Assembly: GCA_947446815.1 (NCBI GenBank)
Contig: CANFGT010000006.1
Location: 62,001 to 126,000 of the forward strand
DNA: 64,000 nt
Direction of reading: 5' to 3'
Origin: Acidimicrobiaceae bacterium
Lineage (GTDB): Bacteria > Actinomycetota > Acidimicrobiia > Acidimicrobiales > Ilumatobacteraceae
Every line of letters begins with the position of its first letter. Within the stretch, counting starts at the first letter, position 1. Below, piece after piece: positions 1 through 64,000 of this stretch. A program made the position numbers and the translations under genes. Under the pieces are notes generated by a model that searched no databases, was not told where the DNA came from, and was given only the letters and a program-made list of their open reading frames with translations.

Positions 1-527
1 CAGACAAAACCTCTGCTCCCATCATCGCTGCTTTCGCTGCAGCACATAACGCGCACCTCACTGCATTGGCCCCGATGGTCACCGCTCATGGTGGTCAGCC
101 ATACAACGAACCTAATGAAAAGCTCATGGTCGCTTACGGTGAACCAGCGTTGGCTCTCATTGCAGAAGGTAAAAAGGCAGTCGATGTTCTCGCACTGACG
201 CTTGCGCTTGAAACACTCGTTGCAGGCACATATCAGTACTTCGTAGCACTTGCGACAGAGCCTGCACTTCGCGCCGAGATGATGCGCTTTGGTGCAAAGT
301 CATCCCGTCGTGCTGCTGTGGCTTCACAGCTCATCGATGGTGGCATCAAGGCTTTTGGTCAACAGTTCGACGATCAAGGAATTCTTATTCCTGGAACCAT
401 CGCAACATTCCCTGCAGCATTCGGCTCTCTGAGCTCCGTGCAGGTTTCACTTGGAGCAGAGAATGAAGTGGGCACCCGCGCCACCATCCTCATGGACACT
501 CCAAGTCTCAACAGCATCATTTACTGA
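1..527 (+). CDS. Ferritin-like domain protein, C-terminal part (5' truncated by window edge)
   Basis: The reading frame is open from the first bases (codons begin at base 3) to a TGA at 525-527, so the true start lies outside the window. The visible part (about 174 residues) is alanine-rich and helical. It carries AHNAHL near its start and repeated E/H-containing helices (ALETLVAGTYQYF, SSRRAAVASQLI), as in the four-helix ferritin-like fold often found in actinobacterial exported proteins. Such proteins may bind a di-iron centre, but no complete ligand set can be confirmed from this fragment, so the biochemical role is unknown. A hairpin followed by T residues ends the gene just before rnpB. 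A TTG at 66 could serve as an internal start, but upstream homology-like sequence argues against it. Confidence 0.6.
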   Translation, partial: DKTSAPIIAAFAAAHNAHLTALAPMVTAHGGQPYNEPNEKLMVAYGEPALALIAEGKKAVDVLALTLALETLVAGTYQYFVALATEPALRAEMMRFGAKSSRRAAVASQLIDGGIKAFGQQFDDQGILIPGTIATFPAAFGSLSSVQVSLGAENEVGTRATILMDTPSLNSIIY

Positions 528-531
528 TCCG

Positions 532-556
532 TACCGCTTCTTCGGTAGCAATTTTT
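532..556 (+). terminator. Probable intrinsic terminator after the ferritin-like gene
   Basis: A short inverted repeat (TACCG at 532-536, CGGTA at 543-547, six-base loop) is followed by a T-rich run at 552-556. It lies five bases after the stop codon and before the rnpB promoter, as expected of a factor-independent terminator. The stem is short, so efficiency may be modest. Confidence 0.5.
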
Positions 557-580
557 CTTATCTTTCTATTCCCACGTCCG

Positions 581-586
581 TACACT
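581..586 (+). promoter_or_regulatory. Candidate -10 element of rnpB
   Basis: TACACT lies eight bases before base 594, where the long P1 helix of RNase P RNA begins. This is the correct distance for a transcription start at the RNA 5' end. No good -35 hexamer is evident. Confidence 0.5.
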
Positions 587-593
587 TGCTAGC

Positions 594-942
<349 letters not shown>

Positions 943-955
943 ACCCCCCACTCTT

Positions 956-1534
956 TTACAGAAGATGTGCCGTCTCGTTGAAGCCCGACAATGCAGGGCC
1001 ACGTGGTCCAGCCGTAATGCGACAGATTGATGCACGATCCAAGTGGCAGCGCCATGTGACTTCGGGTCCAACTCCCAATGCCCACGTAATCGCGCTCTTG
1101 ATTGGCGAGACATGACTCACGACCACGATGTCGGCATCTCTTGCCTCTGCGATTAGTTCCTCGAGTGCCGGACGAACCCGCTGATCAAGTTCTACTAATG
1201 ACTCTCCATTGGGTGGACGAAAGTGTGAGTCATTGCGCCACTGCGACCATTGCGATTGGTCAATGTCGTGCAACGCAACGCCATCCCAGTCGCCGTAGTT
1301 CAATTCAATGAATCGCTCATCGATGTGAACATCGTCAGAGATAGCCGCAGCGGTCTGTCGAGCGCGTTGTAGAGGACTGGAAACCACACGGGCATTCGGA
1401 TAGTGCGAACGGATATGCACTCCGCAACGTATCGCTTGTCCGGTTCCTTCCTGGTCAAGCGGGAGGTCGATATGACCTTGCAAAAGAGCTTGTGCATTCG
1501 CAGTTGTCTGACCGTGACGAAGCAGGATTAACAC
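956..1534 (-). CDS. Histidine phosphatase superfamily protein (phosphoglycerate mutase-like)
   Basis: A 192-residue protein with the catalytic RHG signature at residues 6-8 (RHGQTTAN; His7 would be the phosphorylated residue). A second block, SSPLQRARQTA, and a distal VVSHVSPIKS with the second catalytic His complete the set. This architecture fits small broad-specificity phosphatases or alpha-ribazole/phosphoglycerate-type enzymes; the substrate cannot be read from sequence. Its start overlaps the end of the upstream membrane-protein gene by seven bases, implying co-transcription with it and probably with the PBP gene further upstream. Confidence 0.85.
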   Translation of the reverse strand: MLILLRHGQTTANAQALLQGHIDLPLDQEGTGQAIRCGVHIRSHYPNARVVSSPLQRARQTAAAISDDVHIDERFIELNYGDWDGVALHDIDQSQWSQWRNDSHFRPPNGESLVELDQRVRPALEELIAEARDADIVVVSHVSPIKSAITWALGVGPEVTWRCHLDRASICRITAGPRGPALSGFNETAHLL

Positions 1535-2028
1535 TTCCCTGTCTCCCCCATTGATGGGCCAACAAGTTGACCCGTGCGAAGAAAACGCTCACGTGCTGCG
1601 GGCGAAGACATGTTGTTGGTTTTCCACGTCCACAACAGCATTGCTGCACCGGCAAATTCAAGAATCAGATTCAGACCCCAGCGGTCAAAACTTGGCAATG
1701 GCTTGTCAGCGAATGAGATGCCCGTCAAAGGCCACCAGAAATTTTTTGTGTTGTTAAATGCACCATCAAAAACAAGATGCAAGAACATGCCAATCGGGAG
1801 TGCTAACCAACGACGACGACGCACGGAACCACGTCGCGCAATTGCCATCACTGCCACAAGAACAACAATTGGAGACAGAACTGAATGCATCACCCAGGAT
1901 TGACGAGCAAGCCCATCAATCACATCGGGGATCACCGCACCAAGCGCGAGCACTCGATAATCAAATTGATCATCACGAAAAACAAACCACACAGCAATAA
2001 ATGAGGTACCGATAAACCAGAGAAGCAT
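1528..2028 (-). CDS. Small membrane protein, putative membrane-bound metal-dependent hydrolase (YdjM/DUF457-like)
   Basis: A 166-residue protein with an N-terminal membrane segment, GAVIPDVID near residue 31, MHSVLSP near residue 47 and a further helix containing HLVFDGAFN. The PD...H...H..D arrangement resembles the DUF457/YdjM family of predicted membrane-embedded metal hydrolases, whose substrates are largely unknown. It lies 20 bases after the PBP stop and overlaps the phosphatase start by seven bases. A TAGCCT hexamer at 2036-2041 (reverse strand) seven bases before the ATG could allow separate leaderless expression. The family assignment is moderate; membrane location is clear from hydrophobicity. 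Confidence 0.6.
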   Translation of the reverse strand: MLLWFIGTSFIAVWFVFRDDQFDYRVLALGAVIPDVIDGLARQSWVMHSVLSPIVVLVAVMAIARRGSVRRRRWLALPIGMFLHLVFDGAFNNTKNFWWPLTGISFADKPLPSFDRWGLNLILEFAGAAMLLWTWKTNNMSSPAARERFLRTGQLVGPSMGETGKC

Positions 2029-2048
2029 TGCAGTAAGGCTAGGCAGTC

Positions 2049-4349
2049 TCAGCCTGGGCGCACGGATGCTGGCAAGCCTTTTGCACAGCTGTAAACAAGA
2101 GTTCTCAACGGATCAACACCAACCAATGGCGTTGCAGGGTTTGTATCGGTGGGTGCAATCGTCGTGCCTGGGTCAATCACGCGCACCACTGGCCCCTTAA
2201 ACACCGTCGTCGGCGGAGCTGAAACGGGGATGGTGGATCCAGGCGTTGTGACTGGTGTCGGAATTGTGCTGGTTGTGGTCGTTGGCACCACAGTGGTCAC
2301 GGTGCCCGTTGCGGTGCGCGGCAATTTGCCAGAGATCAACTGTGCAATGCAATCAACACCGGGAAGATACAAACGAACAGGGTTACGTGTTGGCGCCGGC
2401 GGTGCGTCCCAGTCAACATTGGGAAGTCCCGCGTGTGCAGCATCCATAAATGCTTTCCAAATCTTTACGGGATATGTATTACCCGTCACCTTTGCCACAC
2501 CATCTGCGCTGAACTCTGGGATGTTCACCATCGGTGTGTACCCCTTGGGGTCACCCACCCACACTGCTGTTGTTAACTGCTTGGTGAAACCTACGAACCA
2601 AGCATTGGTGTTCTCGTCTTGAGTTCCCGTCTTACCTGCAGATGGGCGCTTGTTGTTGAGCGGCGACCGACGCGCTGTGCCCAAGGTGAGTGTCTTTTTC
2701 AAAATATTTACTTCAGAGTCCGCAACTTCTTTGGTGATCACTTGTTGCGGAGCAGCTTGATGTTGATACAACACGCCGCCGGGGCCTTCCACTTTCTCAA
2801 TGAAGTACGGCTCTTGGTGGATTCCGCCGTTGGCAATTGTTTGTGCACCTGCAGCCATATCAAGTGGGCTGAATTCATTCGCGCCAGTGGAGAAACTTGC
2901 GTATGGCTGAATCTTGTAATTGTCACGCGTTAGGTAACTCGACGATGCCAAGCGATACACCTCATTCACCAATCGATTGAGACCAACAATTTGTGCAAGG
3001 CGCGCGTATGCACAGTTAATTGAGAGATACGTCTGTTCCTCGAGGGGCGCCACTGGGTGGCTCACACCTTTTGTAATTTTGAATGGCTCTGACGGAAGCC
3101 CGGGGTTCGGCAAAGTACACGGCAATGTGCCATCTATGAGATCGCTGGCTTGCACACCGGCTTCCAACGCAGCCGTCAACACAAACATCTTGATGCTCGA
3201 ACCCGTTTGGCGACGACGAAGCGCGAGGTTTACTTCGGTGCGACCAGGTACGAAACCAGGGCCGCCCACGATGGCACGTAACGCTCCGGTTGCCGTGTCA
3301 AGCGAAACCATTGATGACTGAATGCCGGTTTTATTCGCAGGTAAATTCTTCTTTGCTGCAGATTCTGCTTTGGCTTGTGCCTTCGCATCAAGCGTGGTGG
3401 TCACGGTGATGCCACCGCGATACAACATGTTGAAACGTTCTTGGTAGGTGGCACCAAGAATCGTCGACTTGTTTAACAGATAATCGCGCACCATCTCGGT
3501 GAAGTACGTGCGGTTAGTCCCTTGTTGGGGCACTTCGCGCTTTGTTTCTGGCACTTGGAAGCCATCGTCAGCCTGCAGAGCCGCGCCTTCTGGCTTTGTC
3601 ATCATCTTGACTTGTACAAGTCGATCAATCACCTGATTAAAACGGCGCTTCGATGCAACAGGGCGATTGATTGGGTCGTAGGAAGATGGCGCCTGCACAA
3701 GTCCAACAAGAAACGCTGCTTCAGCAACTGAAAGTTCGGCGACCTTCTTGCCGAAGTACACCTCTGCTGCAGCTTGAATTCCGTATGCATTGTTGCCAAA
3801 GAACACAGTGTTGAGATATCGCTCCACGATCAACTTTTTTGGAGTTGTCTTTTCCAACATCACTGCATAGCGCGCTTGCAGAATCTTGTATCGACCGTCG
3901 CGAGGAAGTCCTGCGAGATATTCGTTTTTCACTACTTGTTGTGTGATGGTGGAAGCACCTTGGCGACCACTCGAATACTGAAAGTTCGCCAACGTTGCAC
4001 GCACAAGAGCACGCAGATTCACGCCCTTGTGTTTCTCAAAACCGCTGTCCTCCACTGCGAGCAATGCCGCAACAACGTGTGTGGGCACCTCATCAATAGA
4101 AATGGGCTGACTGTTTTCAAATTCGAAAACACCTACCTGCTGTCCCGCCGAGTCGACCATTTTTGTACGGTTCGAAAGTCCACTGAAGCCTGGCAACTTC
4201 ACCGGTGTTTGGTTGTGCGCATTTGCCATCTTCCAGATTTGTGGTGCTGCACCTGTGATAGCGGCAGTCGTCAGTAGGGCACCAGCAAAGAGAGTGATGG
4301 AAGCTCTAATTGCCCAATTGGCACGATTCGTACGGGGTCTGTCATTCAC
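2049..4349 (-). CDS. Class A penicillin-binding protein (bifunctional transglycosylase/transpeptidase, PonA-like)
   Basis: Polymerises lipid II into glycan strands and cross-links the peptides outside the membrane. The order is: short cytoplasmic tail, one signal-anchor helix (ASITLFAGALLTTAAIT), GT51 glycosyltransferase domain (EDSGF, catalytic Glu; GASTITQQ), then the transpeptidase domain with SxxK (TGSSIKMF), SxN (SIN) and KTG (KTGTQD). A Thr/Pro/Val-rich tail follows, as in actinobacterial PonA-type enzymes. The frame can be extended to 4445, but that would overlap the divergent gene starting at 4428. I place the start at a GTG (4349) preceded by GGTGG, giving 766 residues; GTG at 4361 or ATG at 4412 are alternatives. 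Confidence 0.92.
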   Translation of the reverse strand: MNDRPRTNRANWAIRASITLFAGALLTTAAITGAAPQIWKMANAHNQTPVKLPGFSGLSNRTKMVDSAGQQVGVFEFENSQPISIDEVPTHVVAALLAVEDSGFEKHKGVNLRALVRATLANFQYSSGRQGASTITQQVVKNEYLAGLPRDGRYKILQARYAVMLEKTTPKKLIVERYLNTVFFGNNAYGIQAAAEVYFGKKVAELSVAEAAFLVGLVQAPSSYDPINRPVASKRRFNQVIDRLVQVKMMTKPEGAALQADDGFQVPETKREVPQQGTNRTYFTEMVRDYLLNKSTILGATYQERFNMLYRGGITVTTTLDAKAQAKAESAAKKNLPANKTGIQSSMVSLDTATGALRAIVGGPGFVPGRTEVNLALRRRQTGSSIKMFVLTAALEAGVQASDLIDGTLPCTLPNPGLPSEPFKITKGVSHPVAPLEEQTYLSINCAYARLAQIVGLNRLVNEVYRLASSSYLTRDNYKIQPYASFSTGANEFSPLDMAAGAQTIANGGIHQEPYFIEKVEGPGGVLYQHQAAPQQVITKEVADSEVNILKKTLTLGTARRSPLNNKRPSAGKTGTQDENTNAWFVGFTKQLTTAVWVGDPKGYTPMVNIPEFSADGVAKVTGNTYPVKIWKAFMDAAHAGLPNVDWDAPPAPTRNPVRLYLPGVDCIAQLISGKLPRTATGTVTTVVPTTTTSTIPTPVTTPGSTIPVSAPPTTVFKGPVVRVIDPGTTIAPTDTNPATPLVGVDPLRTLVYSCAKGLPASVRPG

Positions 4350-4415
4350 AACGATTTCCACCGTACTTGCCACCACCCAAAGCCCTGCGTCACCGTGTCC
4401 AGTGCTTCGCATTGG

Positions 4416-4421
4416 TACGGT
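4416..4421 (+). promoter_or_regulatory. Candidate leaderless -10 element
   Basis: TACGGT ends six bases before the ATG at 4428, and there is no Shine-Dalgarno. This spacing would place transcription initiation on the start codon itself. Confidence 0.5.
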
Positions 4422-4427
4422 TGCCCT

Positions 4428-5372
4428 ATGTCGCAATTCCCCCAACGTCCATTCCGTTTCGGTGTCCAGGTCAGCAAAGAAGCAACTGCAAAGGGTTGGG
4501 CTGAATTAGCTCGTCGCTCAGAAGCTGCGGGCTATGACGTGCTGACGATGCCCGATCACTTCACCGACCAGTTGGCACCGATGCCTGCGCTCATGGCAGC
4601 TGCAGCAGCAACCACCACATTGCGCGTCGGCGCACTTGTCTTCGACAATGACTACAAGCACCCACTTATCATGGCCAAGGAACTCGCAACCCTCGACGTG
4701 CTTTCCGATGGTCGCACGGAAATCGGAATGGGTGCAGGCTGGATGATCAGCGACTACGAGCAGGCCGGCATCCCCTATGACTCGCCCAAGGCACGTATTG
4801 ATCGCTTCATCGAGGGCATGGCTGTCATCCGTGGCGCAATGGCCGAAGGTCCGTTCTCTTTTCAGGGTGAGCACTACACGATTACCAATTACGAAGGTCA
4901 TCCAAAGCCTGTGCAAAAGCCACTTCCTCCGGTTCTTATCGGTGGTGGTGGCAAGCGAGTTCTTAGCTATGCCGCCCGCGAAGCCGACATCATCGGTATC
5001 AACGGAACTTTGACGGCTGGCGTTGTTGGGCCAGAAGCACTCTCCACAATGACTGCCGAGTCTGTCGATGAAAAAGTTGCGATTGTGGCTGCTGCTGGCG
5101 CACATCGTTTGAACGACATCGAGATGAACATCCGCACTTTCTTCGTGAAGGTCACTGATGACCGCGCAGCAACTGTCGACGGCATCTCGTCGATGTTCGG
5201 AGTCTCAAAGGAAATGATTGATTCATCTCCATTTGCATTGATCGGCTCTGTTGAAGAATGCATTCAGCAGCTCACTGAGCGCCGTGATCGTTGGGGCTTT
5301 AGCTACACCATCGTCGGTGCAGAAAACATCGATGAATGTGCACCCATCGTGGCAGCACTTCGCGGCAAGTAA
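4428..5372 (+). CDS. Luciferase-like, probably F420-dependent oxidoreductase
   Basis: A 314-residue TIM-barrel protein of the LLM family. The N-terminus (RFGVQVSKEATAKGWAELARRSEAAGYDVL...DHF) and the DGRTEIGMGAGWMISDYEQAG block match actinobacterial F420-dependent oxidoreductases (the MSMEG_2516-like subgroup). These enzymes move hydride between F420H2 and small molecules; the substrate is unknown. The ATG at 4428 is chosen over an earlier in-frame ATG at 4395 because homology begins right after it and a leaderless -10 sits at the right distance. The stop codon abuts the stop of fhs with no base between. Confidence 0.85.
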   Translation: MSQFPQRPFRFGVQVSKEATAKGWAELARRSEAAGYDVLTMPDHFTDQLAPMPALMAAAAATTTLRVGALVFDNDYKHPLIMAKELATLDVLSDGRTEIGMGAGWMISDYEQAGIPYDSPKARIDRFIEGMAVIRGAMAEGPFSFQGEHYTITNYEGHPKPVQKPLPPVLIGGGGKRVLSYAAREADIIGINGTLTAGVVGPEALSTMTAESVDEKVAIVAAAGAHRLNDIEMNIRTFFVKVTDDRAATVDGISSMFGVSKEMIDSSPFALIGSVEECIQQLTERRDRWGFSYTIVGAENIDECAPIVAALRGK

Positions 5373-7070
5373 CTAGAACAAGCCAACGACGCGGCCATCA
5401 GGCCCAATGTCGATACTGAGCGCTGCGGGGTTTGCCCCCAGCCCAGGCATTGTGCGCATATCGCCACAAATCGGATACACAAAGCCTGCGCCGACTGATG
5501 CGCGTACTTCACGCACCGAAAGCGTGTGACCTGTTGGCGCACCCTTCAACGAAGCATCACCGCTAATGCTGAGATGTGTCTTCGCCACACAGATTGGCAA
5601 CACACCGAATCCGTTGGCTTCATGCATCGCTAACTGACGATTCGCCTCTGCGCTGTACTCCACTTTTGCTGCACCATAAATTGTGGTCGCAATCTTTTCA
5701 ATCTTTTCTTTCAATGAAGCGTCATCGGGATACAACAATGCAAAGTTGCTGGGCTCTTGACAGGCTTCGATGACTGCATTCGCAAGATCGACAGCCCCTG
5801 CCCCGCCATCAGAAAAGTGTGTGCACACTGCAACGCGAGCCCCCACAGATTCAGCAATCTCACGAATCACTGCGTGCTCAGATGCAAAATCTCCGGGGAA
5901 TGCGTTGATTGCAACAACTGGCGACACACCATGTGCCTTCACATTCTCAATCTGTTTCACCAAGTTGGCCGCACCAGCACGAACATCGTCAGGATTTTCT
6001 TTCAACATGTCTGGCGGTAGTGGCTTCCCCGCCACCACTTTGAATCGTCCAGAGTGTGCTTTCAGTGCGCGCACTGTCGCAACGAGCACTGCAGCATCGG
6101 GCGCCATTCCGGAGACGCGGCACTTGATGTTGAAGAAACGTTCTGCTCCCATGTCAGCGCCGAAGCCAGCTTCAGTAATGAGATAGTCACACAGATGAAT
6201 ACCCAGCTTGTCGGCAATCACCGATGAGTTCCCCGTTGCGATATTGCCGAAAGGACCGGCATGAATGATTGCAGGCGTGTTTTCTAATGTCTGCATCAGG
6301 TTCGGCTTGACTGCATCCCGCAAGATGACCGCCATGGCACCTGCACAACCAATCTGTTCTGCGGTAACTGCAACATTGTCTTCGGTATACCCCACAACGA
6401 TTCGCCCAAGGCGCGCACGCAAATCATTCGCATCATTTGCCAAAGCGAGGATGGCCATTACCTCAGACGCCGCAGTGATATCGAAACCAGATTGGCGAAC
6501 AACACCATCTTCAGCGCCACCCATACCGATGACCATGTTGCGTAATGCACGATCATTCACATCCAAGACCCGACGCCATGTGATTTTTTTGAGCGAGAGC
6601 CCTAAGGCGTTTCCCTGATGCAAATGGTTGTCCATCATCGCTGCCAATAAGTTGTGCGCAGCCGTCACGGCATGAAAGTCACCCGTGAGATGAAGATTCA
6701 AGTTCTCCATCGGCACTACTTGGCTATATCCGCCACCTGCTGCGCCACCTTTGATGCCAAATGTTGGACCCATCGATGGTTGCCGTAATGCAAGTAATCC
6801 GCGCCGACCTACATGCTTCATTGCTTGGGCAAGACCCACAGAGGTTGTGGTCTTTCCTTCACCCAACGGTGTTGGAGTGATCGCTGTAACAACAACGTAT
6901 TTCCCCTTGGGGCGAGACGAAATGTCGCCGACCGCTTCGAGGTCGATCTTGGCAACGTTGCGGCCGTACATTTCAAGGTGTTCTGGCAAAAGCCCCATCT
7001 GCTCTGCAATTTCTGACAGCGGTGCCAGAGTTGCCGCCTGTGCGATATCGAGGTCCGAAGGAAAAGCCAC
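5373..7070 (-). CDS. fhs: Formate--tetrahydrofolate ligase
   Basis: Catalyses ATP-dependent formation of 10-formyl-THF from formate and THF, feeding one-carbon units to purine and fMet synthesis. It has 565 residues, normal for the family. The nucleotide-binding loop TPTPLGEGKTTT lies near residue 67, followed by the family-typical RQPSMGPTFGIKGGAAGGGYSQ and NLHLTGDFHAVTAAHN blocks. Other family blocks such as MVIGMGG and ITEAGFGADMGAE are intact. The gene is transcribed alone on the minus strand and its 3' end touches the LLM gene. Confidence 0.97.
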   Translation of the reverse strand: MAFPSDLDIAQAATLAPLSEIAEQMGLLPEHLEMYGRNVAKIDLEAVGDISSRPKGKYVVVTAITPTPLGEGKTTTSVGLAQAMKHVGRRGLLALRQPSMGPTFGIKGGAAGGGYSQVVPMENLNLHLTGDFHAVTAAHNLLAAMMDNHLHQGNALGLSLKKITWRRVLDVNDRALRNMVIGMGGAEDGVVRQSGFDITAASEVMAILALANDANDLRARLGRIVVGYTEDNVAVTAEQIGCAGAMAVILRDAVKPNLMQTLENTPAIIHAGPFGNIATGNSSVIADKLGIHLCDYLITEAGFGADMGAERFFNIKCRVSGMAPDAAVLVATVRALKAHSGRFKVVAGKPLPPDMLKENPDDVRAGAANLVKQIENVKAHGVSPVVAINAFPGDFASEHAVIREIAESVGARVAVCTHFSDGGAGAVDLANAVIEACQEPSNFALLYPDDASLKEKIEKIATTIYGAAKVEYSAEANRQLAMHEANGFGVLPICVAKTHLSISGDASLKGAPTGHTLSVREVRASVGAGFVYPICGDMRTMPGLGANPAALSIDIGPDGRVVGLF

Positions 7071-7147
7071 GCTTCAGTTTCACGCATCGTGATGGGTTTG
7101 ACCAAGACGAGCACCGGTGTGACTCATCGTTAGTGTGGAGACACCAC

Positions 7148-7153
7148 AGGAGG
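7148..7153 (+). promoter_or_regulatory. Strong Shine-Dalgarno deciding the start at 7159
   Basis: A perfect AGGAGG lies five bases before the ATG at 7159. An in-frame GTG at 7135 lies upstream of it, so the ribosome site argues for the ATG. Confidence 0.8.
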
Positions 7154-7158
7154 TGTTT

Positions 7159-8382
7159 ATGGGACTATTTCGCACATTGCGCTCAGTGGCCAGTTTTGCG
7201 CGTCCCACTGTTTCGGCTCGCAAACGACGCTTCGACCGGGCCGCCAATATCGACGACCTACGTCTCATCGCCAAGCGGCGACTACCTGGCGGCATCTTTG
7301 ACTACATCGACGGTGGTGCCGAAGATGAAGTGACCCTTCATCGCAATCGCGCGGCGTATCAGAACTATGAATTTGTGCCGCGCATCCTTCGTGATGTCTC
7401 CGGGATTGACACCAGTACCACTTTTCTTGGTCGCCACCTTTCCAGCCCCATCGTGTTCTCTCCCACGGGGTTCACTCGGATCGCACATTCCGATGGCGAG
7501 TTAGCCGTTGCGCGTGTCGCAGCACAACATCAACTTCCTTATTGCTTATCCACACTCTCCACACGCTCCATCGAAGAAGTCGCATCAGTCAGCAATGGTC
7601 CAAAGTGGTTTCAGGTCTATGTGTGGCGCGACCGGGCATTAGTGCACGACATGTTGCAACGCGCCGAAGCGCATGGATACGAAGCGATCATGCTGACTGT
7701 CGATACCGCGGTCCTCGGACGACGCGAGCGCGATGTGCGTCGAGGCTTCACGCTTCCGCCAAAATTGGGACCCGGCACACTTGTAGACGGGATCACACAC
7801 CCCGCATGGACGTGGGACTTCGTGCGACATGACCCCATCACCTTCGCCAACATCAGCGGTGCGGCTGGACGCGCAATTGGCACAGCAGTCACATTGTCAG
7901 ATTTCATCTCCGAGCAGTTCGACCCCGCATTGTCCTGGGATGACATCGAATGGTTCCGTGAGCGTTGGAAGGGTCCCATCATTTTGAAAGGCGTGCAATC
8001 AGTAGAGGATGCTGTCTTGGCACAACAACACGGCATTGATGCGATTGCACTTTCCAATCATGGTGGACGACAACTTGATGGTGCGCCAGCCCCGCTTGAT
8101 CTCATTGCACCTGTCGCTCAGGCAACAAATGGAGTACTGCCAATCATCTGTGATGGTGGCGTGCGTCGTGGCGGCGACATCCTGAAAGCTCTCGCCCATG
8201 GTGCATCGGTATGCACCATGGGCCGCTCGTATTTGTATGGACTTGGTGCCGCTGGTGAAGCTGGTGTCGAAAAGTCCTTCACAATGTTGCAGTCAGAACT
8301 TGTTCGCGCCATGGCTCTCACTGGCGTTCGGTCCATGGCTGAAGTCAGCCCATCGCTAGTTCGCACGCTTCCTCGAACATGA
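7159..8382 (+). CDS. FMN-dependent alpha-hydroxy-acid oxidase/dehydrogenase (LldD-like)
   Basis: A 407-residue flavoprotein that oxidises a 2-hydroxy acid, such as L-lactate, to the 2-oxo acid. Visible landmarks are the N-terminal IDDLRLIAKRRLPGGIFDYIDGGAEDE, the FMN-site blocks SPTGF and STLSTRSIEEV, WFQVYVWRD, LTVDTAVLGRRERD, the catalytic-base region LSNHGGRQLDGAPAPLD and the phosphate-binding DGGVRRGGDI. These fit mycobacterial LldD2-type lactate dehydrogenase best; glycolate or mandelate oxidase activity cannot be excluded. It overlaps the next gene by four bases (ATGA) and heads a plus-strand oxidoreductase cassette reaching to 10782. Confidence 0.9.
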   Translation: MGLFRTLRSVASFARPTVSARKRRFDRAANIDDLRLIAKRRLPGGIFDYIDGGAEDEVTLHRNRAAYQNYEFVPRILRDVSGIDTSTTFLGRHLSSPIVFSPTGFTRIAHSDGELAVARVAAQHQLPYCLSTLSTRSIEEVASVSNGPKWFQVYVWRDRALVHDMLQRAEAHGYEAIMLTVDTAVLGRRERDVRRGFTLPPKLGPGTLVDGITHPAWTWDFVRHDPITFANISGAAGRAIGTAVTLSDFISEQFDPALSWDDIEWFRERWKGPIILKGVQSVEDAVLAQQHGIDAIALSNHGGRQLDGAPAPLDLIAPVAQATNGVLPIICDGGVRRGGDILKALAHGASVCTMGRSYLYGLGAAGEAGVEKSFTMLQSELVRAMALTGVRSMAEVSPSLVRTLPRT

Positions 8383-8759
8383 ATTACTCATACGTCCAAG
8401 GCGAACGACGTCCCGTCGAAGTTTTGATATTTCAGATGGATCCCGCCGTGGTGAATGAATTCATCCAAGTCGACCATGATGTCTGGACGTTGAGAGAAGC
8501 ATTAATGCCAGGTCTCAGCAGAATCCCCTTCCTTTCGAAGGAGGTGTGGCTGGACGATTCAAAACCAGGAGAAGTCACGTTGGTGTTTGTGTGGGATACC
8601 CAACAAGAGTGGGACTTGGTTGGCGAGACCACTTTCCAGCAAGAACTTCAAAACCTCTTTGATTCACGGTTCCCGCACCCCGTTCAACTAGTACGAGCAC
8701 TTCATGAAGAATCCCAGATGGGAATTCATCGCGTGACCCGTTTCGAACGAATCGACTGA
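8379..8759 (+). CDS. Small YdhR-like protein of the TIGR03792 type (function unknown)
   Basis: A 126-residue protein translationally coupled to the alpha-hydroxy-acid oxidase through an ATGA overlap. The core VEVLIFQM...FIQVDHDVWT...FLSKEVWLD...EVTLVFVWDTQQEWDLV matches the pattern of a family first described in cyanobacteria (TIGR03792) with a dimeric alpha/beta-barrel fold. No function is established for the family. The coupling suggests a role together with the flavoprotein, for example as an accessory monooxygenase-like or antioxidant subunit; that is inference only. Confidence 0.65.
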   Translation: MNYSYVQGERRPVEVLIFQMDPAVVNEFIQVDHDVWTLREALMPGLSRIPFLSKEVWLDDSKPGEVTLVFVWDTQQEWDLVGETTFQQELQNLFDSRFPHPVQLVRALHEESQMGIHRVTRFERID

Positions 8760-8767
8760 CTCTTCAC

Positions 8768-8773
8768 TAACCT
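8768..8773 (+). promoter_or_regulatory. Candidate leaderless -10 element
   Basis: TAACCT ends six bases before the ATG at 8780, and no Shine-Dalgarno is present. It may give the aldo/keto reductase its own promoter within the cassette. Confidence 0.45.
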
Positions 8774-8779
8774 CGCACT

Positions 8780-9709
8780 ATGTCTGATCTCAAGATTCCC
8801 GTTGCGCCGAATAGTCCCCTCGACGTATCAACTGAGCGAGATCTCAGCTCATTGGGCACTGTTGGACCCGTCTCGCTTGGATGCTGGCGCCTCACAGGTT
8901 CCGATGACGAGAACATTGCGATTGTCTCTACCGCGGTCGACCTCGGAATGACATTGCTAGATAACGCAGATGTGTACGGACTCAACTGGGGCGGCACGCA
9001 TTTTGGCGCCTGCGAAGAAGCACTGGGGCGAGTTTTCGATTCTGTACCAGGGCTTCGGGACCGCATTGTCCTTGCATCAAAGGGCGGCATTATTCCCGGT
9101 GTCCCGTATGACTCATCAGCGGACTATCTCATCGAAGCATGTGAGGCATCTCTTCGTCGCATGAATGTTGATGTAATTGACCTCTATCAAATTCATCGAC
9201 CTGACATGTTCACGCATCCTGAAGAAATTGCCCAAGCCTTCACAACATTGCGTACTCGCGGACTCATTCGCGAATGTGGCGTCTCGAACTACACCGTTCC
9301 GCAAACGCTGGCACTGAATGGTTTTCTGGATTCTGGCCTCGCGACATCTCAGCCGCAATTTTCAGCAACACATCTTGATCCGATGCGCGATGGCACATTT
9401 GATCTCTGCATGGAAGCTGCCATCACCCCTCTGGCCTGGAGCCCACTCGCTGGCGGACGCATTGCAACGGGCGATGACGTTCGTCCAGAACTCTTAACTG
9501 TTCTCGATGAACTAGCACTTCGCGAAAACGTGACACGTTCTGCAATTGCTATTGCTTTTGTTCTTGCACATCCGGCACGACCCGTTGCCATCGTCGGCAC
9601 AACACAAACTCATCGCTTATACGAACTCGCGAAAGCGACGTCCGTTCATCTCACCCGCACTGACGTGTATCGCATCGTGCAGGCCAGCGAAGGCATCCCA
9701 CTTCCGTGA
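8780..9709 (+). CDS. Aldo/keto reductase (YdhF-like)
   Basis: A 309-residue NADPH-dependent carbonyl reductase with the (beta/alpha)8 fold. The tetrad region is visible: LDNADVYG (Asp and Tyr), LASKGG (Lys) and YQIHRPD (His). The loop PLAWSPLAGG and the C-terminal AIVGTTQTHRLYEL, which binds the cofactor phosphate, are intact. The IHRPD form resembles Escherichia coli YdhF. The substrate is unknown. The gene overlaps the next one by four bases (GTGA), so it is very likely co-translated with the SsuD-like monooxygenase. Confidence 0.88.
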   Translation: MSDLKIPVAPNSPLDVSTERDLSSLGTVGPVSLGCWRLTGSDDENIAIVSTAVDLGMTLLDNADVYGLNWGGTHFGACEEALGRVFDSVPGLRDRIVLASKGGIIPGVPYDSSADYLIEACEASLRRMNVDVIDLYQIHRPDMFTHPEEIAQAFTTLRTRGLIRECGVSNYTVPQTLALNGFLDSGLATSQPQFSATHLDPMRDGTFDLCMEAAITPLAWSPLAGGRIATGDDVRPELLTVLDELALRENVTRSAIAIAFVLAHPARPVAIVGTTQTHRLYELAKATSVHLTRTDVYRIVQASEGIPLP

Positions 9710-10782
9710 GCCATCAGACGTCGCCGATTGAAATTTCATGGTTCGGCGCTCTCTGCGACGACGATTACGAACAATTAGGTGTCCCACAGGCAAACCTTCG
9801 CAGTAGCTGGCTTCATTGTTCCGAGATTGTCAAGAATGCCGATCAACTGGGTTTCGACAACATCCTTCTTCCTTCTGGTTATGAACTCGGCATTGACACC
9901 ATTTCGTTTGCCTCCTCCATCGCGCCGCAGGTTCAGCACATGAAGATGTTGACCGCTGTGCGTGTCGGTGAAAACTGGGTCCCACAACTAGCCCGTCAAT
10001 TAGCAACGCTGAATCAGGTCATGCATGGTCGACTGGCCATCAATATCATTTCGTCAGAAATGCCAGGCGAGACACTCGATGGTCCATCGCGCTATCGCCG
10101 CACGACGGAAACAATGCGAGCGTTGCGAACACTTCTGAACGGCGAGCGTCTCGATATTGATGGTGAGTTCATCTCGCTCCATCTTGATGCGCCCCGTATC
10201 TGCAAAGAAATGGCACCTAGTCCTGCTTTCTATTTCGGTGGGCTCAGCGATGAGGCCCGCGAAACAGCAGCAATGGACGCAGATGTGTACCTCATGTGGC
10301 CTGACACCGAAGAAGAAATCTCCCGCATCATCGATGACGTGAACGCGCGATCCGCCCGTTATGGCCGCACCCTAAAATTTGGATATCGCGTGCATGTTGT
10401 CGTTCGAGAAACCGAAGAAGAAGCGCGCAATGCGGCAGCACATCTCATTTCTGCGGTCGATACCGCAACAGGCGATGCCATTCGCTCTCGCTCTCTCGAC
10501 AGCACCAGCGTTGGCGTGAAGCGACAAGCCGAGCTACGCGATGCGGCATCAGATGATGGATTCATTGAGCAATCACTGTGGACCGGAATCGGGAAGGCCC
10601 GCTCTGGCTGCGGCGCTGCCATCGTGGGTACTCCCGCCCAAGTCGTTGAGAAAATTCGTCGTTACCAATCAATGGGTATCGAAGCATTTATTTTTTCTGG
10701 CTATCCGCATGTCGCAGAAGCGAAAAGATTCGCCGAATTAGTGCTGCCCCACTTATCGCATGGGCCTCTTTCAAGCAATTAA
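9706..10782 (+). CDS. SsuD-like FMN-dependent monooxygenase (luciferase family)
   Basis: A 358-residue LLM-family protein. Start is GTG within a GTGA overlap with the aldo/keto reductase. The C-terminal half contains TGIGKARSGCGAAIVGTP and GIEAFIFSGYPHVAEA, very close to the corresponding blocks of alkanesulfonate monooxygenase SsuD, including the Arg-containing flexible loop. SsuD-type enzymes cleave C-S bonds with FMNH2 and oxygen to release sulfite. No ssuABC transporter is nearby, so a different sulfonate, sulfone or carbon substrate is possible. A reductase supplying FMNH2 would have to come from elsewhere. Confidence 0.85.
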   Translation: MSHQTSPIEISWFGALCDDDYEQLGVPQANLRSSWLHCSEIVKNADQLGFDNILLPSGYELGIDTISFASSIAPQVQHMKMLTAVRVGENWVPQLARQLATLNQVMHGRLAINIISSEMPGETLDGPSRYRRTTETMRALRTLLNGERLDIDGEFISLHLDAPRICKEMAPSPAFYFGGLSDEARETAAMDADVYLMWPDTEEEISRIIDDVNARSARYGRTLKFGYRVHVVVRETEEEARNAAAHLISAVDTATGDAIRSRSLDSTSVGVKRQAELRDAASDDGFIEQSLWTGIGKARSGCGAAIVGTPAQVVEKIRRYQSMGIEAFIFSGYPHVAEAKRFAELVLPHLSHGPLSSN

Positions 10783-10785
10783 GAC

Positions 10786-11385
10786 TTAGAAAATCTTTCC
10801 TAGAACGAACGAGATAAACGAGCTCCACTGTTCAATAGAAATTGGGTTTGTGGTGATGTCATTAAGAACAAAGCCCATCGAGTACGCCTGAACAAATGTT
10901 GCGACAACTGCAGCATCGAGATCTTTGTTGATCCATCCACGCTCCTGCATCTCACGAGCAATGTCTGCAAGAACATCGGTCACGCGCTGCTGTTCAACAG
11001 CCAGACCTTCTGCAAACTTCTTAGAGTGACGCGCCATGCCAAGAATGGCAGCACGATCGGACCGTGCAGAATCACGTCCAGGCATTCCTGCACCTTGGAC
11101 AATCATCGCAAACTTTGATTCAAGGTCTTCACGAGAAGTAGCCGACTTCAACAACCCAACAAGGAGCGTGACGTCTTGGTCCACGTATCGAGAGAATCGT
11201 GCGACCTGGGCCTGCTCAATCACATCTGAGAAGTCATGAAAGTGGTGGTACAAAGATCCCTTCGAGATCTTTGACGCTTCTAATAGTGATTCCACCGTAA
11301 AACCCTGCGGACCAAATTCATCAATCAGCGATACTGCGGTCTCTAACAGGAGTCCTTTTGTGGGATGCATTGTTGTCACACACAC
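10786..11385 (-). CDS. TetR-family transcriptional regulator
   Basis: A 199-residue repressor-type protein. The N-terminal helix-turn-helix reads FTVESLLEASKISKGSLYHHFHDFSDV (residues about 29-55), a textbook TetR DNA-binding domain; the C-terminal ligand domain is divergent. It is divergent from the VIT transporter gene with only about 40 bases between starts, so that intergenic region is the likely operator. It converges on the SsuD-like gene with three bases between. A second ATG five codons in (11370) is an equally reasonable start. Confidence 0.88.
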   Translation of the reverse strand: MCVTTMHPTKGLLLETAVSLIDEFGPQGFTVESLLEASKISKGSLYHHFHDFSDVIEQAQVARFSRYVDQDVTLLVGLLKSATSREDLESKFAMIVQGAGMPGRDSARSDRAAILGMARHSKKFAEGLAVEQQRVTDVLADIAREMQERGWINKDLDAAVVATFVQAYSMGFVLNDITTNPISIEQWSSFISFVLGKIF

Positions 11386-11424
11386 ATTCTTCCACGCTCG
11401 CTATCGCTACGCATTAGTGCCACA

Positions 11425-12129
11425 ATGAGTGGTATGCATTCTGAACGTCACGCCGTCCATCGCATTGGTCTTCTACGAGCCATGGTGCTCGGAGCCAATG
11501 ACGGAATCATTTCCACGGCGTGCCTCATCCTTGGAGTTGCGGCATCAAGTTCCACCGTCACTCGTGCCACCATTTTGACGGCGGGCATGGCTGGCCTCGT
11601 TGCTGGCGCCGTCTCCATGGCGTTGGGCGAATACGTTTCTGTTAGTTCACAACGCGACTCTGAGAATTCAGACATCGCGAAAGAAAAGTGGGAACTCGAG
11701 ACCATGCCTGATCACGAACTTGATGAACTCACTGAGATTTACGCTGCCAAAGGTTTGCCACAGGTATTGGCCCGAGAAGTCGCAGAAGCCCTGACCAAGC
11801 ACGACGCACTTGCCATCCACCTGGCAGAAGAACTCGGCATCACCGAACACAATCAGGCCCAACCCCTGCAAGCAGCCATCGGATCAGCAGGTTCATTTGC
11901 AATAGGCGCTGCTATCCCAATGATCGTGGCCGCTATCGCTACTGCTGGCACTCGTATTGTGTCCACTCTGATCATCGTCACTGTGGCCCTCGCAGGACTC
12001 GGTTGGGCAAGTGCTCGATTCGGGCAATCTGCTCCCCTGCGACCCACCATGCGAGTCGTCATTGGTGGCATCGTCGCCATGGCCATCACAATGGCTGTCG
12101 GCAAGCTCTTTGGCGCCGCCGTCGCCTAA
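11425..12129 (+). CDS. VIT-family iron/manganese transporter
   Basis: A 234-residue membrane protein of the CCC1/VIT1 family. The signature first helix VLGANDGIISTACLILGVAASS is followed by AGMAGLVAGAVSMALGEYVSVSSQRDSE, then a charged cytoplasmic segment rich in Glu (EKWELETMPDHELDELTEIY), which in family members forms a metal-binding region. Three further membrane helices follow. Members export or sequester Fe2+/Mn2+; in a bacterium this would be efflux or detoxification. The ATG at 11425 is chosen because earlier in-frame codons lie inside the divergent TetR gene. Confidence 0.9.
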   Translation: MSGMHSERHAVHRIGLLRAMVLGANDGIISTACLILGVAASSSTVTRATILTAGMAGLVAGAVSMALGEYVSVSSQRDSENSDIAKEKWELETMPDHELDELTEIYAAKGLPQVLAREVAEALTKHDALAIHLAEELGITEHNQAQPLQAAIGSAGSFAIGAAIPMIVAAIATAGTRIVSTLIIVTVALAGLGWASARFGQSAPLRPTMRVVIGGIVAMAITMAVGKLFGAAVA

Positions 12130-12185
12130 TTCACTGCATTTCGTACTATTTGCGAAGCCCTAGCCAAAACGGCGAGACTCTGCAT

Positions 12186-13400
12186 ATGAGCACAACCACT
12201 TCTGCCGACAGCGCACTCGCACAGGTCGAGCAAGCACTCGACGCACTCCTCGCAGCATTCGACCCAAAGAAAGTTGATGACATCACATTTCGCGGTGCAC
12301 GTTTCGACGCAGGCCTCGCATGGGTGCATTTCCCGAAGGGTCACGGTGGCCTCGGGCTTCGTCCAGAGTTCAACCGCGTGATTGAAGAGCGCGTCCGCAA
12401 AGCTGGCGCAGCACCACAACATCCAGCGTCGTTCTTCATGGCGCTTGCTGGCCCAACAATCGTCACGCACGGTAGCGAGGAAGTGAAGACTCGTTTCCTT
12501 CGTCCGATGTTCACCGGTCAAGAACTCTGGTGTCAGTTGTTCTCCGAGCCAGGCGCAGGCAGTGACCTTGCAGGTCTTGGTACACGTGCAATTCGTGACG
12601 GTGATGAATGGATCATTAACGGTCAAAAAGTGTGGAACACAATGGCGCATCTTGCTCATTGGGGAATGTTGGTCACACGTACCGATCCTGAAGCTCCAAA
12701 ACACAAGGGCATGACGTACTTCGCAATCGATATGCATTCACCAGGCGTTGAAGTTCGTCCATTGCGCCAAATTACTGGCGAGGCCGAGTTCAACGAGGTC
12801 TACATGACCGACGCTCGCGTTCCTGATTCACAGCGCATCGGTGATGTTGGCGAAGGTTGGCGTGCATCGCTCACCACACTCATGAATGAGCGCACCGCAA
12901 TCGGTGGCGGCGGTGGCGGTAACGCAAAGCGTCGCGGACCTATCGACGAAACAATTCGCGTGTGGAGAGAAATACCTGCCGAACAGCGTGACCCTGCTCA
13001 AAAAGATCGCCTCATGAAGTTGTTCTGCCAAAGCGAAGCTTTGCGTTACACCAACATGAAGGGTGCGCAGATGGCGAAGGCCGGCAACCCTGGTCCTGAA
13101 GGTTCGATTGCAAAGTTGATGATGTCCGACTTCAACAAGAAGGTCACCGAGTTCACGATCGAACTCATGGGCGCAGAAGGAATGATCGGCTACGACTTCA
13201 CATTCCGTCGTCCTGAAGAGCTTTCCGTCGATGGCACCGATGGCGGAGCTCGCCACGCGTTCTTGCGTGTTCGCGCCAACAGCATCGAAGGCGGCACCAG
13301 CGAGATCATGAAAAACATCCTTGGCGAGCAAGTTCTTGGCCTTCCCGGCGAGCCCCGTTTGGACAAGGACATCTCCTGGAGCAAGGTTCCTCGCAGCTAA
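12186..13400 (+). CDS. Acyl-CoA dehydrogenase
   Basis: A 404-residue FAD enzyme of acyl-CoA alpha,beta-dehydrogenation. Diagnostic blocks are LWCQLFSEPGAGSDLAGL (FAD/substrate site), WIINGQKVWNT, the R(T/A)AIGGG region and the C-terminal SIEGGTSEIMKNILGEQVLG that closes the active site. Chain length preference cannot be deduced. The frame is open upstream to 12003, but the family N-terminus begins at the ATG at 12186. It stands alone on the plus strand and is followed by a 173-base noncoding region with DnaA-box-like sites. Confidence 0.92.
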   Translation: MSTTTSADSALAQVEQALDALLAAFDPKKVDDITFRGARFDAGLAWVHFPKGHGGLGLRPEFNRVIEERVRKAGAAPQHPASFFMALAGPTIVTHGSEEVKTRFLRPMFTGQELWCQLFSEPGAGSDLAGLGTRAIRDGDEWIINGQKVWNTMAHLAHWGMLVTRTDPEAPKHKGMTYFAIDMHSPGVEVRPLRQITGEAEFNEVYMTDARVPDSQRIGDVGEGWRASLTTLMNERTAIGGGGGGNAKRRGPIDETIRVWREIPAEQRDPAQKDRLMKLFCQSEALRYTNMKGAQMAKAGNPGPEGSIAKLMMSDFNKKVTEFTIELMGAEGMIGYDFTFRRPEELSVDGTDGGARHAFLRVRANSIEGGTSEIMKNILGEQVLGLPGEPRLDKDISWSKVPRS

Positions 13401-13573
13401 CTCCCCTGTGGTGCACTTCTGCACCCTTTATCCACAGCCTTCAGTAAAGTCTTGGTATGTAGGGGCTTTCTTTGAGGCACCCCTGTGGACAACTCTGGGG
13501 TTTCTAAGTTTTACATCATCCTGTAAGTCACCAGCCGCCCCACAGGGCAAATGGTGATAACCGAGAAACTCAA
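13401..13573 (+). other. Noncoding region with two DnaA-box-like sites and a CCTGTGG repeat
   Basis: The region separates two convergent genes. It holds TTATCCACA (13428-13436, identical to the consensus DnaA box) and, on the opposite strand, TTGTCCACA (13484-13492, one change from consensus). CCCCTGTGG occurs at 13403-13411 and 13480-13488, with an inverted relative at 13538-13547. A small hairpin GGTGCA-CTTC-TGCACC (13410-13425) follows the acyl-CoA dehydrogenase stop and may aid termination. No AT-rich unwinding element or dnaA/dnaN neighbour is seen. Confidence 0.45.
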
Positions 13574-15436
13574 TTATGCGAGATCTGTGGCTGCGCCTGT
13601 GAACTGCGATTGATAGAGCCGGTAATACGCACCCTGCGCCGCAAGCAGTTGTTCGTGGCTGCCCTGCTCCACGATTCGCCCTGCTTCCATTACCAAGATG
13701 ATGTTTGCATCACGAATGGTGGACAAGCGGTGAGCAATCACAAAACAGGTGCGCTGACTGCGGAGTGCAACCATGGCCTTTTGAATCAGCACTTCAGTGC
13801 GAGTGTCGACAGAACTTGTCGCCTCATCCAGAATCAGGATGGTGGGGTCAGCAAGGAATGCACGAGCGATGGTCAGCAACTGCTTTTCACCAGCACTAAC
13901 GGCGCCGCCTTCGTTGTCCAGAATGGTGTCGTAACCCAAAGGCAACGAGTGCACAAAACGATCCACATATGCGGCCTTGGCAGCAGCACGAATCTGCTCT
14001 TCTGTTGCTGCGGGATTTCCATAAGCGATGTTCTCGCGAATAGTTCCACCGAATAACCACGTGTCTTGCAACACCATGCCGATATTGCGACGCAGTTCGC
14101 TCCGTGGCATCAAAGAAATGTCTTGGCCATCCAAGGTGATGCGACCGCCATCAAGTTCGTAGAAGCGCATGATGAGGTTCACCAATGTGGTCTTACCGGC
14201 ACCGGTTGGGCCAACAATGGCAACGGTCGTGCCAGGTTCAGCAATCAACGACAAGTCTTCAATCAGTGGACGCTCAGGAAGGTAAGAGAACTTCACGTTT
14301 TCAAATGCGACGCGACCCACAACTTCCGACATGGAGATTTCTGCAGGCTCCACACTTTCTTCATCCGCATCAAGCACTTCAAACACACGCTCGGCTGAGG
14401 CAACACCTGACTGCAGCACGTTCATCATTGATGCGGTTTGCGTGAGTGGCTGCGTGAATTGGCGCGAGTACTGAATGAAAGCCTGCACATCGCCAAGACC
14501 CATCGTGCCGGAGGCAACGCGAAGGCCACCAACAACTGCAATCAATACATAGTTGAGGTTGCCCACAAACATCATGGCGGGCTGAATCGAACCCGACATG
14601 AATTGCGCGCCAAAACCAGCTTCGTACAACTTCTCATTGGTGACAGCGAAACGTTCTTCGACGTCCTTCTGACGACCAAAAGTCTTCACAATCGCATGCC
14701 CTGTAAAGGTCTCCTCGATCAAGCCATTGAGTGCACCGGTATGGGACCACTGCGCAATGAACCGCTTCTTGGAACGGTTCGCGATCTGCTTCATCGAGAG
14801 AATCGAGAGCGGAACAGTAACAATGGCGATGAGTGCCAATAGCCATGACACCCAGATCATCATGATGAGCACACCGATGATGGTGAGCATCGATGTAATC
14901 AATTGACTTAAGGACTGCTGCAAACTCTGCGAAATGTTGTCGATGTCGTTTGTAACACGACTGAGAAGATCGCCACGTGATTGCGCATCGATATAGCGCA
15001 ACGGCAAACGATGAATCTTGGCTTCAATATCGGCGCGCAATGTGAACATTGTGCGTTGCACCACGCCGGCGAGCATGAAGGTTTGCGCATACGCAAGCAC
15101 AAACGACATCACATACACACCCATTGCAAAGAACAATGTGCGATGCAATGCGGAGAAGTTCACTTTCGTCTCGCCATTGCGCTTCGTCAAACCGTTGAAC
15201 AGAATGTCAGTGGCGTGACCCAACACGCGTGGTCCGGAAACGACAAGAGCAACGCTGACGACTGCCAGCAACATAATGATGGAGACGAGAATCTTCTCCC
15301 CTGCCATGAGGCCCATGAGGCGACGAGCAGTGAGTCCAAAGTTTTCCGACTTCTCGACAGGCATGCCCACAACATGCATACGGCTGTTCCGCAATTCGGA
15401 ACCTGGCATTGTCTGCGGCTTCTTCTTTTCGGTCAT
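13574..15436 (-). CDS. ABC exporter half-transporter, subunit with catalytic ATPase site
   Basis: A 620-residue membrane-ATPase fusion: six-helix exporter domain, then a nucleotide-binding domain with Walker A (IVGPTGAGKTT), Q-loop region (GMVLQDTWLFGG), Walker B plus catalytic Glu (ILILDEATSSVD) and H-loop (IAHRLST). The ABC signature is changed to SAGEKQ from the usual SGGQ. Paired with the upstream subunit, which has the reverse asymmetry, it would form one active and one degenerate ATP site, as in TM287/288-type heterodimers. Start is the ATG at 15436, in an ATGA overlap with the upstream gene; the frame extends further but lies inside that gene. Transported substrate unknown; drug or lipid export is typical. 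Confidence 0.92.
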   Translation of the reverse strand: MTEKKKPQTMPGSELRNSRMHVVGMPVEKSENFGLTARRLMGLMAGEKILVSIIMLLAVVSVALVVSGPRVLGHATDILFNGLTKRNGETKVNFSALHRTLFFAMGVYVMSFVLAYAQTFMLAGVVQRTMFTLRADIEAKIHRLPLRYIDAQSRGDLLSRVTNDIDNISQSLQQSLSQLITSMLTIIGVLIMMIWVSWLLALIAIVTVPLSILSMKQIANRSKKRFIAQWSHTGALNGLIEETFTGHAIVKTFGRQKDVEERFAVTNEKLYEAGFGAQFMSGSIQPAMMFVGNLNYVLIAVVGGLRVASGTMGLGDVQAFIQYSRQFTQPLTQTASMMNVLQSGVASAERVFEVLDADEESVEPAEISMSEVVGRVAFENVKFSYLPERPLIEDLSLIAEPGTTVAIVGPTGAGKTTLVNLIMRFYELDGGRITLDGQDISLMPRSELRRNIGMVLQDTWLFGGTIRENIAYGNPAATEEQIRAAAKAAYVDRFVHSLPLGYDTILDNEGGAVSAGEKQLLTIARAFLADPTILILDEATSSVDTRTEVLIQKAMVALRSQRTCFVIAHRLSTIRDANIILVMEAGRIVEQGSHEQLLAAQGAYYRLYQSQFTGAATDLA

Positions 15437-17169
15437 GACACACCTTCTTGTGCGCTTGCCTGCGACGACACAATTTCTTGATACGTCTCGCATGTGGCCA
15501 ATAATTCATCGTGCGTGCCAAAGCCCACACAATCGCCATCTTCCAACACCATGATCTTGTCGGCGTTACGTATGGTGGAAACACGCTGCGCAACCACTAC
15601 GACGACCGCTTCCTTCACATAAGGCGCCAATGCTGCGCGAAGTCGAGCATCTGTCGCGAGGTCGAGTGCAGAGAAAGAGTCGTCAAAGAGGTAAATCTCT
15701 GGTCGGCGAATCAGTGCACGCGCAATGGCAAGACGCTGACGTTGACCACCCGACACGTTCGAACCGCCTTGCGCAATGGTGGCGTTCAGACCTTCGGGCA
15801 TTGCGCGCACGAAGTCTTCTGCCTGTGCAATACGTAACGCTTCCCACATCTCTTCTTCGGTGGCATTTTCCTTGCCATATCCAAGGTTGCTGGCAACCGT
15901 GCCAGAGAATAGATACGGCTTCTGCGGCACGATGCCCACGCGAGACCACAATGCCTCGGGCGCAAGGTCTCGCACATCAACACCGTCTAACGACACAACA
16001 CCTTCAGTAGCATCCACAAGACGTGGAATGAGATTGACCAAAGTCGTCTTGCCAGAACCCGTACTTCCGATGACGGCAAGCGTTTCGCCCGCACGCACCG
16101 TGAAGCTCACATCGTGCAACACCGGCTGTTCAGCACCGGGATACCTGAAGCTCACATGATCAAACTGCAGCACTGCAGTTTGTGACAGTTCAGTGACGGG
16201 GTTGTCGGCAATCACCACGGAAGACGGTGTCTGCAGCACTTCCATAATGCGCTCGGAACTCACAGCGGCGCGCGGAATCAGTGCAGCCATCCAGGTGGTC
16301 ATCATCACCGACATCAGAATCTGGGTGAGATATGTGAGGAACGCAATCATCGCTCCGGGCTTCATGAGGTGATCATTGATGCGATTCGACCCAAACCACA
16401 CAACTGCAACGCTGGACAAGTTCACAATGAGTGTCGCCGTCGGAAACATGAGCGCCTGTAAACGTCCGCCGCGAAGTGCGGTCTGAGTCACTGCATCATT
16501 GGCCACGCTGAAACGTTGTGCTTCTTCTGGCTCACGCACGAAAGCACGCACCACGCGAATACCCGTGAGTTGTTCACGGAGAATCTCATTGATGCGGTCA
16601 ATGCGCTCTTGCATGCGACGGAAGGTAGGCACCATGCTCGAAATAATCAGAGACAAAAGCACCAAGAGAATGGGGATAGACACCATGAGGATGCGCGATA
16701 GACCAAGGTCTTGATGCATCGCCATGAATACGCCGCCGATGGCCGTGAATGGCGCACCAAGAATGAGGGTGCACGTCATCAACACCAGCATCTGCACTTG
16801 CTGCACGTCATTAGTGATGCGGGTGATCAGGGAAGGCGCGCCAAAGACAGCCACCTCACGCGTCGAGAAGTCGTTGACCTGATGAAACAATTGGCGGCGC
16901 ACGTCTCGACCGAATCCCATCGCCACTTTGGACCCGAAATAGACAGCGGTGACGGAGAATGTGACTTGGGCCAAGGTGACGAGCAGCATCACGCCACCCA
17001 TTTTCCAGATGTAGGGAACGTCGTGCTTGACGACACCGTTATTAATGATGTCGGAGTTCAGTGTGGGCAGGAAAAGTCCGGCCATTGCTTGGACCGCCTG
17101 AAGCGCCACGACCATCCAAAGAATCCTTCGATATTTCGGCAGGACAGAGGACAATAAGCGCTTCAACAT
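15433..17169 (-). CDS. ABC exporter half-transporter, subunit with degenerate Walker B
   Basis: A 578-residue half-transporter starting MLKRLLSSVLPKYRRILWM, with a type IV exporter membrane domain followed by an ATPase domain. It keeps Walker A (VIGSTGSGKTT) and a canonical signature (VSGGQRQRL), but the residue after Walker B is Asp (LFDDSFSALD) instead of catalytic Glu, and the H-loop position reads VAQRVST with Gln in place of His. Both changes mark the non-hydrolytic site of heterodimeric exporters. Its last four bases overlap the start of the partner gene. Confidence 0.92.
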   Translation of the reverse strand: MLKRLLSSVLPKYRRILWMVVALQAVQAMAGLFLPTLNSDIINNGVVKHDVPYIWKMGGVMLLVTLAQVTFSVTAVYFGSKVAMGFGRDVRRQLFHQVNDFSTREVAVFGAPSLITRITNDVQQVQMLVLMTCTLILGAPFTAIGGVFMAMHQDLGLSRILMVSIPILLVLLSLIISSMVPTFRRMQERIDRINEILREQLTGIRVVRAFVREPEEAQRFSVANDAVTQTALRGGRLQALMFPTATLIVNLSSVAVVWFGSNRINDHLMKPGAMIAFLTYLTQILMSVMMTTWMAALIPRAAVSSERIMEVLQTPSSVVIADNPVTELSQTAVLQFDHVSFRYPGAEQPVLHDVSFTVRAGETLAVIGSTGSGKTTLVNLIPRLVDATEGVVSLDGVDVRDLAPEALWSRVGIVPQKPYLFSGTVASNLGYGKENATEEEMWEALRIAQAEDFVRAMPEGLNATIAQGGSNVSGGQRQRLAIARALIRRPEIYLFDDSFSALDLATDARLRAALAPYVKEAVVVVVAQRVSTIRNADKIMVLEDGDCVGFGTHDELLATCETYQEIVSSQASAQEGVS

Positions 17170-17240
17170 GAGGATTCCACAGTACTCCTCGGGGTTTCAG
17201 TGCCCCTAGATGGAACCTGCGAAGACATCCCCATGGGCGG

Positions 17241-17246
17241 TACTGT
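17241..17246 (+). promoter_or_regulatory. Candidate leaderless -10 element
   Basis: TACTGT ends seven bases before the ATG at 17254, with no Shine-Dalgarno, consistent with initiation on the start codon. It supports 17254 over earlier in-frame ATGs at 17200 and 17233. Confidence 0.5.
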
Positions 17247-17253
17247 TGCGGCC

Positions 17254-17682
17254 ATGCCTAGCAATTTCGTCTTGAAGTCCATGAATGTCCTCCACAAGGC
17301 CGGTTTGGCCGTTACCTTCGGTAAGTGGGGCTGGGAACCTGCTGGGATGCCCGCCATCAAGCTCTACACAACTGGCCGCAAGTCGGGCCAGGAACGCGAG
17401 AGCATGCTCACATGCCCCGTCGTTGACGGCGACACCTTCGTCATCGTGGCATCGCGCGGCGGCGATGATTTCCACCCTGCATGGTTCCTCAACCTTCGCG
17501 ACAACCCAAAGGTCTGGGTGACAGCAAAGGGTCAGCCCAAGCACGAACGTCGTGCTCGTATTGCCACCTCCGACGAGCGCAATGCCCTCTGGCCCACCAT
17601 CACAGAGAGCTACAAGGGCTACGCCGGGTATCAGGAGCGCACCGAGCGCGAGATCCCCATCGTGTTCCTCGAGAAGATCTAA
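17254..17682 (+). CDS. Ddn-like deazaflavin (F420)-dependent nitroreductase family protein
   Basis: A 142-residue split-barrel protein. The block KLYTTGRKSGQERESMLTC, then VIVASRGGDDFHPAWFLNLRDNPKVWV, is the hallmark of the Ddn/FDOR-A family, which binds F420 rather than FMN and reduces quinones or unsaturated compounds at the membrane. The WPTITESYKGYAGYQERT segment near the end is also typical. It fits the FbiC gene at 53-55 kb, which indicates F420 production in this organism. The physiological substrate is unknown. Confidence 0.88.
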   Translation: MPSNFVLKSMNVLHKAGLAVTFGKWGWEPAGMPAIKLYTTGRKSGQERESMLTCPVVDGDTFVIVASRGGDDFHPAWFLNLRDNPKVWVTAKGQPKHERRARIATSDERNALWPTITESYKGYAGYQERTEREIPIVFLEKI

Positions 17683-17706
17683 GTCGGGACTAGCGCCCTT
17701 TTCCCC

Positions 17707-17712
17707 TAGAAT
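17707..17712 (+). promoter_or_regulatory. Candidate -10 element of tRNA-Gly
   Basis: TAGAAT lies 13 bases before the tRNA 5' end. It sits in the loop of a small palindrome (CCCC at 17703-17706, GGGG at 17713-17716), which might also act as a weak terminator of the preceding gene. Confidence 0.4.
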
Positions 17713-17725
17713 GGGGACTTCATAC

Positions 17726-17800
<75 letters not shown>

Positions 17801-17856
17801 TTTCGACATGTTCCTTCGTCATTCTGACGGGTCTTTTCCACTGCGTCTGAGACGAC

Positions 17857-18432
17857 TTACAGCAGGTTCTGGTTGCAGAAGTCGTTGACGGTCATCTCGT
17901 AGATGTCCTCGGGGCCGTCTTCTTCATCAATCTGCTGACCCACATGGGTAAAGCCCAGTCCCCTCACAAGCCCCACTGACGGCTCATTATTCGGGTCGAC
18001 TGTGTATCGAAACACCTTGACCCCGGGCTGTTCGCTCGCCCACATCCACATGCCAATGAGAGCTTCACGGGCGTAGCCGTTGCGCTGAAACTTCGGGTGA
18101 ACGCCGAGACCAATTTCCAACATGCCACGTTCATCTGGTGGCGCGTGAAAACTAAGACTGCCAATGATCTCATTTGTTTCGCGCAACACAATCCATCGAA
18201 TGAACCATTTATTCGAAGCAGGATTTGCCAGCACCTGAGGAACTCGCCATCTCACGGGTGAGTCTTTTTCCATCAGCACACGAAAGGGATTGTGATATTC
18301 GTGCGCACGATAGATAGTGGAATCGTCAGGGTCCTCATACAAGGTGATGAGGTCATCAGCTGCAAGATGATGTAGATCTAATCGCGCACAGTGAATTACG
18401 GGTTCAGTGATATGCGGTAGTCCCACATCCAA
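17857..18432 (-). CDS. GNAT-family N-acetyltransferase (RimJ/RimL-like)
   Basis: A 191-residue protein with the acetyl-CoA-binding motif LGVHPKFQRNGYAREALIGMWMWA (the Q/RxxGxA loop) and a C-terminal GLVRGLGFTHVGQQ segment. These fit the RimJ/RimL-type branch of GNATs that acetylate protein N-termini or small amines. The specific substrate cannot be told. It lies 16 bases upstream of the next minus-strand stop and is convergent with the tRNA-Gly gene. Confidence 0.82.
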   Translation of the reverse strand: MDVGLPHITEPVIHCARLDLHHLAADDLITLYEDPDDSTIYRAHEYHNPFRVLMEKDSPVRWRVPQVLANPASNKWFIRWIVLRETNEIIGSLSFHAPPDERGMLEIGLGVHPKFQRNGYAREALIGMWMWASEQPGVKVFRYTVDPNNEPSVGLVRGLGFTHVGQQIDEEDGPEDIYEMTVNDFCNQNLL

Positions 18433-18448
18433 ATGTTACGAGCAGGAT

Positions 18449-19762
18449 TTAGTGCGCAGCGTTGCACTTATCAACACGTACAGAATCGGGTTCATCGGCA
18501 ACACCAGCGCCCTGACCTTCTAATGCGGCAAAAGGCCCACATGCATGGGGGGTAATCCATACATGAACCATCGGAGCACCACCAGTTTGCAAAGCGGACC
18601 CAGCGGGACAATTTCCTGCTGCGTCCAACACGCCAGCAACCTTGGGCACACCATTCACATACTTCCAACACAAGTTGTTATGCGTATGCCATTGAATGAG
18701 GCCACCTGCATAACTTGTCAACGTGATGTCGTTGCTCGCTGTACCCGTTGAAGCGATGAACATTGCAGACACCAGGGTCTTTGTCGTTCCCACAACTTTG
18801 TAGACCAGTGACTCTGGCGCAGTGGTGTCGAGGAAACGACCATCATTGAGGAGTGAATACTTAATGAGATGCTCAAATCCCGATGAGCCGTCACCAATGG
18901 AAACATAACCAGCGTTAATTGCGGATTGATACAACGCATATGTAGGAAGGTCGCGTTTGGCGTTCTCTACCAAGGCAAGTGCACGAGCACCTTGCTCTGG
19001 TGTGAAACCTTGAATGCCCGAGAGATTGATGGGCACTGCCGGGTCATAGGCACGAGGCCAACCCGAGGCTGCAGCTTTTGCCTGGTCCGATGTCGTGACG
19101 TGTGAATGCACCGTCGTTGTCGGCGCAATTGTGGTCGAGGTTGCCTTCTTTTTCGTTGGTGTTGCGGGCGTGGTTCCCGCAGAGGGCGATGACACCGATG
19201 AGCTAGCAACCGTGTCATCGACAGGCGGCACAGAACTTGCCGAGGGCGAGATAATGACGCCGTTGGCATCAACTGTCAGTCCGCCATCAACGGTGGGCAG
19301 TTCACCATGCGAATGTGCGTGCCCTGTCACTGTCCACGCTGCGACAAGCGAGACTGCAATGCAGAAATATGCGGCGTTGATCATGTGCAGAGAATGAGTT
19401 GGTGCATCACGACGGACATATGCCCACACGATGGCCATCAGCGAGACCAATGCGAGCGTTGCACAAATGGTGTCAGCAGGTTGAGGGCGTTCCGCAATCT
19501 CTAATCCGCTGACGAAAGAAACACCCGTTGTTCGAGTCATTATCCACCCACCCACGGCGACCGCGTTGACCACAGAGCCAACGGCAAGGACAGACCAGTT
19601 CGTCATCGATAACGCAACAACACCCCAGACCACTTGCGCGAGAGTCATCATCAAAAAGACACGCGACAACGTGGGGTGATCGGCATGAAGGCCCACTGCA
19701 GTGCCATGAAGAACACCTGCCCCAATAGACGCATATGCCGCCCAGCGCATTCGTTCGTTCAT
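18449..19762 (-). CDS. Uncharacterised membrane protein with Ser/Thr/Pro linker and a His-rich extracytoplasmic domain
   Basis: A 437-residue protein of no established function. About five hydrophobic helices (residues 5-145) are followed by HAHSHG, then a low-complexity Ser/Thr/Pro linker, then a globular domain of about 190 residues. That domain contains FEHLIKYSLLNDG, LDTTAPESLVYK, QWHTHNNLCWK and VWITPHACGPFAALEGQG. The recurring His and Cys residues suggest metal binding. I recall similar C-terminal domains in other actinobacterial proteins but no named family. The ATG at 19762 has GGGGGA upstream and is preferred to an earlier in-frame start. It is divergent from the acyl-CoA ligase gene. 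Confidence 0.6.
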   Translation of the reverse strand: MNERMRWAAYASIGAGVLHGTAVGLHADHPTLSRVFLMMTLAQVVWGVVALSMTNWSVLAVGSVVNAVAVGGWIMTRTTGVSFVSGLEIAERPQPADTICATLALVSLMAIVWAYVRRDAPTHSLHMINAAYFCIAVSLVAAWTVTGHAHSHGELPTVDGGLTVDANGVIISPSASSVPPVDDTVASSSVSSPSAGTTPATPTKKKATSTTIAPTTTVHSHVTTSDQAKAAASGWPRAYDPAVPINLSGIQGFTPEQGARALALVENAKRDLPTYALYQSAINAGYVSIGDGSSGFEHLIKYSLLNDGRFLDTTAPESLVYKVVGTTKTLVSAMFIASTGTASNDITLTSYAGGLIQWHTHNNLCWKYVNGVPKVAGVLDAAGNCPAGSALQTGGAPMVHVWITPHACGPFAALEGQGAGVADEPDSVRVDKCNAAH

Positions 19763-19834
19763 GAGTCCCCCGATCTCCTCTGAAAACCTAACCGCAATTG
19801 GGGGCCTTTGTGACGACCGACACAAGTAGTCGTC

Positions 19835-19840
19835 TACGAT
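19835..19840 (+). promoter_or_regulatory. Candidate leaderless -10 element
   Basis: TACGAT ends six bases before the ATG at 19847 and no Shine-Dalgarno is visible, so the transcript probably begins at the start codon. Confidence 0.55.
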
Positions 19841-19846
19841 TTAGAC

Positions 19847-21418
19847 ATGTCAGAGACCGCCATTTCCTCCATTGGAGACATTGTCCGCACCCACGGAGTG
19901 GGGCGCCCTCAGCACCCTTGCCTGATTGAAGGAATCCGTGAACTCACCTGGGCGCAGACCTACGAAAACGCTCAGCGCGTGGCCAATGGATTCGCCGCTG
20001 CCGGCGTGCAGGCCAATGATCGTGTGGCGCTCCTTGACATGAATGGCATCCCCCACTTTGAAGTGGGCTTTGGTGCCGCCCTCCTGAATGCCGTCAGTGT
20101 GGACGTGAACTTCCGCCTCGCGGCCCCCGAAGTCGAATACATCGTGAACAACGCAGAAGCCAAAGTTCTCGTTGTCGGTGCAGAGTTTGTCGGCATTCTC
20201 GATGCCATTGCCGACAATCTGGAACACACAAAACTAATTCTTGTTGTTGGCGGTCACGGCAAATACGAAGACTGGAATGCGTGGGTCGCTCGGCAACCCT
20301 TAGGTGACCCACATGCTGCATCCGGCCCCAAAGACATGGCCTTCCAGTTGTACTCCAGCGGAACAACTGGTTTACCAAAGGGCGTCATGCTCTCGAATGC
20401 AAACTTTCTCGCTATCGGTCCAATGATTCGTGATATCTGGGAACTCACACCAGACGCTGTCAATCTCGCTGCGATGCCGCTCTTCCACATTGGCGGTGGC
20501 GGCTGGGCAATGGCCGGCATGTACATGGGATGCACCACCATTGTTGTGCGTGTGATGGATCCCGTTGCTCTCATCGATCTGATGCAAGACAAGCGCATCA
20601 CTCACGGATTCCTTGTTCCCGCTGTACTCGGCATGATGAATATGGTTCCCGAAGCTGCATCGAAAGACTTCAGCAGTCTTCGAATGATGGCCTATGGTGC
20701 ATCGCCCATTAGCGAAGAAGTTCTCACCAAGAGTGTTGCGTTATTGAAGTGCAAGTTCTGGCAGGCATACGGTCTCACCGAGACAACAGGCGGTGTCATT
20801 AACTTGCCACCAGAAGACCATGACCCAAACAGCCCCAACAAGCATCGCTTGCGTAGTTGTGGCTTGCCTGGCCCGGGAGTTGAAGTGCGCATTCATGACA
20901 ATGACAACAATCGTGATTGCGAAGTGGGTGAAGTCGGGGAAATCTGGATTCGTTCTCCGCAAGTCATGCTGGGTTACTGGAAGCGCCCTGAGGACACCGC
21001 CAAAGCAATCAATGCAGATGGTTGGTTTACATCGGGTGATGCTGGCTATATCGACGCCGATGGGTACGTGTACATCCACGACCGCGTGAAGGACATGATT
21101 GTTTCTGGCGGAGAGAATGTGTATCCCGCAGAAGTTGAGAACGTTCTCATGTCGCACCCCGGCATCGCAGACGTTGCCGTCATTGGTATTCCGCATGAGA
21201 AGTGGGGTGAAACAGCACTCGCTTTTGTCGTGAAGGCTGCTGGCACCGACGTGAACGAAGACGAAATCATCGCTTACTCACGTGAACGCCTCGCACGATT
21301 CAAGTGCCCCACACAAGTGCAATGGATTGATGCATTGCCTCGCAACCCAAGCGGCAAAGTATTGAAGAAAGACTTGCGCGAACCCTATTGGGCGGGCCAC
21401 GAACGTCGCGTCAACTAA
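19847..21418 (+). CDS. Acyl-CoA synthetase (fatty-acid--CoA ligase, AMP-forming)
   Basis: A 523-residue ANL-superfamily enzyme that activates a carboxylic acid to its CoA thioester with ATP. The P-loop is YSSGTTGLPKGVMLS, followed by the aromatic-site motif YGLTETTGG, the hinge region GWFTSGDAGYIDADGYVYIHDR, and the C-terminal catalytic Lys in NPSGKVLKKDLR. These fit long- or medium-chain or aromatic acid ligases. It likely supplies CoA esters to the acyl-CoA dehydrogenase, enoyl-CoA hydratase and thiolase encoded within 15 kb. Confidence 0.92.
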   Translation: MSETAISSIGDIVRTHGVGRPQHPCLIEGIRELTWAQTYENAQRVANGFAAAGVQANDRVALLDMNGIPHFEVGFGAALLNAVSVDVNFRLAAPEVEYIVNNAEAKVLVVGAEFVGILDAIADNLEHTKLILVVGGHGKYEDWNAWVARQPLGDPHAASGPKDMAFQLYSSGTTGLPKGVMLSNANFLAIGPMIRDIWELTPDAVNLAAMPLFHIGGGGWAMAGMYMGCTTIVVRVMDPVALIDLMQDKRITHGFLVPAVLGMMNMVPEAASKDFSSLRMMAYGASPISEEVLTKSVALLKCKFWQAYGLTETTGGVINLPPEDHDPNSPNKHRLRSCGLPGPGVEVRIHDNDNNRDCEVGEVGEIWIRSPQVMLGYWKRPEDTAKAINADGWFTSGDAGYIDADGYVYIHDRVKDMIVSGGENVYPAEVENVLMSHPGIADVAVIGIPHEKWGETALAFVVKAAGTDVNEDEIIAYSRERLARFKCPTQVQWIDALPRNPSGKVLKKDLREPYWAGHERRVN

Positions 21419-21439
21419 TTCGCGCGTCATACTGATGTC

Positions 21440-21850
21440 GTGACACCTGATGAAGATCTTCGTACAACGCGAGGCATTCTGATTGCATCGTCTGCCATGC
21501 AGTGGTCCTTCGCACGCTCTGGCGGCGCCGGAGGGCAAAACGTCAATAAGACATCAACTAAAGCTTCGCTCACCGTTGCTGTCGATGACATGACATGCAG
21601 TAATGCTGCACGACAACGCATTATCGCCGCGCTGGGCGAAACCATCACCGTCACGAATCAGACAAGCAGAAGCCAATGGCAAAACCGGCGCAACTGCTTA
21701 CAGCAGCTAACAGAAATGCTTGACGCCGCTGCTGCTCCACCACCCGCGAAACGCAGGAAGACAAAACCAACTCGTGGTTCTGTAGAGCGACGGCTTGACT
21801 CCAAACGACGCGATAGCGAAAAGAAACGCGATCGCAAATCGTTGGAGTAA
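21440..21850 (+). CDS. arfB: Peptidyl-tRNA hydrolase ArfB-like ribosome rescue factor
   Basis: A 136-residue class I release-factor-like protein with only the catalytic domain. GGAGGQNVNKTSTKASL carries the GGQ tripeptide (residues 31-33), and a Lys/Arg-rich C-terminal tail (KRRKTKPT...KKRDRKS) would enter the mRNA channel of a stalled ribosome. No stop-codon recognition domain is present, which separates it from RF1/RF2. Start is a GTG with CATACT six bases upstream (possible leaderless promoter). The stop codon abuts that of the SDR gene. Confidence 0.88.
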   Translation: MTPDEDLRTTRGILIASSAMQWSFARSGGAGGQNVNKTSTKASLTVAVDDMTCSNAARQRIIAALGETITVTNQTSRSQWQNRRNCLQQLTEMLDAAAAPPPAKRRKTKPTRGSVERRLDSKRRDSEKKRDRKSLE

Positions 21851-22663
21851 TTACTTCAGAAGTGAGCCACCGTCACAGGTGATGACTTCACCCACAGTGA
21901 ATGCTCCTGCACGTGAGCACAAGAACAATGCAAGGCCACCGATGTCTTCAGGTGTACCAACGCGCTTGCTGGGGTTCATTGCGCCCACTGAGTCCCAGTC
22001 GGTTCCTTCAACGTCTCCACCAGTGCCAACACCGGTAGAGAGCATCCATGTGGGGAATGGTCCGGGAGCAATTGCATTCACGATGATGTTGCGTGAGCGA
22101 AGCTTTACAGCCAACACCTTGGTGAGTGCATGCACTGCAGCCTTTGAAGGGCCGTACGAATACGTCTCGAACGATGGGGTTCCGATGCCATCGATAGAGC
22201 CAATGTTCACGATGCGTGATGGATCATCTGTCGTAGAGCGAGCAGTCATGAGTGGCAACAACTTTTGCGTCAGGAAGAACACGCCCTTGACGTTGGTGTC
22301 CATGACTTTGTCCCAACCAATTTCTGGAAAATCATCGATGGGAGCGCCCCAAGACACGCCTGCATTGTTGATGAGAATGTCGAGGTGCTTTTCGCGCCTC
22401 GTAATCTCTGCGACAAGACCCTCAATGCCATCAATCTCTGCAACGTTTGCAGGAATAGAGACGCACTCGCCGCCGTAGTTCGCCATTAGGCGCTGCGCAG
22501 CTTCATCGCATGCTGCAGCTTTACGAGCCGAGATGTACACCTTGGCGCCATTAGCTAAAAGTGCTGCCGCAATCATTTCGCCAATGCCGCGCGAGCCGCC
22601 GGTGACGAGGGCAACCTTGCCCTTCACGGAAAACAGGTTCTGCAGTGTCATGTCGTGTGTCAT
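21851..22663 (-). CDS. Short-chain dehydrogenase/reductase
   Basis: A 270-residue classical SDR. The cofactor motif TGGSRGIGE is near residue 21, with NNAG (INNAGVSWGAP) and a catalytic YxxxK in YSYGPSKAA. The C-terminus GGLALFLCSRAGAFTVGEVITCDGG is typical of 3-oxoacyl reductase-like or gluconate dehydrogenase-like SDRs. Substrate unknown. GAGGAGG lies upstream of the ATG at 22663. It is the last gene of a minus-strand group with the nitroreductase and the DinB-like protein. Confidence 0.9.
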   Translation of the reverse strand: MTHDMTLQNLFSVKGKVALVTGGSRGIGEMIAAALLANGAKVYISARKAAACDEAAQRLMANYGGECVSIPANVAEIDGIEGLVAEITRREKHLDILINNAGVSWGAPIDDFPEIGWDKVMDTNVKGVFFLTQKLLPLMTARSTTDDPSRIVNIGSIDGIGTPSFETYSYGPSKAAVHALTKVLAVKLRSRNIIVNAIAPGPFPTWMLSTGVGTGGDVEGTDWDSVGAMNPSKRVGTPEDIGGLALFLCSRAGAFTVGEVITCDGGSLLK

Positions 22664-22705
22664 GGCGCCTCCTCAGGCTCATTGAAGTTCTGCAGAGAGA
22701 TTAGG

Positions 22706-23398
22706 TCATCGACCCTTCAGGACCGCAGTTCCATCAGGGTCCACAGCCCACGGGGCGCCCTCAGCCCAGGTGTCGGCGTAAATCAGTTCATTCATCGGCA
22801 CACGGCGTACCGGGCCGTGATTGCCTGCTGGCTTCCCCAGCGAAATCGTTGCAGCGATGTATGCGTTCTCAGGAAGTTCTAAAAGCTCACGGACTTCCTT
22901 CTCAACGAAACCATGAAAACCTGTGAGGACTCCGCCATAACCCTTCGCACGTGCTGCAAGGAGAAGGTTCTGGCATGCCGGGTAAATGGAAGCACCTTCC
23001 ATTGGATTTCGTTCGCGATATCGCAAAAGAATTGCGAGGACAAGCACAGGAACGTCGGCGAAATTCTCGACATAGTTCTCCATCGTGTTGGCCATGCGTG
23101 TCTTTGGAGAATCTTCGACAACGCCAGACCCAGCGTCGTAACCATCATTCTCGCGTTTGAAATTCCACAAGGTCTGTGCGCCTTGAGCAATAAGGGCTTT
23201 CACTTGTTTCGACTTTTCCGTGTCAGTAAACACCATGAAACGAAATGGTTGACGATTACTGCCGCTGGGTGCACGTGTGGCAGCAAACATGATGTCGCGC
23301 AGTGCGTCTTCAGGAATTGGCTCTGGCAGGTAACGGCGTATGGATCGCGTTGTTGCAATACCTTCAAGCAGCGGAATGTTATGAATTGACTCTTCCAT
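22706..23398 (-). CDS. Nitroreductase-family FMN oxidoreductase
   Basis: A 230-residue protein with the FMN-binding N-terminal block IATTRSIRRYLPEPIPEDALRDIMFAATRAPSGSNRQPFRF and a C-terminal ISLGKPAGNHGPVRRVP. The family reduces nitro groups, quinones or enones; actinobacterial members of this type are often annotated by homology only. Its ATG shares one base with the stop of the DinB-like gene (TAATG), indicating translational coupling. Confidence 0.88.
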   Translation of the reverse strand: MEESIHNIPLLEGIATTRSIRRYLPEPIPEDALRDIMFAATRAPSGSNRQPFRFMVFTDTEKSKQVKALIAQGAQTLWNFKRENDGYDAGSGVVEDSPKTRMANTMENYVENFADVPVLVLAILLRYRERNPMEGASIYPACQNLLLAARAKGYGGVLTGFHGFVEKEVRELLELPENAYIAATISLGKPAGNHGPVRRVPMNELIYADTWAEGAPWAVDPDGTAVLKGR

Positions 23399-23931
23399 TA
23401 GTGATCATGCACTCCGGCGTCCTTAGCCCACTTCCAATGCATACGACCATGATCGGCATTGGCTCCCAGCACGCCACCGATGGTGCCATCCGCCCACGGT
23501 GCACCAGGCAACACTTCGCTCAGTTGTTGATCAGAGAGTTCACTGAGCAACTGCAATGTGACCGCACGAGCACTTGCACCCAACGCCACCACTTCATCCA
23601 ACGACTTGCCGTGATGTTCGAGTTGCCACTCCTCTGTCATCGCATGCACCGACGCCATAATCTGATCGCGTGTTCGTGGTGTACCCGAATCATCATGAGT
23701 GAGACCCACAGGATTCTTCGCACCAGATATGTGCTTACGAATCATGCTGGCGAAGTTGCGCTCGATGAGTGCAAGGTGCGCAAGATGGTCGAGTGCCGAC
23801 CAGTAGTTCGATGGGTCATGCTCGCTCGGTGTGAGGTCTCCAAACAATTGCGTTTCCGACAACTGCGTGTAGGTGTTCAACAACCAAGTGCGGTCATCGT
23901 TCAATTTGGTTTCAATTTCAATACGATTCAT
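23398..23931 (-). CDS. DinB-family protein (possible thiol-dependent S-transferase)
   Basis: A 177-residue four-helix-bundle protein. LDHLAHLALIERNFA and the C-terminal NADHGRMHWKWAKD supply the His residues that bind a divalent metal in the DinB/YfiT fold. Actinobacterial members include mycothiol-dependent transferases and isomerases, but not all are enzymes. The ATG at 23931 has AGGGGA upstream and is preferred over a frame that extends into the divergent LLM gene. It is coupled to the nitroreductase by a one-base overlap. Confidence 0.75.
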   Translation of the reverse strand: MNRIEIETKLNDDRTWLLNTYTQLSETQLFGDLTPSEHDPSNYWSALDHLAHLALIERNFASMIRKHISGAKNPVGLTHDDSGTPRTRDQIMASVHAMTEEWQLEHHGKSLDEVVALGASARAVTLQLLSELSDQQLSEVLPGAPWADGTIGGVLGANADHGRMHWKWAKDAGVHDH

Positions 23932-23970
23932 ATGTTCCCCTTTGGATGAGAACCTAGTAGGCGTAGGCGC

Positions 23971-23976
23971 TACTCT
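23971..23976 (+). promoter_or_regulatory. Candidate leaderless -10 element
   Basis: TACTCT ends six bases before the ATG at 23983. No Shine-Dalgarno is present. Confidence 0.5.
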
Positions 23977-23982
23977 CGCCAC

Positions 23983-25020
23983 ATGACCGCTACACCTGTG
24001 CACCCCGAGCTCGGCTTCTACACATTGGCGGGTGCCCCGAAGTCCCCTCGCGACATGCTGGGTGAGTTGGCGCAGGCTGAGCAGCTGGGCCTTGGTACCG
24101 CATTCATCTCCGAGCGATTCAACATCAAGGAAGCGGGAGCTCTTACCGGAGCTGCAGTGGCAGCCACCAGCAACATCAATGTCGTCACCGCTGCAACGAA
24201 CCACACCACGCGCCACCCGCTTGTGACCGCATCCTGGGCAAGCACCTTGCACCTGTTGTCAGAAGGTCGCTTCAGCCTCGGCCTGGGCCGCGGTATCGAA
24301 GCGATGTTCAAGGCCTATGGCATGCCACTGGCCACCACCGATTCCATGGAACAGTTCGCACACCTCATGCGTCGCTTATGGAATGGTGAGACCGTGTTGG
24401 GCCACACCGACATCACCGGCACGTACCCCGTGTTGCGACTTGATCCCGACTTCCGTCTTGAGATTCCTCTCAGCATCACTGTGTTCGGCGACAACACGCT
24501 CAAGATGGCAGGACGTGCATACGACAATGTGATTCTGCATACGTTCTTCACCGATGAAACCACGCAGCGCGCCGTGCAAACGGTGAAGCGTGCCGCCGAA
24601 GAAGCCGGACGTGATCCTGACGCAGTCAAGGTGTGGTCGTGTTTCGCCACAATCGGCGACCACATTGATCCTGCATTGCGCCTCAAGAAAACTGTTGGAC
24701 GTCTCGCCACGTACCTACAGGCATATGGCGACCTCATGGTCCGCACGAATAAATGGGATCCTGCAGTTTTGAAGCGATTCCGTGAAGATGAATTCGTTCG
24801 CACCTTCCCTGGCGCATTGGATGCCAAAGGAACCACCGAAGATCTAGAGCGTGTCGCTCCCCTCATTCCTGCCGAATGGCTTGCACCTGCCGCAATGGGA
24901 ACACCCGAGCAATGCGTGGCTGCGATTCGCAATCAGTTTGCGTTGGGTTGTGATGGAGTCATCATGCATGGCGCAACACCCGCCGAACTTGCACCCATTG
25001 TTGCTGCGTACAAGCAGTAA
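23983..25020 (+). CDS. Luciferase-like F420-dependent oxidoreductase (TIGR03857-like)
   Basis: A 345-residue LLM TIM-barrel protein. The start MTATPVHPELGFYTLAGAP, the ERFNIKEAG segment, RFSLGLGRGIEAMFKAYGM and the C-terminal GVIMHGATPAELAPIV match an actinobacterial F420-dependent subfamily (MSMEG_2249-like). The reaction is unknown. It faces the DinB/nitroreductase/SDR group divergently across about 50 bases and ends base-to-base with the convergent dioxygenase gene. Co-occurrence with these redox genes suggests a shared catabolic theme, which is inference. Confidence 0.85.
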   Translation: MTATPVHPELGFYTLAGAPKSPRDMLGELAQAEQLGLGTAFISERFNIKEAGALTGAAVAATSNINVVTAATNHTTRHPLVTASWASTLHLLSEGRFSLGLGRGIEAMFKAYGMPLATTDSMEQFAHLMRRLWNGETVLGHTDITGTYPVLRLDPDFRLEIPLSITVFGDNTLKMAGRAYDNVILHTFFTDETTQRAVQTVKRAAEEAGRDPDAVKVWSCFATIGDHIDPALRLKKTVGRLATYLQAYGDLMVRTNKWDPAVLKRFREDEFVRTFPGALDAKGTTEDLERVAPLIPAEWLAPAAMGTPEQCVAAIRNQFALGCDGVIMHGATPAELAPIVAAYKQ

Positions 25021-25899
25021 TCAGACGGGCGTATCGCCCTTCACTGTCACGCGGTGGCCATAGCGGCGGAGGGGCCAGTAGTCCCAAATCGCACGATGCT
25101 GCGCACAACGGTTATCCCAAAATGCGACGGAATTTTCTTCCCAAACGAATCGTGTCTGGAAGTTTGGATGCTCCACATGGTCAAACAGGTACCCAAGAAT
25201 TGCATCACTCTCGTCTTTCGGGATTCCCACAATGTGCGTAGTGAATGAACGATTCACGAATATGCACAAACGACCCGTCTCCGGATGAGTACGAACAATT
25301 GGATGCTTTGCCATCGGATAGCTGGGCTTGTCCGCCACACCCTGATACAAACCTTTGTAGACGTGGTTGCCATCATGCACCGCAACGAGACCATGCAGGT
25401 ATTCCTTCATGCGATCACTCAATGCGTCATAGGCCGCATACATGCTGGCAAACAATGTGTCACCGCCGACAGGAGGAATCTCTTTCATGTAGAGGATGCT
25501 TCCCATCGGGGGCTGTGGTTCACACGACACATCGCTGTGCCATGCCTCTCCATTGGCGCGATTGGAATTCTCATCGGCAGAAATAACAAGAATCTCTTCG
25601 AAGCCGGCACTATTTGCAGCAGCTGGATGAACATCAAGATCACCGAAGCGACGACCAAACGCGATGTGCTGTTCTGGCGTCATGTGTTGGTCACGAAAAA
25701 AGATGGCACAGTTTTCATTCAAAGCACGGCGAATTTCGTTGAAGGTTTCTTCATCGATGTCGGATAATTGCACACCGTCAATAACTGCGCCTATTGCTGG
25801 CGACACCTTTTCAACCATGATGCGCTTGTAGGGCTGCGACTCTGACCAATCCACCGTGGAACGAGGGCCACCGCGCTTTGGCTTCACTACATCACTCAT
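25021..25899 (-). CDS. TauD/TfdA-family 2-oxoglutarate/Fe(II) dioxygenase
   Basis: A 292-residue non-haem iron enzyme. The HxD iron motif is in EAWHSDVSCEPQPP, the distal iron His is in CAQHRAIWDYWP, and the 2-oxoglutarate-binding Arg is in RYGHRVTVKG. The N-terminal ALNENCAIFFRDQHMTPEQHIAFGRRFGDLDVHP is family-typical. Family members hydroxylate taurine, phenoxyacetates, alkyl sulfates and similar acids to start their degradation. The substrate is not predictable. It is the downstream partner of the epoxide-hydrolase-like gene, 12 bases away. Confidence 0.9.
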   Translation of the reverse strand: MSDVVKPKRGGPRSTVDWSESQPYKRIMVEKVSPAIGAVIDGVQLSDIDEETFNEIRRALNENCAIFFRDQHMTPEQHIAFGRRFGDLDVHPAAANSAGFEEILVISADENSNRANGEAWHSDVSCEPQPPMGSILYMKEIPPVGGDTLFASMYAAYDALSDRMKEYLHGLVAVHDGNHVYKGLYQGVADKPSYPMAKHPIVRTHPETGRLCIFVNRSFTTHIVGIPKDESDAILGYLFDHVEHPNFQTRFVWEENSVAFWDNRCAQHRAIWDYWPLRRYGHRVTVKGDTPV

Positions 25900-25911
25900 G
25901 CTTTTAGCCTG

Positions 25912-26661
25912 TCACTTGATCCAGTGACCCGCAAGCATGCGGGCCGCTTCCTCTGGCTTTTCCAGCATCCACCAGTGACCGCACCCTTCAAGGTGCTTCA
26001 CCTTTGCATTCACTGCTGTTGCGATTTCTTCATGTGTTTCATGAGGGCCCGCAAAATGATCGTTCTCCGCAATGATGACAAGACCACGTTTTGGTTTCTG
26101 CTCAATGAATCGGCTTCCCAACGCACGCATCGCAGGCTGTGCTGCATCGCGGTACAAAGCAAGAATGCACCGAGCCATTTCGGCATCGATTCCTGACTTC
26201 ATCTCGCGTGCAATGTCTTCAGGGAAACCAAGTCCCCCGAATGCAGCAACAAATGTGTCGGCATCCATATCGACCATGCCTTGCACCATCTGCTCGCCCA
26301 CTTCGGGAGTTTGCCAACCTTGCGCTGCGTCGTGCCATACATAATCAGAATGCATCAGGCCCACGCAGTCTGCGACCCAACTGCGCACAATGCCTGGGTA
26401 TTCAGCGAGCACACGAAACACGTGACCTGCGCCCCAGTCGTGACCAACTAGATCAATGTCGCCACCGATTGCCTTCAATTCATCGGCAAGCCATTGCGTG
26501 TACTCGCGTACCGTGCCACCCCAATCCTTCGGGGTGGGCGCACCAAAACCTGGTGGCGACAACAACACGATGTCGTTGATGCGACGATCGTTCAACAATT
26601 CGACGACTGGTTTCCAGATGACTGACGTTTCTGGATTTCCGTGAACAAATACCTTTGTCAT
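25912..26661 (-). CDS. Alpha/beta hydrolase, epoxide hydrolase/dehalogenase-like
   Basis: A 249-residue alpha/beta hydrolase. The oxyanion-hole motif HGNP (residues 7-10) and the nucleophile elbow VGHDWGAGH put Asp75, not Ser, at the catalytic position; the general base His is in GCGHWWMLEKP. Asp nucleophiles occur in epoxide hydrolases, haloalkane and fluoroacetate dehalogenases, not in esterases. This suggests C-O or C-halogen bond cleavage. It is three bases from the enoyl-CoA hydratase gene and 12 from the dioxygenase, likely one operon. Confidence 0.82.
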   Translation of the reverse strand: MTKVFVHGNPETSVIWKPVVELLNDRRINDIVLLSPPGFGAPTPKDWGGTVREYTQWLADELKAIGGDIDLVGHDWGAGHVFRVLAEYPGIVRSWVADCVGLMHSDYVWHDAAQGWQTPEVGEQMVQGMVDMDADTFVAAFGGLGFPEDIAREMKSGIDAEMARCILALYRDAAQPAMRALGSRFIEQKPKRGLVIIAENDHFAGPHETHEEIATAVNAKVKHLEGCGHWWMLEKPEEAARMLAGHWIK

Positions 26662-26664
26662 TGC

Positions 26665-27441
26665 TTACCCCTTGTTCTTCGACTTCAAGTATCTCGCACT
26701 GGCGGCACGACTCTCGGGGTCATGAACCGCAAAAGCAAAGATGTCTGCATCAGACGCATAACCACGACTGTGCACCATCTCATCAGAAGCGGCATTCACT
26801 TGCTTCTTTGTGATCCGCAATGAATACGCAGGCTTCGTTGCCAACTGCTCTGCCAGTACCTGCGCTGCTGTCATCACGGTGCCCGTTGGAACAATCGTGT
26901 TGATAAATCCGAACGACTTTGCTTCGTCCGCGCCAAAAGGTCGGCATGTCAGCACCAGTTCCTTTGTTGCGGCAGGACCAATCTCGCGCACGAGTCGCGG
27001 GATGCCACTCCATGTGAGAGGAATACCAAGGTCAACTTCAGGAATCACGAAGCGTGCGTCCTCTTCAGCAATACGCAAGTCGCAACTATTCGCAAGCACA
27101 AGTCCGCCACCAATACAGTTGCCTTGAATCGCTGCAATCGTCAATGCATTCATGTCGTAGATCGCCTCTGCCATGAGTCGCCCAATATCGGCGATGTCAC
27201 GAGTTGAATAGTTCGGATCAGGCGTGGCGAATGTTCCAAGATCAAAACCCGCAGAGAAGGAACGGCCTTGCCCTGAGACAACCACGACTTTCACCTGTGG
27301 TTGCTCATCAAACCACCGAGCAGCCGCAGCCAAGTCCTGCAGAGTCTGGCGAGATAGCGCATTGAGTTGCGCTGGCCGGTTCAACTGCATGGAGCCGATT
27401 TCACCCGAAATCGATACTTCCACTGTCTCAAATTGACCCAT
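26665..27441 (-). CDS. Enoyl-CoA hydratase/isomerase family protein
   Basis: A 258-residue crotonase-fold protein. The CoA/oxyanion segments GQGRSFSAGFDLGTF and IQGNCIGGGLVLANSCDLRIA are present, followed by ARFVIPEVDLGIPLTWSG. Hydration of enoyl-CoA in beta-oxidation is the default reading; crotonases also include isomerases and hydrolases. The ATG at 27441 (MGQFETVEV) is preferred over an ATG 13 codons earlier because GGGGG lies just upstream. The divergent neighbour is a thiolase, which makes a fatty-acid or branched-chain degradation role likely. Confidence 0.87.
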   Translation of the reverse strand: MGQFETVEVSISGEIGSMQLNRPAQLNALSRQTLQDLAAAARWFDEQPQVKVVVVSGQGRSFSAGFDLGTFATPDPNYSTRDIADIGRLMAEAIYDMNALTIAAIQGNCIGGGLVLANSCDLRIAEEDARFVIPEVDLGIPLTWSGIPRLVREIGPAATKELVLTCRPFGADEAKSFGFINTIVPTGTVMTAAQVLAEQLATKPAYSLRITKKQVNAASDEMVHSRGYASDADIFAFAVHDPESRAASARYLKSKNKG

Positions 27442-27524
27442 CTTTTGCCCCCAATGACTTGCCTCGAAAAGCTGTGTCATAAGGTTTAGCCCACATGGGG
27501 GTTGGCTGCAGAAGCCACGACGAC

Positions 27525-27530
27525 GGAGGA
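27525..27530 (+). promoter_or_regulatory. Shine-Dalgarno deciding the thiolase start
   Basis: GGAGGA lies three bases before the ATG at 27534, making that codon the start rather than the in-frame codon at 27495. Confidence 0.7.
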
Positions 27531-27533
27531 AAT

Positions 27534-28763
27534 ATGGAACGCGAAGCTTGGATCATTGATGCAGTCCGCTCACCACGAGGCAAGGGCAAAGAAACCGGCG
27601 CACTGCACAACGTGCACCCGCAGCGCATCCTCGCTCAGGTGCTCAATGGCCTACGTGACCGCGTGGGTTTCGACCCCGCAGAAGTAGACGACGTTGTCAT
27701 GGGTTGTGGTGCCGGCAGTGGTGACCACTCCATGGACATCGCGCGTATGTCCGCTCTCGATGCAGGCTGGTCCATTGAGGCTCCTGGTGTCACTCTGAAC
27801 CGTTTCTGTGGCTCTGGTCAGCAAGCAGTGAACTTCGCAGCCATGGGCGTGCTCTCGGGCATGCAAGACATCGTGGTTGCTGGCGGCGTGGAGTCCATGT
27901 CTCGCCCATCACCGATGCATGTTGATGGCTTCACCGCCAACAACGCTCACTTGCGCGACCAGTACAACATGGTTCCTCAGGGCATCTCTGCAGACCTCAT
28001 CGCAACGGTCGAAGGTTTCTCTCGCGAAGAGTGCGACGCACTCGCTGTCGAAAGCCAGCGCCGTGCAGCCATCGCAATTAGTGAAGGTCGCTTTGAACGT
28101 TCACTCATCCCCATCCTTCACGACAACGGCACGCTCGCGCTTGCCGTCGATGAACACCCACGTGCCGGCACAACACTTGCCGACCTCGCAAAGTTGTCAC
28201 CCAGCTTTGAAGGCATGGGCGGATACAAGAAAGACCCTGAAGGACTTTCCATTGATGAGACCGCACGTCTCGCTTACCCGCAGATTTCGCAGATCAATCA
28301 CGTGCACCACGGTGGCAACTCATCAGGTGTTGTTGACGGCGCAGCCGCAGTACTTGTGACATCACCTGATTACGCGAAGGCACATGGCCTCAAGCCACGC
28401 GCCCGCATCATCATGAGCGCGGTTGCAGGAACAGAGCCTGTCATCATGCTCACCGCTCCTGGACCAGCAGCAAAGCTTGTTCTCAAAAAGGCCGGCATGA
28501 CATTCGACGACATCGACCTCTTCGAAGTCAACGAAGCTTTCGCCGCAGTTGTGTTGAAGTTCTTCAAGGACACCGGCGTGGATCCTGCAAAAGTGAACGT
28601 CAACGGTGGTGCAATGGCATTGGGTCACCCGATTGGTGCAACAGGCGCAATGCTCATCGGAACACTTGTTGATGAACTCGAGCGCCAGGACAAGCAGACC
28701 GGCCTCATCACCATGTGCACCGGCGGCGGCATGGGAACAGCCACTATCATTGAGCGCATCTAA
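27534..28763 (+). CDS. Acetyl-CoA C-acyltransferase (thiolase)
   Basis: A 409-residue thiolase that splits 3-ketoacyl-CoA with CoA in beta-oxidation, or condenses acyl-CoAs. The nucleophilic Cys92 lies in [12 protein letters not shown]. The C-terminal half has [18 protein letters not shown] (catalytic His) and [10 protein letters not shown] (second Cys). All catalytic residues are intact. Direction of use cannot be deduced; the neighbouring hydratase and ligase favour degradation. Confidence 0.94.
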
Positions 28764-28767
28764 TTCG

Positions 28768-28786
28768 TTCGGCATTCATTGCCGAA
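28768..28786. terminator. Hairpin between convergent thiolase and dehydrogenase genes
   Basis: TTCGGCA (28768-28774) and TGCCGAA (28780-28786) form a perfect seven-pair stem with a five-base loop in the 32-base gap between two convergent genes. There is no T run, so it may protect transcript ends more than terminate by itself. Confidence 0.4.
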
Positions 28787-28795
28787 TCGATGCAG

Positions 28796-29662
28796 TTATC
28801 GCAGGCGGCGAATCAGGCTGCTGGTGTCAAGACGCGAACCACCTTCGGCGGCAAGTTCTTTGTAGTACCCCAGCACGAGGTCGGCCACAGGAACTTGTGA
28901 ACCATTGCGTTGGGCTTCTTCAATACAGAAGCCCAAATCTTTAATCATCCATTCCACAGCGAAACCAAAGTCAAACTTGTCGTCCACCATCGTGTGTCCA
29001 CGGTTTTCCATTTGCCAGCTCTGTGCTGCACCTTTGGAAATCACATCAACAACTGCGTGTGCGTCAAGGCCTGCGTTCTGCGCGAAGGCCAATGCTTCAG
29101 ACAAACCCTGCACAACGCCAGCGATAGCTATTTGATTCACCATCTTGGAGAGTTGACCAGCGCCGACTCCACCGAGACGAACACAGGCACGCGAATACGC
29201 GGCAATGATTTCTGCCACTGCATCAAATTCTGCAACATCGAGCGAACCGCACATCACGGTCAGCGCGCCGTTCTCTGCGCCTGCTTGACCGCCAGATACG
29301 GGAGCATCGATGTACACAACACCGTGAGCAGCACAAGACTCATGCATGTCGCGTGCGAGCAGTGCAGATGTTGTTGTGTGATCGACAACAATCAGACCTT
29401 CACGGGCACCATCAAGCACGCCACCTTCAGACAACAACACTTGGCGAACATCGTCATCGTTTCCGACGCACAAAAAGACAACGTCGCTCTCGGTTGCTAC
29501 TTCACCTGGAGTGGGAAAAGCTTGACCACCGTGGGCTGCGACCCATTCCAGTGCGCTTGCACCAGTGCGGTTATAGACAGAAACTTCGTGATTCTTCTTG
29601 GCGAGATGTCCGGCCATGGGAAACCCCATGACTCCGAGACCGCAAAACCCAACGCGGGCCAT
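28796..29662 (-). CDS. NAD(P)-dependent beta-hydroxyacid dehydrogenase (3-hydroxyisobutyrate dehydrogenase-like)
   Basis: A 288-residue protein. The Rossmann motif GFCGLGVMGFPMAGHL is at the N-terminus, the substrate-binding DAPVSGGQAGAENG is mid-protein, and the catalytic Lys is in AGQLSKMVNQ. The family includes 3-hydroxyisobutyrate, tartronate semialdehyde and succinic semialdehyde enzymes. 3-hydroxyisobutyrate (valine degradation) would suit the nearby acyl-CoA genes, but this is inference. It starts four bases after carD and is probably co-transcribed with it. Confidence 0.88.
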   Translation of the reverse strand: MARVGFCGLGVMGFPMAGHLAKKNHEVSVYNRTGASALEWVAAHGGQAFPTPGEVATESDVVFLCVGNDDDVRQVLLSEGGVLDGAREGLIVVDHTTTSALLARDMHESCAAHGVVYIDAPVSGGQAGAENGALTVMCGSLDVAEFDAVAEIIAAYSRACVRLGGVGAGQLSKMVNQIAIAGVVQGLSEALAFAQNAGLDAHAVVDVISKGAAQSWQMENRGHTMVDDKFDFGFAVEWMIKDLGFCIEEAQRNGSQVPVADLVLGYYKELAAEGGSRLDTSSLIRRLR

Positions 29663-29666
29663 GTGA

Positions 29667-30242
29667 CTAAATGTCGTCTTCGGCTTCGTCGTCGGCTGGC
29701 TTTGGCTCAGCTTCGACTTTCTTCTTCGCTGCCTTCACAGGCTTCAGCACACCCTTTTCAAGGGCTGCATTCAAGAACTCTTCAGCCTCTTCTTTGGTGA
29801 CCTTCAGCGCTGGCTGAATTTCAGAGATGAGGTTGGTACGTGCACGCTCGTACATGGTGCGCTCTGCAGCGGACAGAGAAGCGTCACGGTTACGAGCTGC
29901 GAGGTTACGAACAACTTCGGCGACCTGGTACACGTCGCCGCTCTTCAGCTTTTCCTGGTGGTTCTTGAAACGACGAGACCAGTTGCTTGGGACGCGAGGA
30001 TCGGCTTTCGAAAGAACCGCTACAAGGTCTTCAAGTTCGTCGGGCGACACGGGAGGGCGCACGCCGACTTCATCGAGCTTTGCGACAGGAACGCGCAAGG
30101 TCATCTCGTTGATGATGGTTTCAAGAATGAGGTAGTCCTCTTTCTTCCCCGTGCCAAATGGGTCTTGCTTCTTCTTCGGGTCTATGACCTTGCAAGCGCC
30201 GTGCTGGGGGTAGATGACGATGTCACCCTTCTTAAAATCCAC
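29667..30242 (-). CDS. carD: CarD-family RNA polymerase-binding transcription regulator
   Basis: A 191-residue regulator that binds the RNA polymerase beta subunit and stabilises the open complex at rRNA and many housekeeping promoters. The N-terminal Tudor-like domain begins MDFKKGDIVIYPQHGACKV; the C-terminal helical DNA-binding domain contains SNWSRRFKNHQEKLKSGD with the conserved Trp. The acidic tail (EAEPKPADDEAEDDI) follows. The start is GTG with a strong TACAAT six bases upstream, so it is probably leaderless. Confidence 0.95.
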   Translation of the reverse strand: MDFKKGDIVIYPQHGACKVIDPKKKQDPFGTGKKEDYLILETIINEMTLRVPVAKLDEVGVRPPVSPDELEDLVAVLSKADPRVPSNWSRRFKNHQEKLKSGDVYQVAEVVRNLAARNRDASLSAAERTMYERARTNLISEIQPALKVTKEEAEEFLNAALEKGVLKPVKAAKKKVEAEPKPADDEAEDDI

Positions 30243-30248
30243 CCTGCA

Positions 30249-30254
30249 ATTGTA
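30249..30254 (-). promoter_or_regulatory. Leaderless -10 element of carD
   Basis: On the minus strand TACAAT ends six bases before the GTG start of carD. Just upstream is a seven-pair inverted repeat (TTGAGGC/GCCTCAA, 30260-30279) that may be an operator or the terminator of the carotenoid oxygenase transcript. Confidence 0.55.
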
Positions 30255-30312
30255 AGGGTTTGAGGCGTGAAAGCCTCAATTTCAGCCCGATTGACCGCAA
30301 TGACAGCCCTAT

Positions 30313-31674
30313 TTACATGGGAACAAGGTCACTGGGAACCCAGTTGCCGTGGGCGCCGTATGGAACACGCTGGGGCAAGTGAATCGTTGCCACCGGAGGG
30401 CCATTGAAATTCTGTGCATCAATGATGACGAGTCGCGATTTCTCCGTTGCGGTGTCATGCACAATCGTCATCACATATCCCTCGTCTTCGGCACCATTGG
30501 ACGACGACGCTGCAAACACTGGCTCACCACCGCGTGTCGTTGCACCCAGATGATGTTCCCAGCACTGTCCTGTCGCAAGGTTGTACTTCCACAAAGAGTT
30601 TCCGTACACGGGCTCTTCGGAGTTGCCTTCGCCGCCCAACGACATGAGGTACGCGAACTTGGCTTTCGACCCCACGTACTTGTCGTTGACGCGACCAAAA
30701 TCACCGGGGCGGTCATCCACCATCTCTTCCAACACTTTTCCGGTCACCGTGTCAATCGTCCACTTGTAGAGACGTCCGACTTCCGCATAGTCATCTGAAC
30801 TCGATCCGAACGCTTCATTTTGGCGAGACACATGAATCACGATGTTCGTGCCATCGTCATAGGCATTCACCGGGTGGAACACGTAACACGGATCAATCTC
30901 AAACCAGCGAGTATCCCCACCACGCCCGTCGCGCGGCATGACTCCGAGACGAGCGCCAGCATCGCTGTTGAACTTGAAAGGAAATCCGTTTGCCAATTCA
31001 CCTAAGTCGAACACCACTGGCAAGTCCATGAAGATCACATTGTTCTGTGTGATGTTGAAGTCGTGCATCATCACCATGTTCGGAACATCAATGGGGTCGA
31101 GCTGCTTCAACTTTCCATCAGCACCGACGCGAATGTAGTGAACATATGGCGGCTCGAAAGAGAAATAGCTAAACGCCAGCAGGTCGCCGGTGATGGGGCA
31201 AATCTTCGGATGCGCAGTCATTGAGCAAGTCAATTCGCCGCCGTAGTTCTCATATCCCAATGTCTGAAGATTGCTGTCAATCTTCCAGGGCCAATGACCT
31301 TCTTCTAACGCGAGCAATGTTCCGTTGTGTGGAAGCACGTGCGTGTTGCCTGTTCCTCGCCCAAGTTCTGGCGTGGATTCAAATGGCAGATTACGAGCGC
31401 GCGCAACATTGGGTGTGTTGATGTACTGGTTGCGATACCACTCCGCTTTCCCGTCGCGGATGCGCACACCGTGCAACATGCCATCGCCAAAGAACCAGTG
31501 TGGAGATGTGCCTGATGCAGGGTTAGGGCCGGTGCGGACATACATGCCATTCAGTTCGGGTGGAATGACACCATCGACTTGCAGATCAGTGCTGGTGATC
31601 TCCACCTGCATCGGTTCCCAGTTACCACGTAGGTGCCAAGGGGTGTGATTCTCGCCAGATTCCAGAAGACTCAT
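30313..31674 (-). CDS. Carotenoid oxygenase (RPE65/CCD family)
   Basis: A 453-residue seven-bladed beta-propeller Fe(II) dioxygenase that cleaves double bonds in carotenoids, apocarotenoids or stilbenes. The four iron His are seen in order: MTAHPK, MMHDFNIT, CYVFHPVNAYDD and the C-terminal GAHGNWVPSDL. The N-terminal PPELNGMYVRTGPNP and WFFGDGMLHGV are family hallmarks. Retinal or apocarotenal production, or lignin-derived stilbene cleavage, are possible. No carotenoid synthesis or rhodopsin gene is in the window. Confidence 0.92.
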   Translation of the reverse strand: MSLLESGENHTPWHLRGNWEPMQVEITSTDLQVDGVIPPELNGMYVRTGPNPASGTSPHWFFGDGMLHGVRIRDGKAEWYRNQYINTPNVARARNLPFESTPELGRGTGNTHVLPHNGTLLALEEGHWPWKIDSNLQTLGYENYGGELTCSMTAHPKICPITGDLLAFSYFSFEPPYVHYIRVGADGKLKQLDPIDVPNMVMMHDFNITQNNVIFMDLPVVFDLGELANGFPFKFNSDAGARLGVMPRDGRGGDTRWFEIDPCYVFHPVNAYDDGTNIVIHVSRQNEAFGSSSDDYAEVGRLYKWTIDTVTGKVLEEMVDDRPGDFGRVNDKYVGSKAKFAYLMSLGGEGNSEEPVYGNSLWKYNLATGQCWEHHLGATTRGGEPVFAASSSNGAEDEGYVMTIVHDTATEKSRLVIIDAQNFNGPPVATIHLPQRVPYGAHGNWVPSDLVPM

Positions 31675-31736
31675 AAACGGATGCTAATTCAGCAAATAAT
31701 GCTGGATTTCATACTTGACCTTGAGAGGAAGTCAAT

Positions 31737-31813
31737 TGGCGCCCCCGGCAGGAATCGAACCTGCGACCTGCGGATTAGAAGTCCGTTGCTCTATCCAACT
31801 GAGCTACGGGGGC
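31737..31813 (-). tRNA. tRNA-Arg (anticodon TCT)
   Basis: Read on the minus strand, acceptor GCCCCCG pairs with CGGGGGC. The anticodon stem CGGA/TCCG encloses CTTCTAA with anticodon TCT (reverse complement of 31777-31779). The T arm contains GGTTCGATTCC, and the discriminator G and CCA (31737-31739) are encoded. It reads AGA/AGG arginine codons. Confidence 0.97.
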
Positions 31814-31827
31814 ATGTCTCTGCAACT

Positions 31828-33072
31828 CTACCGAGGCGTGTTCAACAGAATGCCCCGAAGAAACGACAACGCGGTGATGACACTGAATTGGCGCATCTGG
31901 TCTCTTAGTCCGGGCAACGTATTAGTGACGCTGAAAGTGCTGCCATCGGGCAAGGCCACCCCCACGCATAACGTGCCCGCAGCACGACCATCCTGTTCTT
32001 CGGGTCCCGCTACCCCGGTGAGAGCTATCGCCACATCGGAACCAATCACGCGCTGCGCGCCAAGCGCCATCTGCACGGCGGCTTCTTCCGACACGACTGG
32101 TCCGCGATCGACTCCAAGCAAATCGAACTTCACTTCGCTGGCATAACTAATGACGCCTCCGCGGAACACGGCAGACGAACCCGGCACGTTAGTGATGCGG
32201 CCGCCCACCAGACCGCCTGTCACGGATTCAGCAACTCCGAGTGTCCAACCGCGCTCTTGCAACAGGTCGAGAACAACAGACTCCATCGTCTGGCCATCAA
32301 TACCAAACACCACATCGCCCACAAGTTCGCGCACTTTTGATTCCCACTGCGACAGCAGCGCATCAGCTTCCCATTGCGAATCTGCTTTCGCCGTCAGACG
32401 CACTTTGATGCCTTCCCAGCCACTTGCCAAGAACGCAAGAGTGGGGTTGCCCACTTCTTCGAGTTCTTCGATGATGGGGTCAAGACGTTCATTCAGTGCC
32501 GACTCTGATTCACCCCACGTGCGCAACACGCGACTTGCAATCACTGCCTTCTCACCACTGCGAGCCAACAAGTCGGGCAACACAGCACGCTGCAACATGT
32601 CCTGCATCTCATGCGGCACTCCAGGTACCGCATAAATCATCTTGTCGCCCACCGGACACATGAGACCAGGCGCTGTGCCACGCGTTTGTTCGATGATGTG
32701 TGCCCCGACCGGCACCATGGCTTGGCGCAAATTATTCGCAGACATTCGACGTCCACGACGCGCGAACATCTCTTCAATCACAGTCGCAACTGATTCGTTG
32801 TGCAGCAGCTCCACTCCCATGACGCGAGCGACGGCATCGCGGGTGAGGTCATCGTGTGTTGGTCCGAGACCACCGCACACGATGATCGCGTCAGCGTCGT
32901 TCAATGCAACGGTGAAAGCTTCGACCACGCGATCAAGGTTGTCCCCTACTTTCAGTTGCAAGTGGGAGGCAATACCAACGGCTGCAAGTTGTTCACCAAT
33001 GTATGACGAGTTGGTATCGACAATCTGACCGAGAAGAAGTTCAGTACCCACTGCAACAACATTGCACTTCAC
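31828..33072 (-). CDS. cinA: CinA-family nicotinamide-nucleotide amidase / ADP-ribose pyrophosphatase-like
   Basis: A 414-residue two-domain protein. The N-terminal MoCF-like domain (VAVGTELLLGQIVDTNSSYIGEQLA, CGGLGPTHDDLT) hydrolyses ADP-ribose-type nucleotides in characterised homologues. The C-terminal domain (GVAESVTGGLVGGRITNVPGSS, ALTGVAGPEEQDG) is the NMN deamidase of the pyridine nucleotide cycle. The start is GTG in a GTGA overlap with the MFS gene. It ends the minus-strand run starting at dapA, next to pgsA and rimO as in other actinobacteria. Confidence 0.94.
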   Translation of the reverse strand: MKCNVVAVGTELLLGQIVDTNSSYIGEQLAAVGIASHLQLKVGDNLDRVVEAFTVALNDADAIIVCGGLGPTHDDLTRDAVARVMGVELLHNESVATVIEEMFARRGRRMSANNLRQAMVPVGAHIIEQTRGTAPGLMCPVGDKMIYAVPGVPHEMQDMLQRAVLPDLLARSGEKAVIASRVLRTWGESESALNERLDPIIEELEEVGNPTLAFLASGWEGIKVRLTAKADSQWEADALLSQWESKVRELVGDVVFGIDGQTMESVVLDLLQERGWTLGVAESVTGGLVGGRITNVPGSSAVFRGGVISYASEVKFDLLGVDRGPVVSEEAAVQMALGAQRVIGSDVAIALTGVAGPEEQDGRAAGTLCVGVALPDGSTFSVTNTLPGLRDQMRQFSVITALSFLRGILLNTPR

Positions 33073-34331
33073 GATGCTGCCTCCAACAAAACTTTATTGC
33101 GAGTACGCATAAACGTTGCATATGCCAGCAATAAACCCACTAGCAGGAGACCCACCACCGACAACATGTGATAGCCGACAGCGCGACGGATGAATCCAGA
33201 AGACAATCCAGCCATTCCGCCACAGAAACTCATCATGAGGTCTGCTGAACCTTGCACTGTTACTCGCTGGTCATCAGAGACTGATTCCAACAACATGGAA
33301 GAACCACCGATGAGGCCGAAGTTCCAACCAATACCCAACAACCACAACGCGGGGAACAAGATGATGGCGGATTCGCCACTAAGCGCAGACAGAACTGTTG
33401 CGGCCACCAACGTGATGGAACCCACGTATACAGCTGCAATCGTGCCCTTGCGGTCTGCATACCGACCAACAAACGGACTGAACGCATACATGCCTGCAAT
33501 GTGAAGCGACACAACGAACTGACTAATGCCTTCATGGCCATGCAACTTCATATGCACGGGGGTCATTGTCATAATGGCCACCATTGCCGACTGTGAAACC
33601 ACCATGCTGGCAAGGGCAAGACGACCCGTCGACGACGACATGATGATGCGTAACGCCTGCGAGATGCTGGGCAACTTCGCATCCGACTTCAATCGGATTC
33701 CGCCCGATACCACCAACGGGTCGGGACGCAACTGCAATGAGATATTGCAAAATGCGAGGAACAAAACCGTGGCAGACAACAACCACGGACCGGTGTACTT
33801 GTGGAGACCGAACCAGTTTTCTCCCGCTGCTTCTGCTGGACCAATCAGCATTGGTGCAAAGACTGCGCCAAAGGTGGACGCAAACACAATGCGCGACATC
33901 GCTCGGCCGCGTTGATCAGGATGCGCTAGGTCTGTTGCGGTGTAGCGCGCCAAGAGATTGGCTGCCTGGCCATTACCAAAGAAGAAAAGACCAATCAGGA
34001 AAACAACAAGGGTCGACGTTTGCGCGCCGTATGCAGCAATCAATGCTCCAGCTGTTGCCAATGCATATCCCGACTGCAGACCAGGTCGGCGACCCTTGCG
34101 CATCATGTAGCGAGACAACACTTGTGCCATGACCGCGGTACCCACGGTCGTCGTCGCTGTCGCGATGCCACCCCACGGAGTTTTGTCACCAAGAATCTCT
34201 TGAACAACGAAAGCTCCAACAGTGACCGAAGACGAGAGTGCTGCAGCACCAACAACTTGACCGAGGGTGAGAGTACGAAGCGTACGGCGCTGAATCGCCT
34301 CTACTTGTTCCGGCGTGAAGTCAGCGTTCAC
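33069..34331 (-). CDS. Major facilitator superfamily permease
   Basis: A 420-residue protein with about twelve hydrophobic helices. MMRKGRRPGLQSGY after helix 2 and YADRKGTIAAVYVGS in the second half resemble the two MFS loop 2-3 and loop 8-9 motifs. The ligand is unknown. The frame extends to 34421, but the start is most likely the GTG at 34331, giving a four-base GTGA overlap with pgsA, exactly like the one at its other end with cinA. Its location inside a phospholipid/tRNA-ribosome maintenance block gives no functional clue. Confidence 0.85.
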   Translation of the reverse strand: MNADFTPEQVEAIQRRTLRTLTLGQVVGAAALSSSVTVGAFVVQEILGDKTPWGGIATATTTVGTAVMAQVLSRYMMRKGRRPGLQSGYALATAGALIAAYGAQTSTLVVFLIGLFFFGNGQAANLLARYTATDLAHPDQRGRAMSRIVFASTFGAVFAPMLIGPAEAAGENWFGLHKYTGPWLLSATVLFLAFCNISLQLRPDPLVVSGGIRLKSDAKLPSISQALRIIMSSSTGRLALASMVVSQSAMVAIMTMTPVHMKLHGHEGISQFVVSLHIAGMYAFSPFVGRYADRKGTIAAVYVGSITLVAATVLSALSGESAIILFPALWLLGIGWNFGLIGGSSMLLESVSDDQRVTVQGSADLMMSFCGGMAGLSSGFIRRAVGYHMLSVVGLLLVGLLLAYATFMRTRNKVLLEAAS

Positions 34332-34873
34332 TTTGCCGCAACGAAGGCACGCTGGGCATATTGCGCTGCACTCACTAATGTCAACGCAACAGCCACCCAC
34401 ATACAAATCGTGAATGTCCAAGTCGCGTTGTTGATCGTGGCGGGAGTCAATGCAAAACCAACAGCGAATTGCTGACTCACTGTCTTGATCTTCGCCAATT
34501 TGCTGGCAGGCATCGAAACACCCTTTGAACCGGCAAAGACGCGATACAGACTCACAGCAATTTCACGTGCAGCGATGATGACCACCGGAAGAATCCAAAA
34601 CACGTCGCGACTGACCAAAGTGAACATTGCACCGAGTACAAGGATCTTGTCGGCCAATGGATCAAGGAACGCACCACTACGGGTGATTCCATGACGACGC
34701 GCCAGATAACCGTCGAAGCCATCGCTGCTGCACAGAAGAATCCATGCGGCAAGTGCCACCCACGAACCGACGCGCTCATCGGGAATCATGAGGAAAAGAA
34801 ATGGTGATGCAAGCACACGCAGCACCGTGACCATATTGGCCCAGGTGACAATCGCCGTCTCATCAACCGGCAT
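34328..34873 (-). CDS. pgsA: CDP-diacylglycerol--glycerol-3-phosphate 3-phosphatidyltransferase-like
   Basis: A 181-residue integral membrane enzyme. The CDP-alcohol phosphatidyltransferase signature DGYLARRHGITRSGAFLDPLADK (DGxxAR...G...D...D) is complete. It makes phosphatidylglycerophosphate from CDP-diacylglycerol and glycerol-3-phosphate in phospholipid synthesis. The gene position next to rimO and cinA matches pgsA in other actinobacteria. The ATG at 34873 overlaps the 3' end of rimO by 11 bases; an internal ATG at 34834 is the other option. A phosphatidylinositol-type enzyme cannot be fully excluded. Confidence 0.87.
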   Translation of the reverse strand: MPVDETAIVTWANMVTVLRVLASPFLFLMIPDERVGSWVALAAWILLCSSDGFDGYLARRHGITRSGAFLDPLADKILVLGAMFTLVSRDVFWILPVVIIAAREIAVSLYRVFAGSKGVSMPASKLAKIKTVSQQFAVGFALTPATINNATWTFTICMWVAVALTLVSAAQYAQRAFVAAK

Positions 34874-36140
34874 GTGTGCCTGCCACGGGAACAGCGATGA
34901 GATCAGGGCCAAATACCTGCTCTACAACAACCGAATGGAAACGACCGACTTCAAGAGTCTCAGGAACTTGCACAACGCCATCAATCTCGGGAGCCTCGCG
35001 GAATGATCGAGCAATACCTGGCTCATCGACAAGCACCTGAATGGTTTCACCCAGTAACGCGTCGCGACGCTCAGCAGTGATGTTGTCTTGCATCTCACGC
35101 AATTCAGAAAGTCGCTCGTTCATGAGTGACTGTTCAACATGGTTTGGCAAGGTCAACGCATGTGTTCCGTCCTCGGGACTGAACGAGAAGAAACCACACC
35201 AATCCAGTTGTGCTTCACGAACAAAGTCGAGCAACTGGTCATGGTCTTCTTCGGTCTCACCTGGATAACCAACGATGAAGTTGCTGCGGAAGGTTGCATT
35301 CGGCTCGATGGAACGAATTCGTGCAATGCGCTCGAGGAAACGATCTTTGTCGCCCCAGCGACGCATACGACGGAGGTGTTCCTTCGAAACATGTTGCAAT
35401 GAAAGGTCGAAGTATGGAACGCCCGTTGCGAGAATTGCGTCGATGAGCTCATCAGACAAGTCGCTTGGGTAGAGATACAACAAACGCACCCAATCAACCA
35501 TGCTCGAGACATCGCGCACCAACTGCACAATTGAGCCAGCGCCTAATTCATCAGGGCGATCTTTGCCGTAGCTGGCGAGGTCTTGTGCGACGAGAACGAT
35601 TTCGCGCACATCAACTTGTTCCACCTCAGACAGAATCGCTGAGACATCACGACTGACTTGTGGTCCGCGGAAAGATGGGATGGCGCAAAAGCCACAGCTT
35701 CGGTCACAGCCCTCTGCGATCTTGATGTACGCCCACGGTGCCGACGACTTGGGACGAGGAAGATTCAGAAGGTCAAACTTTGGCACTTCACCTGTCACCT
35801 TGATGGGCTTGCGACCAATCTGAATTGGCACACCAAAGCCAGCAATCTGGTCAGCCTCAGGAAGAGCCTCTGCGAGTTCATCGCCGTAGCGCTCTGCCAT
35901 GCATCCAGTTACTACGAGACGAGATGAACGCTTGCGCTGATCATCAAGCGTCAGCAACGTGTCGATGCTCTCTTTGCGTGCTTCGTCGATGAAGGCACAG
36001 GTGTTCACAACAACAACATCGGCCTTTGAAGGGTCGTCGGTAGCGGCCAAGCCATCGGCCAGCAATGTGCCAATGATCTTTTCAGAGTCGACCTGGTTCT
36101 TGGGGCAACCCAATGTCTCTATGTAGAACTTCTGCCCCAT
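34863..36140 (-). CDS. rimO: Ribosomal protein uS12 methylthiotransferase RimO
   Basis: A 425-residue radical-SAM enzyme that methylthiolates the conserved Asp of ribosomal protein S12. The N-terminal MTTase domain begins MGQKFYIETLGCPKNQVDSEKI. The radical SAM cluster motif is CDRSCGFCAIPSFRGPQVSR (CxxxCxxC). A C-terminal TRAM domain (LGETIQVLVDEPG) follows. NQVDSE, and the S12-type CAIPSFRG rather than the MiaB form, support RimO. The frame is open upstream, but the ATG at 36140 gives the family N-terminus. Confidence 0.94.
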   Translation of the reverse strand: MGQKFYIETLGCPKNQVDSEKIIGTLLADGLAATDDPSKADVVVVNTCAFIDEARKESIDTLLTLDDQRKRSSRLVVTGCMAERYGDELAEALPEADQIAGFGVPIQIGRKPIKVTGEVPKFDLLNLPRPKSSAPWAYIKIAEGCDRSCGFCAIPSFRGPQVSRDVSAILSEVEQVDVREIVLVAQDLASYGKDRPDELGAGSIVQLVRDVSSMVDWVRLLYLYPSDLSDELIDAILATGVPYFDLSLQHVSKEHLRRMRRWGDKDRFLERIARIRSIEPNATFRSNFIVGYPGETEEDHDQLLDFVREAQLDWCGFFSFSPEDGTHALTLPNHVEQSLMNERLSELREMQDNITAERRDALLGETIQVLVDEPGIARSFREAPEIDGVVQVPETLEVGRFHSVVVEQVFGPDLIAVPVAGTHAG

Positions 36141-36150
36141 TGGGATGAGC

Positions 36151-37065
36151 CTACTGCCAGTGGAGTTTGAGCCCCTTGTATGGCCATTCCATCTTGAACA
36201 AACGTCCGGTGCTGGATGCCGTAATGAAGGCCGTTTGATAGTCGGGGCCTCCAAAACAGATATTTGTCGTGATGCGGTCATCCACCTCGATGAAATTGAT
36301 GAGTTCACCTTCAGGAGAGATGACTGAGATGCCACCATTGACCAAAGTCGCCACGCAGATATTTCCGTCACCATCAACTGCCAATGAGTCAAACAACTGA
36401 TACCCAGGAAGTCCACACAACATGGTGGGTATTTCTGTGATGGGGGCAACCTTGCCCGGTGATGTCACTACACGCTGATACACGCGACCGGTGTGTGTCT
36501 CTGCCCAGTACACGCGATCCCCTGCAGGTGAAAGACCAATCCCGTTTGGTGAATCCACTGGGAACACCACTTCTTCAATAAATGAACCATCGGCCTTTGC
36601 GTAATAGATGCCGGTGCGATCTGCGTTGCGACCATCACGGATGCCGTGGTCGGTAAACCAGAACCCACCGTGTTCGTCAAAGACAATGTCGTTGGGTGCC
36701 CGCAATGGAATGTCCCCACAGTGCGTATACAGATCGGTCACTTCACCAGTCTCAATATTCACTTTCTGAATACGACCACCGATGTACTTTGACGCGTCAA
36801 ACTCCCCCGGCAATGTGAGGCCTGCGATTTCATGCGGGGTAAACGCACCACCGTTGTTGCAGAGATACAAGTAGCCACCAGGACCGAGCGCAAGACCATT
36901 AGGCAAACCAACGATGTCGGCAACTTTTGTCTTGGTGCCATCTGGCGCAACGCGCGTCAGACACGCACCGAACATTTCAGTAAGGATTACCGAGCCATCA
37001 GGCATCGCCACAGGCCCTTCCGGAAATCTGAGTCCGTCACATACCTGAGTTAATGCTGAAGCCAT
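36151..37065 (-). CDS. SMP-30/gluconolactonase/LRE-family protein
   Basis: A 304-residue six-bladed beta-propeller hydrolase-type protein. The family's metal ligands can be traced: Glu in LRFPEGPVAMP, Asn in RAPNDIVFDEHGGFWFTDHG, Asn in SPNGIGLSPAGDRVYW, and Asp in LFDSLAVDGDGNICVAT. Characterised members are lactonases. The natural substrate here is unknown. It lies six bases after ftsK and ten before rimO, so is co-transcribed with housekeeping genes, an unexpected place for a sugar lactonase. Confidence 0.85.
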   Translation of the reverse strand: MASALTQVCDGLRFPEGPVAMPDGSVILTEMFGACLTRVAPDGTKTKVADIVGLPNGLALGPGGYLYLCNNGGAFTPHEIAGLTLPGEFDASKYIGGRIQKVNIETGEVTDLYTHCGDIPLRAPNDIVFDEHGGFWFTDHGIRDGRNADRTGIYYAKADGSFIEEVVFPVDSPNGIGLSPAGDRVYWAETHTGRVYQRVVTSPGKVAPITEIPTMLCGLPGYQLFDSLAVDGDGNICVATLVNGGISVISPEGELINFIEVDDRITTNICFGGPDYQTAFITASSTGRLFKMEWPYKGLKLHWQ

Positions 37066-37071
37066 TGGTTT

Positions 37072-39465
37072 CTACCCTTCGTTTTCGAATTCCTCGACAC
37101 TCACGAGAACTTCGCGAGGCTTCGAGCCTTGCGATGGTCCGACGATTCCTCGTTCTTCCAGTTCATCCATGATTCGACCTGCGCGGGCGAAGCCCACAGA
37201 AAGTTTGCGCTGCAACATTGAGGTGGATCCCATCCCGGATCGCACCACCAATTCGATTGCGCGCATGATGAGATCATCGCCATCGCTGCTTCCGCCGCCA
37301 TAGGAAGATACACCGCCGCCGCCAGCGCCGGACTCTTCACCTTCAACGCCCGACACATACACAACTTCAGGGGCTTGACGGCGCCAGTGCGCAACAACCT
37401 TGCGCACCTCTTCTTCTTCCACCCATGAACCTTGAATACGTTGAGGAACATTGGTGTTACCAGGCATCAACAACATGTCGCCCTTACCCACAAGTTTTTC
37501 TGCGCCAGGCTGATCAAGAATCACTCGGCTGTCGGTGAGGCTGCTGACTGCAAACGCCATACGTGCAGGAATGTTTGCCTTAATAACACCAGTGATGACG
37601 TTCACGCTGGGGCGCTGCGTTGCAACGATGAGGTGAATACCTACAGCACGAGCTTTCTGAGCAATACGCGTGATGGACTCTTCCACGTCACGTGCAGCAA
37701 CCATCATGAGGTCATTTAATTCGTCCACCACGACAACGATGTACGGCATGCGCTCGTATTTCTTTGCGCTCTCATCATTCGGGTCGTTCACTTCACCCTT
37801 GTCGAATGCTGCGTTGAAACCACCGATGTCACGGAAGCCGACTTCGACCAATGTGTCGTAGCGATTTTCCATTTCCTTCACGGCCCAACCAAGTGCGTTC
37901 GCAGCCTTCTTGGGGTTGGTCACTGGTGCTGTCAGAAGATGTGGCAGACGGGCGTACTGACCCATTTCCACTTGCTTCGGGTCAATAAGAATGAGACGCA
38001 CTTGTTCTGGCGTGCTGCGCATGAGAAGCGACGTGAGAATCGAGTTGATGCCACTCGACTTACCTGCACCAGTTGCACCAGCAATCAGCATGTGCGGTGT
38101 TGCAGCAAGGTTCACGAATACTGCTCGACCGGCAATGTCTTTACCAACAGCCACATCGAGTGGGTGCGTTGCTGCACGTGCTTCTGCACTCACCATGAGG
38201 TCACCCAACGACACCAACTGGCGCACTTCGTTTGGTACTTCAACACCCACAGCAGACTTGCCGGGGATTGGCGCCAAAATACGAACGTCGGTAGCGGCCA
38301 TCGAATAGGCAATGTCACGGTTGAGGCTGGTGATCTTTGCGACCTTCACACCCGTGCCAAGTTCGAGTTCAAAACGAGTGACAGTGGGGCCAACAGTAAG
38401 ACCAACAAGGCGAGTCTCTACGCCATGTGATGCAAGTGCTTCCTGCAACAATCGACCACGTTCTGCGACGCGTGCCTTATCAACTTGGAATGTTTCGGTT
38501 TGACCCAACAAGTTGAGCGGTGGCAATGACCAAGAACCGGGCTTTGTGGGAACAGACGGGGTTGATTCCTCATCATCGCTCGCCTTGTTCTTTGAACCTG
38601 GCTTGCCGACGAACTCTGGTGTGCTGGCAGCGGCGGGTTCTGCTTTACGACGTGGCGTCTTGGGCTTTTCCGATTCGAAATATTCATCGTCGCCTGCGTC
38701 ATAAATAGAAGGCTTCTTTGCGCGTGACTTCTTCGTAGCAGGCTCGTCGAAAAGATCGTCATAACCAGCTCCGCGGTCGCGATTAGTGGCCGCGGTACGC
38801 GCTGCATCTTTCGCAGGACCAGAAATCTTTGCGCTCCATGTGCGAATGATGACGATCAGTTCGGGCACCGTTGTATCGGTCACCAACATCACGCCTGCCA
38901 ACCCGATAGCCATCAGAACAACAAATGCACCGGGACGACTAAGAGTGGATCGCAGAGGTTCCCCGACAATGGCACCGAACCAACCGCCGGCACTCGCCAT
39001 CGCATCAGCTTCAGCAACAATCTCGTGTGCACCAGCAAAAGTGTGCAAGAGACCAAGAATGGCAAGAACCACAACAGTCCAACCCACTGCCAAACGAACT
39101 CGATGTTCCACGCTGCGACGACGCACCATCGCAACGCCAATGCCTACGACAACGACGGGAAGAGCAAAACGGCCAAGACCTAACAACCAGCCAAAGGTGA
39201 TGTCAATGCCACGACCCAATGGGCCCGCTGTGTGCAGATACATCGAGAGGACAAAAACAATTCCGGCACTGATGAGCCCGATACCCCAGAATTCCACTTC
39301 GCGGCCACGCACGACTTCACGGGCGGCTGAGTCAGTGTTGGGCTTGGACTTTGCGGACTTTGCGGCGGGGCGCTTGGCGCCCTTTGCGGGGGTCTTTACA
39401 GACGAACGGGAGCCAGATGACCCTTTCGAGCCACCGGAAGACGAACGAGAACCCTTGCCAGACAT
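37072..39465 (-). CDS. ftsK: DNA translocase FtsK/SpoIIIE
   Basis: A 797-residue septum-located motor that pumps chromosome ends and directs XerCD recombination. It starts with a Ser/Gly/Lys-rich cytoplasmic segment, then about four membrane helices, then an Arg/Lys/Pro/Glu linker (to about residue 330). The RecA-type motor follows, with Walker A (IAGATGAGKSSGINS) and Walker B (YIVVVVDELNDLM). The C-terminal gamma winged helix (ELVVRSGMGSTSMLQRKL...GIVGPSQGSKPREVLV), which reads KOPS sequences, is complete. A leaderless-type TACCTT precedes the ATG. Confidence 0.96.
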   Translation of the reverse strand: MSGKGSRSSSGGSKGSSGSRSSVKTPAKGAKRPAAKSAKSKPNTDSAAREVVRGREVEFWGIGLISAGIVFVLSMYLHTAGPLGRGIDITFGWLLGLGRFALPVVVVGIGVAMVRRRSVEHRVRLAVGWTVVVLAILGLLHTFAGAHEIVAEADAMASAGGWFGAIVGEPLRSTLSRPGAFVVLMAIGLAGVMLVTDTTVPELIVIIRTWSAKISGPAKDAARTAATNRDRGAGYDDLFDEPATKKSRAKKPSIYDAGDDEYFESEKPKTPRRKAEPAAASTPEFVGKPGSKNKASDDEESTPSVPTKPGSWSLPPLNLLGQTETFQVDKARVAERGRLLQEALASHGVETRLVGLTVGPTVTRFELELGTGVKVAKITSLNRDIAYSMAATDVRILAPIPGKSAVGVEVPNEVRQLVSLGDLMVSAEARAATHPLDVAVGKDIAGRAVFVNLAATPHMLIAGATGAGKSSGINSILTSLLMRSTPEQVRLILIDPKQVEMGQYARLPHLLTAPVTNPKKAANALGWAVKEMENRYDTLVEVGFRDIGGFNAAFDKGEVNDPNDESAKKYERMPYIVVVVDELNDLMMVAARDVEESITRIAQKARAVGIHLIVATQRPSVNVITGVIKANIPARMAFAVSSLTDSRVILDQPGAEKLVGKGDMLLMPGNTNVPQRIQGSWVEEEEVRKVVAHWRRQAPEVVYVSGVEGEESGAGGGGVSSYGGGSSDGDDLIMRAIELVVRSGMGSTSMLQRKLSVGFARAGRIMDELEERGIVGPSQGSKPREVLVSVEEFENEG

Positions 39466-39472
39466 GAATAAA

Positions 39473-39478
39473 AAGGTA
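39473..39478 (-). promoter_or_regulatory. Candidate leaderless -10 element of ftsK
   Basis: On the minus strand TACCTT ends seven bases before the ATG of ftsK. The 80-base gap to rnj also holds GAAC-GTCA-GTTC, a small palindrome. Confidence 0.45.
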
Positions 39479-39545
39479 CTAGTGGGGTGAACTGACGTTC
39501 GGGATACCTGCCCGAGGCCTTTGCCCCGTCAGCGAAATCGGCAAA

Positions 39546-41207
39546 TTAGGTGGTCATCACCACAGGAACAATCATCGGGCGGCGCTTGGTGCGGTCGCTG
39601 ACGAATTTTCCTGCTGCTTTTCGCACCACACGCTCAAGACCATCAATGTCGTTGATTCCATCATCGAGAGCAGCAACCAGTTTCTGCGCGATGTGTGCCT
39701 CGGCTTCATCCAGCAAACTGTCCGCCTCGGGTGCATATACCCAGCCACGAGTAATGACTTCCGGACCTGTAATCACTTTGTGGTTCTGCGCATCGACTGT
39801 TGCAACGATGACAACAACGCCTTCTTCGGCCAGAACACGGCGGTCTCGCAACACACCTTGGCCAACGTCACCCACGATGCCATCAACAAACAAATAGTTC
39901 GCAGGAATTTTGTCAACGAATGCAAGTCCATCGTCAGAGAGTTCCAGCACATCACCATCAGTTGCTTGCAAGACCTTGTCTTTGTCTGCACCCATGACGA
40001 CTGCGAGTTCTGCGTGCGCACGCATGTGGCGGAACTCGCCATGTACGGGCACGAACCATTCCGGACGAAGAATTGAGTGGTACGTCTTCAACTCATCTGC
40101 TTGTGCGTGACCAGTGGCGTGCACATCTGCGATTCCGCTGTGCACTACTTTCGCGCCAGCTCGCATGAGCCCGTCAATGACACGATTGACGTTTCCTTCA
40201 TTGCCAGGAATGGCATGACTGGAAAGAATGATGGTGTCATCCTCGCCCACTTTGAACCAACGACTCTCACCACGCGACAACAACGACAACGCCGACATGG
40301 GCTCGCCTTGCGAACCAGTGGAGATAATGCAGATGTCTTCTGGCTTGTAGTCGTGAACGTGTTCAACATCAACGAATGCACTCGCGGGAACATCAATCAG
40401 TTTGAGATCAATGGCCAGTGCAATATTTTTTTGCATCGAGCGACCCATGAGACACACTTTGCGACCATGATCAAGCGCAGCCTCAATCACTTGCTGCACG
40501 CGGTGAATGTGGCTCGCAAATGATGCCGTAATGATGCGTCGATCACGATGCTCATAGAACAGTTGACGCAACACTGCGCCCACGCTCTTCTCGCTAGGTG
40601 CATGACCATGTTCTTCAGCGTTGGTGCTGTCACACATCAACAAACGAATGCCGACGGTGGAAGCGAGTTCACCCAAACGCGCAAGGTCTGTACGACGATT
40701 ATCAACGGGCGTGAGGTCCAGCTTGAAGTCACCTGAATGGACAATCACGCCTTGCGGTGTGTGCACGATGATGGCGTGAGCATGCGGCACCGAGTGCGTC
40801 ACAGGCAGAAACTCAACGTCAAAAGGCCCAATGTTGATGCGCTCTCCATCACGTACGGTCATCAAACTTGTGTGCTTCAACAAGCCCGCTTCTTCAATGC
40901 GGTTGCGCGCTAAGCCCAATGTGACAGCTGAACCGTAGATAGGAAATTCCAGTTCACGAAGAAGGAACTGCAAACCACCCACGTGATCTTCATGGCCGTG
41001 TGTAGCAACACAACCCACGATGCGATCTTTGTTTTCAATTAAGAAGGTGAAGTCGGGCAACACCAAGTCGATGCCGTGCATGTCTGCATCAGGGAACATA
41101 AGGCCACAGTCAATGAGGAGCAACTTGTTGTCTTGCTCCAGGACCATGCAGTTGCGGCCAATCTCGCCGAGACCACCAAGGAAATAAATGCGTACGGGAG
41201 CTGCCAT
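39546..41207 (-). CDS. rnj: Ribonuclease J
   Basis: A 553-residue metallo-beta-lactamase/beta-CASP RNase with 5'-3' exo- and endonuclease activity in mRNA decay and rRNA maturation. The zinc motif HGHEDH is at residues 70-75, with further ligands in VTHSVPHAHA and HSGDFKLDLTP, and the beta-CASP block CDSTNAEEHGHAPSE then STGSQGEP. Its position directly after dapA (three bases) is the common actinobacterial arrangement. Confidence 0.95.
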   Translation of the reverse strand: MAAPVRIYFLGGLGEIGRNCMVLEQDNKLLLIDCGLMFPDADMHGIDLVLPDFTFLIENKDRIVGCVATHGHEDHVGGLQFLLRELEFPIYGSAVTLGLARNRIEEAGLLKHTSLMTVRDGERINIGPFDVEFLPVTHSVPHAHAIIVHTPQGVIVHSGDFKLDLTPVDNRRTDLARLGELASTVGIRLLMCDSTNAEEHGHAPSEKSVGAVLRQLFYEHRDRRIITASFASHIHRVQQVIEAALDHGRKVCLMGRSMQKNIALAIDLKLIDVPASAFVDVEHVHDYKPEDICIISTGSQGEPMSALSLLSRGESRWFKVGEDDTIILSSHAIPGNEGNVNRVIDGLMRAGAKVVHSGIADVHATGHAQADELKTYHSILRPEWFVPVHGEFRHMRAHAELAVVMGADKDKVLQATDGDVLELSDDGLAFVDKIPANYLFVDGIVGDVGQGVLRDRRVLAEEGVVVIVATVDAQNHKVITGPEVITRGWVYAPEADSLLDEAEAHIAQKLVAALDDGINDIDGLERVVRKAAGKFVSDRTKRRPMIVPVVMTT

Positions 41208-41210
41208 GGT

Positions 41211-42113
41211 CTAGCCGCGTAAAGCGGTACGCGCCTTCTCGAGATTCGCAAGAACCTCACGAGCGCGAACATCGAGACCTGCAGGTGGTGGGCCCATCGG
41301 CAAGCGACATACACCAACGTTGAATCCAAGCTCGTTCATCATCACCTTGGATGGAATCGGATTCGGATTCGCATCACCGGTTTCGTATGCATAACTCTCC
41401 AACAAGATGTCGTTGATCGCACGAGCCTTCTTCACATCACCGCTCTTGAATGCATTGATCATGAGTTGATGTTCTGGTGCACTCCAGTGCGTTGCAACAC
41501 CAATCACGCCAGAACCTCCGTATGCGAGGAACGCAAGCGTGAGTCCATCGTCTCCGGAGTACAACTCGAAGTCCTTTGGCACCATTGCCATGAGGTTCGC
41601 TGCCTCTGCTGGGTTACCCGCAGCATCCTTCAACGCCTTTACGTTCTTCACGTTGTTCGCCAAGTACGCGAGTGACTCTGTTGAAATCTTGCGACCGGTA
41701 CGCACAGGAATGTCGTACACAACAACGGGCAATGTCGTGGCGTTTGCCATTGCCTCGATATGGCCAATGAGGCCCGACTGTGGAGGGCGGTTGTAATACG
41801 GGCCGACTGCGAGAATGCCAGCTGCGCCCATCTTCGTGACCTCTTTTGTGAGGTGCACTGAGTGTGCGGTGTCATTCGAGCCACTACCTGCAATGACTGG
41901 AATGGTGACGGCGCCAATGATGGCTTCCCACAATGCCAACTTCTCAGGGTCCGTCAGAGTGGATGACTCCCCTGTGGTGCCTGAGATGACGAGACCGTCG
42001 TTGCCGTTGTCCTGCAACCACTTTGCGAGGCGAACGGCCTCAGCAATATCGAGTGCACCATTGGCATCGAACGGCGTGATCATTGCCGTGAGAACTTGTC
42101 CGAAAAGGGCCAT
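41211..42113 (-). CDS. dapA: 4-hydroxy-tetrahydrodipicolinate synthase
   Basis: Condenses pyruvate and aspartate semialdehyde in the lysine/diaminopimelate pathway that also feeds peptidoglycan. A 300-residue TIM barrel with SGTTGESSTLT (pyruvate site), the Tyr-containing PYYNRPPQSGL, VVYDIPVRTG and the Schiff-base Lys in VKALKDAAGNP. dapB lies 5.6 kb away. CATAAT five bases before the ATG (reverse strand, 42119-42124) may be its promoter; the amino-acid transporter gene starts divergently. Confidence 0.95.
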   Translation of the reverse strand: MALFGQVLTAMITPFDANGALDIAEAVRLAKWLQDNGNDGLVISGTTGESSTLTDPEKLALWEAIIGAVTIPVIAGSGSNDTAHSVHLTKEVTKMGAAGILAVGPYYNRPPQSGLIGHIEAMANATTLPVVVYDIPVRTGRKISTESLAYLANNVKNVKALKDAAGNPAEAANLMAMVPKDFELYSGDDGLTLAFLAYGGSGVIGVATHWSAPEHQLMINAFKSGDVKKARAINDILLESYAYETGDANPNPIPSKVMMNELGFNVGVCRLPMGPPPAGLDVRAREVLANLEKARTALRG

Positions 42114-42236
42114 ACCCCATTATGACTGACGCGACACGACCACAACGCCCTCGGTTTGGGCCAGGGAGTCAGTTCGTTGGCAGAAATACCGAAAGGTAGG
42201 ATTTCCCTCGTCCATTCCCTTCTGAAAGGAATCATC

Positions 42237-43103
42237 ATGCGCAAAATCGCGCTCACACTTTCTATTTCTGGCGCATTGCTGCTCGCAGCATGCGGTGGAT
42301 CCTCGTCGAGCGATACCACCGGAGCAGCCAAACTCTCCGCCGGTGCCGGTAACGAATGCACCGCCGGCAAGACCCTGAAAGATGGTGTACTCACCATCGG
42401 TACCGGTTCTCCTGCATACGGCCCATGGGTTGTCGACGACAAGCCAGAGATGAAGGAAGGCTTTGAAGCCGCCGTTGCATATGCAGTTGCCGATGAACTT
42501 GGCTACTCCGATGCAAATGTCAAGTGGGTTCGCACCACATTCGACGAGGCAATTCAGCCAGGCAAGAAGAACTTTGACTTCAACTTGCAGCAGTACTCCA
42601 TCACCAAAGAGCGCAAGCAGACCGTTTCGTTTAGCGATGGCTACTACACCACGAACCAGGCAATCGTTGGACTGACCGACTCTGCTGCAAAAGGTGCAAA
42701 CACCATCGCCGCAATCAAGAAGCTCAAGTTGGGTGCACAGGCTGGCACCACCAGCCTTGACTTCATCACCAACGTGATCAAGCCAGATACTGAGCCATTC
42801 GTCTATGACGACAACGCTGGAGCAAAGGCAGCCCTCGAAGCAAAGCAGATTGACGCTGCAATCTTCGACCTTCCCACCGCGCTCTACGTATCAGCTGTCG
42901 AAATCGAAGGATCATCTGTCCTTGGACAGTTCCCTGCCGATGCAACTGCAAAAGCAGATGAGTTCGGAATGGTCTTCGACCTCGGCAATCCACTTGTGTC
43001 TTGCGTGAATACAGCACTTGCTGCAATCAAGGACAGCGGTGCACTTGCAACGATGACCACAACATGGTTGTCAAGCAAAGCCGAAATCCCCGTCATCAAA
43101 TAA
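42237..43103 (+). CDS. Polar amino acid ABC transporter, lipoprotein substrate-binding subunit
   Basis: A 288-residue exported lipoprotein. The signal peptide MRKIALTLSISGALLLAACG ends in a lipobox (LAAC), then a Ser-rich spacer and a type II periplasmic-binding fold with GTGSPAYGPWVVDD and the FDFNLQQYSITKERKQTVSFSDGYY segment typical of the SBP_bac_3 family. Its ligand is probably a polar amino acid or related cation; specificity is not readable. AAAGGA precedes the ATG at 42237. It heads a three-gene importer operon. Confidence 0.9.
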   Translation: MRKIALTLSISGALLLAACGGSSSSDTTGAAKLSAGAGNECTAGKTLKDGVLTIGTGSPAYGPWVVDDKPEMKEGFEAAVAYAVADELGYSDANVKWVRTTFDEAIQPGKKNFDFNLQQYSITKERKQTVSFSDGYYTTNQAIVGLTDSAAKGANTIAAIKKLKLGAQAGTTSLDFITNVIKPDTEPFVYDDNAGAKAALEAKQIDAAIFDLPTALYVSAVEIEGSSVLGQFPADATAKADEFGMVFDLGNPLVSCVNTALAAIKDSGALATMTTTWLSSKAEIPVIK

Positions 43104-43135
43104 CGCCCGTACCGCGACACAACGACTGATTGCAG

Positions 43136-43972
43136 ATGGCTACCACCACCAGTCGTCGTGCCGCGTACGAACAAGCACGGAAACGTCGCAGTATCGCGGT
43201 CGCTACGGTCAGTTCGCTGATTGTGGTGACCGCGATTGTGCTTCTCGTGCCACAAATGCCCCGCTGGGATCGAGTTCGTCAATCGTTCTTTAACGGCGAG
43301 CGTTTCCGAGGGTCATTCCCCCACCTATTGCGCGCATTTGTTCTTGACGTCAAAATCTTCGCGTGGTCAGCACCACTCATCTTGATCTTTGCGATGTTGG
43401 TGGCAATGGCGCGCAACTCTCGCTCCTCCGCTCTCTTCCCATTGCGTGCTTTCACGATCGCTTACACCGACATCATGCGCGGTGTGCCCGTCATCTTGTG
43501 GATCTACCTCATCGGATTCGGTGTTCCTGGCTTAGGTCTTGATCGCCCGTGGAATAGCCCACTTCTGTGGGGCTCTGTCGCACTCATCCTCACGTATGCC
43601 TCCTATGTCGCTGAAGTCTTTCGCGCAGGCATCGAGAGCGTGCACGAATCTCAACGTGCAGCTGCCCGTTCTCTTGGTTTGTCCAACTGGCAAACAATGC
43701 GCTTTGTTGTTATCCCTCAGGCAATCCGTCGCGTGGTGCCACCACTGATGAACGACCTCGTCAGCCTGCAGAAAGACGTTGCACTTGTCAGCCTCATCGG
43801 CCCTATCGAGATTCTTCGCCAGGCCGGAATTGATAAATCGAAGTTCGCCAACTTCACACCATTCATCGGTGCCGCAGTTATTTTCTTGTGCATCACCATT
43901 CCCCTTACGCGTACCACCGACTACCTCATGGAACGCGAACGCCGCCGCACCACAGGAACCAAAGTGCGATGA
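43136..43972 (+). CDS. Polar amino acid ABC transporter, permease subunit
   Basis: A 278-residue inner-membrane subunit. The EAA loop that contacts the ATPase is ESVHESQRAAARSLGLSNWQTMRFVVIPQA. An N-terminal helix precedes the HisM-type core (AYTDIMRGVPVILWIYLIGFG). Only one permease gene is present, so the membrane pore is probably a homodimer. The ATG at 43136 is preferred over a TTG two codons earlier. The stop overlaps the ATPase start by four bases (ATGA). Confidence 0.9.
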   Translation: MATTTSRRAAYEQARKRRSIAVATVSSLIVVTAIVLLVPQMPRWDRVRQSFFNGERFRGSFPHLLRAFVLDVKIFAWSAPLILIFAMLVAMARNSRSSALFPLRAFTIAYTDIMRGVPVILWIYLIGFGVPGLGLDRPWNSPLLWGSVALILTYASYVAEVFRAGIESVHESQRAAARSLGLSNWQTMRFVVIPQAIRRVVPPLMNDLVSLQKDVALVSLIGPIEILRQAGIDKSKFANFTPFIGAAVIFLCITIPLTRTTDYLMERERRRTTGTKVR

Positions 43973-44718
43973 GCAATATCAAACTCTCTCTTCGTCGACT
44001 CTCTAAGTCATATGGCCATCACATCGTTCTTCACAATGTGTCGCTTGATATCGCCGAAGGCTCTGTTGTCACGCTCATTGGGCCTAGCGGATCAGGTAAG
44101 AGCACTCTGTTGCGTTGCATCAATTTGCTTGAACCCATTGAAGACGGCGAAATCTTCCTCGATGATGTCGATATTTCTGTACCAGGCTTTGATGCAAACC
44201 CAGTTCGTCGCCGCATCGGCATGGTGTTTCAAAACTTCAACTTGTTTCCACACATGTCAGTGATGGAAAACATCATCTTGTCCCCCACCCGCACCCTTGG
44301 CATCAACAAAGCAGTTGCCCGTGCGAAAGCCATGGAACTTCTCGAACGTTTTGGACTTGCCGATAAAGCCAATTCATATCCAGATCAACTCTCCGGTGGC
44401 CAACAACAGCGCGTCGCGATTGTGCGTGCGCTAGCCATTGAACCGGAGGTTCTCTTGCTGGATGAAATCACCAGCAGCCTCGACCCCGAGCTTGTGGGCG
44501 AGGTGCTTGATGTCGTGCGCGAGCTGAAGGCGTCGGGCATGACACTCATTCTCGCAACGCACGAAATGGGATTCGCGCGCGACACCAGTGACGTCGTGTG
44601 TGTTCTCGATGGCGGATACATCATCGAACAAGGCCCACCATCACAAGTGTTCACAGCGCCACAGTCGGAACGTGCTCAGCAGTTCCTACAGAGCATCATC
44701 AACTCTGGCCGTTTGTAA
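43969..44718 (+). CDS. Polar amino acid ABC transporter, ATP-binding subunit (GlnQ-like)
   Basis: A 249-residue ATPase with Walker A (IGPSGSGKST), Q-loop (MVFQNFNLFPHMSVMENI), signature (LSGGQQQRVAIVRAL), Walker B (VLLLDEITSSLDPEL) and H-loop (ATHEMGFARD). Overall length and the QNFNLFPHMS segment are typical of polar amino acid importers. It ends the importer operon; a small hairpin follows. Confidence 0.93.
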   Translation: MSNIKLSLRRLSKSYGHHIVLHNVSLDIAEGSVVTLIGPSGSGKSTLLRCINLLEPIEDGEIFLDDVDISVPGFDANPVRRRIGMVFQNFNLFPHMSVMENIILSPTRTLGINKAVARAKAMELLERFGLADKANSYPDQLSGGQQQRVAIVRALAIEPEVLLLDEITSSLDPELVGEVLDVVRELKASGMTLILATHEMGFARDTSDVVCVLDGGYIIEQGPPSQVFTAPQSERAQQFLQSIINSGRL

Positions 44719-44727
44719 CCCTCTCAC

Positions 44728-44743
44728 TGCGATTCACATCGCA
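44728..44743. terminator. Hairpin between convergent transporter and acyl-CoA ligase genes
   Basis: TGCGAT (44728-44733) and ATCGCA (44738-44743) form a perfect six-pair stem with a four-base loop in the 30-base gap between convergent genes. No T run follows, so terminator function is tentative. Confidence 0.35.
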
Positions 44744-44748
44744 ACTGA

Positions 44749-46380
44749 TCAGATTGTTGGAAGAACGTAGTTCTCGAACTGCTCGCGCAAAGTCTTCTTG
44801 GAGAACTTGCCCACTGATGTCTTTGGTACTTCTGGAATGAAGACAACATCATCTGGCATCTGCCACTTCGCAAGTGATGGTGCGATGTGCTCCAACACTT
44901 CTTCCTTGGTCAAAGTTTCGCCTGGCTTCACCACAACGCAGGCAAGCGGACGCTCACTCCACTTCGGGTGTGACACTCCGATGACTGCAGCTTCTGCAAT
45001 CTTTGGATGCGACATGAGTTCATTCTCAACGTCCACGGAAGAGATCCATTCACCACCGGACTTGATGAGGTCCTTTGTGCGGTCCACCAATCGAATACGG
45101 CCCATTGCGTCCACAACGGCAACGTCACCAGTACGCAGCCAACCATCTTCGGCAAAGCTCTCACCCGAACGTGGGTCGTTGTAATAGTTCGCAGCAATCC
45201 ATGGACCGGCACACTGCAACTCTCCGCTTGTTTCGCCATCCCATGGCAGTGGCGTGGTGGTTCCGGGTTCTACAACACGCATCTCCACTCCGAAAGAGAT
45301 CAGTCCTACGGTCGTGCGCAATTCAGCCTGCTCTTCCTGTGGCAGCAACAGATCGGCCTTCGAAAGAACACAGACAGCCGCAATCGGGCTTGTCTCTGTC
45401 ATTCCCCATGCCTGCAAAATAGGCAAGCCAGTCTGTTCGCGATATGCCTCGCTGAGTGCCTTTGGTACTGCAGAGCCACCACACGGAATGGAACGCAACG
45501 CAGAGGTGTCGCGACCCTTGAGCTCAGGTAGCACGGCCATCCAGATGGTGGGAACACCAGCGGCAACGGTCACTTTTTCTTCCACGATGAGATTTGCGAT
45601 GGCAGGACCAGACAAATCTGGGCCGGGCATGATGAGGTCTGCGCCGGAAGCAACACCTGCATGTGCGAGTCCCCATGAGTTTGCGTGGAACATCGGTACG
45701 ACCGGAAGAATGATGTCGGACTCACGTGCAGCGAGTGAATCGACCATCATCGCGCCCATCGTGTGCAGGTATGTGCTGCGATGGCTATACACGACACCTT
45801 TGGGGTTGCCTGTGGTTCCACTGGTGTAACACATGCTGGCTGCTTGGTTTTCGTCAATGTTCGAAGGCCACACTGCTGGCTTTGCAGCAGCAAGAAGTGC
45901 TTCATACTCATGCACCTGGAAGCCAGGAACCGATGTTGGCACTTCGCCCTTGCCATCGTTCATGAACACAAGATGCTTCACGGTGGTGAAAGTTGAAAGC
46001 AATGGCTCAATCAATCCGTAAATCGAAGAGTCAATGAAGATGACTTCATCTTCTGCGTGATTCACGATGTACGTGAGCTGCTCCGGGAACAAACGAATGT
46101 TGAGTGTGTGCAACACGCGGCCGCTACAAGGTGCAGCAAAGTACAGCTCAAGGTGGCGCTGAGTATTCCACGCGAATGTTGCCACGCGCCCAGATGCAGA
46201 GATGCCCAAGGTGTCGAGTGCTGTGGCAAGGCGACGCGTGCGGTCTGCCCATTCGCCATACGTAATACGCTCACGGCCCGTGGCAGTAGCGGTCACAATC
46301 GTCTTTTCGCGGTGGTATTTCTCTGCGCGATCAAACAAATAGTTGATGGTCAACTGGGTTGGCTGCATCAAACCCTTCAT
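44749..46380 (-). CDS. Acyl-CoA synthetase (fatty-acid--CoA ligase, AMP-forming)
   Basis: A 543-residue ANL enzyme. The P-loop is CYTSGTTGNPKGVVYSH, the aromatic/adenine region LQAWGMTETSPIAA, the hinge WLRTGDVAVVDAMGRIRLVDR and the catalytic Lys lies in TSVGKFSKKTLRE. These fit the medium/long-chain fatty acid ligase group (FadD-like with a DMSP/alkane-associated look). GGGGGAC precedes the ATG. It is a second ligase besides that at 19.8-21.4 kb; the two share only family-level similarity. Confidence 0.92.
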   Translation of the reverse strand: MKGLMQPTQLTINYLFDRAEKYHREKTIVTATATGRERITYGEWADRTRRLATALDTLGISASGRVATFAWNTQRHLELYFAAPCSGRVLHTLNIRLFPEQLTYIVNHAEDEVIFIDSSIYGLIEPLLSTFTTVKHLVFMNDGKGEVPTSVPGFQVHEYEALLAAAKPAVWPSNIDENQAASMCYTSGTTGNPKGVVYSHRSTYLHTMGAMMVDSLAARESDIILPVVPMFHANSWGLAHAGVASGADLIMPGPDLSGPAIANLIVEEKVTVAAGVPTIWMAVLPELKGRDTSALRSIPCGGSAVPKALSEAYREQTGLPILQAWGMTETSPIAAVCVLSKADLLLPQEEQAELRTTVGLISFGVEMRVVEPGTTTPLPWDGETSGELQCAGPWIAANYYNDPRSGESFAEDGWLRTGDVAVVDAMGRIRLVDRTKDLIKSGGEWISSVDVENELMSHPKIAEAAVIGVSHPKWSERPLACVVVKPGETLTKEEVLEHIAPSLAKWQMPDDVVFIPEVPKTSVGKFSKKTLREQFENYVLPTI

Positions 46381-46477
46381 AATGTCCCCCTACGTATTGG
46401 TGGCTGGAACCACGGATATTCAAACCGTAGCAATTTGTCCCCTCTCGCTAAGAGCCTGTCCCTGCACCCATGGGCAG

Positions 46478-46483
46478 TACGGT
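46478..46483 (+). promoter_or_regulatory. Candidate leaderless -10 element
   Basis: TACGGT ends seven bases before the ATG at 46491. It decides for this start over an in-frame ATG at 46470, which would lie upstream of the hexamer. Confidence 0.45.
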
Positions 46484-46490
46484 TCTCAGG

Positions 46491-47087
46491 ATGCGTCGCC
46501 TCATTGTGATCATCACATCCCTTCTCTTCACCGCAGGCACCATTGGCAGCAATATCGGCCCAGCATTGGTGGACAATCACCCAAACCTCATCATTGCGCT
46601 TAGTGCCCGTAATCGAAATCTCTTTGGTTCGGTTCCCTACATTCAGCCATTGCCGTTCTTCCTTATTGGGTTCTTCCGCCTCCTCGCCGCCGCCGTCGCT
46701 CTCTTTTTTGTGGGTCGATGGTTTGGCGAACGTGCCATTCGATGGACAGAGGCCCAAGTCGGCGAGATGCCTCGCATATATAGATGGACCGAACGCGCCA
46801 CGGTGCGCGCTGGCTGGTTGGCCGTGCTTCTGATGCCAGGGTCCAACATCGTGTGCATGCTGGTCGGGCACTTGCGCATGGAGCCAAAGAAGTTCTTTGC
46901 CCTCATCATCCCCGCCATTGCCGTTCGCCTCACTGTTCTTTGGTTCGGCGGAAAAGCCTTCGAAGACCAGATTCGTTCTGCTCTCAGCTGGATCGACAAA
47001 TACCAATGGTGGGTCGTCGGGATTCTCTTTGGCGTTTCCTTCTTTCAGGCGTCACGCAAGAGATCTCCGGGCGCTCCGGAAGTCTGA
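46491..47087 (+). CDS. DedA/VTT-domain-like membrane protein
   Basis: A 198-residue protein with several hydrophobic segments. FRLLAAAVALFFVGRWFGERAIRW then RAGWLAVLLMPGSNIVCMLVGHLRMEPKKFFALIIPAIAVR resembles the re-entrant loop and (F/L)xPG...G...M signature of DedA proteins, which act as lipid scramblases or flippases in bacteria. The match is partial, so the family call is moderate. The thiol peroxidase gene follows in the same direction. Confidence 0.6.
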   Translation: MRRLIVIITSLLFTAGTIGSNIGPALVDNHPNLIIALSARNRNLFGSVPYIQPLPFFLIGFFRLLAAAVALFFVGRWFGERAIRWTEAQVGEMPRIYRWTERATVRAGWLAVLLMPGSNIVCMLVGHLRMEPKKFFALIIPAIAVRLTVLWFGGKAFEDQIRSALSWIDKYQWWVVGILFGVSFFQASRKRSPGAPEV

Positions 47088-47102
47088 ACCGATTTGTTCC
47101 CG

Positions 47103-47108
47103 TAGGCT
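47103..47108 (+). promoter_or_regulatory. Candidate -10 element of tpx
   Basis: TAGGCT ends eight bases before the ATG at 47117, suggesting a transcript with almost no leader. Confidence 0.4.
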
Positions 47109-47116
47109 CACCACCT

Positions 47117-47614
47117 ATGGCACAGACATCATTCGGCGGCACACCCGTCAACACAGTCGGCGATCTTCCAGCACCTGGCGCATCGCTTCCTTCATTCACA
47201 CTTACCGGTGGCAACTTGCAGGACTTCAGCAACGCTGATGTTGCAGGCAAGCGCGTCATCTTCAACATCTTCCCCAGCGTCGATACGCCAACATGTGCAC
47301 AAAGCGTTCGTCGCTTCAACGAAGTGGCATCACAACTCGACAACACCGTTGTCTATTGCGTGTCCGCTGACTTGCCATTCGCACAGGGTCGCTTCTGCGG
47401 TTCCGAAGGTCTCACCAACGTGCAGAACGCATCAGCATTCCGCGGTGGCTTCGGCAATGAGTTCGGCGTGTTGCTGAACGAAGGCGCATTCACTGGCCTT
47501 CTTGCACGTGCCGTTGTTGTTGCAGACGAAACAGGCAAGGTGCTGCATACCGAGCTTGTTTCCGACATCGCAAATGAGCCGAACTACGACGCAGCCATCA
47601 GCTCGTTGAAGTAA
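47117..47614 (+). CDS. tpx: Thiol peroxidase (atypical 2-Cys peroxiredoxin)
   Basis: A 165-residue Tpx that reduces alkyl and hydrogen peroxides with thioredoxin. The peroxidatic Cys60 is in SVDTPTCAQSVRRF, the resolving Cys94 in GRFCGSEGL; both match the positions in E. coli Tpx (61 and 95). The N-terminal FGGTPVNTVGDLPAPG is family-typical. The open frame extends far upstream into the DedA-like gene, but homology starts at the ATG at 47117. A strong terminator follows. Confidence 0.95.
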   Translation: MAQTSFGGTPVNTVGDLPAPGASLPSFTLTGGNLQDFSNADVAGKRVIFNIFPSVDTPTCAQSVRRFNEVASQLDNTVVYCVSADLPFAQGRFCGSEGLTNVQNASAFRGGFGNEFGVLLNEGAFTGLLARAVVVADETGKVLHTELVSDIANEPNYDAAISSLK

Positions 47615-47625
47615 TTCGTAAAATT

Positions 47626-47661
47626 AAAAGGCCCGCTCCACTTCGGTGGGGCGGGCCTTTT
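47626..47661 (+). terminator. Strong intrinsic terminator after tpx
   Basis: A 16-pair stem (47626-47641 with 47646-47661, one wobble pair) is capped by a TTCG tetraloop and ends in TTTT on the plus strand and AAAA on the other side. It is symmetrical and could also end dapB transcription from the opposite strand. Confidence 0.9.
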
Positions 47662-47690
47662 GCGTTCTCATCGCTATGCGCTACAACAAA

Positions 47691-48452
47691 TCACAACAGT
47701 GAGTCGATACCCATCGTGAGGTGATTGTTCAAGCCGGCGACTTTGCGACACGCAAGAACAACTCCCGGCATAAAACTCACGCGGTCATTACTGTCATGGC
47801 GAATCACCAATGTTTGTCCAGCAGTACCCAAAATCACTTCTTGCGATGCAGTCATGCCCACCATGCGAACACCGTGAATATGGATGCCACCCGGACCAAC
47901 ACCACCACGCGCACCAGGAACGACTTCGTGCTTTGTTGGGTCGGCAGCCCATTCATCACTTGCGGCAGCCATGCGCTGCGCTGTTGCCATGGCCGTACCG
48001 CTGGGGGCATCGGCTTTTGCATTGTGATGGAACTCGATGATCTCTGCAGTCTCAAAATATGGGGCAGCTTGTTCCGCAAACTTCATCATGAGCACTGCGC
48101 CGATTGCGAAGTTCGCCGCAATCAAACAGTTGCTACCAGTGAACGCTTTCTGGAACGACGCAAGATCTGCATCAGAGAAACCGGTAGTGCCCACCACTGC
48201 ATGCATGCCGTGCAACGCAAGCCACGGCAATGTTGTGCGCGCTGCATCAGCGACGGTGAAGTCCACCACCACTTCGCACTTTGCGTCGGCCAAAGCTTTG
48301 AGGTCACTTGCAATCGTGATGCCGTGCACCACTGCCCCACTGTTGTAGGTATCGACTGCGGCAACAAGCTCTAAACCATCTGCAGCAACTACGGCGTCAC
48401 ACACCGTGGAGCCCATCTTGCCTGCAGCACCAACAACACCTACGCGAATCAT
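47691..48452 (-). CDS. dapB: 4-hydroxy-tetrahydrodipicolinate reductase
   Basis: Reduces hydroxy-tetrahydrodipicolinate with NAD(P)H, the step after DapA. A 253-residue protein with the Rossmann motif VGVVGAAGKMG at the N-terminus, the DFTVADA region and the catalytic EFHHNAKADAPSGTA. The ATG at 48452 is chosen because the Rossmann fold starts there; the frame is open 14 codons further. It follows pnp in the same direction across a terminator. Confidence 0.95.
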   Translation of the reverse strand: MIRVGVVGAAGKMGSTVCDAVVAADGLELVAAVDTYNSGAVVHGITIASDLKALADAKCEVVVDFTVADAARTTLPWLALHGMHAVVGTTGFSDADLASFQKAFTGSNCLIAANFAIGAVLMMKFAEQAAPYFETAEIIEFHHNAKADAPSGTAMATAQRMAAASDEWAADPTKHEVVPGARGGVGPGGIHIHGVRMVGMTASQEVILGTAGQTLVIRHDSNDRVSFMPGVVLACRKVAGLNNHLTMGIDSLL

Positions 48453-48477
48453 GTCTTTGACCGTAGTCGGTACAACG

Positions 48478-48515
48478 AAAAAGACCGGCGACACTTTCGT
48501 GCCACCGGTCTTTTT
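48478..48515 (-). terminator. Intrinsic terminator after pnp
   Basis: AAAAAGACCGG (48478-48488) and CCGGTCTTTTT (48505-48515) pair, with an inner CAC/GTG stem and TTTC loop. T runs occur on both strands. It lies 28 bases beyond the pnp stop, and just upstream of dapB on the minus strand. Confidence 0.8.
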
Positions 48516-48543
48516 AGAGTTCTACGAGAGAACGAAGTGCTAT

Positions 48544-51054
48544 CTAGCGACGACGACGGTTGCCGTTGCCACGGTCGTCACGGCTGCCACGGGTATCGGG
48601 ACCAAGGTCACCGAATTCGTTGCGAAGCTCGCTGTCGAACTCTGCCTCGAAAGACACTTCGACAGGTGCGTCACCGCGAGGTGCACGATCTTCACGTGGT
48701 GCACGGTCTTCGCGTGGGCCACGATCATTGCGATCGCCACGGCCACGGTCGTCACGTCCACGGCCACCACGATCACCACGATCATCACGGTCACGAGGTC
48801 CACGGTCGTCACGGCGCTCGCGAGGACCACGGTCTCCGCCTCCGCCGCCACCGCCGCCAGGAATGTCGTTTCCTTCGTCGTCGACTGGGGTAAGGCTGAC
48901 CTTGCCCTTGTCGTCAACATCGTCAACACGAACCTTGATGACGTCACCGAGTGTGAGAACGTCGTCGACGTTGTTCACGCGCTGGCCATTGCCAAGCTTG
49001 CTGATGTGCACGAGTCCGTCACGTCCAGGAAGGATGTTGACGAATGCACCGAACTTGGTGGTGCTGACAACGCGGCCTTCGTAGATGGCGTTCAGCTCTG
49101 CGGTCGGAGGATCAACAATCGCGAGGATGCGAGCCTTGGCATCTTCCACGCGGAAGTTATCTGGCGAACCAACAGTGACAATGCCGACTGCACCGTCATC
49201 GCTGACTGCAATGTCTGCACCGGTTTCCTGCTGGATGGTGTTGATGACCTTGCCCTTAGGTCCGATGACTTCGCCGACCTTGTCCAAAGGAATGGTGAAC
49301 GAAACAATCTTCGGTGCGGACTCTGCAACGGTGGAACGTGGCGCAGCAAGTGCGGCGTTCATGTTGGCAAGAATCTGCATACGAGCTTCGCGTGCCTGCT
49401 GCAATGCTGCTGCAAGAACGTCTGCTGGGATTCCGTCGATCTTGGTGTCGAGCTGCAATGCGGTGACTGCGTCTTCTGTACCTGCAACCTTGAAGTCCAT
49501 GTCGCCGAATGCGTCCTCAGCACCGAGAATGTCGGTGAGCGTGAGGTACTTGCCTTCTGCGTAAATGAGACCCATGGCGATACCGGAAACTGGAGCGCGC
49601 AATGGCACACCAGCGTCCATGAGGGACAAGCTTGACGAGCACACAGATGCCATCGAGGTGGAACCGTTCGATGACAACACTTCGCTCACAAGACGAATCG
49701 CGTAAGCGAAATCTTCCTGGCTTGGAACGACTGGCAACAATGCGCGCTCTGCGAGTGCACCGTGGCCAATTTCGCGACGCTTTGGCGAACCAACGCGACC
49801 AGTTTCACCATTAGCCCATGGAGCCATGTTGTAGTGGTGGATGAAACGCTTCTCGTTGTCAGGACCCAAGGTGTCGAGCATCTGGTTCATGCGAGGCATG
49901 GCCAAGGTGCAGACGTTGAGAACCTGAGTCTCACCGCGCTGGAACAAGCCTGTTCCGTGTGCATGTGAGAGAACTCCGACTTCGCTGGTGAGACCGCGAA
50001 GATCCTTCGGGCCACGACCGTCGATACGGATGCCTTCTTCAACAACGCGCTTGCGAACGAGCTTCTTGGTGAGGCTGCGAACAGCTTCCTTAACAGCCTT
50101 TTCCTGACCAGCGAACTTGCCGCCTTCGCCGCACAACTCAGCAACTGTTTCTGCAGCAGCTGCATCGGTTGCAGCGTTGCGATCAGCCTTGAGCGCAATG
50201 GTGATTGCCTTTGCAAGCTTTGGTGTTGCAGCTGTTTCAACAGCAGCGAACACTTCGTCGGTGTAGTCGAGAACTGGTGTGTACTCAAGCGGAGTAATTG
50301 GACCGCGTGTTGCGATAACACTTGCGACCAACTGACGCTGAAGACCAATTGATTCCTTGATCCATGTCTTTGATGCTTCAAGACCATCGGCAATGACCTG
50401 CTCGGTCACCTTTGGTGCACCGTCTGCGTAGAACTCAAATGCCTTCTCGGTACCGCCGGCTTCCACCATCATGATGGCGACGTCTCCGTTGTCGAGCTCA
50501 CGGCCCGCAACGACGATTTCGAAGGTTCCGTTGTTGCCCTCTGCATATGTTGAATGAGGAACCCATTCACCATCTTGCGAGTACGCCATACGAACAGCAC
50601 CGATAGGGCCTTCGAATGGAATTCCGCTGATCATGAGCGCAGCAGATGATGCGTTGATCGCGATGACGTCGTGTGGGTTTTCCATGTCGACACCGATGAC
50701 GGTGATAACGACCTGGGTCTCGTTGCGGTACCCGTCAGGGAATGCAGGACGAAGTGGGCGGTCGATCAGACGGCAGGTAAGAATTGCCTGCTCTGAAGGG
50801 CGACCTTCACGGCGGAAAAATGCGCCGGGAATCTTTCCTGCTGCATAGGCGCGTTCTTCAACGTCGACTGTGAGTGGAAAGAAGTCGATGCCGTCACGAA
50901 CGCCGCGAGCAGCGTTTGCGGTAGCGAGGACAGTGGTACCACCAATGGTTGCGATCACGGCGCCTTGCGACTGTTGCGCAAACTTTCCGGTTTCGAAGGT
51001 GATGGTCTTATCCGAACCTGAGACAGGTGCGGAAACGCGAATGGCGTCAGCCAT
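48544..51054 (-). CDS. pnp: Polyribonucleotide nucleotidyltransferase (PNPase) with long Arg/Asp/Gly tail
   Basis: An 836-residue 3'-5' phosphorolytic exoribonuclease and core of the RNA degradosome. Two RNase PH-like domains are seen (first with ETGKFAQQSQGAV; second with RGETQVLNVCTLA and SMASVCSSSLSLMDAGVPL), then a KH domain (IGPKGKVINTIQQETGADI) and an S1 domain (IYEGRVVSTTKFGAFVNILPGRDGLVHIS). After S1 the chain continues about 100 residues with dense RGDR/RDDRG repeats and an acidic patch, unlike the short tail of E. coli PNPase. rpsO is directly upstream. Confidence 0.96.
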   Translation of the reverse strand: MADAIRVSAPVSGSDKTITFETGKFAQQSQGAVIATIGGTTVLATANAARGVRDGIDFFPLTVDVEERAYAAGKIPGAFFRREGRPSEQAILTCRLIDRPLRPAFPDGYRNETQVVITVIGVDMENPHDVIAINASSAALMISGIPFEGPIGAVRMAYSQDGEWVPHSTYAEGNNGTFEIVVAGRELDNGDVAIMMVEAGGTEKAFEFYADGAPKVTEQVIADGLEASKTWIKESIGLQRQLVASVIATRGPITPLEYTPVLDYTDEVFAAVETAATPKLAKAITIALKADRNAATDAAAAETVAELCGEGGKFAGQEKAVKEAVRSLTKKLVRKRVVEEGIRIDGRGPKDLRGLTSEVGVLSHAHGTGLFQRGETQVLNVCTLAMPRMNQMLDTLGPDNEKRFIHHYNMAPWANGETGRVGSPKRREIGHGALAERALLPVVPSQEDFAYAIRLVSEVLSSNGSTSMASVCSSSLSLMDAGVPLRAPVSGIAMGLIYAEGKYLTLTDILGAEDAFGDMDFKVAGTEDAVTALQLDTKIDGIPADVLAAALQQAREARMQILANMNAALAAPRSTVAESAPKIVSFTIPLDKVGEVIGPKGKVINTIQQETGADIAVSDDGAVGIVTVGSPDNFRVEDAKARILAIVDPPTAELNAIYEGRVVSTTKFGAFVNILPGRDGLVHISKLGNGQRVNNVDDVLTLGDVIKVRVDDVDDKGKVSLTPVDDEGNDIPGGGGGGGGDRGPRERRDDRGPRDRDDRGDRGGRGRDDRGRGDRNDRGPREDRAPREDRAPRGDAPVEVSFEAEFDSELRNEFGDLGPDTRGSRDDRGNGNRRRR

Positions 51055-51108
51055 GGGAACTCCCTTGTTTAGGTTTTGTTACTTCCCCACCAACAACACG
51101 CCGGTTCC

Positions 51109-51176
51109 CAGTCGGCAACTCCGCCCAATAGCGCGGAACTCTCGACTGACAACCGACAACAATAAAAAGTGTCGGT
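51109..51176 (-). promoter_or_regulatory. Two stem-loops between rpsO and pnp
   Basis: CAGTCG (51109-51114) pairs with CGACTG (51143-51148), with an inner CCGC/GCGG stem (51121-51124, 51133-51136). ACCGACA (51152-51158) pairs with TGTCGGT (51170-51176). The second, next to the rpsO stop, may attenuate transcription; the first lies in the pnp leader, where in enterobacteria RNase III cleavage enables PNPase autoregulation. That role here is inference. Confidence 0.55.
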
Positions 51177-51188
51177 GGGAAGATTTTG

Positions 51189-51443
51189 TTAACGGCGAAG
51201 GCCGAGCTTTGCCAGCAGTTCGCGGTAGCGAGCGATGTCGCGATCGCGGACGTAATCGAGCATGCGGCGGCGACGACCAACAAGCATCAACAAGCCGCGA
51301 CGGCTGTGGTGATCCTTAGGGTGGGTCTTCAAGTGACCGGTGAGGTGGTTGATGCGGTCCGTGAGGAGCGCGATCTGCACGTCGGGTGAACCTGTGTCGG
51401 TGCCGTGTTGACGGTACGTGGCAATAGTGTCGTTCTTCGACAT
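51189..51443 (-). CDS. rpsO: 30S ribosomal protein uS15
   Basis: An 84-residue protein that binds 16S rRNA and organises the central domain of the small subunit. [34 protein letters not shown] and the [21 protein letters not shown] block are hallmark sequences. The start is the ATG at 51443 with AAAGAGG upstream; the frame is open further but without homology. rpsO-pnp is a near-universal pair. Confidence 0.97.
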
Positions 51444-51599
51444 TGAGGGCCTCTTTCCTTCTATGTAGAGAGGGCGTTCGTCCCAACCTTTGGGAAAAAC
51501 ATCGTCCGCGCGCCGGAGCCCACGGAGACCCCCACAGGCTACGAGGGTTTCCACAGCCCCTACAACCCCCCGCCCACATCAGAAATGGGTCATTCCCAC

Positions 51600-51605
51600 T
51601 AGTCT
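51600..51605 (+). promoter_or_regulatory. Leaderless -10 element of riboflavin synthase cluster
   Basis: TAGTCT ends seven bases before the GTG at 51613, which is where the riboflavin synthase sequence begins. No FMN riboswitch core motif is seen in the 169-base divergent region with rpsO. Confidence 0.5.
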
Positions 51606-51612
51606 CGGCAGA

Positions 51613-52179
51613 GTGTTCACCGGAATTATTGAGGAAAAAGGCTCGGTCAAGGCCCGCGAAGGGTCTCGCCTGACCATTGCGGCCCATACGGTGCTTGAAG
51701 ATTCAGGCATTGGGGCCTCCATTGCCGTTAATGGCTGCTGTCTCACCTTGGTCGAAAAAGGCTCTGATTGGTGGCTGGCCGATGTTTCCGAGGAAACGTA
51801 CTCCCGCACCAATTTGGGCAATCTTCAGCCCGGCGACCCCGTCAACCTCGAGCGCCCCATGGTGGCCAATGGCCGCTTCGGTGGCCACATCGTTCTCGGT
51901 CACGTCGATGCCGTGGGTGAAATCGTCTCTCCTGCGCCACGACTCATCGTGCGTATCCCGCAAGAGCTCATGCGCTATGTCGTGGAAAAAGGTAGCTGCA
52001 CCATCGATGGCATCAGCCTCACGGTGTTCAACCTCACCGTCGACACCTTCGAAGTAGCTGTCATTCCCCACACTGCCGAAGTGACCACGCTCGGACATCG
52101 CAATCCTGGCGACAAGGTGAACATCGAGATTGATGTTCTTGCCAAGCATGTTGAGCGCCTGATGGGACACTCTGACTGA
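51613..52179 (+). CDS. ribE: Riboflavin synthase, alpha subunit
   Basis: A 188-residue protein that dismutates two 6,7-dimethyl-8-ribityllumazines into riboflavin and 5-amino-6-ribitylaminouracil. The N-terminal FTGIIEEKGSV and the two homologous lumazine-binding barrels (GCCLTLVEK and GHVDAVGEI; GSCTIDGISLTVFNL and PHTAEVTTLG) are intact. The GTG start at 51613 gives the canonical N-terminus. No other rib genes are adjacent except ribF 3.3 kb away; the next gene starts one base after the stop. Confidence 0.94.
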   Translation: MFTGIIEEKGSVKAREGSRLTIAAHTVLEDSGIGASIAVNGCCLTLVEKGSDWWLADVSEETYSRTNLGNLQPGDPVNLERPMVANGRFGGHIVLGHVDAVGEIVSPAPRLIVRIPQELMRYVVEKGSCTIDGISLTVFNLTVDTFEVAVIPHTAEVTTLGHRNPGDKVNIEIDVLAKHVERLMGHSD

Positions 52180-52180
52180 C

Positions 52181-52960
52181 ATGGCTGATTTATCCGATCT
52201 TCGCTCACGCATCGATGAGATTGATGCAGCAATTGTTGTCCTTCTTGCCGACCGCATGAATGCATGCCGTGAAGTCGCAGAGATCAAAGAGACAACAGGC
52301 GCTGCAGTTATTCAGCCGCAGCGTGTTCGTGATGTGTTAGCTAGCCGTCGCCAGTGGGCTATTGATGCTGGTGTCGACGCTGACTTTGCAGAACAGTTGT
52401 TCCGCACATTGCTTTCAGAGACCCACCGCATTGAAGTTGCTGAACAACGTGTTGAGCCAGCGCCGACGAAAGAAGCAGGCACAACTTCGCGAAGCGAACT
52501 CGACACTGTTGCGTGTCGCATCGACCATGTGGTGGTTGCAGTTGCTGATCTTGCGGCCGCACAAAGCTTCTTTGCTGGAATGGGATTCCGCATCACCACG
52601 ACCGATCACGCAACTGTTGTGAACGCAGAAGCCGGTGGCGTCACCGTCGTGCTTGTTAGCGGAGACAACAACGCCGCAGTTCAGAAGCAACTTGCCGAAC
52701 ACGGCTCCGGAGTGCAGCAAATAGCGATTGAGGTTCTCAATGCGGGCTACACCCGAGATGCATTGGATGCCGCAGGGGTCCCTCGACTCACCGATGTTGT
52801 TGTTGATGCAGAGGGTCATGAGCAGGTCTTCACAGCTGTCGATCCCGCTACGGGCGTACAGCTCAGTTTCATCAGCCGCACGGGCCACCGTGTGCCGATG
52901 AGCAGCCACAACGTCTCGGCCATGTTCCAGGCCATTTCCAACACCGACACTGCCCAATAG
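52181..52960 (+). CDS. Chorismate mutase fused to a VOC (HPPD N-terminal-like) domain
   Basis: A 259-residue two-domain protein. Residues 1-90 are an AroQ-type chorismate mutase (LRSRIDEIDAAIVVLLADRM, EVAEIK, QPQRVRDVL, LFRTLLSETHRIEVAEQ). Arg10, Arg25, Lys36 and Arg48 fit the active-site positions that bind chorismate and make prephenate for Tyr/Phe. After a linker, residues 110-238 form a vicinal-oxygen-chelate fold (CRIDHVVVAVADLAAAQSFF; VTVVLVSGDNN; LAEHGSGVQQIAIEV; VQLSFISRTG). The EHGSGVQQIAIEV block resembles the non-catalytic N-terminal half of 4-hydroxyphenylpyruvate dioxygenase. His116 occupies a metal-ligand place, but Gln180 and Ser229 stand where other ligands would be. It starts one base after ribE and lies before fbiC. 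Confidence 0.85.
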   Translation: MADLSDLRSRIDEIDAAIVVLLADRMNACREVAEIKETTGAAVIQPQRVRDVLASRRQWAIDAGVDADFAEQLFRTLLSETHRIEVAEQRVEPAPTKEAGTTSRSELDTVACRIDHVVVAVADLAAAQSFFAGMGFRITTTDHATVVNAEAGGVTVVLVSGDNNAAVQKQLAEHGSGVQQIAIEVLNAGYTRDALDAAGVPRLTDVVVDAEGHEQVFTAVDPATGVQLSFISRTGHRVPMSSHNVSAMFQAISNTDTAQ

Positions 52961-53082
52961 GCGAGGTACGCTTGAAGGGCTTGGTCATTTGGCCATCGGT
53001 GGACACTCTCTAACTCGTCCGCAGGTGGTTCGACCAGTACTGACAAAACCCATTCCGTTGTGTTCGCCTGAAAGGTGCTGCC

Positions 53083-55476
53083 TTGTTGCGTCAGTTCTCC
53101 CGTGATGACCTCATGTCGTCCTCCCCGATTGATGAATCATTCATCAACGATCTTTTGCATTCTTCACTTGAAGACCTCATGCAACGTGCGCGCGATAAGC
53201 GCGATGCCGCTCACGGCACCCGCATCACGTTTTCACCCAAGGTGTTTATTCCGCTCACGATGTTGTGCCGCGACAAGTGTGGTTACTGCACCTTTGCTCA
53301 ACCACCTGCGCGATTAGAAAAGCCCTACCTCACCGCCGAGGACATTCTTGCGATTGCTCGTCAAGGTGCTCGCATGGGTTGTCACGAAGCACTGTTCACT
53401 CTGGGTGAACGTCCCGAACTTCGATACGACGTTGCAGCAGATTGGTTGCGCGACAACGGTTACGACAGCACCGTGCATTATTTACATGACATGGCGCAGT
53501 TAGTACTGAACGAGACAGGTCTATTGCCTCATGCCAATGCAGGTGCGTTGTATGAAGATGAACTTGCCATGCTGCGCGCCGTGTCCCCTTCGCAAGGGAT
53601 GATGCTGGAGTCATTACGCGATGATCTTGAATGCCATCGCGGAGCACCAGACAAAGAACCACAACGCCGCATCGACACACTGTGTTTGTCAGGCGAGCTT
53701 GCGATTCCGTTTACTTCCGGAATCTTGGTCGGCATCGGCGAAGAACGTCGTGACCGCATCGACGCTTTGGCACTTCTTGCAGCAGCACACGCCAAGTACG
53801 GCAACGTGCAAGAGGTCATCGTGCAGAACTTCTTGCCAAAGGCCGGCACTGCAATGCACAAAGCAAAGCCATGCCCCGAGGATGAATACTTGTGGTCCAT
53901 CGCTGTTGCGCGTTTGATCTTGCCTTCAAGCATTCACTTGCAAGCACCACCGAACTTGTCGGACGACTTTGGTGTTCTGCTTGATGCAGGTATCGACGAC
54001 TGGGGTGGCGTCTCCCCTGTCACTGCAGACCATGTGAACCCCGAACGACCATGGCCAGCACTTGATCGCTTACGTGATGTCACCGAAGACCGTGGCTTTG
54101 CTCTCGCACCACGTCTCACGATTTACCCAGAGTTCGCAACTGCGCCAGAGAAGTGGCTTGACCCGTCCTTGCACTTCACCGTGATGGACCGCACTGATGC
54201 CGAAGGGATGAGCCGCGATGATCCGGGTGCGTTCTGGCCAGAGAAAGTCACTGCAGCCGACGTTGTTCTTGACGGCGCAGAAGTTGTTCTTGTCGGTCAC
54301 AAGTCCACGCAGTGGTACTCCGGTTCCAACGTGAAACCAATGACGCTCGTGCCGCACTCACGTCCATTCGCACGTGGTCGCATCGCTGAAATCATTGAAG
54401 GTCATCGCAACGGCCAAGAACTCGGTGAACAAGAAGTTGTTGACCTCTTCCGTGCGCGCGGACCTGAAGTCGGCCTCATCGCTGACTACGCAGACGAGCT
54501 GCGCTTCAAAGCAGTAGGCAACACCGTGACATGGGTGCACAACCGCAACATCAACTACACCAATGTGTGCACCTACAAGTGCAAGTTCTGCGGATTCTCT
54601 AAAGGTCCACTGTCTCTCAACTTGCGCGGCACGCCGTACTTGCTCACATTGGACGACATTGCAGACCGCGCAGTGGAAGCTGCTGCAATGGGCGCCACCG
54701 AGGTGACATTGCAGGGCGGCATTCACCCCGACTTCGACGGCGACTATTACATCGACGTCACCAAAGCTGTGAAGTCTGCAGTGCCCGACATGCACGTGCA
54801 TGGTTTCACCGCACTTGAAGTCACCGAAGGCGCCCATCGCAATGGCGAGTCGCTTCGTGATTACTTACAGCGTTTGAAAGATGCTGGTCTTGCTTCACTT
54901 CCTGGCACCGCTGCAGAAATTCTTGATGACGAGATTCGCGCCATCATCTGCTCCGACAAGGTGAACACCGAAGAGTGGCTGGAGTGCCATCGCCAAGCGC
55001 ACAGCATTGGTCTGCACAGCAACATCACCATCATGTACGGCAGCGTGGAACACCCCATCTCATGGGCGCGTCACATGGTTGTCACGCGCGAGCTACAAAA
55101 AGAAACCGGCGGCTTCACCGAGTTCATTCCATTGCCGTTTGTCCACATGGCCTCCCCCATCTACCTGCAGAAGAAGTCCCGTCGCGGGCCTACCTTCCGC
55201 GAAACAGTTCTCATGCACGCAATTGGCCGCATCTTCTACGACGGCCTCATTGACAACGTGCAGGTCAGCTGGGTGAAGATCGGCACCTCCGGTGCTGCAC
55301 AGTTACTGCAAGCCGGATGCAATGACCTTGGCGGAACACTCATGGACGAGAACATTTCTCGTGCAGCAGGCGCCAACCACGGTCAAGCAATGACCGAAGG
55401 TCGCTTCGGTGAAATCATTGCGCCGTTGCGTCGTCAACTTGCACAACGCAACACGGCTTACAAAGTTCTTCAGTAG
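53083..55476 (+). CDS. fbiC: FO synthase (CofG-CofH fusion), F420 biosynthesis
   Basis: A 797-residue fusion of two radical SAM enzymes that together make 7,8-didemethyl-8-hydroxy-5-deazariboflavin from tyrosine and 5-amino-6-ribitylaminouracil. The CofG half has the cluster motif CRDKCGYC (Cys62, 66, 69). The CofH half has CTYKCKFC (Cys496, 500, 503). GGIHPDFDGDYY and MYGSVEHPISWARH are typical of CofH. The TTG at 53083 has AAAGGTG upstream; an ATG at 53113 is an alternative. Fusion is characteristic of actinobacteria. A 122-base gap separates it from the chorismate mutase gene. Confidence 0.96.
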   Translation: MLRQFSRDDLMSSSPIDESFINDLLHSSLEDLMQRARDKRDAAHGTRITFSPKVFIPLTMLCRDKCGYCTFAQPPARLEKPYLTAEDILAIARQGARMGCHEALFTLGERPELRYDVAADWLRDNGYDSTVHYLHDMAQLVLNETGLLPHANAGALYEDELAMLRAVSPSQGMMLESLRDDLECHRGAPDKEPQRRIDTLCLSGELAIPFTSGILVGIGEERRDRIDALALLAAAHAKYGNVQEVIVQNFLPKAGTAMHKAKPCPEDEYLWSIAVARLILPSSIHLQAPPNLSDDFGVLLDAGIDDWGGVSPVTADHVNPERPWPALDRLRDVTEDRGFALAPRLTIYPEFATAPEKWLDPSLHFTVMDRTDAEGMSRDDPGAFWPEKVTAADVVLDGAEVVLVGHKSTQWYSGSNVKPMTLVPHSRPFARGRIAEIIEGHRNGQELGEQEVVDLFRARGPEVGLIADYADELRFKAVGNTVTWVHNRNINYTNVCTYKCKFCGFSKGPLSLNLRGTPYLLTLDDIADRAVEAAAMGATEVTLQGGIHPDFDGDYYIDVTKAVKSAVPDMHVHGFTALEVTEGAHRNGESLRDYLQRLKDAGLASLPGTAAEILDDEIRAIICSDKVNTEEWLECHRQAHSIGLHSNITIMYGSVEHPISWARHMVVTRELQKETGGFTEFIPLPFVHMASPIYLQKKSRRGPTFRETVLMHAIGRIFYDGLIDNVQVSWVKIGTSGAAQLLQAGCNDLGGTLMDENISRAAGANHGQAMTEGRFGEIIAPLRRQLAQRNTAYKVLQ

Positions 55477-55481
55477 TTGCA

Positions 55482-55495
55482 CGGCAGTAATGCCG
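55482..55495. terminator. Small hairpin between convergent fbiC and ribF
   Basis: CGGCA (55482-55486) and TGCCG (55491-55495) form a five-pair stem with a four-base loop in the 27-base gap between convergent genes. There is no T run; function uncertain. Confidence 0.3.
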
Positions 55496-55503
55496 GCGAA
55501 TCA

Positions 55504-56460
55504 CTATTGAGCGCGACGCGCTAACACCGCGGAACGAGCATGTTCGATGTCTTTCATCAACTGCTCTTTTAGTTCGTCTATGCCACCAAACTGCTTTTCG
55601 CTGCGCAAGAACGCAACAAACTGCACTGATGCTTCTTCGCCATAGAGGTCGCCACTGAAGTCAAGTAGATACGCCTCAAGAAGCGAGTATCCCTGGTCGG
55701 TGTAAAACGTGGGGCGACGACCCAGGTTGATGGCACAGGTGTATTCAACGCCATCAGGCCGGCGATAGACACCCGCATACACACCATCAGATGGCATGCA
55801 TGTTCCGCCAGCCACCTGAACGTTTGCCGTAGGGAAACCAATTGTGCGTCCGCGCTGATCACCAGACATCACTGTTCCGCGAATTTCATGCGGGCGGCCC
55901 AACATGCGCGTGGCGATATCAATTTCACCGCCAGCGAGAGCGCGACGAATTGCAGTAGAGCTCACAGGCTCATCAATGCCGTCCGCGCGCGGAACAAGAA
56001 CGACCGGCTCGCACGTGAAGTCGTGGCGTTCACCCATCTCGCGCAACAAGGTGATATTGCCTTGGCGCATGTGACCAAAATGAAAATCGCTGCCCACGAT
56101 GAGAGCTTGAGTGTGTAAAGCATCAACCAGGACTCGTTGCACGAAATCAACAGGGGTTTCTTTTGCTTGCTCTGCGCTAAATGGGACTACAACAACAGCA
56201 TCAACACCCGTAGCTTCAAGAAGTTCCAACTTCTGTGCCGCATTGGTCAACATCTTTGGCGCAGCATCCGGACGCACGATGCTCGCAGGATGTACATCAA
56301 AGGTCACCACGACGCTCAGCGCACCCAATTCCGCTGCGCGTTGCTTCACCTGTTTAATCACAGTGCGATGCCCCAGGTGCACGCCGTCATAGGCGCCGAT
56401 TGTGACAACGGCTCGACGACCAGGCCATGGAGAAGTTGAGAGGTCGGTCACCAGTTGCAC
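55504..56460 (-). CDS. ribF: Bifunctional riboflavin kinase / FAD synthetase
   Basis: A 318-residue protein that phosphorylates riboflavin to FMN and adenylates it to FAD. The N-terminal nucleotidyltransferase domain shows TIGAYDGVHLGHRTVI and the SSTAIRRALAGGEI motif; the C-terminal kinase domain has MSGDQRGRTIGFPTANVQV and INLGRRPTF. It follows truB by 11 bases and lies in the rbfA-truB-ribF order common to actinobacteria. Confidence 0.95.
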   Translation of the reverse strand: MQLVTDLSTSPWPGRRAVVTIGAYDGVHLGHRTVIKQVKQRAAELGALSVVVTFDVHPASIVRPDAAPKMLTNAAQKLELLEATGVDAVVVVPFSAEQAKETPVDFVQRVLVDALHTQALIVGSDFHFGHMRQGNITLLREMGERHDFTCEPVVLVPRADGIDEPVSSTAIRRALAGGEIDIATRMLGRPHEIRGTVMSGDQRGRTIGFPTANVQVAGGTCMPSDGVYAGVYRRPDGVEYTCAINLGRRPTFYTDQGYSLLEAYLLDFSGDLYGEEASVQFVAFLRSEKQFGGIDELKEQLMKDIEHARSAVLARRAQ

Positions 56461-56471
56461 GGTGTCTAACG

Positions 56472-57347
56472 CTATCCGCGCCCGCCGAACACCACTGTGG
56501 GCTTGGCAATGCGATCACGCCACAGCTCGAACACGGCGATCAGTTCGCCGTCAACATTCGTTGTGGCCCACGGACCATCACCATCCCAGGCCTCACGCAC
56601 ACGGCCGTACAGAACATCTTCCATGCCCTTTTCGTCCAGCACATGCGTTTGCATGCCGCGCACCATCTCACCCACTGGCAACAGCACCGGATCTTCCAAG
56701 CTGCACGCTTCATCCACTGAGTACGGGCCAGTGCTGTGTCGTCGCAAGGTACGAATATGCGCCCCGCCACCAAGGGCAGTTCCAAGATCTGCACCCAGTG
56801 AGCGAATGTAGGTACCACCACCGCAACGCACCGTTGCACGAATCACCATTGGGTCATCGGTGGCTTCGACGTCATAGGAATACACCGTGATAGGACGCGG
56901 TTCACGTTCAATCTCAATGCCCTCTCGTGCAAGTTGATGCAAACGCACGCCATCCACTCTTAATGCAGACACCATGGGCGGAATCTGCATGATGTCGCCC
57001 ACAAATTTTTCCGCGATGATGTCACGGACATCATCGATGTTCGGTGCCGTCATGTCATAGGTGGCAGTGGTAACACCAGAGTCATCCAACGTGTCTGTTT
57101 CCGAACCGAGAACAATTTCGCACGAGTACGTCTTGTCCATGTCACCCATAAAACGAATCAAACGTGTGGCGTTACCCACACCGATAACAAGCAGCCCAGT
57201 TGCATCAGGGTCGAGGGTGCCCGCATGGCCAATGCGCTTTTCACCAAAATGACCGCGCAGTTTGAAGACGACATCATGGCTCGTCATGCCTGTTGGCTTG
57301 TCTAACAACACCAGCCCATGCATTGTGGGCGGACGACGCCGCGCCAC
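56472..57347 (-). CDS. truB: tRNA pseudouridine-55 synthase
   Basis: A 291-residue enzyme that makes pseudouridine 55 in the T loop of tRNAs. Motifs: LLDKPTGMTSHDVV near the N-terminus, then GHAGTLDPDATGLLVIGVG with the catalytic Asp, and IRATVRCGGGTYIRSLGADLG. The start is a GTG at 57347, two bases after the rbfA stop; an ATG eight codons in is an alternative. Confidence 0.95.
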   Translation of the reverse strand: MARRRPPTMHGLVLLDKPTGMTSHDVVFKLRGHFGEKRIGHAGTLDPDATGLLVIGVGNATRLIRFMGDMDKTYSCEIVLGSETDTLDDSGVTTATYDMTAPNIDDVRDIIAEKFVGDIMQIPPMVSALRVDGVRLHQLAREGIEIEREPRPITVYSYDVEATDDPMVIRATVRCGGGTYIRSLGADLGTALGGGAHIRTLRRHSTGPYSVDEACSLEDPVLLPVGEMVRGMQTHVLDEKGMEDVLYGRVREAWDGDGPWATTNVDGELIAVFELWRDRIAKPTVVFGGRG

Positions 57348-57349
57348 AC

Positions 57350-57775
57350 CTACTCGCTATCTGCGTCGGGGACGATGGGCGTGGTGTTGGGTTGCTGACG
57401 CAGAAGTTCTTCAATTCGCGCAGCACCACGAATTACTTCGTCCGGACGGAACGAAAGAATCGGCGTCTTGCGTGCATGCATCTGGCGGTTGATCGAGGCC
57501 TGCATACGTGGGCGGTGCTCGAGCATTGCTTCAATCACGCCTTCGTCACCCTCTTCGCCAAACATCGAGTCGAAATAGACAATCGCACGGTTCATCTCTG
57601 GGTCAACGTCAATGGCGGTGACAGTCACCAAATCAAGGCGTTCATCATCAATCTTCGTGAGCTCATCGGCGATCACCTCACGCAACACCTCGGACAACCG
57701 AGCCGTGCGGGGATACCCGTGGGATGAACCGCCTTTGGGTTGACGGCGACCTGACCTTGGGCGTTGTTTCGACAC
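57350..57775 (-). CDS. rbfA: Ribosome-binding factor A
   Basis: A 141-residue assembly factor of the 30S subunit and cold-adaptation protein. The KH-like core [48 protein letters not shown], then [21 protein letters not shown], matches RbfA. The GTG start at 57775 faces leuS divergently across 21 bases. An N-terminal Arg/Gly-rich stretch ([19 protein letters not shown]) and an acidic C-terminus extend the core. Confidence 0.93.
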
Positions 57776-57781
57776 GACCTA

Positions 57782-57787
57782 TACGAT
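57782..57787 (+). promoter_or_regulatory. Candidate -10 element of leuS
   Basis: TACGAT (within TATACGAT) ends nine bases before the ATG at 57797. It lies in the 21-base gap to rbfA, so promoters for the two divergent genes must overlap. Confidence 0.45.
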
Positions 57788-57796
57788 GGCACAACC

Positions 57797-60661
57797 ATGA
57801 GTGATTCGGCGACGCCCTCCACCCCCGGAGCAACAAACTTCCCCCCATTTAGATACTCGGCACGCCTGGCGGCCGGTATTGAGTCCCGCTGGCAGGACAC
57901 ATGGGAGCGCGAGGGCACCTATAACGCCCCCAACCCCGCTGGCCCCATGGCCGAACCCGAGAAGGTTGCTGGCCGCGAAAAACTCTTCGTCCTCGACATG
58001 TTCCCCTACCCCTCAGGCGCTGGTCTGCACGTCGGACACCCGCTTGGCTACATCGGCACCGATGTGTTTGCGCGATTCAAGCGCATGAAGGGCTACAACG
58101 TTCTCCACGCACTCGGATACGACAGTTTCGGTCTTCCGGCAGAACAGCACGCCATTACCACGGGCGTTCACCCTCGCATCAATACCGAAGAGAACGTGGC
58201 AAACATGCGTCGTCAGTTGCGTCGCCTTGGTTTGGGTCACGATCCGCGCCGCAGTGTCAGCACCACCGATGAAGCGTTCTATAAGTGGACACAGTGGATC
58301 TTCTTGCAAGTGCACGGTGCTTGGTACGACGCAGAACAAGGTCGCGCACGTCGTATTGAAGAACTCATTGCTGAATTCGAAGCCGGCACTCGTGCGCCAC
58401 AAGATGGTTCCACGTGGTCTGCGCTCTCCGCTCCTGAGAAGCATGTTCTCATCGACACGTACCGTTTGGCATATCTCACCGATGCACCCGTGAACTGGTG
58501 TCCGGGTCTTGGCACCATCCTTGCGAATGAAGAAGTGACCTCCGAAGGGCGCAGCGACATCGGCAACTATCCCGTGTTCAAGCGCAATATGAAGCAGTGG
58601 ATGATGCGCATCACCTCGTATGCCGATCGCCTCATTGAAGACCTTGATCGTTTGGATTGGCCGGAGCCCATCAAGATGATGCAGCGCAACTGGATTAATC
58701 GCAGCGAAGGAGCACGCGTTACCTTTGGCTCTCCTGCTGGCGGTATCGAAGTGTTCACCACACGCCCCGACACTTTGTTTGGCGCAACATTCCTTGTTCT
58801 CTCTCCTGAGCATCCGTTGGTGGAAGAAATCACCACTACTGATGCACAGGCTGCAGTGGAGGCTTACCGCGCAGCAGCGGCAGCCAAAGCAGATGATGAA
58901 CGCCAAGACGACTCGAAAGAAAAGACGGGTGTCTTCACTGGCGCAATGGCAGTCAACCCCGTCAGCGGCGGCGAAGTTCCGATTTACATCGCCGACTATG
59001 TCCTCATGGGCTACGGCACCGGCGCCATCATGGCTGTGCCCAGTGGCGACCAACGCGACTTCGAGTTCGCTCGTACCTACAACTTGCCTATCAAGGCAAC
59101 AGCGATGCCTCCAGCGGCATGGTTTGAACAACACGGCATTGCAGCAAGCAGTGATTGCAGCACATGGGCCGAAGCATTTACGGGCGATGGCGAATACATC
59201 GACTCTGCAAATGATTCCATCAGTCTGAACGGTCTGGCTTCCATCGCCGATGCAAAGTCGCGCATGAACGACTGGCTCGCCGCGAATGGCGTGGGCGAGC
59301 CCACCACCACATATCGCTTGCGCGACTGGCTGTTCTCACGTCAGCGTTACTGGGGAGAACCATTCCCCATCGTGTACGACGAATTGGGCAACGCACATGC
59401 AGTTCCAGAAAGCGCACTTCCTGTGTTGCTTCCCGAACTTGCAGACTTCAAGCCCACCGCACTTGACCCGAACGATGCAACAAGCGACCCTGTTCCTCCG
59501 CTCGCACGCGTGAAGGAATGGACAACGGTGACATTGGATCTTGGAGACGGTGCTCGTGAATACCGTCGCGAAGTCAACGTGATGCCACAGTGGGCAGGTT
59601 CGTGCTGGTACGAGATGCGTTATCTCGACCCCACCAACACCGAAGCATTCATTGACCCCGAGGTTGAGAAGTACTGGATGGGTCCACAAGGCGAAGGCCA
59701 CACCGGCGGTGTTGACTTATACGTCGGTGGCGTTGAGCATGCCGTGTTGCACCTCTTGTATGCGCGCTTCTGGCACAAGGTCCTGTTCGATCTCGGGCAT
59801 GTCAGCAGTGAAGAACCCTTCCATCGTTTGTACAACCAGGGCTACGTGCAGGCATACGCATATCGCGATGCACGCGGACAAGCAGTTCCTGCAGCAGAGG
59901 TTGAAGAAAACAATGGCGTGTATTCGTGGAACGGTGAAACCGTTGCGCGCGAATACGGCAAGATGGGCAAGAGCCTAAAGAACATCGTGACGCCTGATGA
60001 GATGTACGACGAGTTCGGCGCTGACACATTCCGTTTGTATGAAATGGCAATGGGACCCCTTGATGCCAGCCGTCCGTGGAACACACGTGATGTCATTGGT
60101 ATGCAGCGCTTCCTGCAGCGCCTGTGGCGAAATGTTGTCAACGAAGACACCGGCGAACTCATTGTGAACGATGACGCGGCACCTGAAGAGTTGTTACGCC
60201 ATTTGCACCGCACAATGGTCGGTGTTGAATCCGACATGGCTGGCTTGCGTTTCAATACCGCGATTGCAAAATTGATTGAGTTCAACAACGCTCTGACTGT
60301 GCACGTGACTGCAGTTGGTTCTACCCCTCGCGTGATTGCGGAACCTCTTGTGCAGATGTTGTCGCCACTGTGCCCACACCTCACCGAGGAATTGTGGTCC
60401 CAATTGGGGCATACGGAGACCGTCACATACGTGCCATTCCCACAAGCCGATCCTGCATTGCTTGTGGAAGACAGCATCGAGGTTCCTGTACAAGTGAACG
60501 GCAAAGTACGCGGACGCATCAGCGTTGCACCCGATGCCGATGAAGCAACTCACTTGGCAGCTGCAATGGCGCAGGAAAATGTCATTGCAGCGCTTGACGG
60601 CAAGACACCGGTGAAGACAATTGTCATCCCTGGTCGCACCGTCAACATCGTCGTCAAGTAA
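57797..60661 (+). CDS. leuS: Leucyl-tRNA synthetase
   Basis: A 954-residue class I synthetase, in the size range of actinobacterial LeuRS and longer than the 860 residues of E. coli. The HIGH motif appears as HVGH in [18 protein letters not shown], the editing domain has [21 protein letters not shown], and KMSKS appears as KMGKS (residues 722-726). The anticodon-binding and C-terminal domains are complete. The ATG at 57797 is preferred over a TTG 11 codons earlier because that would overlap rbfA. Confidence 0.97.
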
Positions 60662-60711
60662 TTACTGCATTGTTCCCCCACCTACAGAGCCATCTCGGCT
60701 AAACAAGTGGC

Positions 60712-61155
60712 ATGGCAGTGAGCAAAGTTGAGATGTCCGTTGGACCACACAAGACAATTGCTCTTGTCGCGCACGACAATATGAAAGATGAGCTCCTCGA
60801 ATGGGTTGAGCATCATCGCGAAGCACTCTCTCGTCACACACTTGTTGGCACTGGCACCACTGGCGGTCTCGTTCAGGAAAAGATTGGTCTTCCTGTCGAG
60901 CGCCTTCGCAGCGGCCCTCTGGGCGGCGACCAACAGATTGGTGCTCGCATCTCCGAAGGCGAAGTGGATGTGTTGTTGTTCTTTTGGGATCCCCTCGAAC
61001 CACAGCCCCATGACCCTGATATCAAAGCCCTCTTACGCATCGCCGTCGTCTGGAATATCCCAGTCGCATGCAACCGCGCGTCAGCTGACTTCATCATGTC
61101 GTCGCCGTTTATGGACACTGATTACGTCCGTCGAGTTCCTTCACATATTCGATAA
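60712..61155 (+). CDS. mgsA: Methylglyoxal synthase
   Basis: A 147-residue enzyme that converts dihydroxyacetone phosphate to methylglyoxal and phosphate, a bypass relieving phosphate-limited or sugar-phosphate stress. The fingerprints TLVGTGTTGGLVQEKIGL, RLRSGPLGGDQQIGA and FFWDPLEPQPHDPDIKALLRIAVVWNIPVACNRASADF are complete. The next gene starts two bases after its stop, so translation is probably coupled. Confidence 0.95.
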   Translation: MAVSKVEMSVGPHKTIALVAHDNMKDELLEWVEHHREALSRHTLVGTGTTGGLVQEKIGLPVERLRSGPLGGDQQIGARISEGEVDVLLFFWDPLEPQPHDPDIKALLRIAVVWNIPVACNRASADFIMSSPFMDTDYVRRVPSHIR

Positions 61156-61157
61156 TC

Positions 61158-61754
61158 ATGAAAGAAATTTTTGGCGCTTGGTGCGTCGCACTCAGTTTTG
61201 CATTCATCTGGCCACAGGTCTGGCGCGCAGTTCGCCACGACACCTCACACGGTCTCTCCCCATTTGCGCTAATGCATGGACTCGTTGGTTCGGCCCTCTG
61301 GTTTAGCTACGGGGTCATTCAACACGATGTCGCCGTGTGGTTCTCGAATACGACGTTCATCATCGCGCAATCGATCATTATCTCGGTGGTCTATCGCCAC
61401 GGGCATATTCCTCGCACCGTTCTGATCCGGCTTGCATCCGTCGTGATCATCATTCCGCTCGGATTTACTCAACTACCGCCTGCAGCAGTTGGGCTCATTG
61501 CCATTGCCGTTAGCGGCAGTTCCATCTTCCCGCAGATGATTCACGTGATGCGTACAGACAATCTTCACGGCATCTCCCTTACAAGCTATGGAATGACCAT
61601 CATTAGTTGCTCTTCATGGTTGGCATACGGATTCGCAGTGCACGACCCAATGATTAGTGCCCAAAACTTTGTGACGGTTCCCATTTTCGTCTACATGATG
61701 ATGAAGGCATGGAGATGGCGCCTTGCAAACAGCGAACCTGTACCGGCTAGTTGA
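61158..61754 (+). CDS. Membrane protein with two PQ-loop (SWEET-like) repeats
   Basis: A 198-residue integral membrane protein. Two copies of the PQ-loop triple-helix unit are seen: FAFIWPQVWRAVRHDTSHGLSP near the N-terminus and SSIFPQMIHVMRTDNLHGIS near residue 125, each followed by W-containing helices (SALWFSYG, SSWLAYGF). Bacterial SemiSWEET sugar transporters have only one unit and dimerise; this is a fused pair like eukaryotic SWEETs or PQ-loop transporters. The ligand is unknown. It is coupled to mgsA and overlaps the convergent LLM gene by eight bases. Confidence 0.78.
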   Translation: MKEIFGAWCVALSFAFIWPQVWRAVRHDTSHGLSPFALMHGLVGSALWFSYGVIQHDVAVWFSNTTFIIAQSIIISVVYRHGHIPRTVLIRLASVVIIIPLGFTQLPPAAVGLIAIAVSGSSIFPQMIHVMRTDNLHGISLTSYGMTIISCSSWLAYGFAVHDPMISAQNFVTVPIFVYMMMKAWRWRLANSEPVPAS

Positions 61755-62535
61755 AATACTTCTTTGTTGAAGCAATCGCGTCGATATCAACGCTGTTGCC
61801 CATAAACAAGATCAATCGCGTAACACCTTCAGCTGCCAGTTCTTTGTGGAATTCGTGTTCAGGGTCTGCAAATTCTGTATTGAATGGCGCCCACACCGAA
61901 ACATCAAAGTCTGCGCGTTGCCCACTCGCCTCTCGTGCGCATGCGATCAATTCACCACGTTGTGGATGATTGAACCGAGTGTTCATCCCATCAAGTCGTT
62001 CTCCGGCAAGGCGAGCTAACGCAAGACTGTTCGTTCCAGCAATCACTCGAGGTGCAGAGACCGGACGAGGAAAACCAGCAAATGATTCATCACGATTCTC
62101 ATCCCAGATGGAACGCATGATCTCGACAACTTCTGCGAGGCGTGCGTGTCGTACTGCCATTGTCGGCAATAGCGGAAACTTCAGCGCTTGCTGCTCGCCA
62201 CTCCATGGGCTGTTGGGTGCTGTCCCCGCACCGATACCCAGAGTGAATCGATCACCAGCGATCTGCTGCACCGACGAGACAATGTTCGCCAAAAGACCAG
62301 GTTCGCGATTCATCGCATTAGTTACCAAAGTGCCTAAACCGATCGTGCTGGTGACTCCCGCCCATGCCGTGAGGCTGGTGAAACATTCCAACATTGAACC
62401 GACGCCGAACATTTCGCCGGAAAAATGATCCAGGTTCCACAATGTGGAGTAACCAGTTTCTTCTGCAGCAATCGCCGCTTCACGCAATGCAGACCACGGG
62501 CCAGCGCCCTGGTTCAACTGGATATCGATAATCAC
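61747..62535 (-). CDS. Luciferase-like, probably F420-dependent oxidoreductase
   Basis: A 262-residue LLM barrel protein, shorter than most family members. AIAAEETGYSTLWNLDHFSGEMFGVGS, GLGTLVTNAMNREPGLLANIVSSVQQIAGDRFTLGIGAGT and WSGEQQALKFP identify it. The start is GTG four bases after the stop of the downstream-listed HAD-type gene, suggesting they are co-transcribed from beyond the window. Substrate unknown. Confidence 0.82.
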   Translation of the reverse strand: MIIDIQLNQGAGPWSALREAAIAAEETGYSTLWNLDHFSGEMFGVGSMLECFTSLTAWAGVTSTIGLGTLVTNAMNREPGLLANIVSSVQQIAGDRFTLGIGAGTAPNSPWSGEQQALKFPLLPTMAVRHARLAEVVEIMRSIWDENRDESFAGFPRPVSAPRVIAGTNSLALARLAGERLDGMNTRFNHPQRGELIACAREASGQRADFDVSVWAPFNTEFADPEHEFHKELAAEGVTRLILFMGNSVDIDAIASTKKYFN

Positions 62536-62539
62536 GGCG

Positions 62540-64000
62540 TCACGCTAACTGCGAGGAAACCCATTGTGATTTCATAAACGGCCAACGGTGACCGATCTCG
62601 TCTGCGATCCAGCGCGTGTCATCGCCATACGAGCACGAGCGCAGTGAACCTTGTAACCAATGCCCGTGGATGAGCGTGTTGTACAAGTCGGGCAATTGAC
62701 CTTGAGGGAAAGATTTCGGAGACGACGGTGGCGATGCAACAAGTGGCGTGCCATCACCTTCATGGTCGATGGATGTGACGTGACGAACGATGGAGAGCGC
62801 TTCCACTTCATCTCGACGTGGCGACTGCCCTACTTGCAGAATCGCAGCCCACAGCGCAGTGGGCGTTATGTCTTTTGCTGTGACCCCCGATGCATGAGTT
62901 CCCTGCACTAAGGCAAGCGCCGATGCAATTGCAGCCTCCCCAACACGACCCATCAACTTCTCGTAGGCAAATAATTCTGGAGCCGTCTCGACGAAGATGG
63001 GCTGGAAGTTCTGTGATGCATCAGCAAAATCGACAACAGAACCGTGCGGCGCCGTGACCAATGCCTCCATCAACTTGATGACACCAAGAAGACGCAAGTT
63101 GTTGTCAAGCGATTCGAACTCTGTCATTGCATATCCATGCATCGAGACCCGCATGCGATTCGGCGTCGCGTCCCAGTACATGCCGGTGAGGCGAGCCTCA
63201 AGAGTGCTCGCGCCATTGGTTGCTTCGGTAATCAGATCCGCCATGTCCGCAATGGTGGAGCCCGTCCAACCAAGGTCCACCACAATGTGATGTCCTGGCT
63301 TCAATAAGCCCTGCAATTCGAAATAGCCAAGAACGCGTTGACGCAACTGCTGAGAGGCAGCGACAACTTGCTTGTCGTTTTCTAATAACACTGCACGCGC
63401 CGATTGTGCATCAATCTCTTCGTCGGGGCGATACAGCGAACTGAGCGCACAGCCCACACGCCGTTCCAGACGAGCGATTGTCAGGACTTCGTCTTCACCA
63501 ATAAATCGCCCCACATTGTCCGGAGTGAGTTCGGTGAGAGATGCACGCCAAATAACAGATCGTGAAAATGCGGTGTACGAGGCCAGAGGCAACGCAACGC
63601 CACTCTCGCGCAACTTGTTCCACGCCTGATGCGCAAGCCAACCATCACGAGCAGCAAAGTGAATGCCAGCGACTTCTCGTTGTTTCACCACATTCATTAC
63701 ATCGGCGACCTGCGCCGCGACGACCATGCCCACAAGCCCATCACCAAGTGCGTGGGCAACATTCCACTCGCTCTCATACATTGAGTCGCGCTGTGTTGCT
63801 TCAATGCGAGATAACGGCAAGACATCAGGGCTGGTGTTGTGCATGTCGCGATGTGAAAGTCGCATACGCGTATCGATGTGCGTGGCGATTCCCAATTTGC
63901 TCGGCTGAACATTGTCTGCTTCTTGATCATCGCCAATGTGCAAGATCTGCGCAGCGGGAACGCCCGCTACTTCAAGGACTTTCTTCCACAACACCCCGTT
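62540..64000 (-). CDS. HAD-superfamily protein (COG5610-like), C-terminal part, truncated by window edge
   Basis: The frame is open to the last base, so the N-terminus lies outside. The visible 486 residues contain the HAD motif IV region ILHIGDDQEADN, then a long region with AARDGWLAHQAWNKL, YTAFSRSVIWRASL and GHHIVVDLGWTGSTIADMADLI. The arrangement (HAD phosphatase-like core plus a large C-terminal helical domain) resembles proteins linked to surface polysaccharide synthesis. Function is otherwise unknown. It probably precedes the LLM gene in an operon. Confidence 0.55.
   Translation of the reverse strand, partial: NGVLWKKVLEVAGVPAAQILHIGDDQEADNVQPSKLGIATHIDTRMRLSHRDMHNTSPDVLPLSRIEATQRDSMYESEWNVAHALGDGLVGMVVAAQVADVMNVVKQREVAGIHFAARDGWLAHQAWNKLRESGVALPLASYTAFSRSVIWRASLTELTPDNVGRFIGEDEVLTIARLERRVGCALSSLYRPDEEIDAQSARAVLLENDKQVVAASQQLRQRVLGYFELQGLLKPGHHIVVDLGWTGSTIADMADLITEATNGASTLEARLTGMYWDATPNRMRVSMHGYAMTEFESLDNNLRLLGVIKLMEALVTAPHGSVVDFADASQNFQPIFVETAPELFAYEKLMGRVGEAAIASALALVQGTHASGVTAKDITPTALWAAILQVGQSPRRDEVEALSIVRHVTSIDHEGDGTPLVASPPSSPKSFPQGQLPDLYNTLIHGHWLQGSLRSCSYGDDTRWIADEIGHRWPFMKSQWVSSQLA

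Follow-up and report, generated by a model that had tools for sequence, protein, structure and literature searches.

Phenylalanine and tyrosine synthesis starts with chorismate mutase, a textbook example of an enzyme controlled by fused domains. In the 64,000-nucleotide stretch of Ilumatobacteraceae DNA that we analysed (the window), one gene joins an AroQ chorismate mutase to a VOC domain, and the question is what the second domain does there. The original prediction likened it to the N-terminal half of 4-hydroxyphenylpyruvate dioxygenase (HPPD) and described the architecture as unfamiliar; in the open-licence literature we likewise found neither a mutase joined to a VOC or glyoxalase domain nor a paper on chorismate mutase in Ilumatobacter.

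Fusion of domains often serves regulation in the aromatic pathway (PMC10520331, PMC1173090). The known AroQ fusions (PheA, as CM-PDT-ACT; TyrA, as CM-PDH; DAHPS-CM; and the exported CM-CDT) resemble the present protein, CM-VOC, in that AroQ is joined to a second domain. In contrast, the partner in CM-VOC is a VOC cup, neither the next enzyme nor an ACT domain, and prephenate dehydratase (PDT) and prephenate dehydrogenase (PDH) are encoded by separate genes. If the VOC domain senses a ligand, it would be a new kind of regulatory domain at a well-studied branch point.

The fusion gene and its distribution

The two domains lie in one open reading frame, as predicted, with a single 259-residue translation that matches first the CM_2 profile and then the VOC profiles (Table 1). 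In an AlphaFold2 model of the whole protein (mean pLDDT 81), three mutase helices are followed by the linker, the VOC cup and a C-terminal helix; the VOC part modelled alone has a pLDDT of 86. The linker, with its higher dN, is the fastest-changing stretch of the protein.

Table 1. Coordinates of the fusion gene, its domains and its neighbours in the window
Feature	Position	Strand	Remarks
ribE, riboflavin synthase	51610..52179	+	PRK09289 over cut-off
AroQ-VOC fusion protein, 259 aa from ATG	52181..52957	+	stop codon 52958-52960
AroQ chorismate mutase domain, residues 7-85	52199..52435	+	CM_2 match, residue mapping
Inter-domain linker, about residues 86-110	52436..52510	+	higher dN; pLDDT 66-68 at residues ~90-110
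VOC domain core, about residues 111-233	52511..52879	+	profiles, model, alignment; pocket positions H116, Q180, Q215, F217, S229
C-terminal tail and helix, residues 232-258	52874..52954	+	resembles last helix of HPPD catalytic half
fbiC, bifunctional FO synthase (CofG and CofH domains)	53083..55476	+	122 nt downstream of fusion gene

An assembly error that joins two separate genes, or a frameshift artefact, is ruled out by the recurrence of the fusion in independent assemblies and by strong purifying selection on both domains. The locus occurs in 48 loci from independent MAG assemblies, on contigs of up to 476 kb, and a full-length fusion is present in 95 of 150 Ilumatobacteraceae genomes, with four more copies cut by contig ends. 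Many pairs are saturated; those that allowed an estimate of dS give a dN/dS of about 0.02-0.05 in the VOC domain and 0.03-0.10 in the mutase. Judged by these substitution rates, the two domains are equally constrained.

The carriers are mostly freshwater actinobacteria. Sorted by genus, 15 of 27 have the fusion, 11 have a stand-alone AroQ and one has neither. One further copy was found in another family of the same order (G004). For members outside the order, we scanned once for close relatives and searched a 396-genome sample of the phylum, in which the full-length matches are in Ilumatobacteraceae only. Some public MAG records with an Ilumatobacteraceae-type locus (L037, L039, L046, L053, L057) bear the name Bifidobacterium breve or Acidimicrobium ferrooxidans DSM 10331 in their titles, which look wrong.

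The mutase domain and its place in the pathway

The prediction of a complete N-terminal AroQ mutase is borne out by a nearly whole match to the Pfam CM_2 profile (residues 7-85 against profile positions 1-79 of 80; 76.3 bits against a gathering score of 27, E 2.1e-21). Mapped onto the E. coli AroQ sequence, R8, R25, K36 and R48 are the equivalents of R11, R28, K39 and R51, and all four are invariant in 51 homologues. The E. coli residues D48, E52 and Q88 correspond in the same mapping to Q45, V49 and E85. These three positions differ among active AroQ mutases, the E. coli type is not universal, and the yeast mutase has a Glu at the position matching Q88. With Gln and Val at the Asp48 and Glu52 positions, mutase activity of the domain is best treated as a prediction.

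The domain's closest solved relative is PchB, which raises the alternative that it is a PchB-type isochorismate-pyruvate lyase and not a mutase. The lyase model PRK07075 gives 58.2 bits, and the alignment places a Val at the Glu52 position in both PchB and the fusion, but the score lies below the model's cut-off of 126 bits and the genomic context calls for a mutase. The fusion holds the only AroQ in genomes that have PDT and PDH and lack AroH, so that prephenate would have to come from it. We consider a lyase highly improbable.

The genomic argument rests on a count of pathway genes. Exactly one CM_2 protein, either fused or stand-alone, was found in 59 of 61 Ilumatobacteraceae genomes; AroH was not found in the 21 genomes searched; PDH was found in 20 of 20; and the source genome encodes PDT, which has an ACT domain, separately from PDH. 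Consequently, the fusion is predicted to serve as the sole, housekeeping chorismate mutase where it occurs and to convert chorismate to prephenate. In two genomes of one genus (G676 and G691) no CM_2 mutase was found, nor was AroH in G676; incomplete assembly, a mutase of another kind or auxotrophy may account for them.

In a tree of AroQ domains, the fused mutases and the order's stand-alone mutases form separate clades on long branches, which led us to reject descent of the former from the latter; of the sequences within the fusion clade, L078 and L079 look like stand-alone mutases but are fusions truncated where their contigs end. The stand-alone mutase gene of G211 sits between miaB and miaA, elsewhere than the fusion gene. 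Since the clades are apart and the locations differ, the fused AroQ is more than a local stand-alone mutase to which a tail was added. By phylogenetic placement, the fusion genomes carry a different AroQ subtype in place of their relatives' stand-alone mutase.

We now consider the gene's neighbours. A single nucleotide separates the ribE stop codon from the ATG of the fusion gene, a spacing from which we infer that the two genes are probably co-transcribed; no RNA elements were found near the fusion gene. FO synthase, the product of fbiC, joins tyrosine and 5-amino-6-ribitylaminouracil, and the latter is also a by-product of riboflavin synthase. The trio therefore makes metabolic sense: across the run from ribE to fbiC (51610-55476), both FO precursors, tyrosine by way of prephenate, would be supplied beside the enzyme that joins them.

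The arrangement of ribE, fusion and fbiC is limited to part of Ilumatobacteraceae, and conservation of ribE beside the fusion gene is confined to the freshwater clade. In the deeper relatives (L064-L074), the fusion gene is preceded by an ABC transporter ATPase and permease and followed by an NMT1/THI5-like binding protein; these different neighbours rule out a functional tie to ribE and fbiC as a general rule. Both types of neighbourhood are flanked by rpsO/pnp and ribF/truB. The transporter locus (for example L068:4449-7932) lies just before ribF, and one might guess at riboflavin or a vitamin precursor as its substrate.

Fold and kinship of the VOC domain

The predicted VOC fold of the C-terminal part was confirmed by Pfam matches over their cut-offs within residues 113-213 (Glyoxalase_4, PF13669, 28.6 bits against 27; Glyoxalase, PF00903, 25.9 against 20.6) and by the similarity of the model to VOC structures, whose fold consists of paired beta-alpha-beta3 modules. 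The best fold matches, obtained with VIA-align at Z of 12-14.8 and with scores within 1 Z treated as tied, are HPPD, hydroxymandelate synthase and methylmalonyl-CoA epimerase, and both HPPD halves are among the top matches.

Kinship with the N-terminal half of HPPD in particular is a different matter. The HPPD-like fold stands, while a specific relation to that half is unsupported: the HPPD N-terminal domain PF14696 gives 17.0-18.5 bits against a gathering score of 27, epimerases score alike, and although the CM-VOC domains group together in a single clade of the tree, the joins are weak (79/53). The 4HPPD model (TIGR01263) gives the domain 35.6 bits, far from its curated cut-off of 277, and gives the genome's own methylmalonyl-CoA epimerase 33.0 bits; because the epimerase scores as well, the likeness to HPPD is not specific. 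The epimerase model TIGR03081 in turn gives 29.4-31.8 bits against a cut-off of 114.95. Aligned as a profile with hhalign, the VOC domain matches methylmalonyl-CoA epimerase best (8e-13), followed by HPPD-N (8e-10) and HPPD-C (2e-7). The epimerase is, like CM-VOC, a single cup of similar length, but it has no C-terminal helix, and a separate epimerase is encoded in the source genome.

The end of the domain points elsewhere in HPPD. Its motif (RxG...N...AxFxAI) and terminal helix match the catalytic C-terminal half and, of the three profiles compared (epimerase, HPPD-N and HPPD-C), are present only in HPPD-C, with Q215, F217, R233, G235, N244, A247 and F249 as the letters in common. With a profile of the HPPD-C tail, all epimerase and HPPD-N controls score lower than nearly every CM-VOC protein; the scores are individually weak (best E 6e-4 for 100 sequences) and the evidence is their consistent ranking. 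With HPPD and hydroxymandelate synthase, then, CM-VOC has in common the fold (Z up to 14.8), the first metal His, and the catalytic half's tail motif and terminal helix. It differs from HPPD in having one cup instead of two and a Gly or Ser in place of the metal Glu.

Metal site, conserved positions and candidate roles

The original prediction placed His116, Gln180 and Ser229 at the metal positions, exactly where we find them, and called the triad incomplete. The loss of the Glu proves to be general, with Gly or Ser at position 229 in 51 of 51 homologues. The Gln at position 180 does not: 46 of 51 homologues have His there, the window's protein shares its Gln with three near relatives, and L006 has Arg. 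The first metal His, H116, is found in all 51. The 2-His-1-Glu iron site of HPPD is thus absent from the window's protein, and the epimerase ligands (His, Gln, His and Glu), placed by alignment, correspond to His116, Val156, Gln/His180 and Ser/Gly229, so that two of the four are lacking. Together with the score cut-offs, these ligands rule out a catalytic HPPD or epimerase. Since the metal Glu is Gly or Ser, the cup cannot work as HPPD, and since the source genome yielded no full HPPD either (one was found among the 20 genomes tested), it is very unlikely that the domain carries out dioxygenase chemistry. Regulation of HPP breakdown is unlikely on the same count of HPPD genes.

A second enzymatic function of another kind was also weighed, in which the VOC domain converts prephenate or some 2-oxo acid related to it, either without metal or through a two-His site formed by H116 and the H180 of most relatives. 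Many VOC proteins are metalloenzymes, and with the first His invariant and the second so frequent, the change from Glu to Gly beside them would leave an open coordination site. But the window's lineage dispenses with the second His, a loss that would hardly be tolerated in a metal enzyme, the position of the usual beta-4 ligand is occupied by Val, Phe or Ile, and the genome has no missing step of Phe/Tyr synthesis for the domain to fill. A second enzyme is, in our judgement, quite improbable.

Conservation extends beyond the metal positions. H116, E184, E214 and R233 are the invariant polar residues of the domain and, with Q215, each is present in 50-51 of 51 homologues, a pattern that suggests a pocket. 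The ligands of HPPD are aryl-pyruvates, keto acids that stand just downstream of prephenate. These pocket-like polar positions and the nature of the HPPD ligands lead us to propose a sensor. The sole mutase would feed the separate PDT and PDH; the VOC domain would be a single HPPD/epimerase-like cup, not a dioxygenase, from which the metal Glu has been lost; the cup would most likely bind a small molecule akin to prephenate or an aryl-pyruvate; and binding may adjust mutase activity, in the manner of the ACT domains found elsewhere in the pathway. We put forward this proposal tentatively, at a little under an even chance.

The proposal competes with a structural role, in which the VOC domain brings about oligomerisation or lends the mutase stability, and has no physiological ligand. 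The QuiC1/QsuB dehydroshikimate dehydratases provide the precedent, being likewise shikimate-pathway enzymes with a C-terminal HPPD-like part of unproven role; a structure of this type (5hmq) is among the fold matches, at Z 12.3. Removing the HPPD-like domain from QsuB changed its oligomer state, from octamers to mostly monomers, its kinetics and its type of product inhibition; no catalysis, including dioxygenase activity, was detected for the domain, and a role in oligomerisation was proposed (PMC7442255). The metal site is lost in CM-VOC too, as a structural role would allow. Polar conservation of the pocket type (H116, E184, E214, Q215, R233) nevertheless exceeds what a scaffold needs, although part of it could reflect residues at an interface, and we regard a purely structural domain as unlikely. 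QuiC1/QsuB differ from CM-VOC in joining a catabolic TIM barrel to a full two-cup HPPD-like part, where CM-VOC joins AroQ to a single cup; CM-VOC is thus a simpler case in which the role of these unexplained HPPD-like domains can be tested.

Returning to the sensor proposal, there is a further and more doubtful form of it, which is possible but which we would not bet on: the VOC domain may be a former HPPD-type catalytic cup turned into an allosteric sensor of aryl-pyruvate or prephenate, of a non-ACT kind, with an operon tie, in the freshwater clade, to both precursors of the F420 chromophore, tyrosine and a product of the riboflavin pathway. If true, aromatic amino-acid synthesis would have a non-ACT regulatory domain that is fixed in most genera of the family. 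In this group of aquatic actinobacteria, the mutase carries a domain that is built like an enzyme of tyrosine breakdown.

The two most divergent fusions are L006, which has the Arg at the second metal position, and L009, from another family, in which the VOC domain is shortened.
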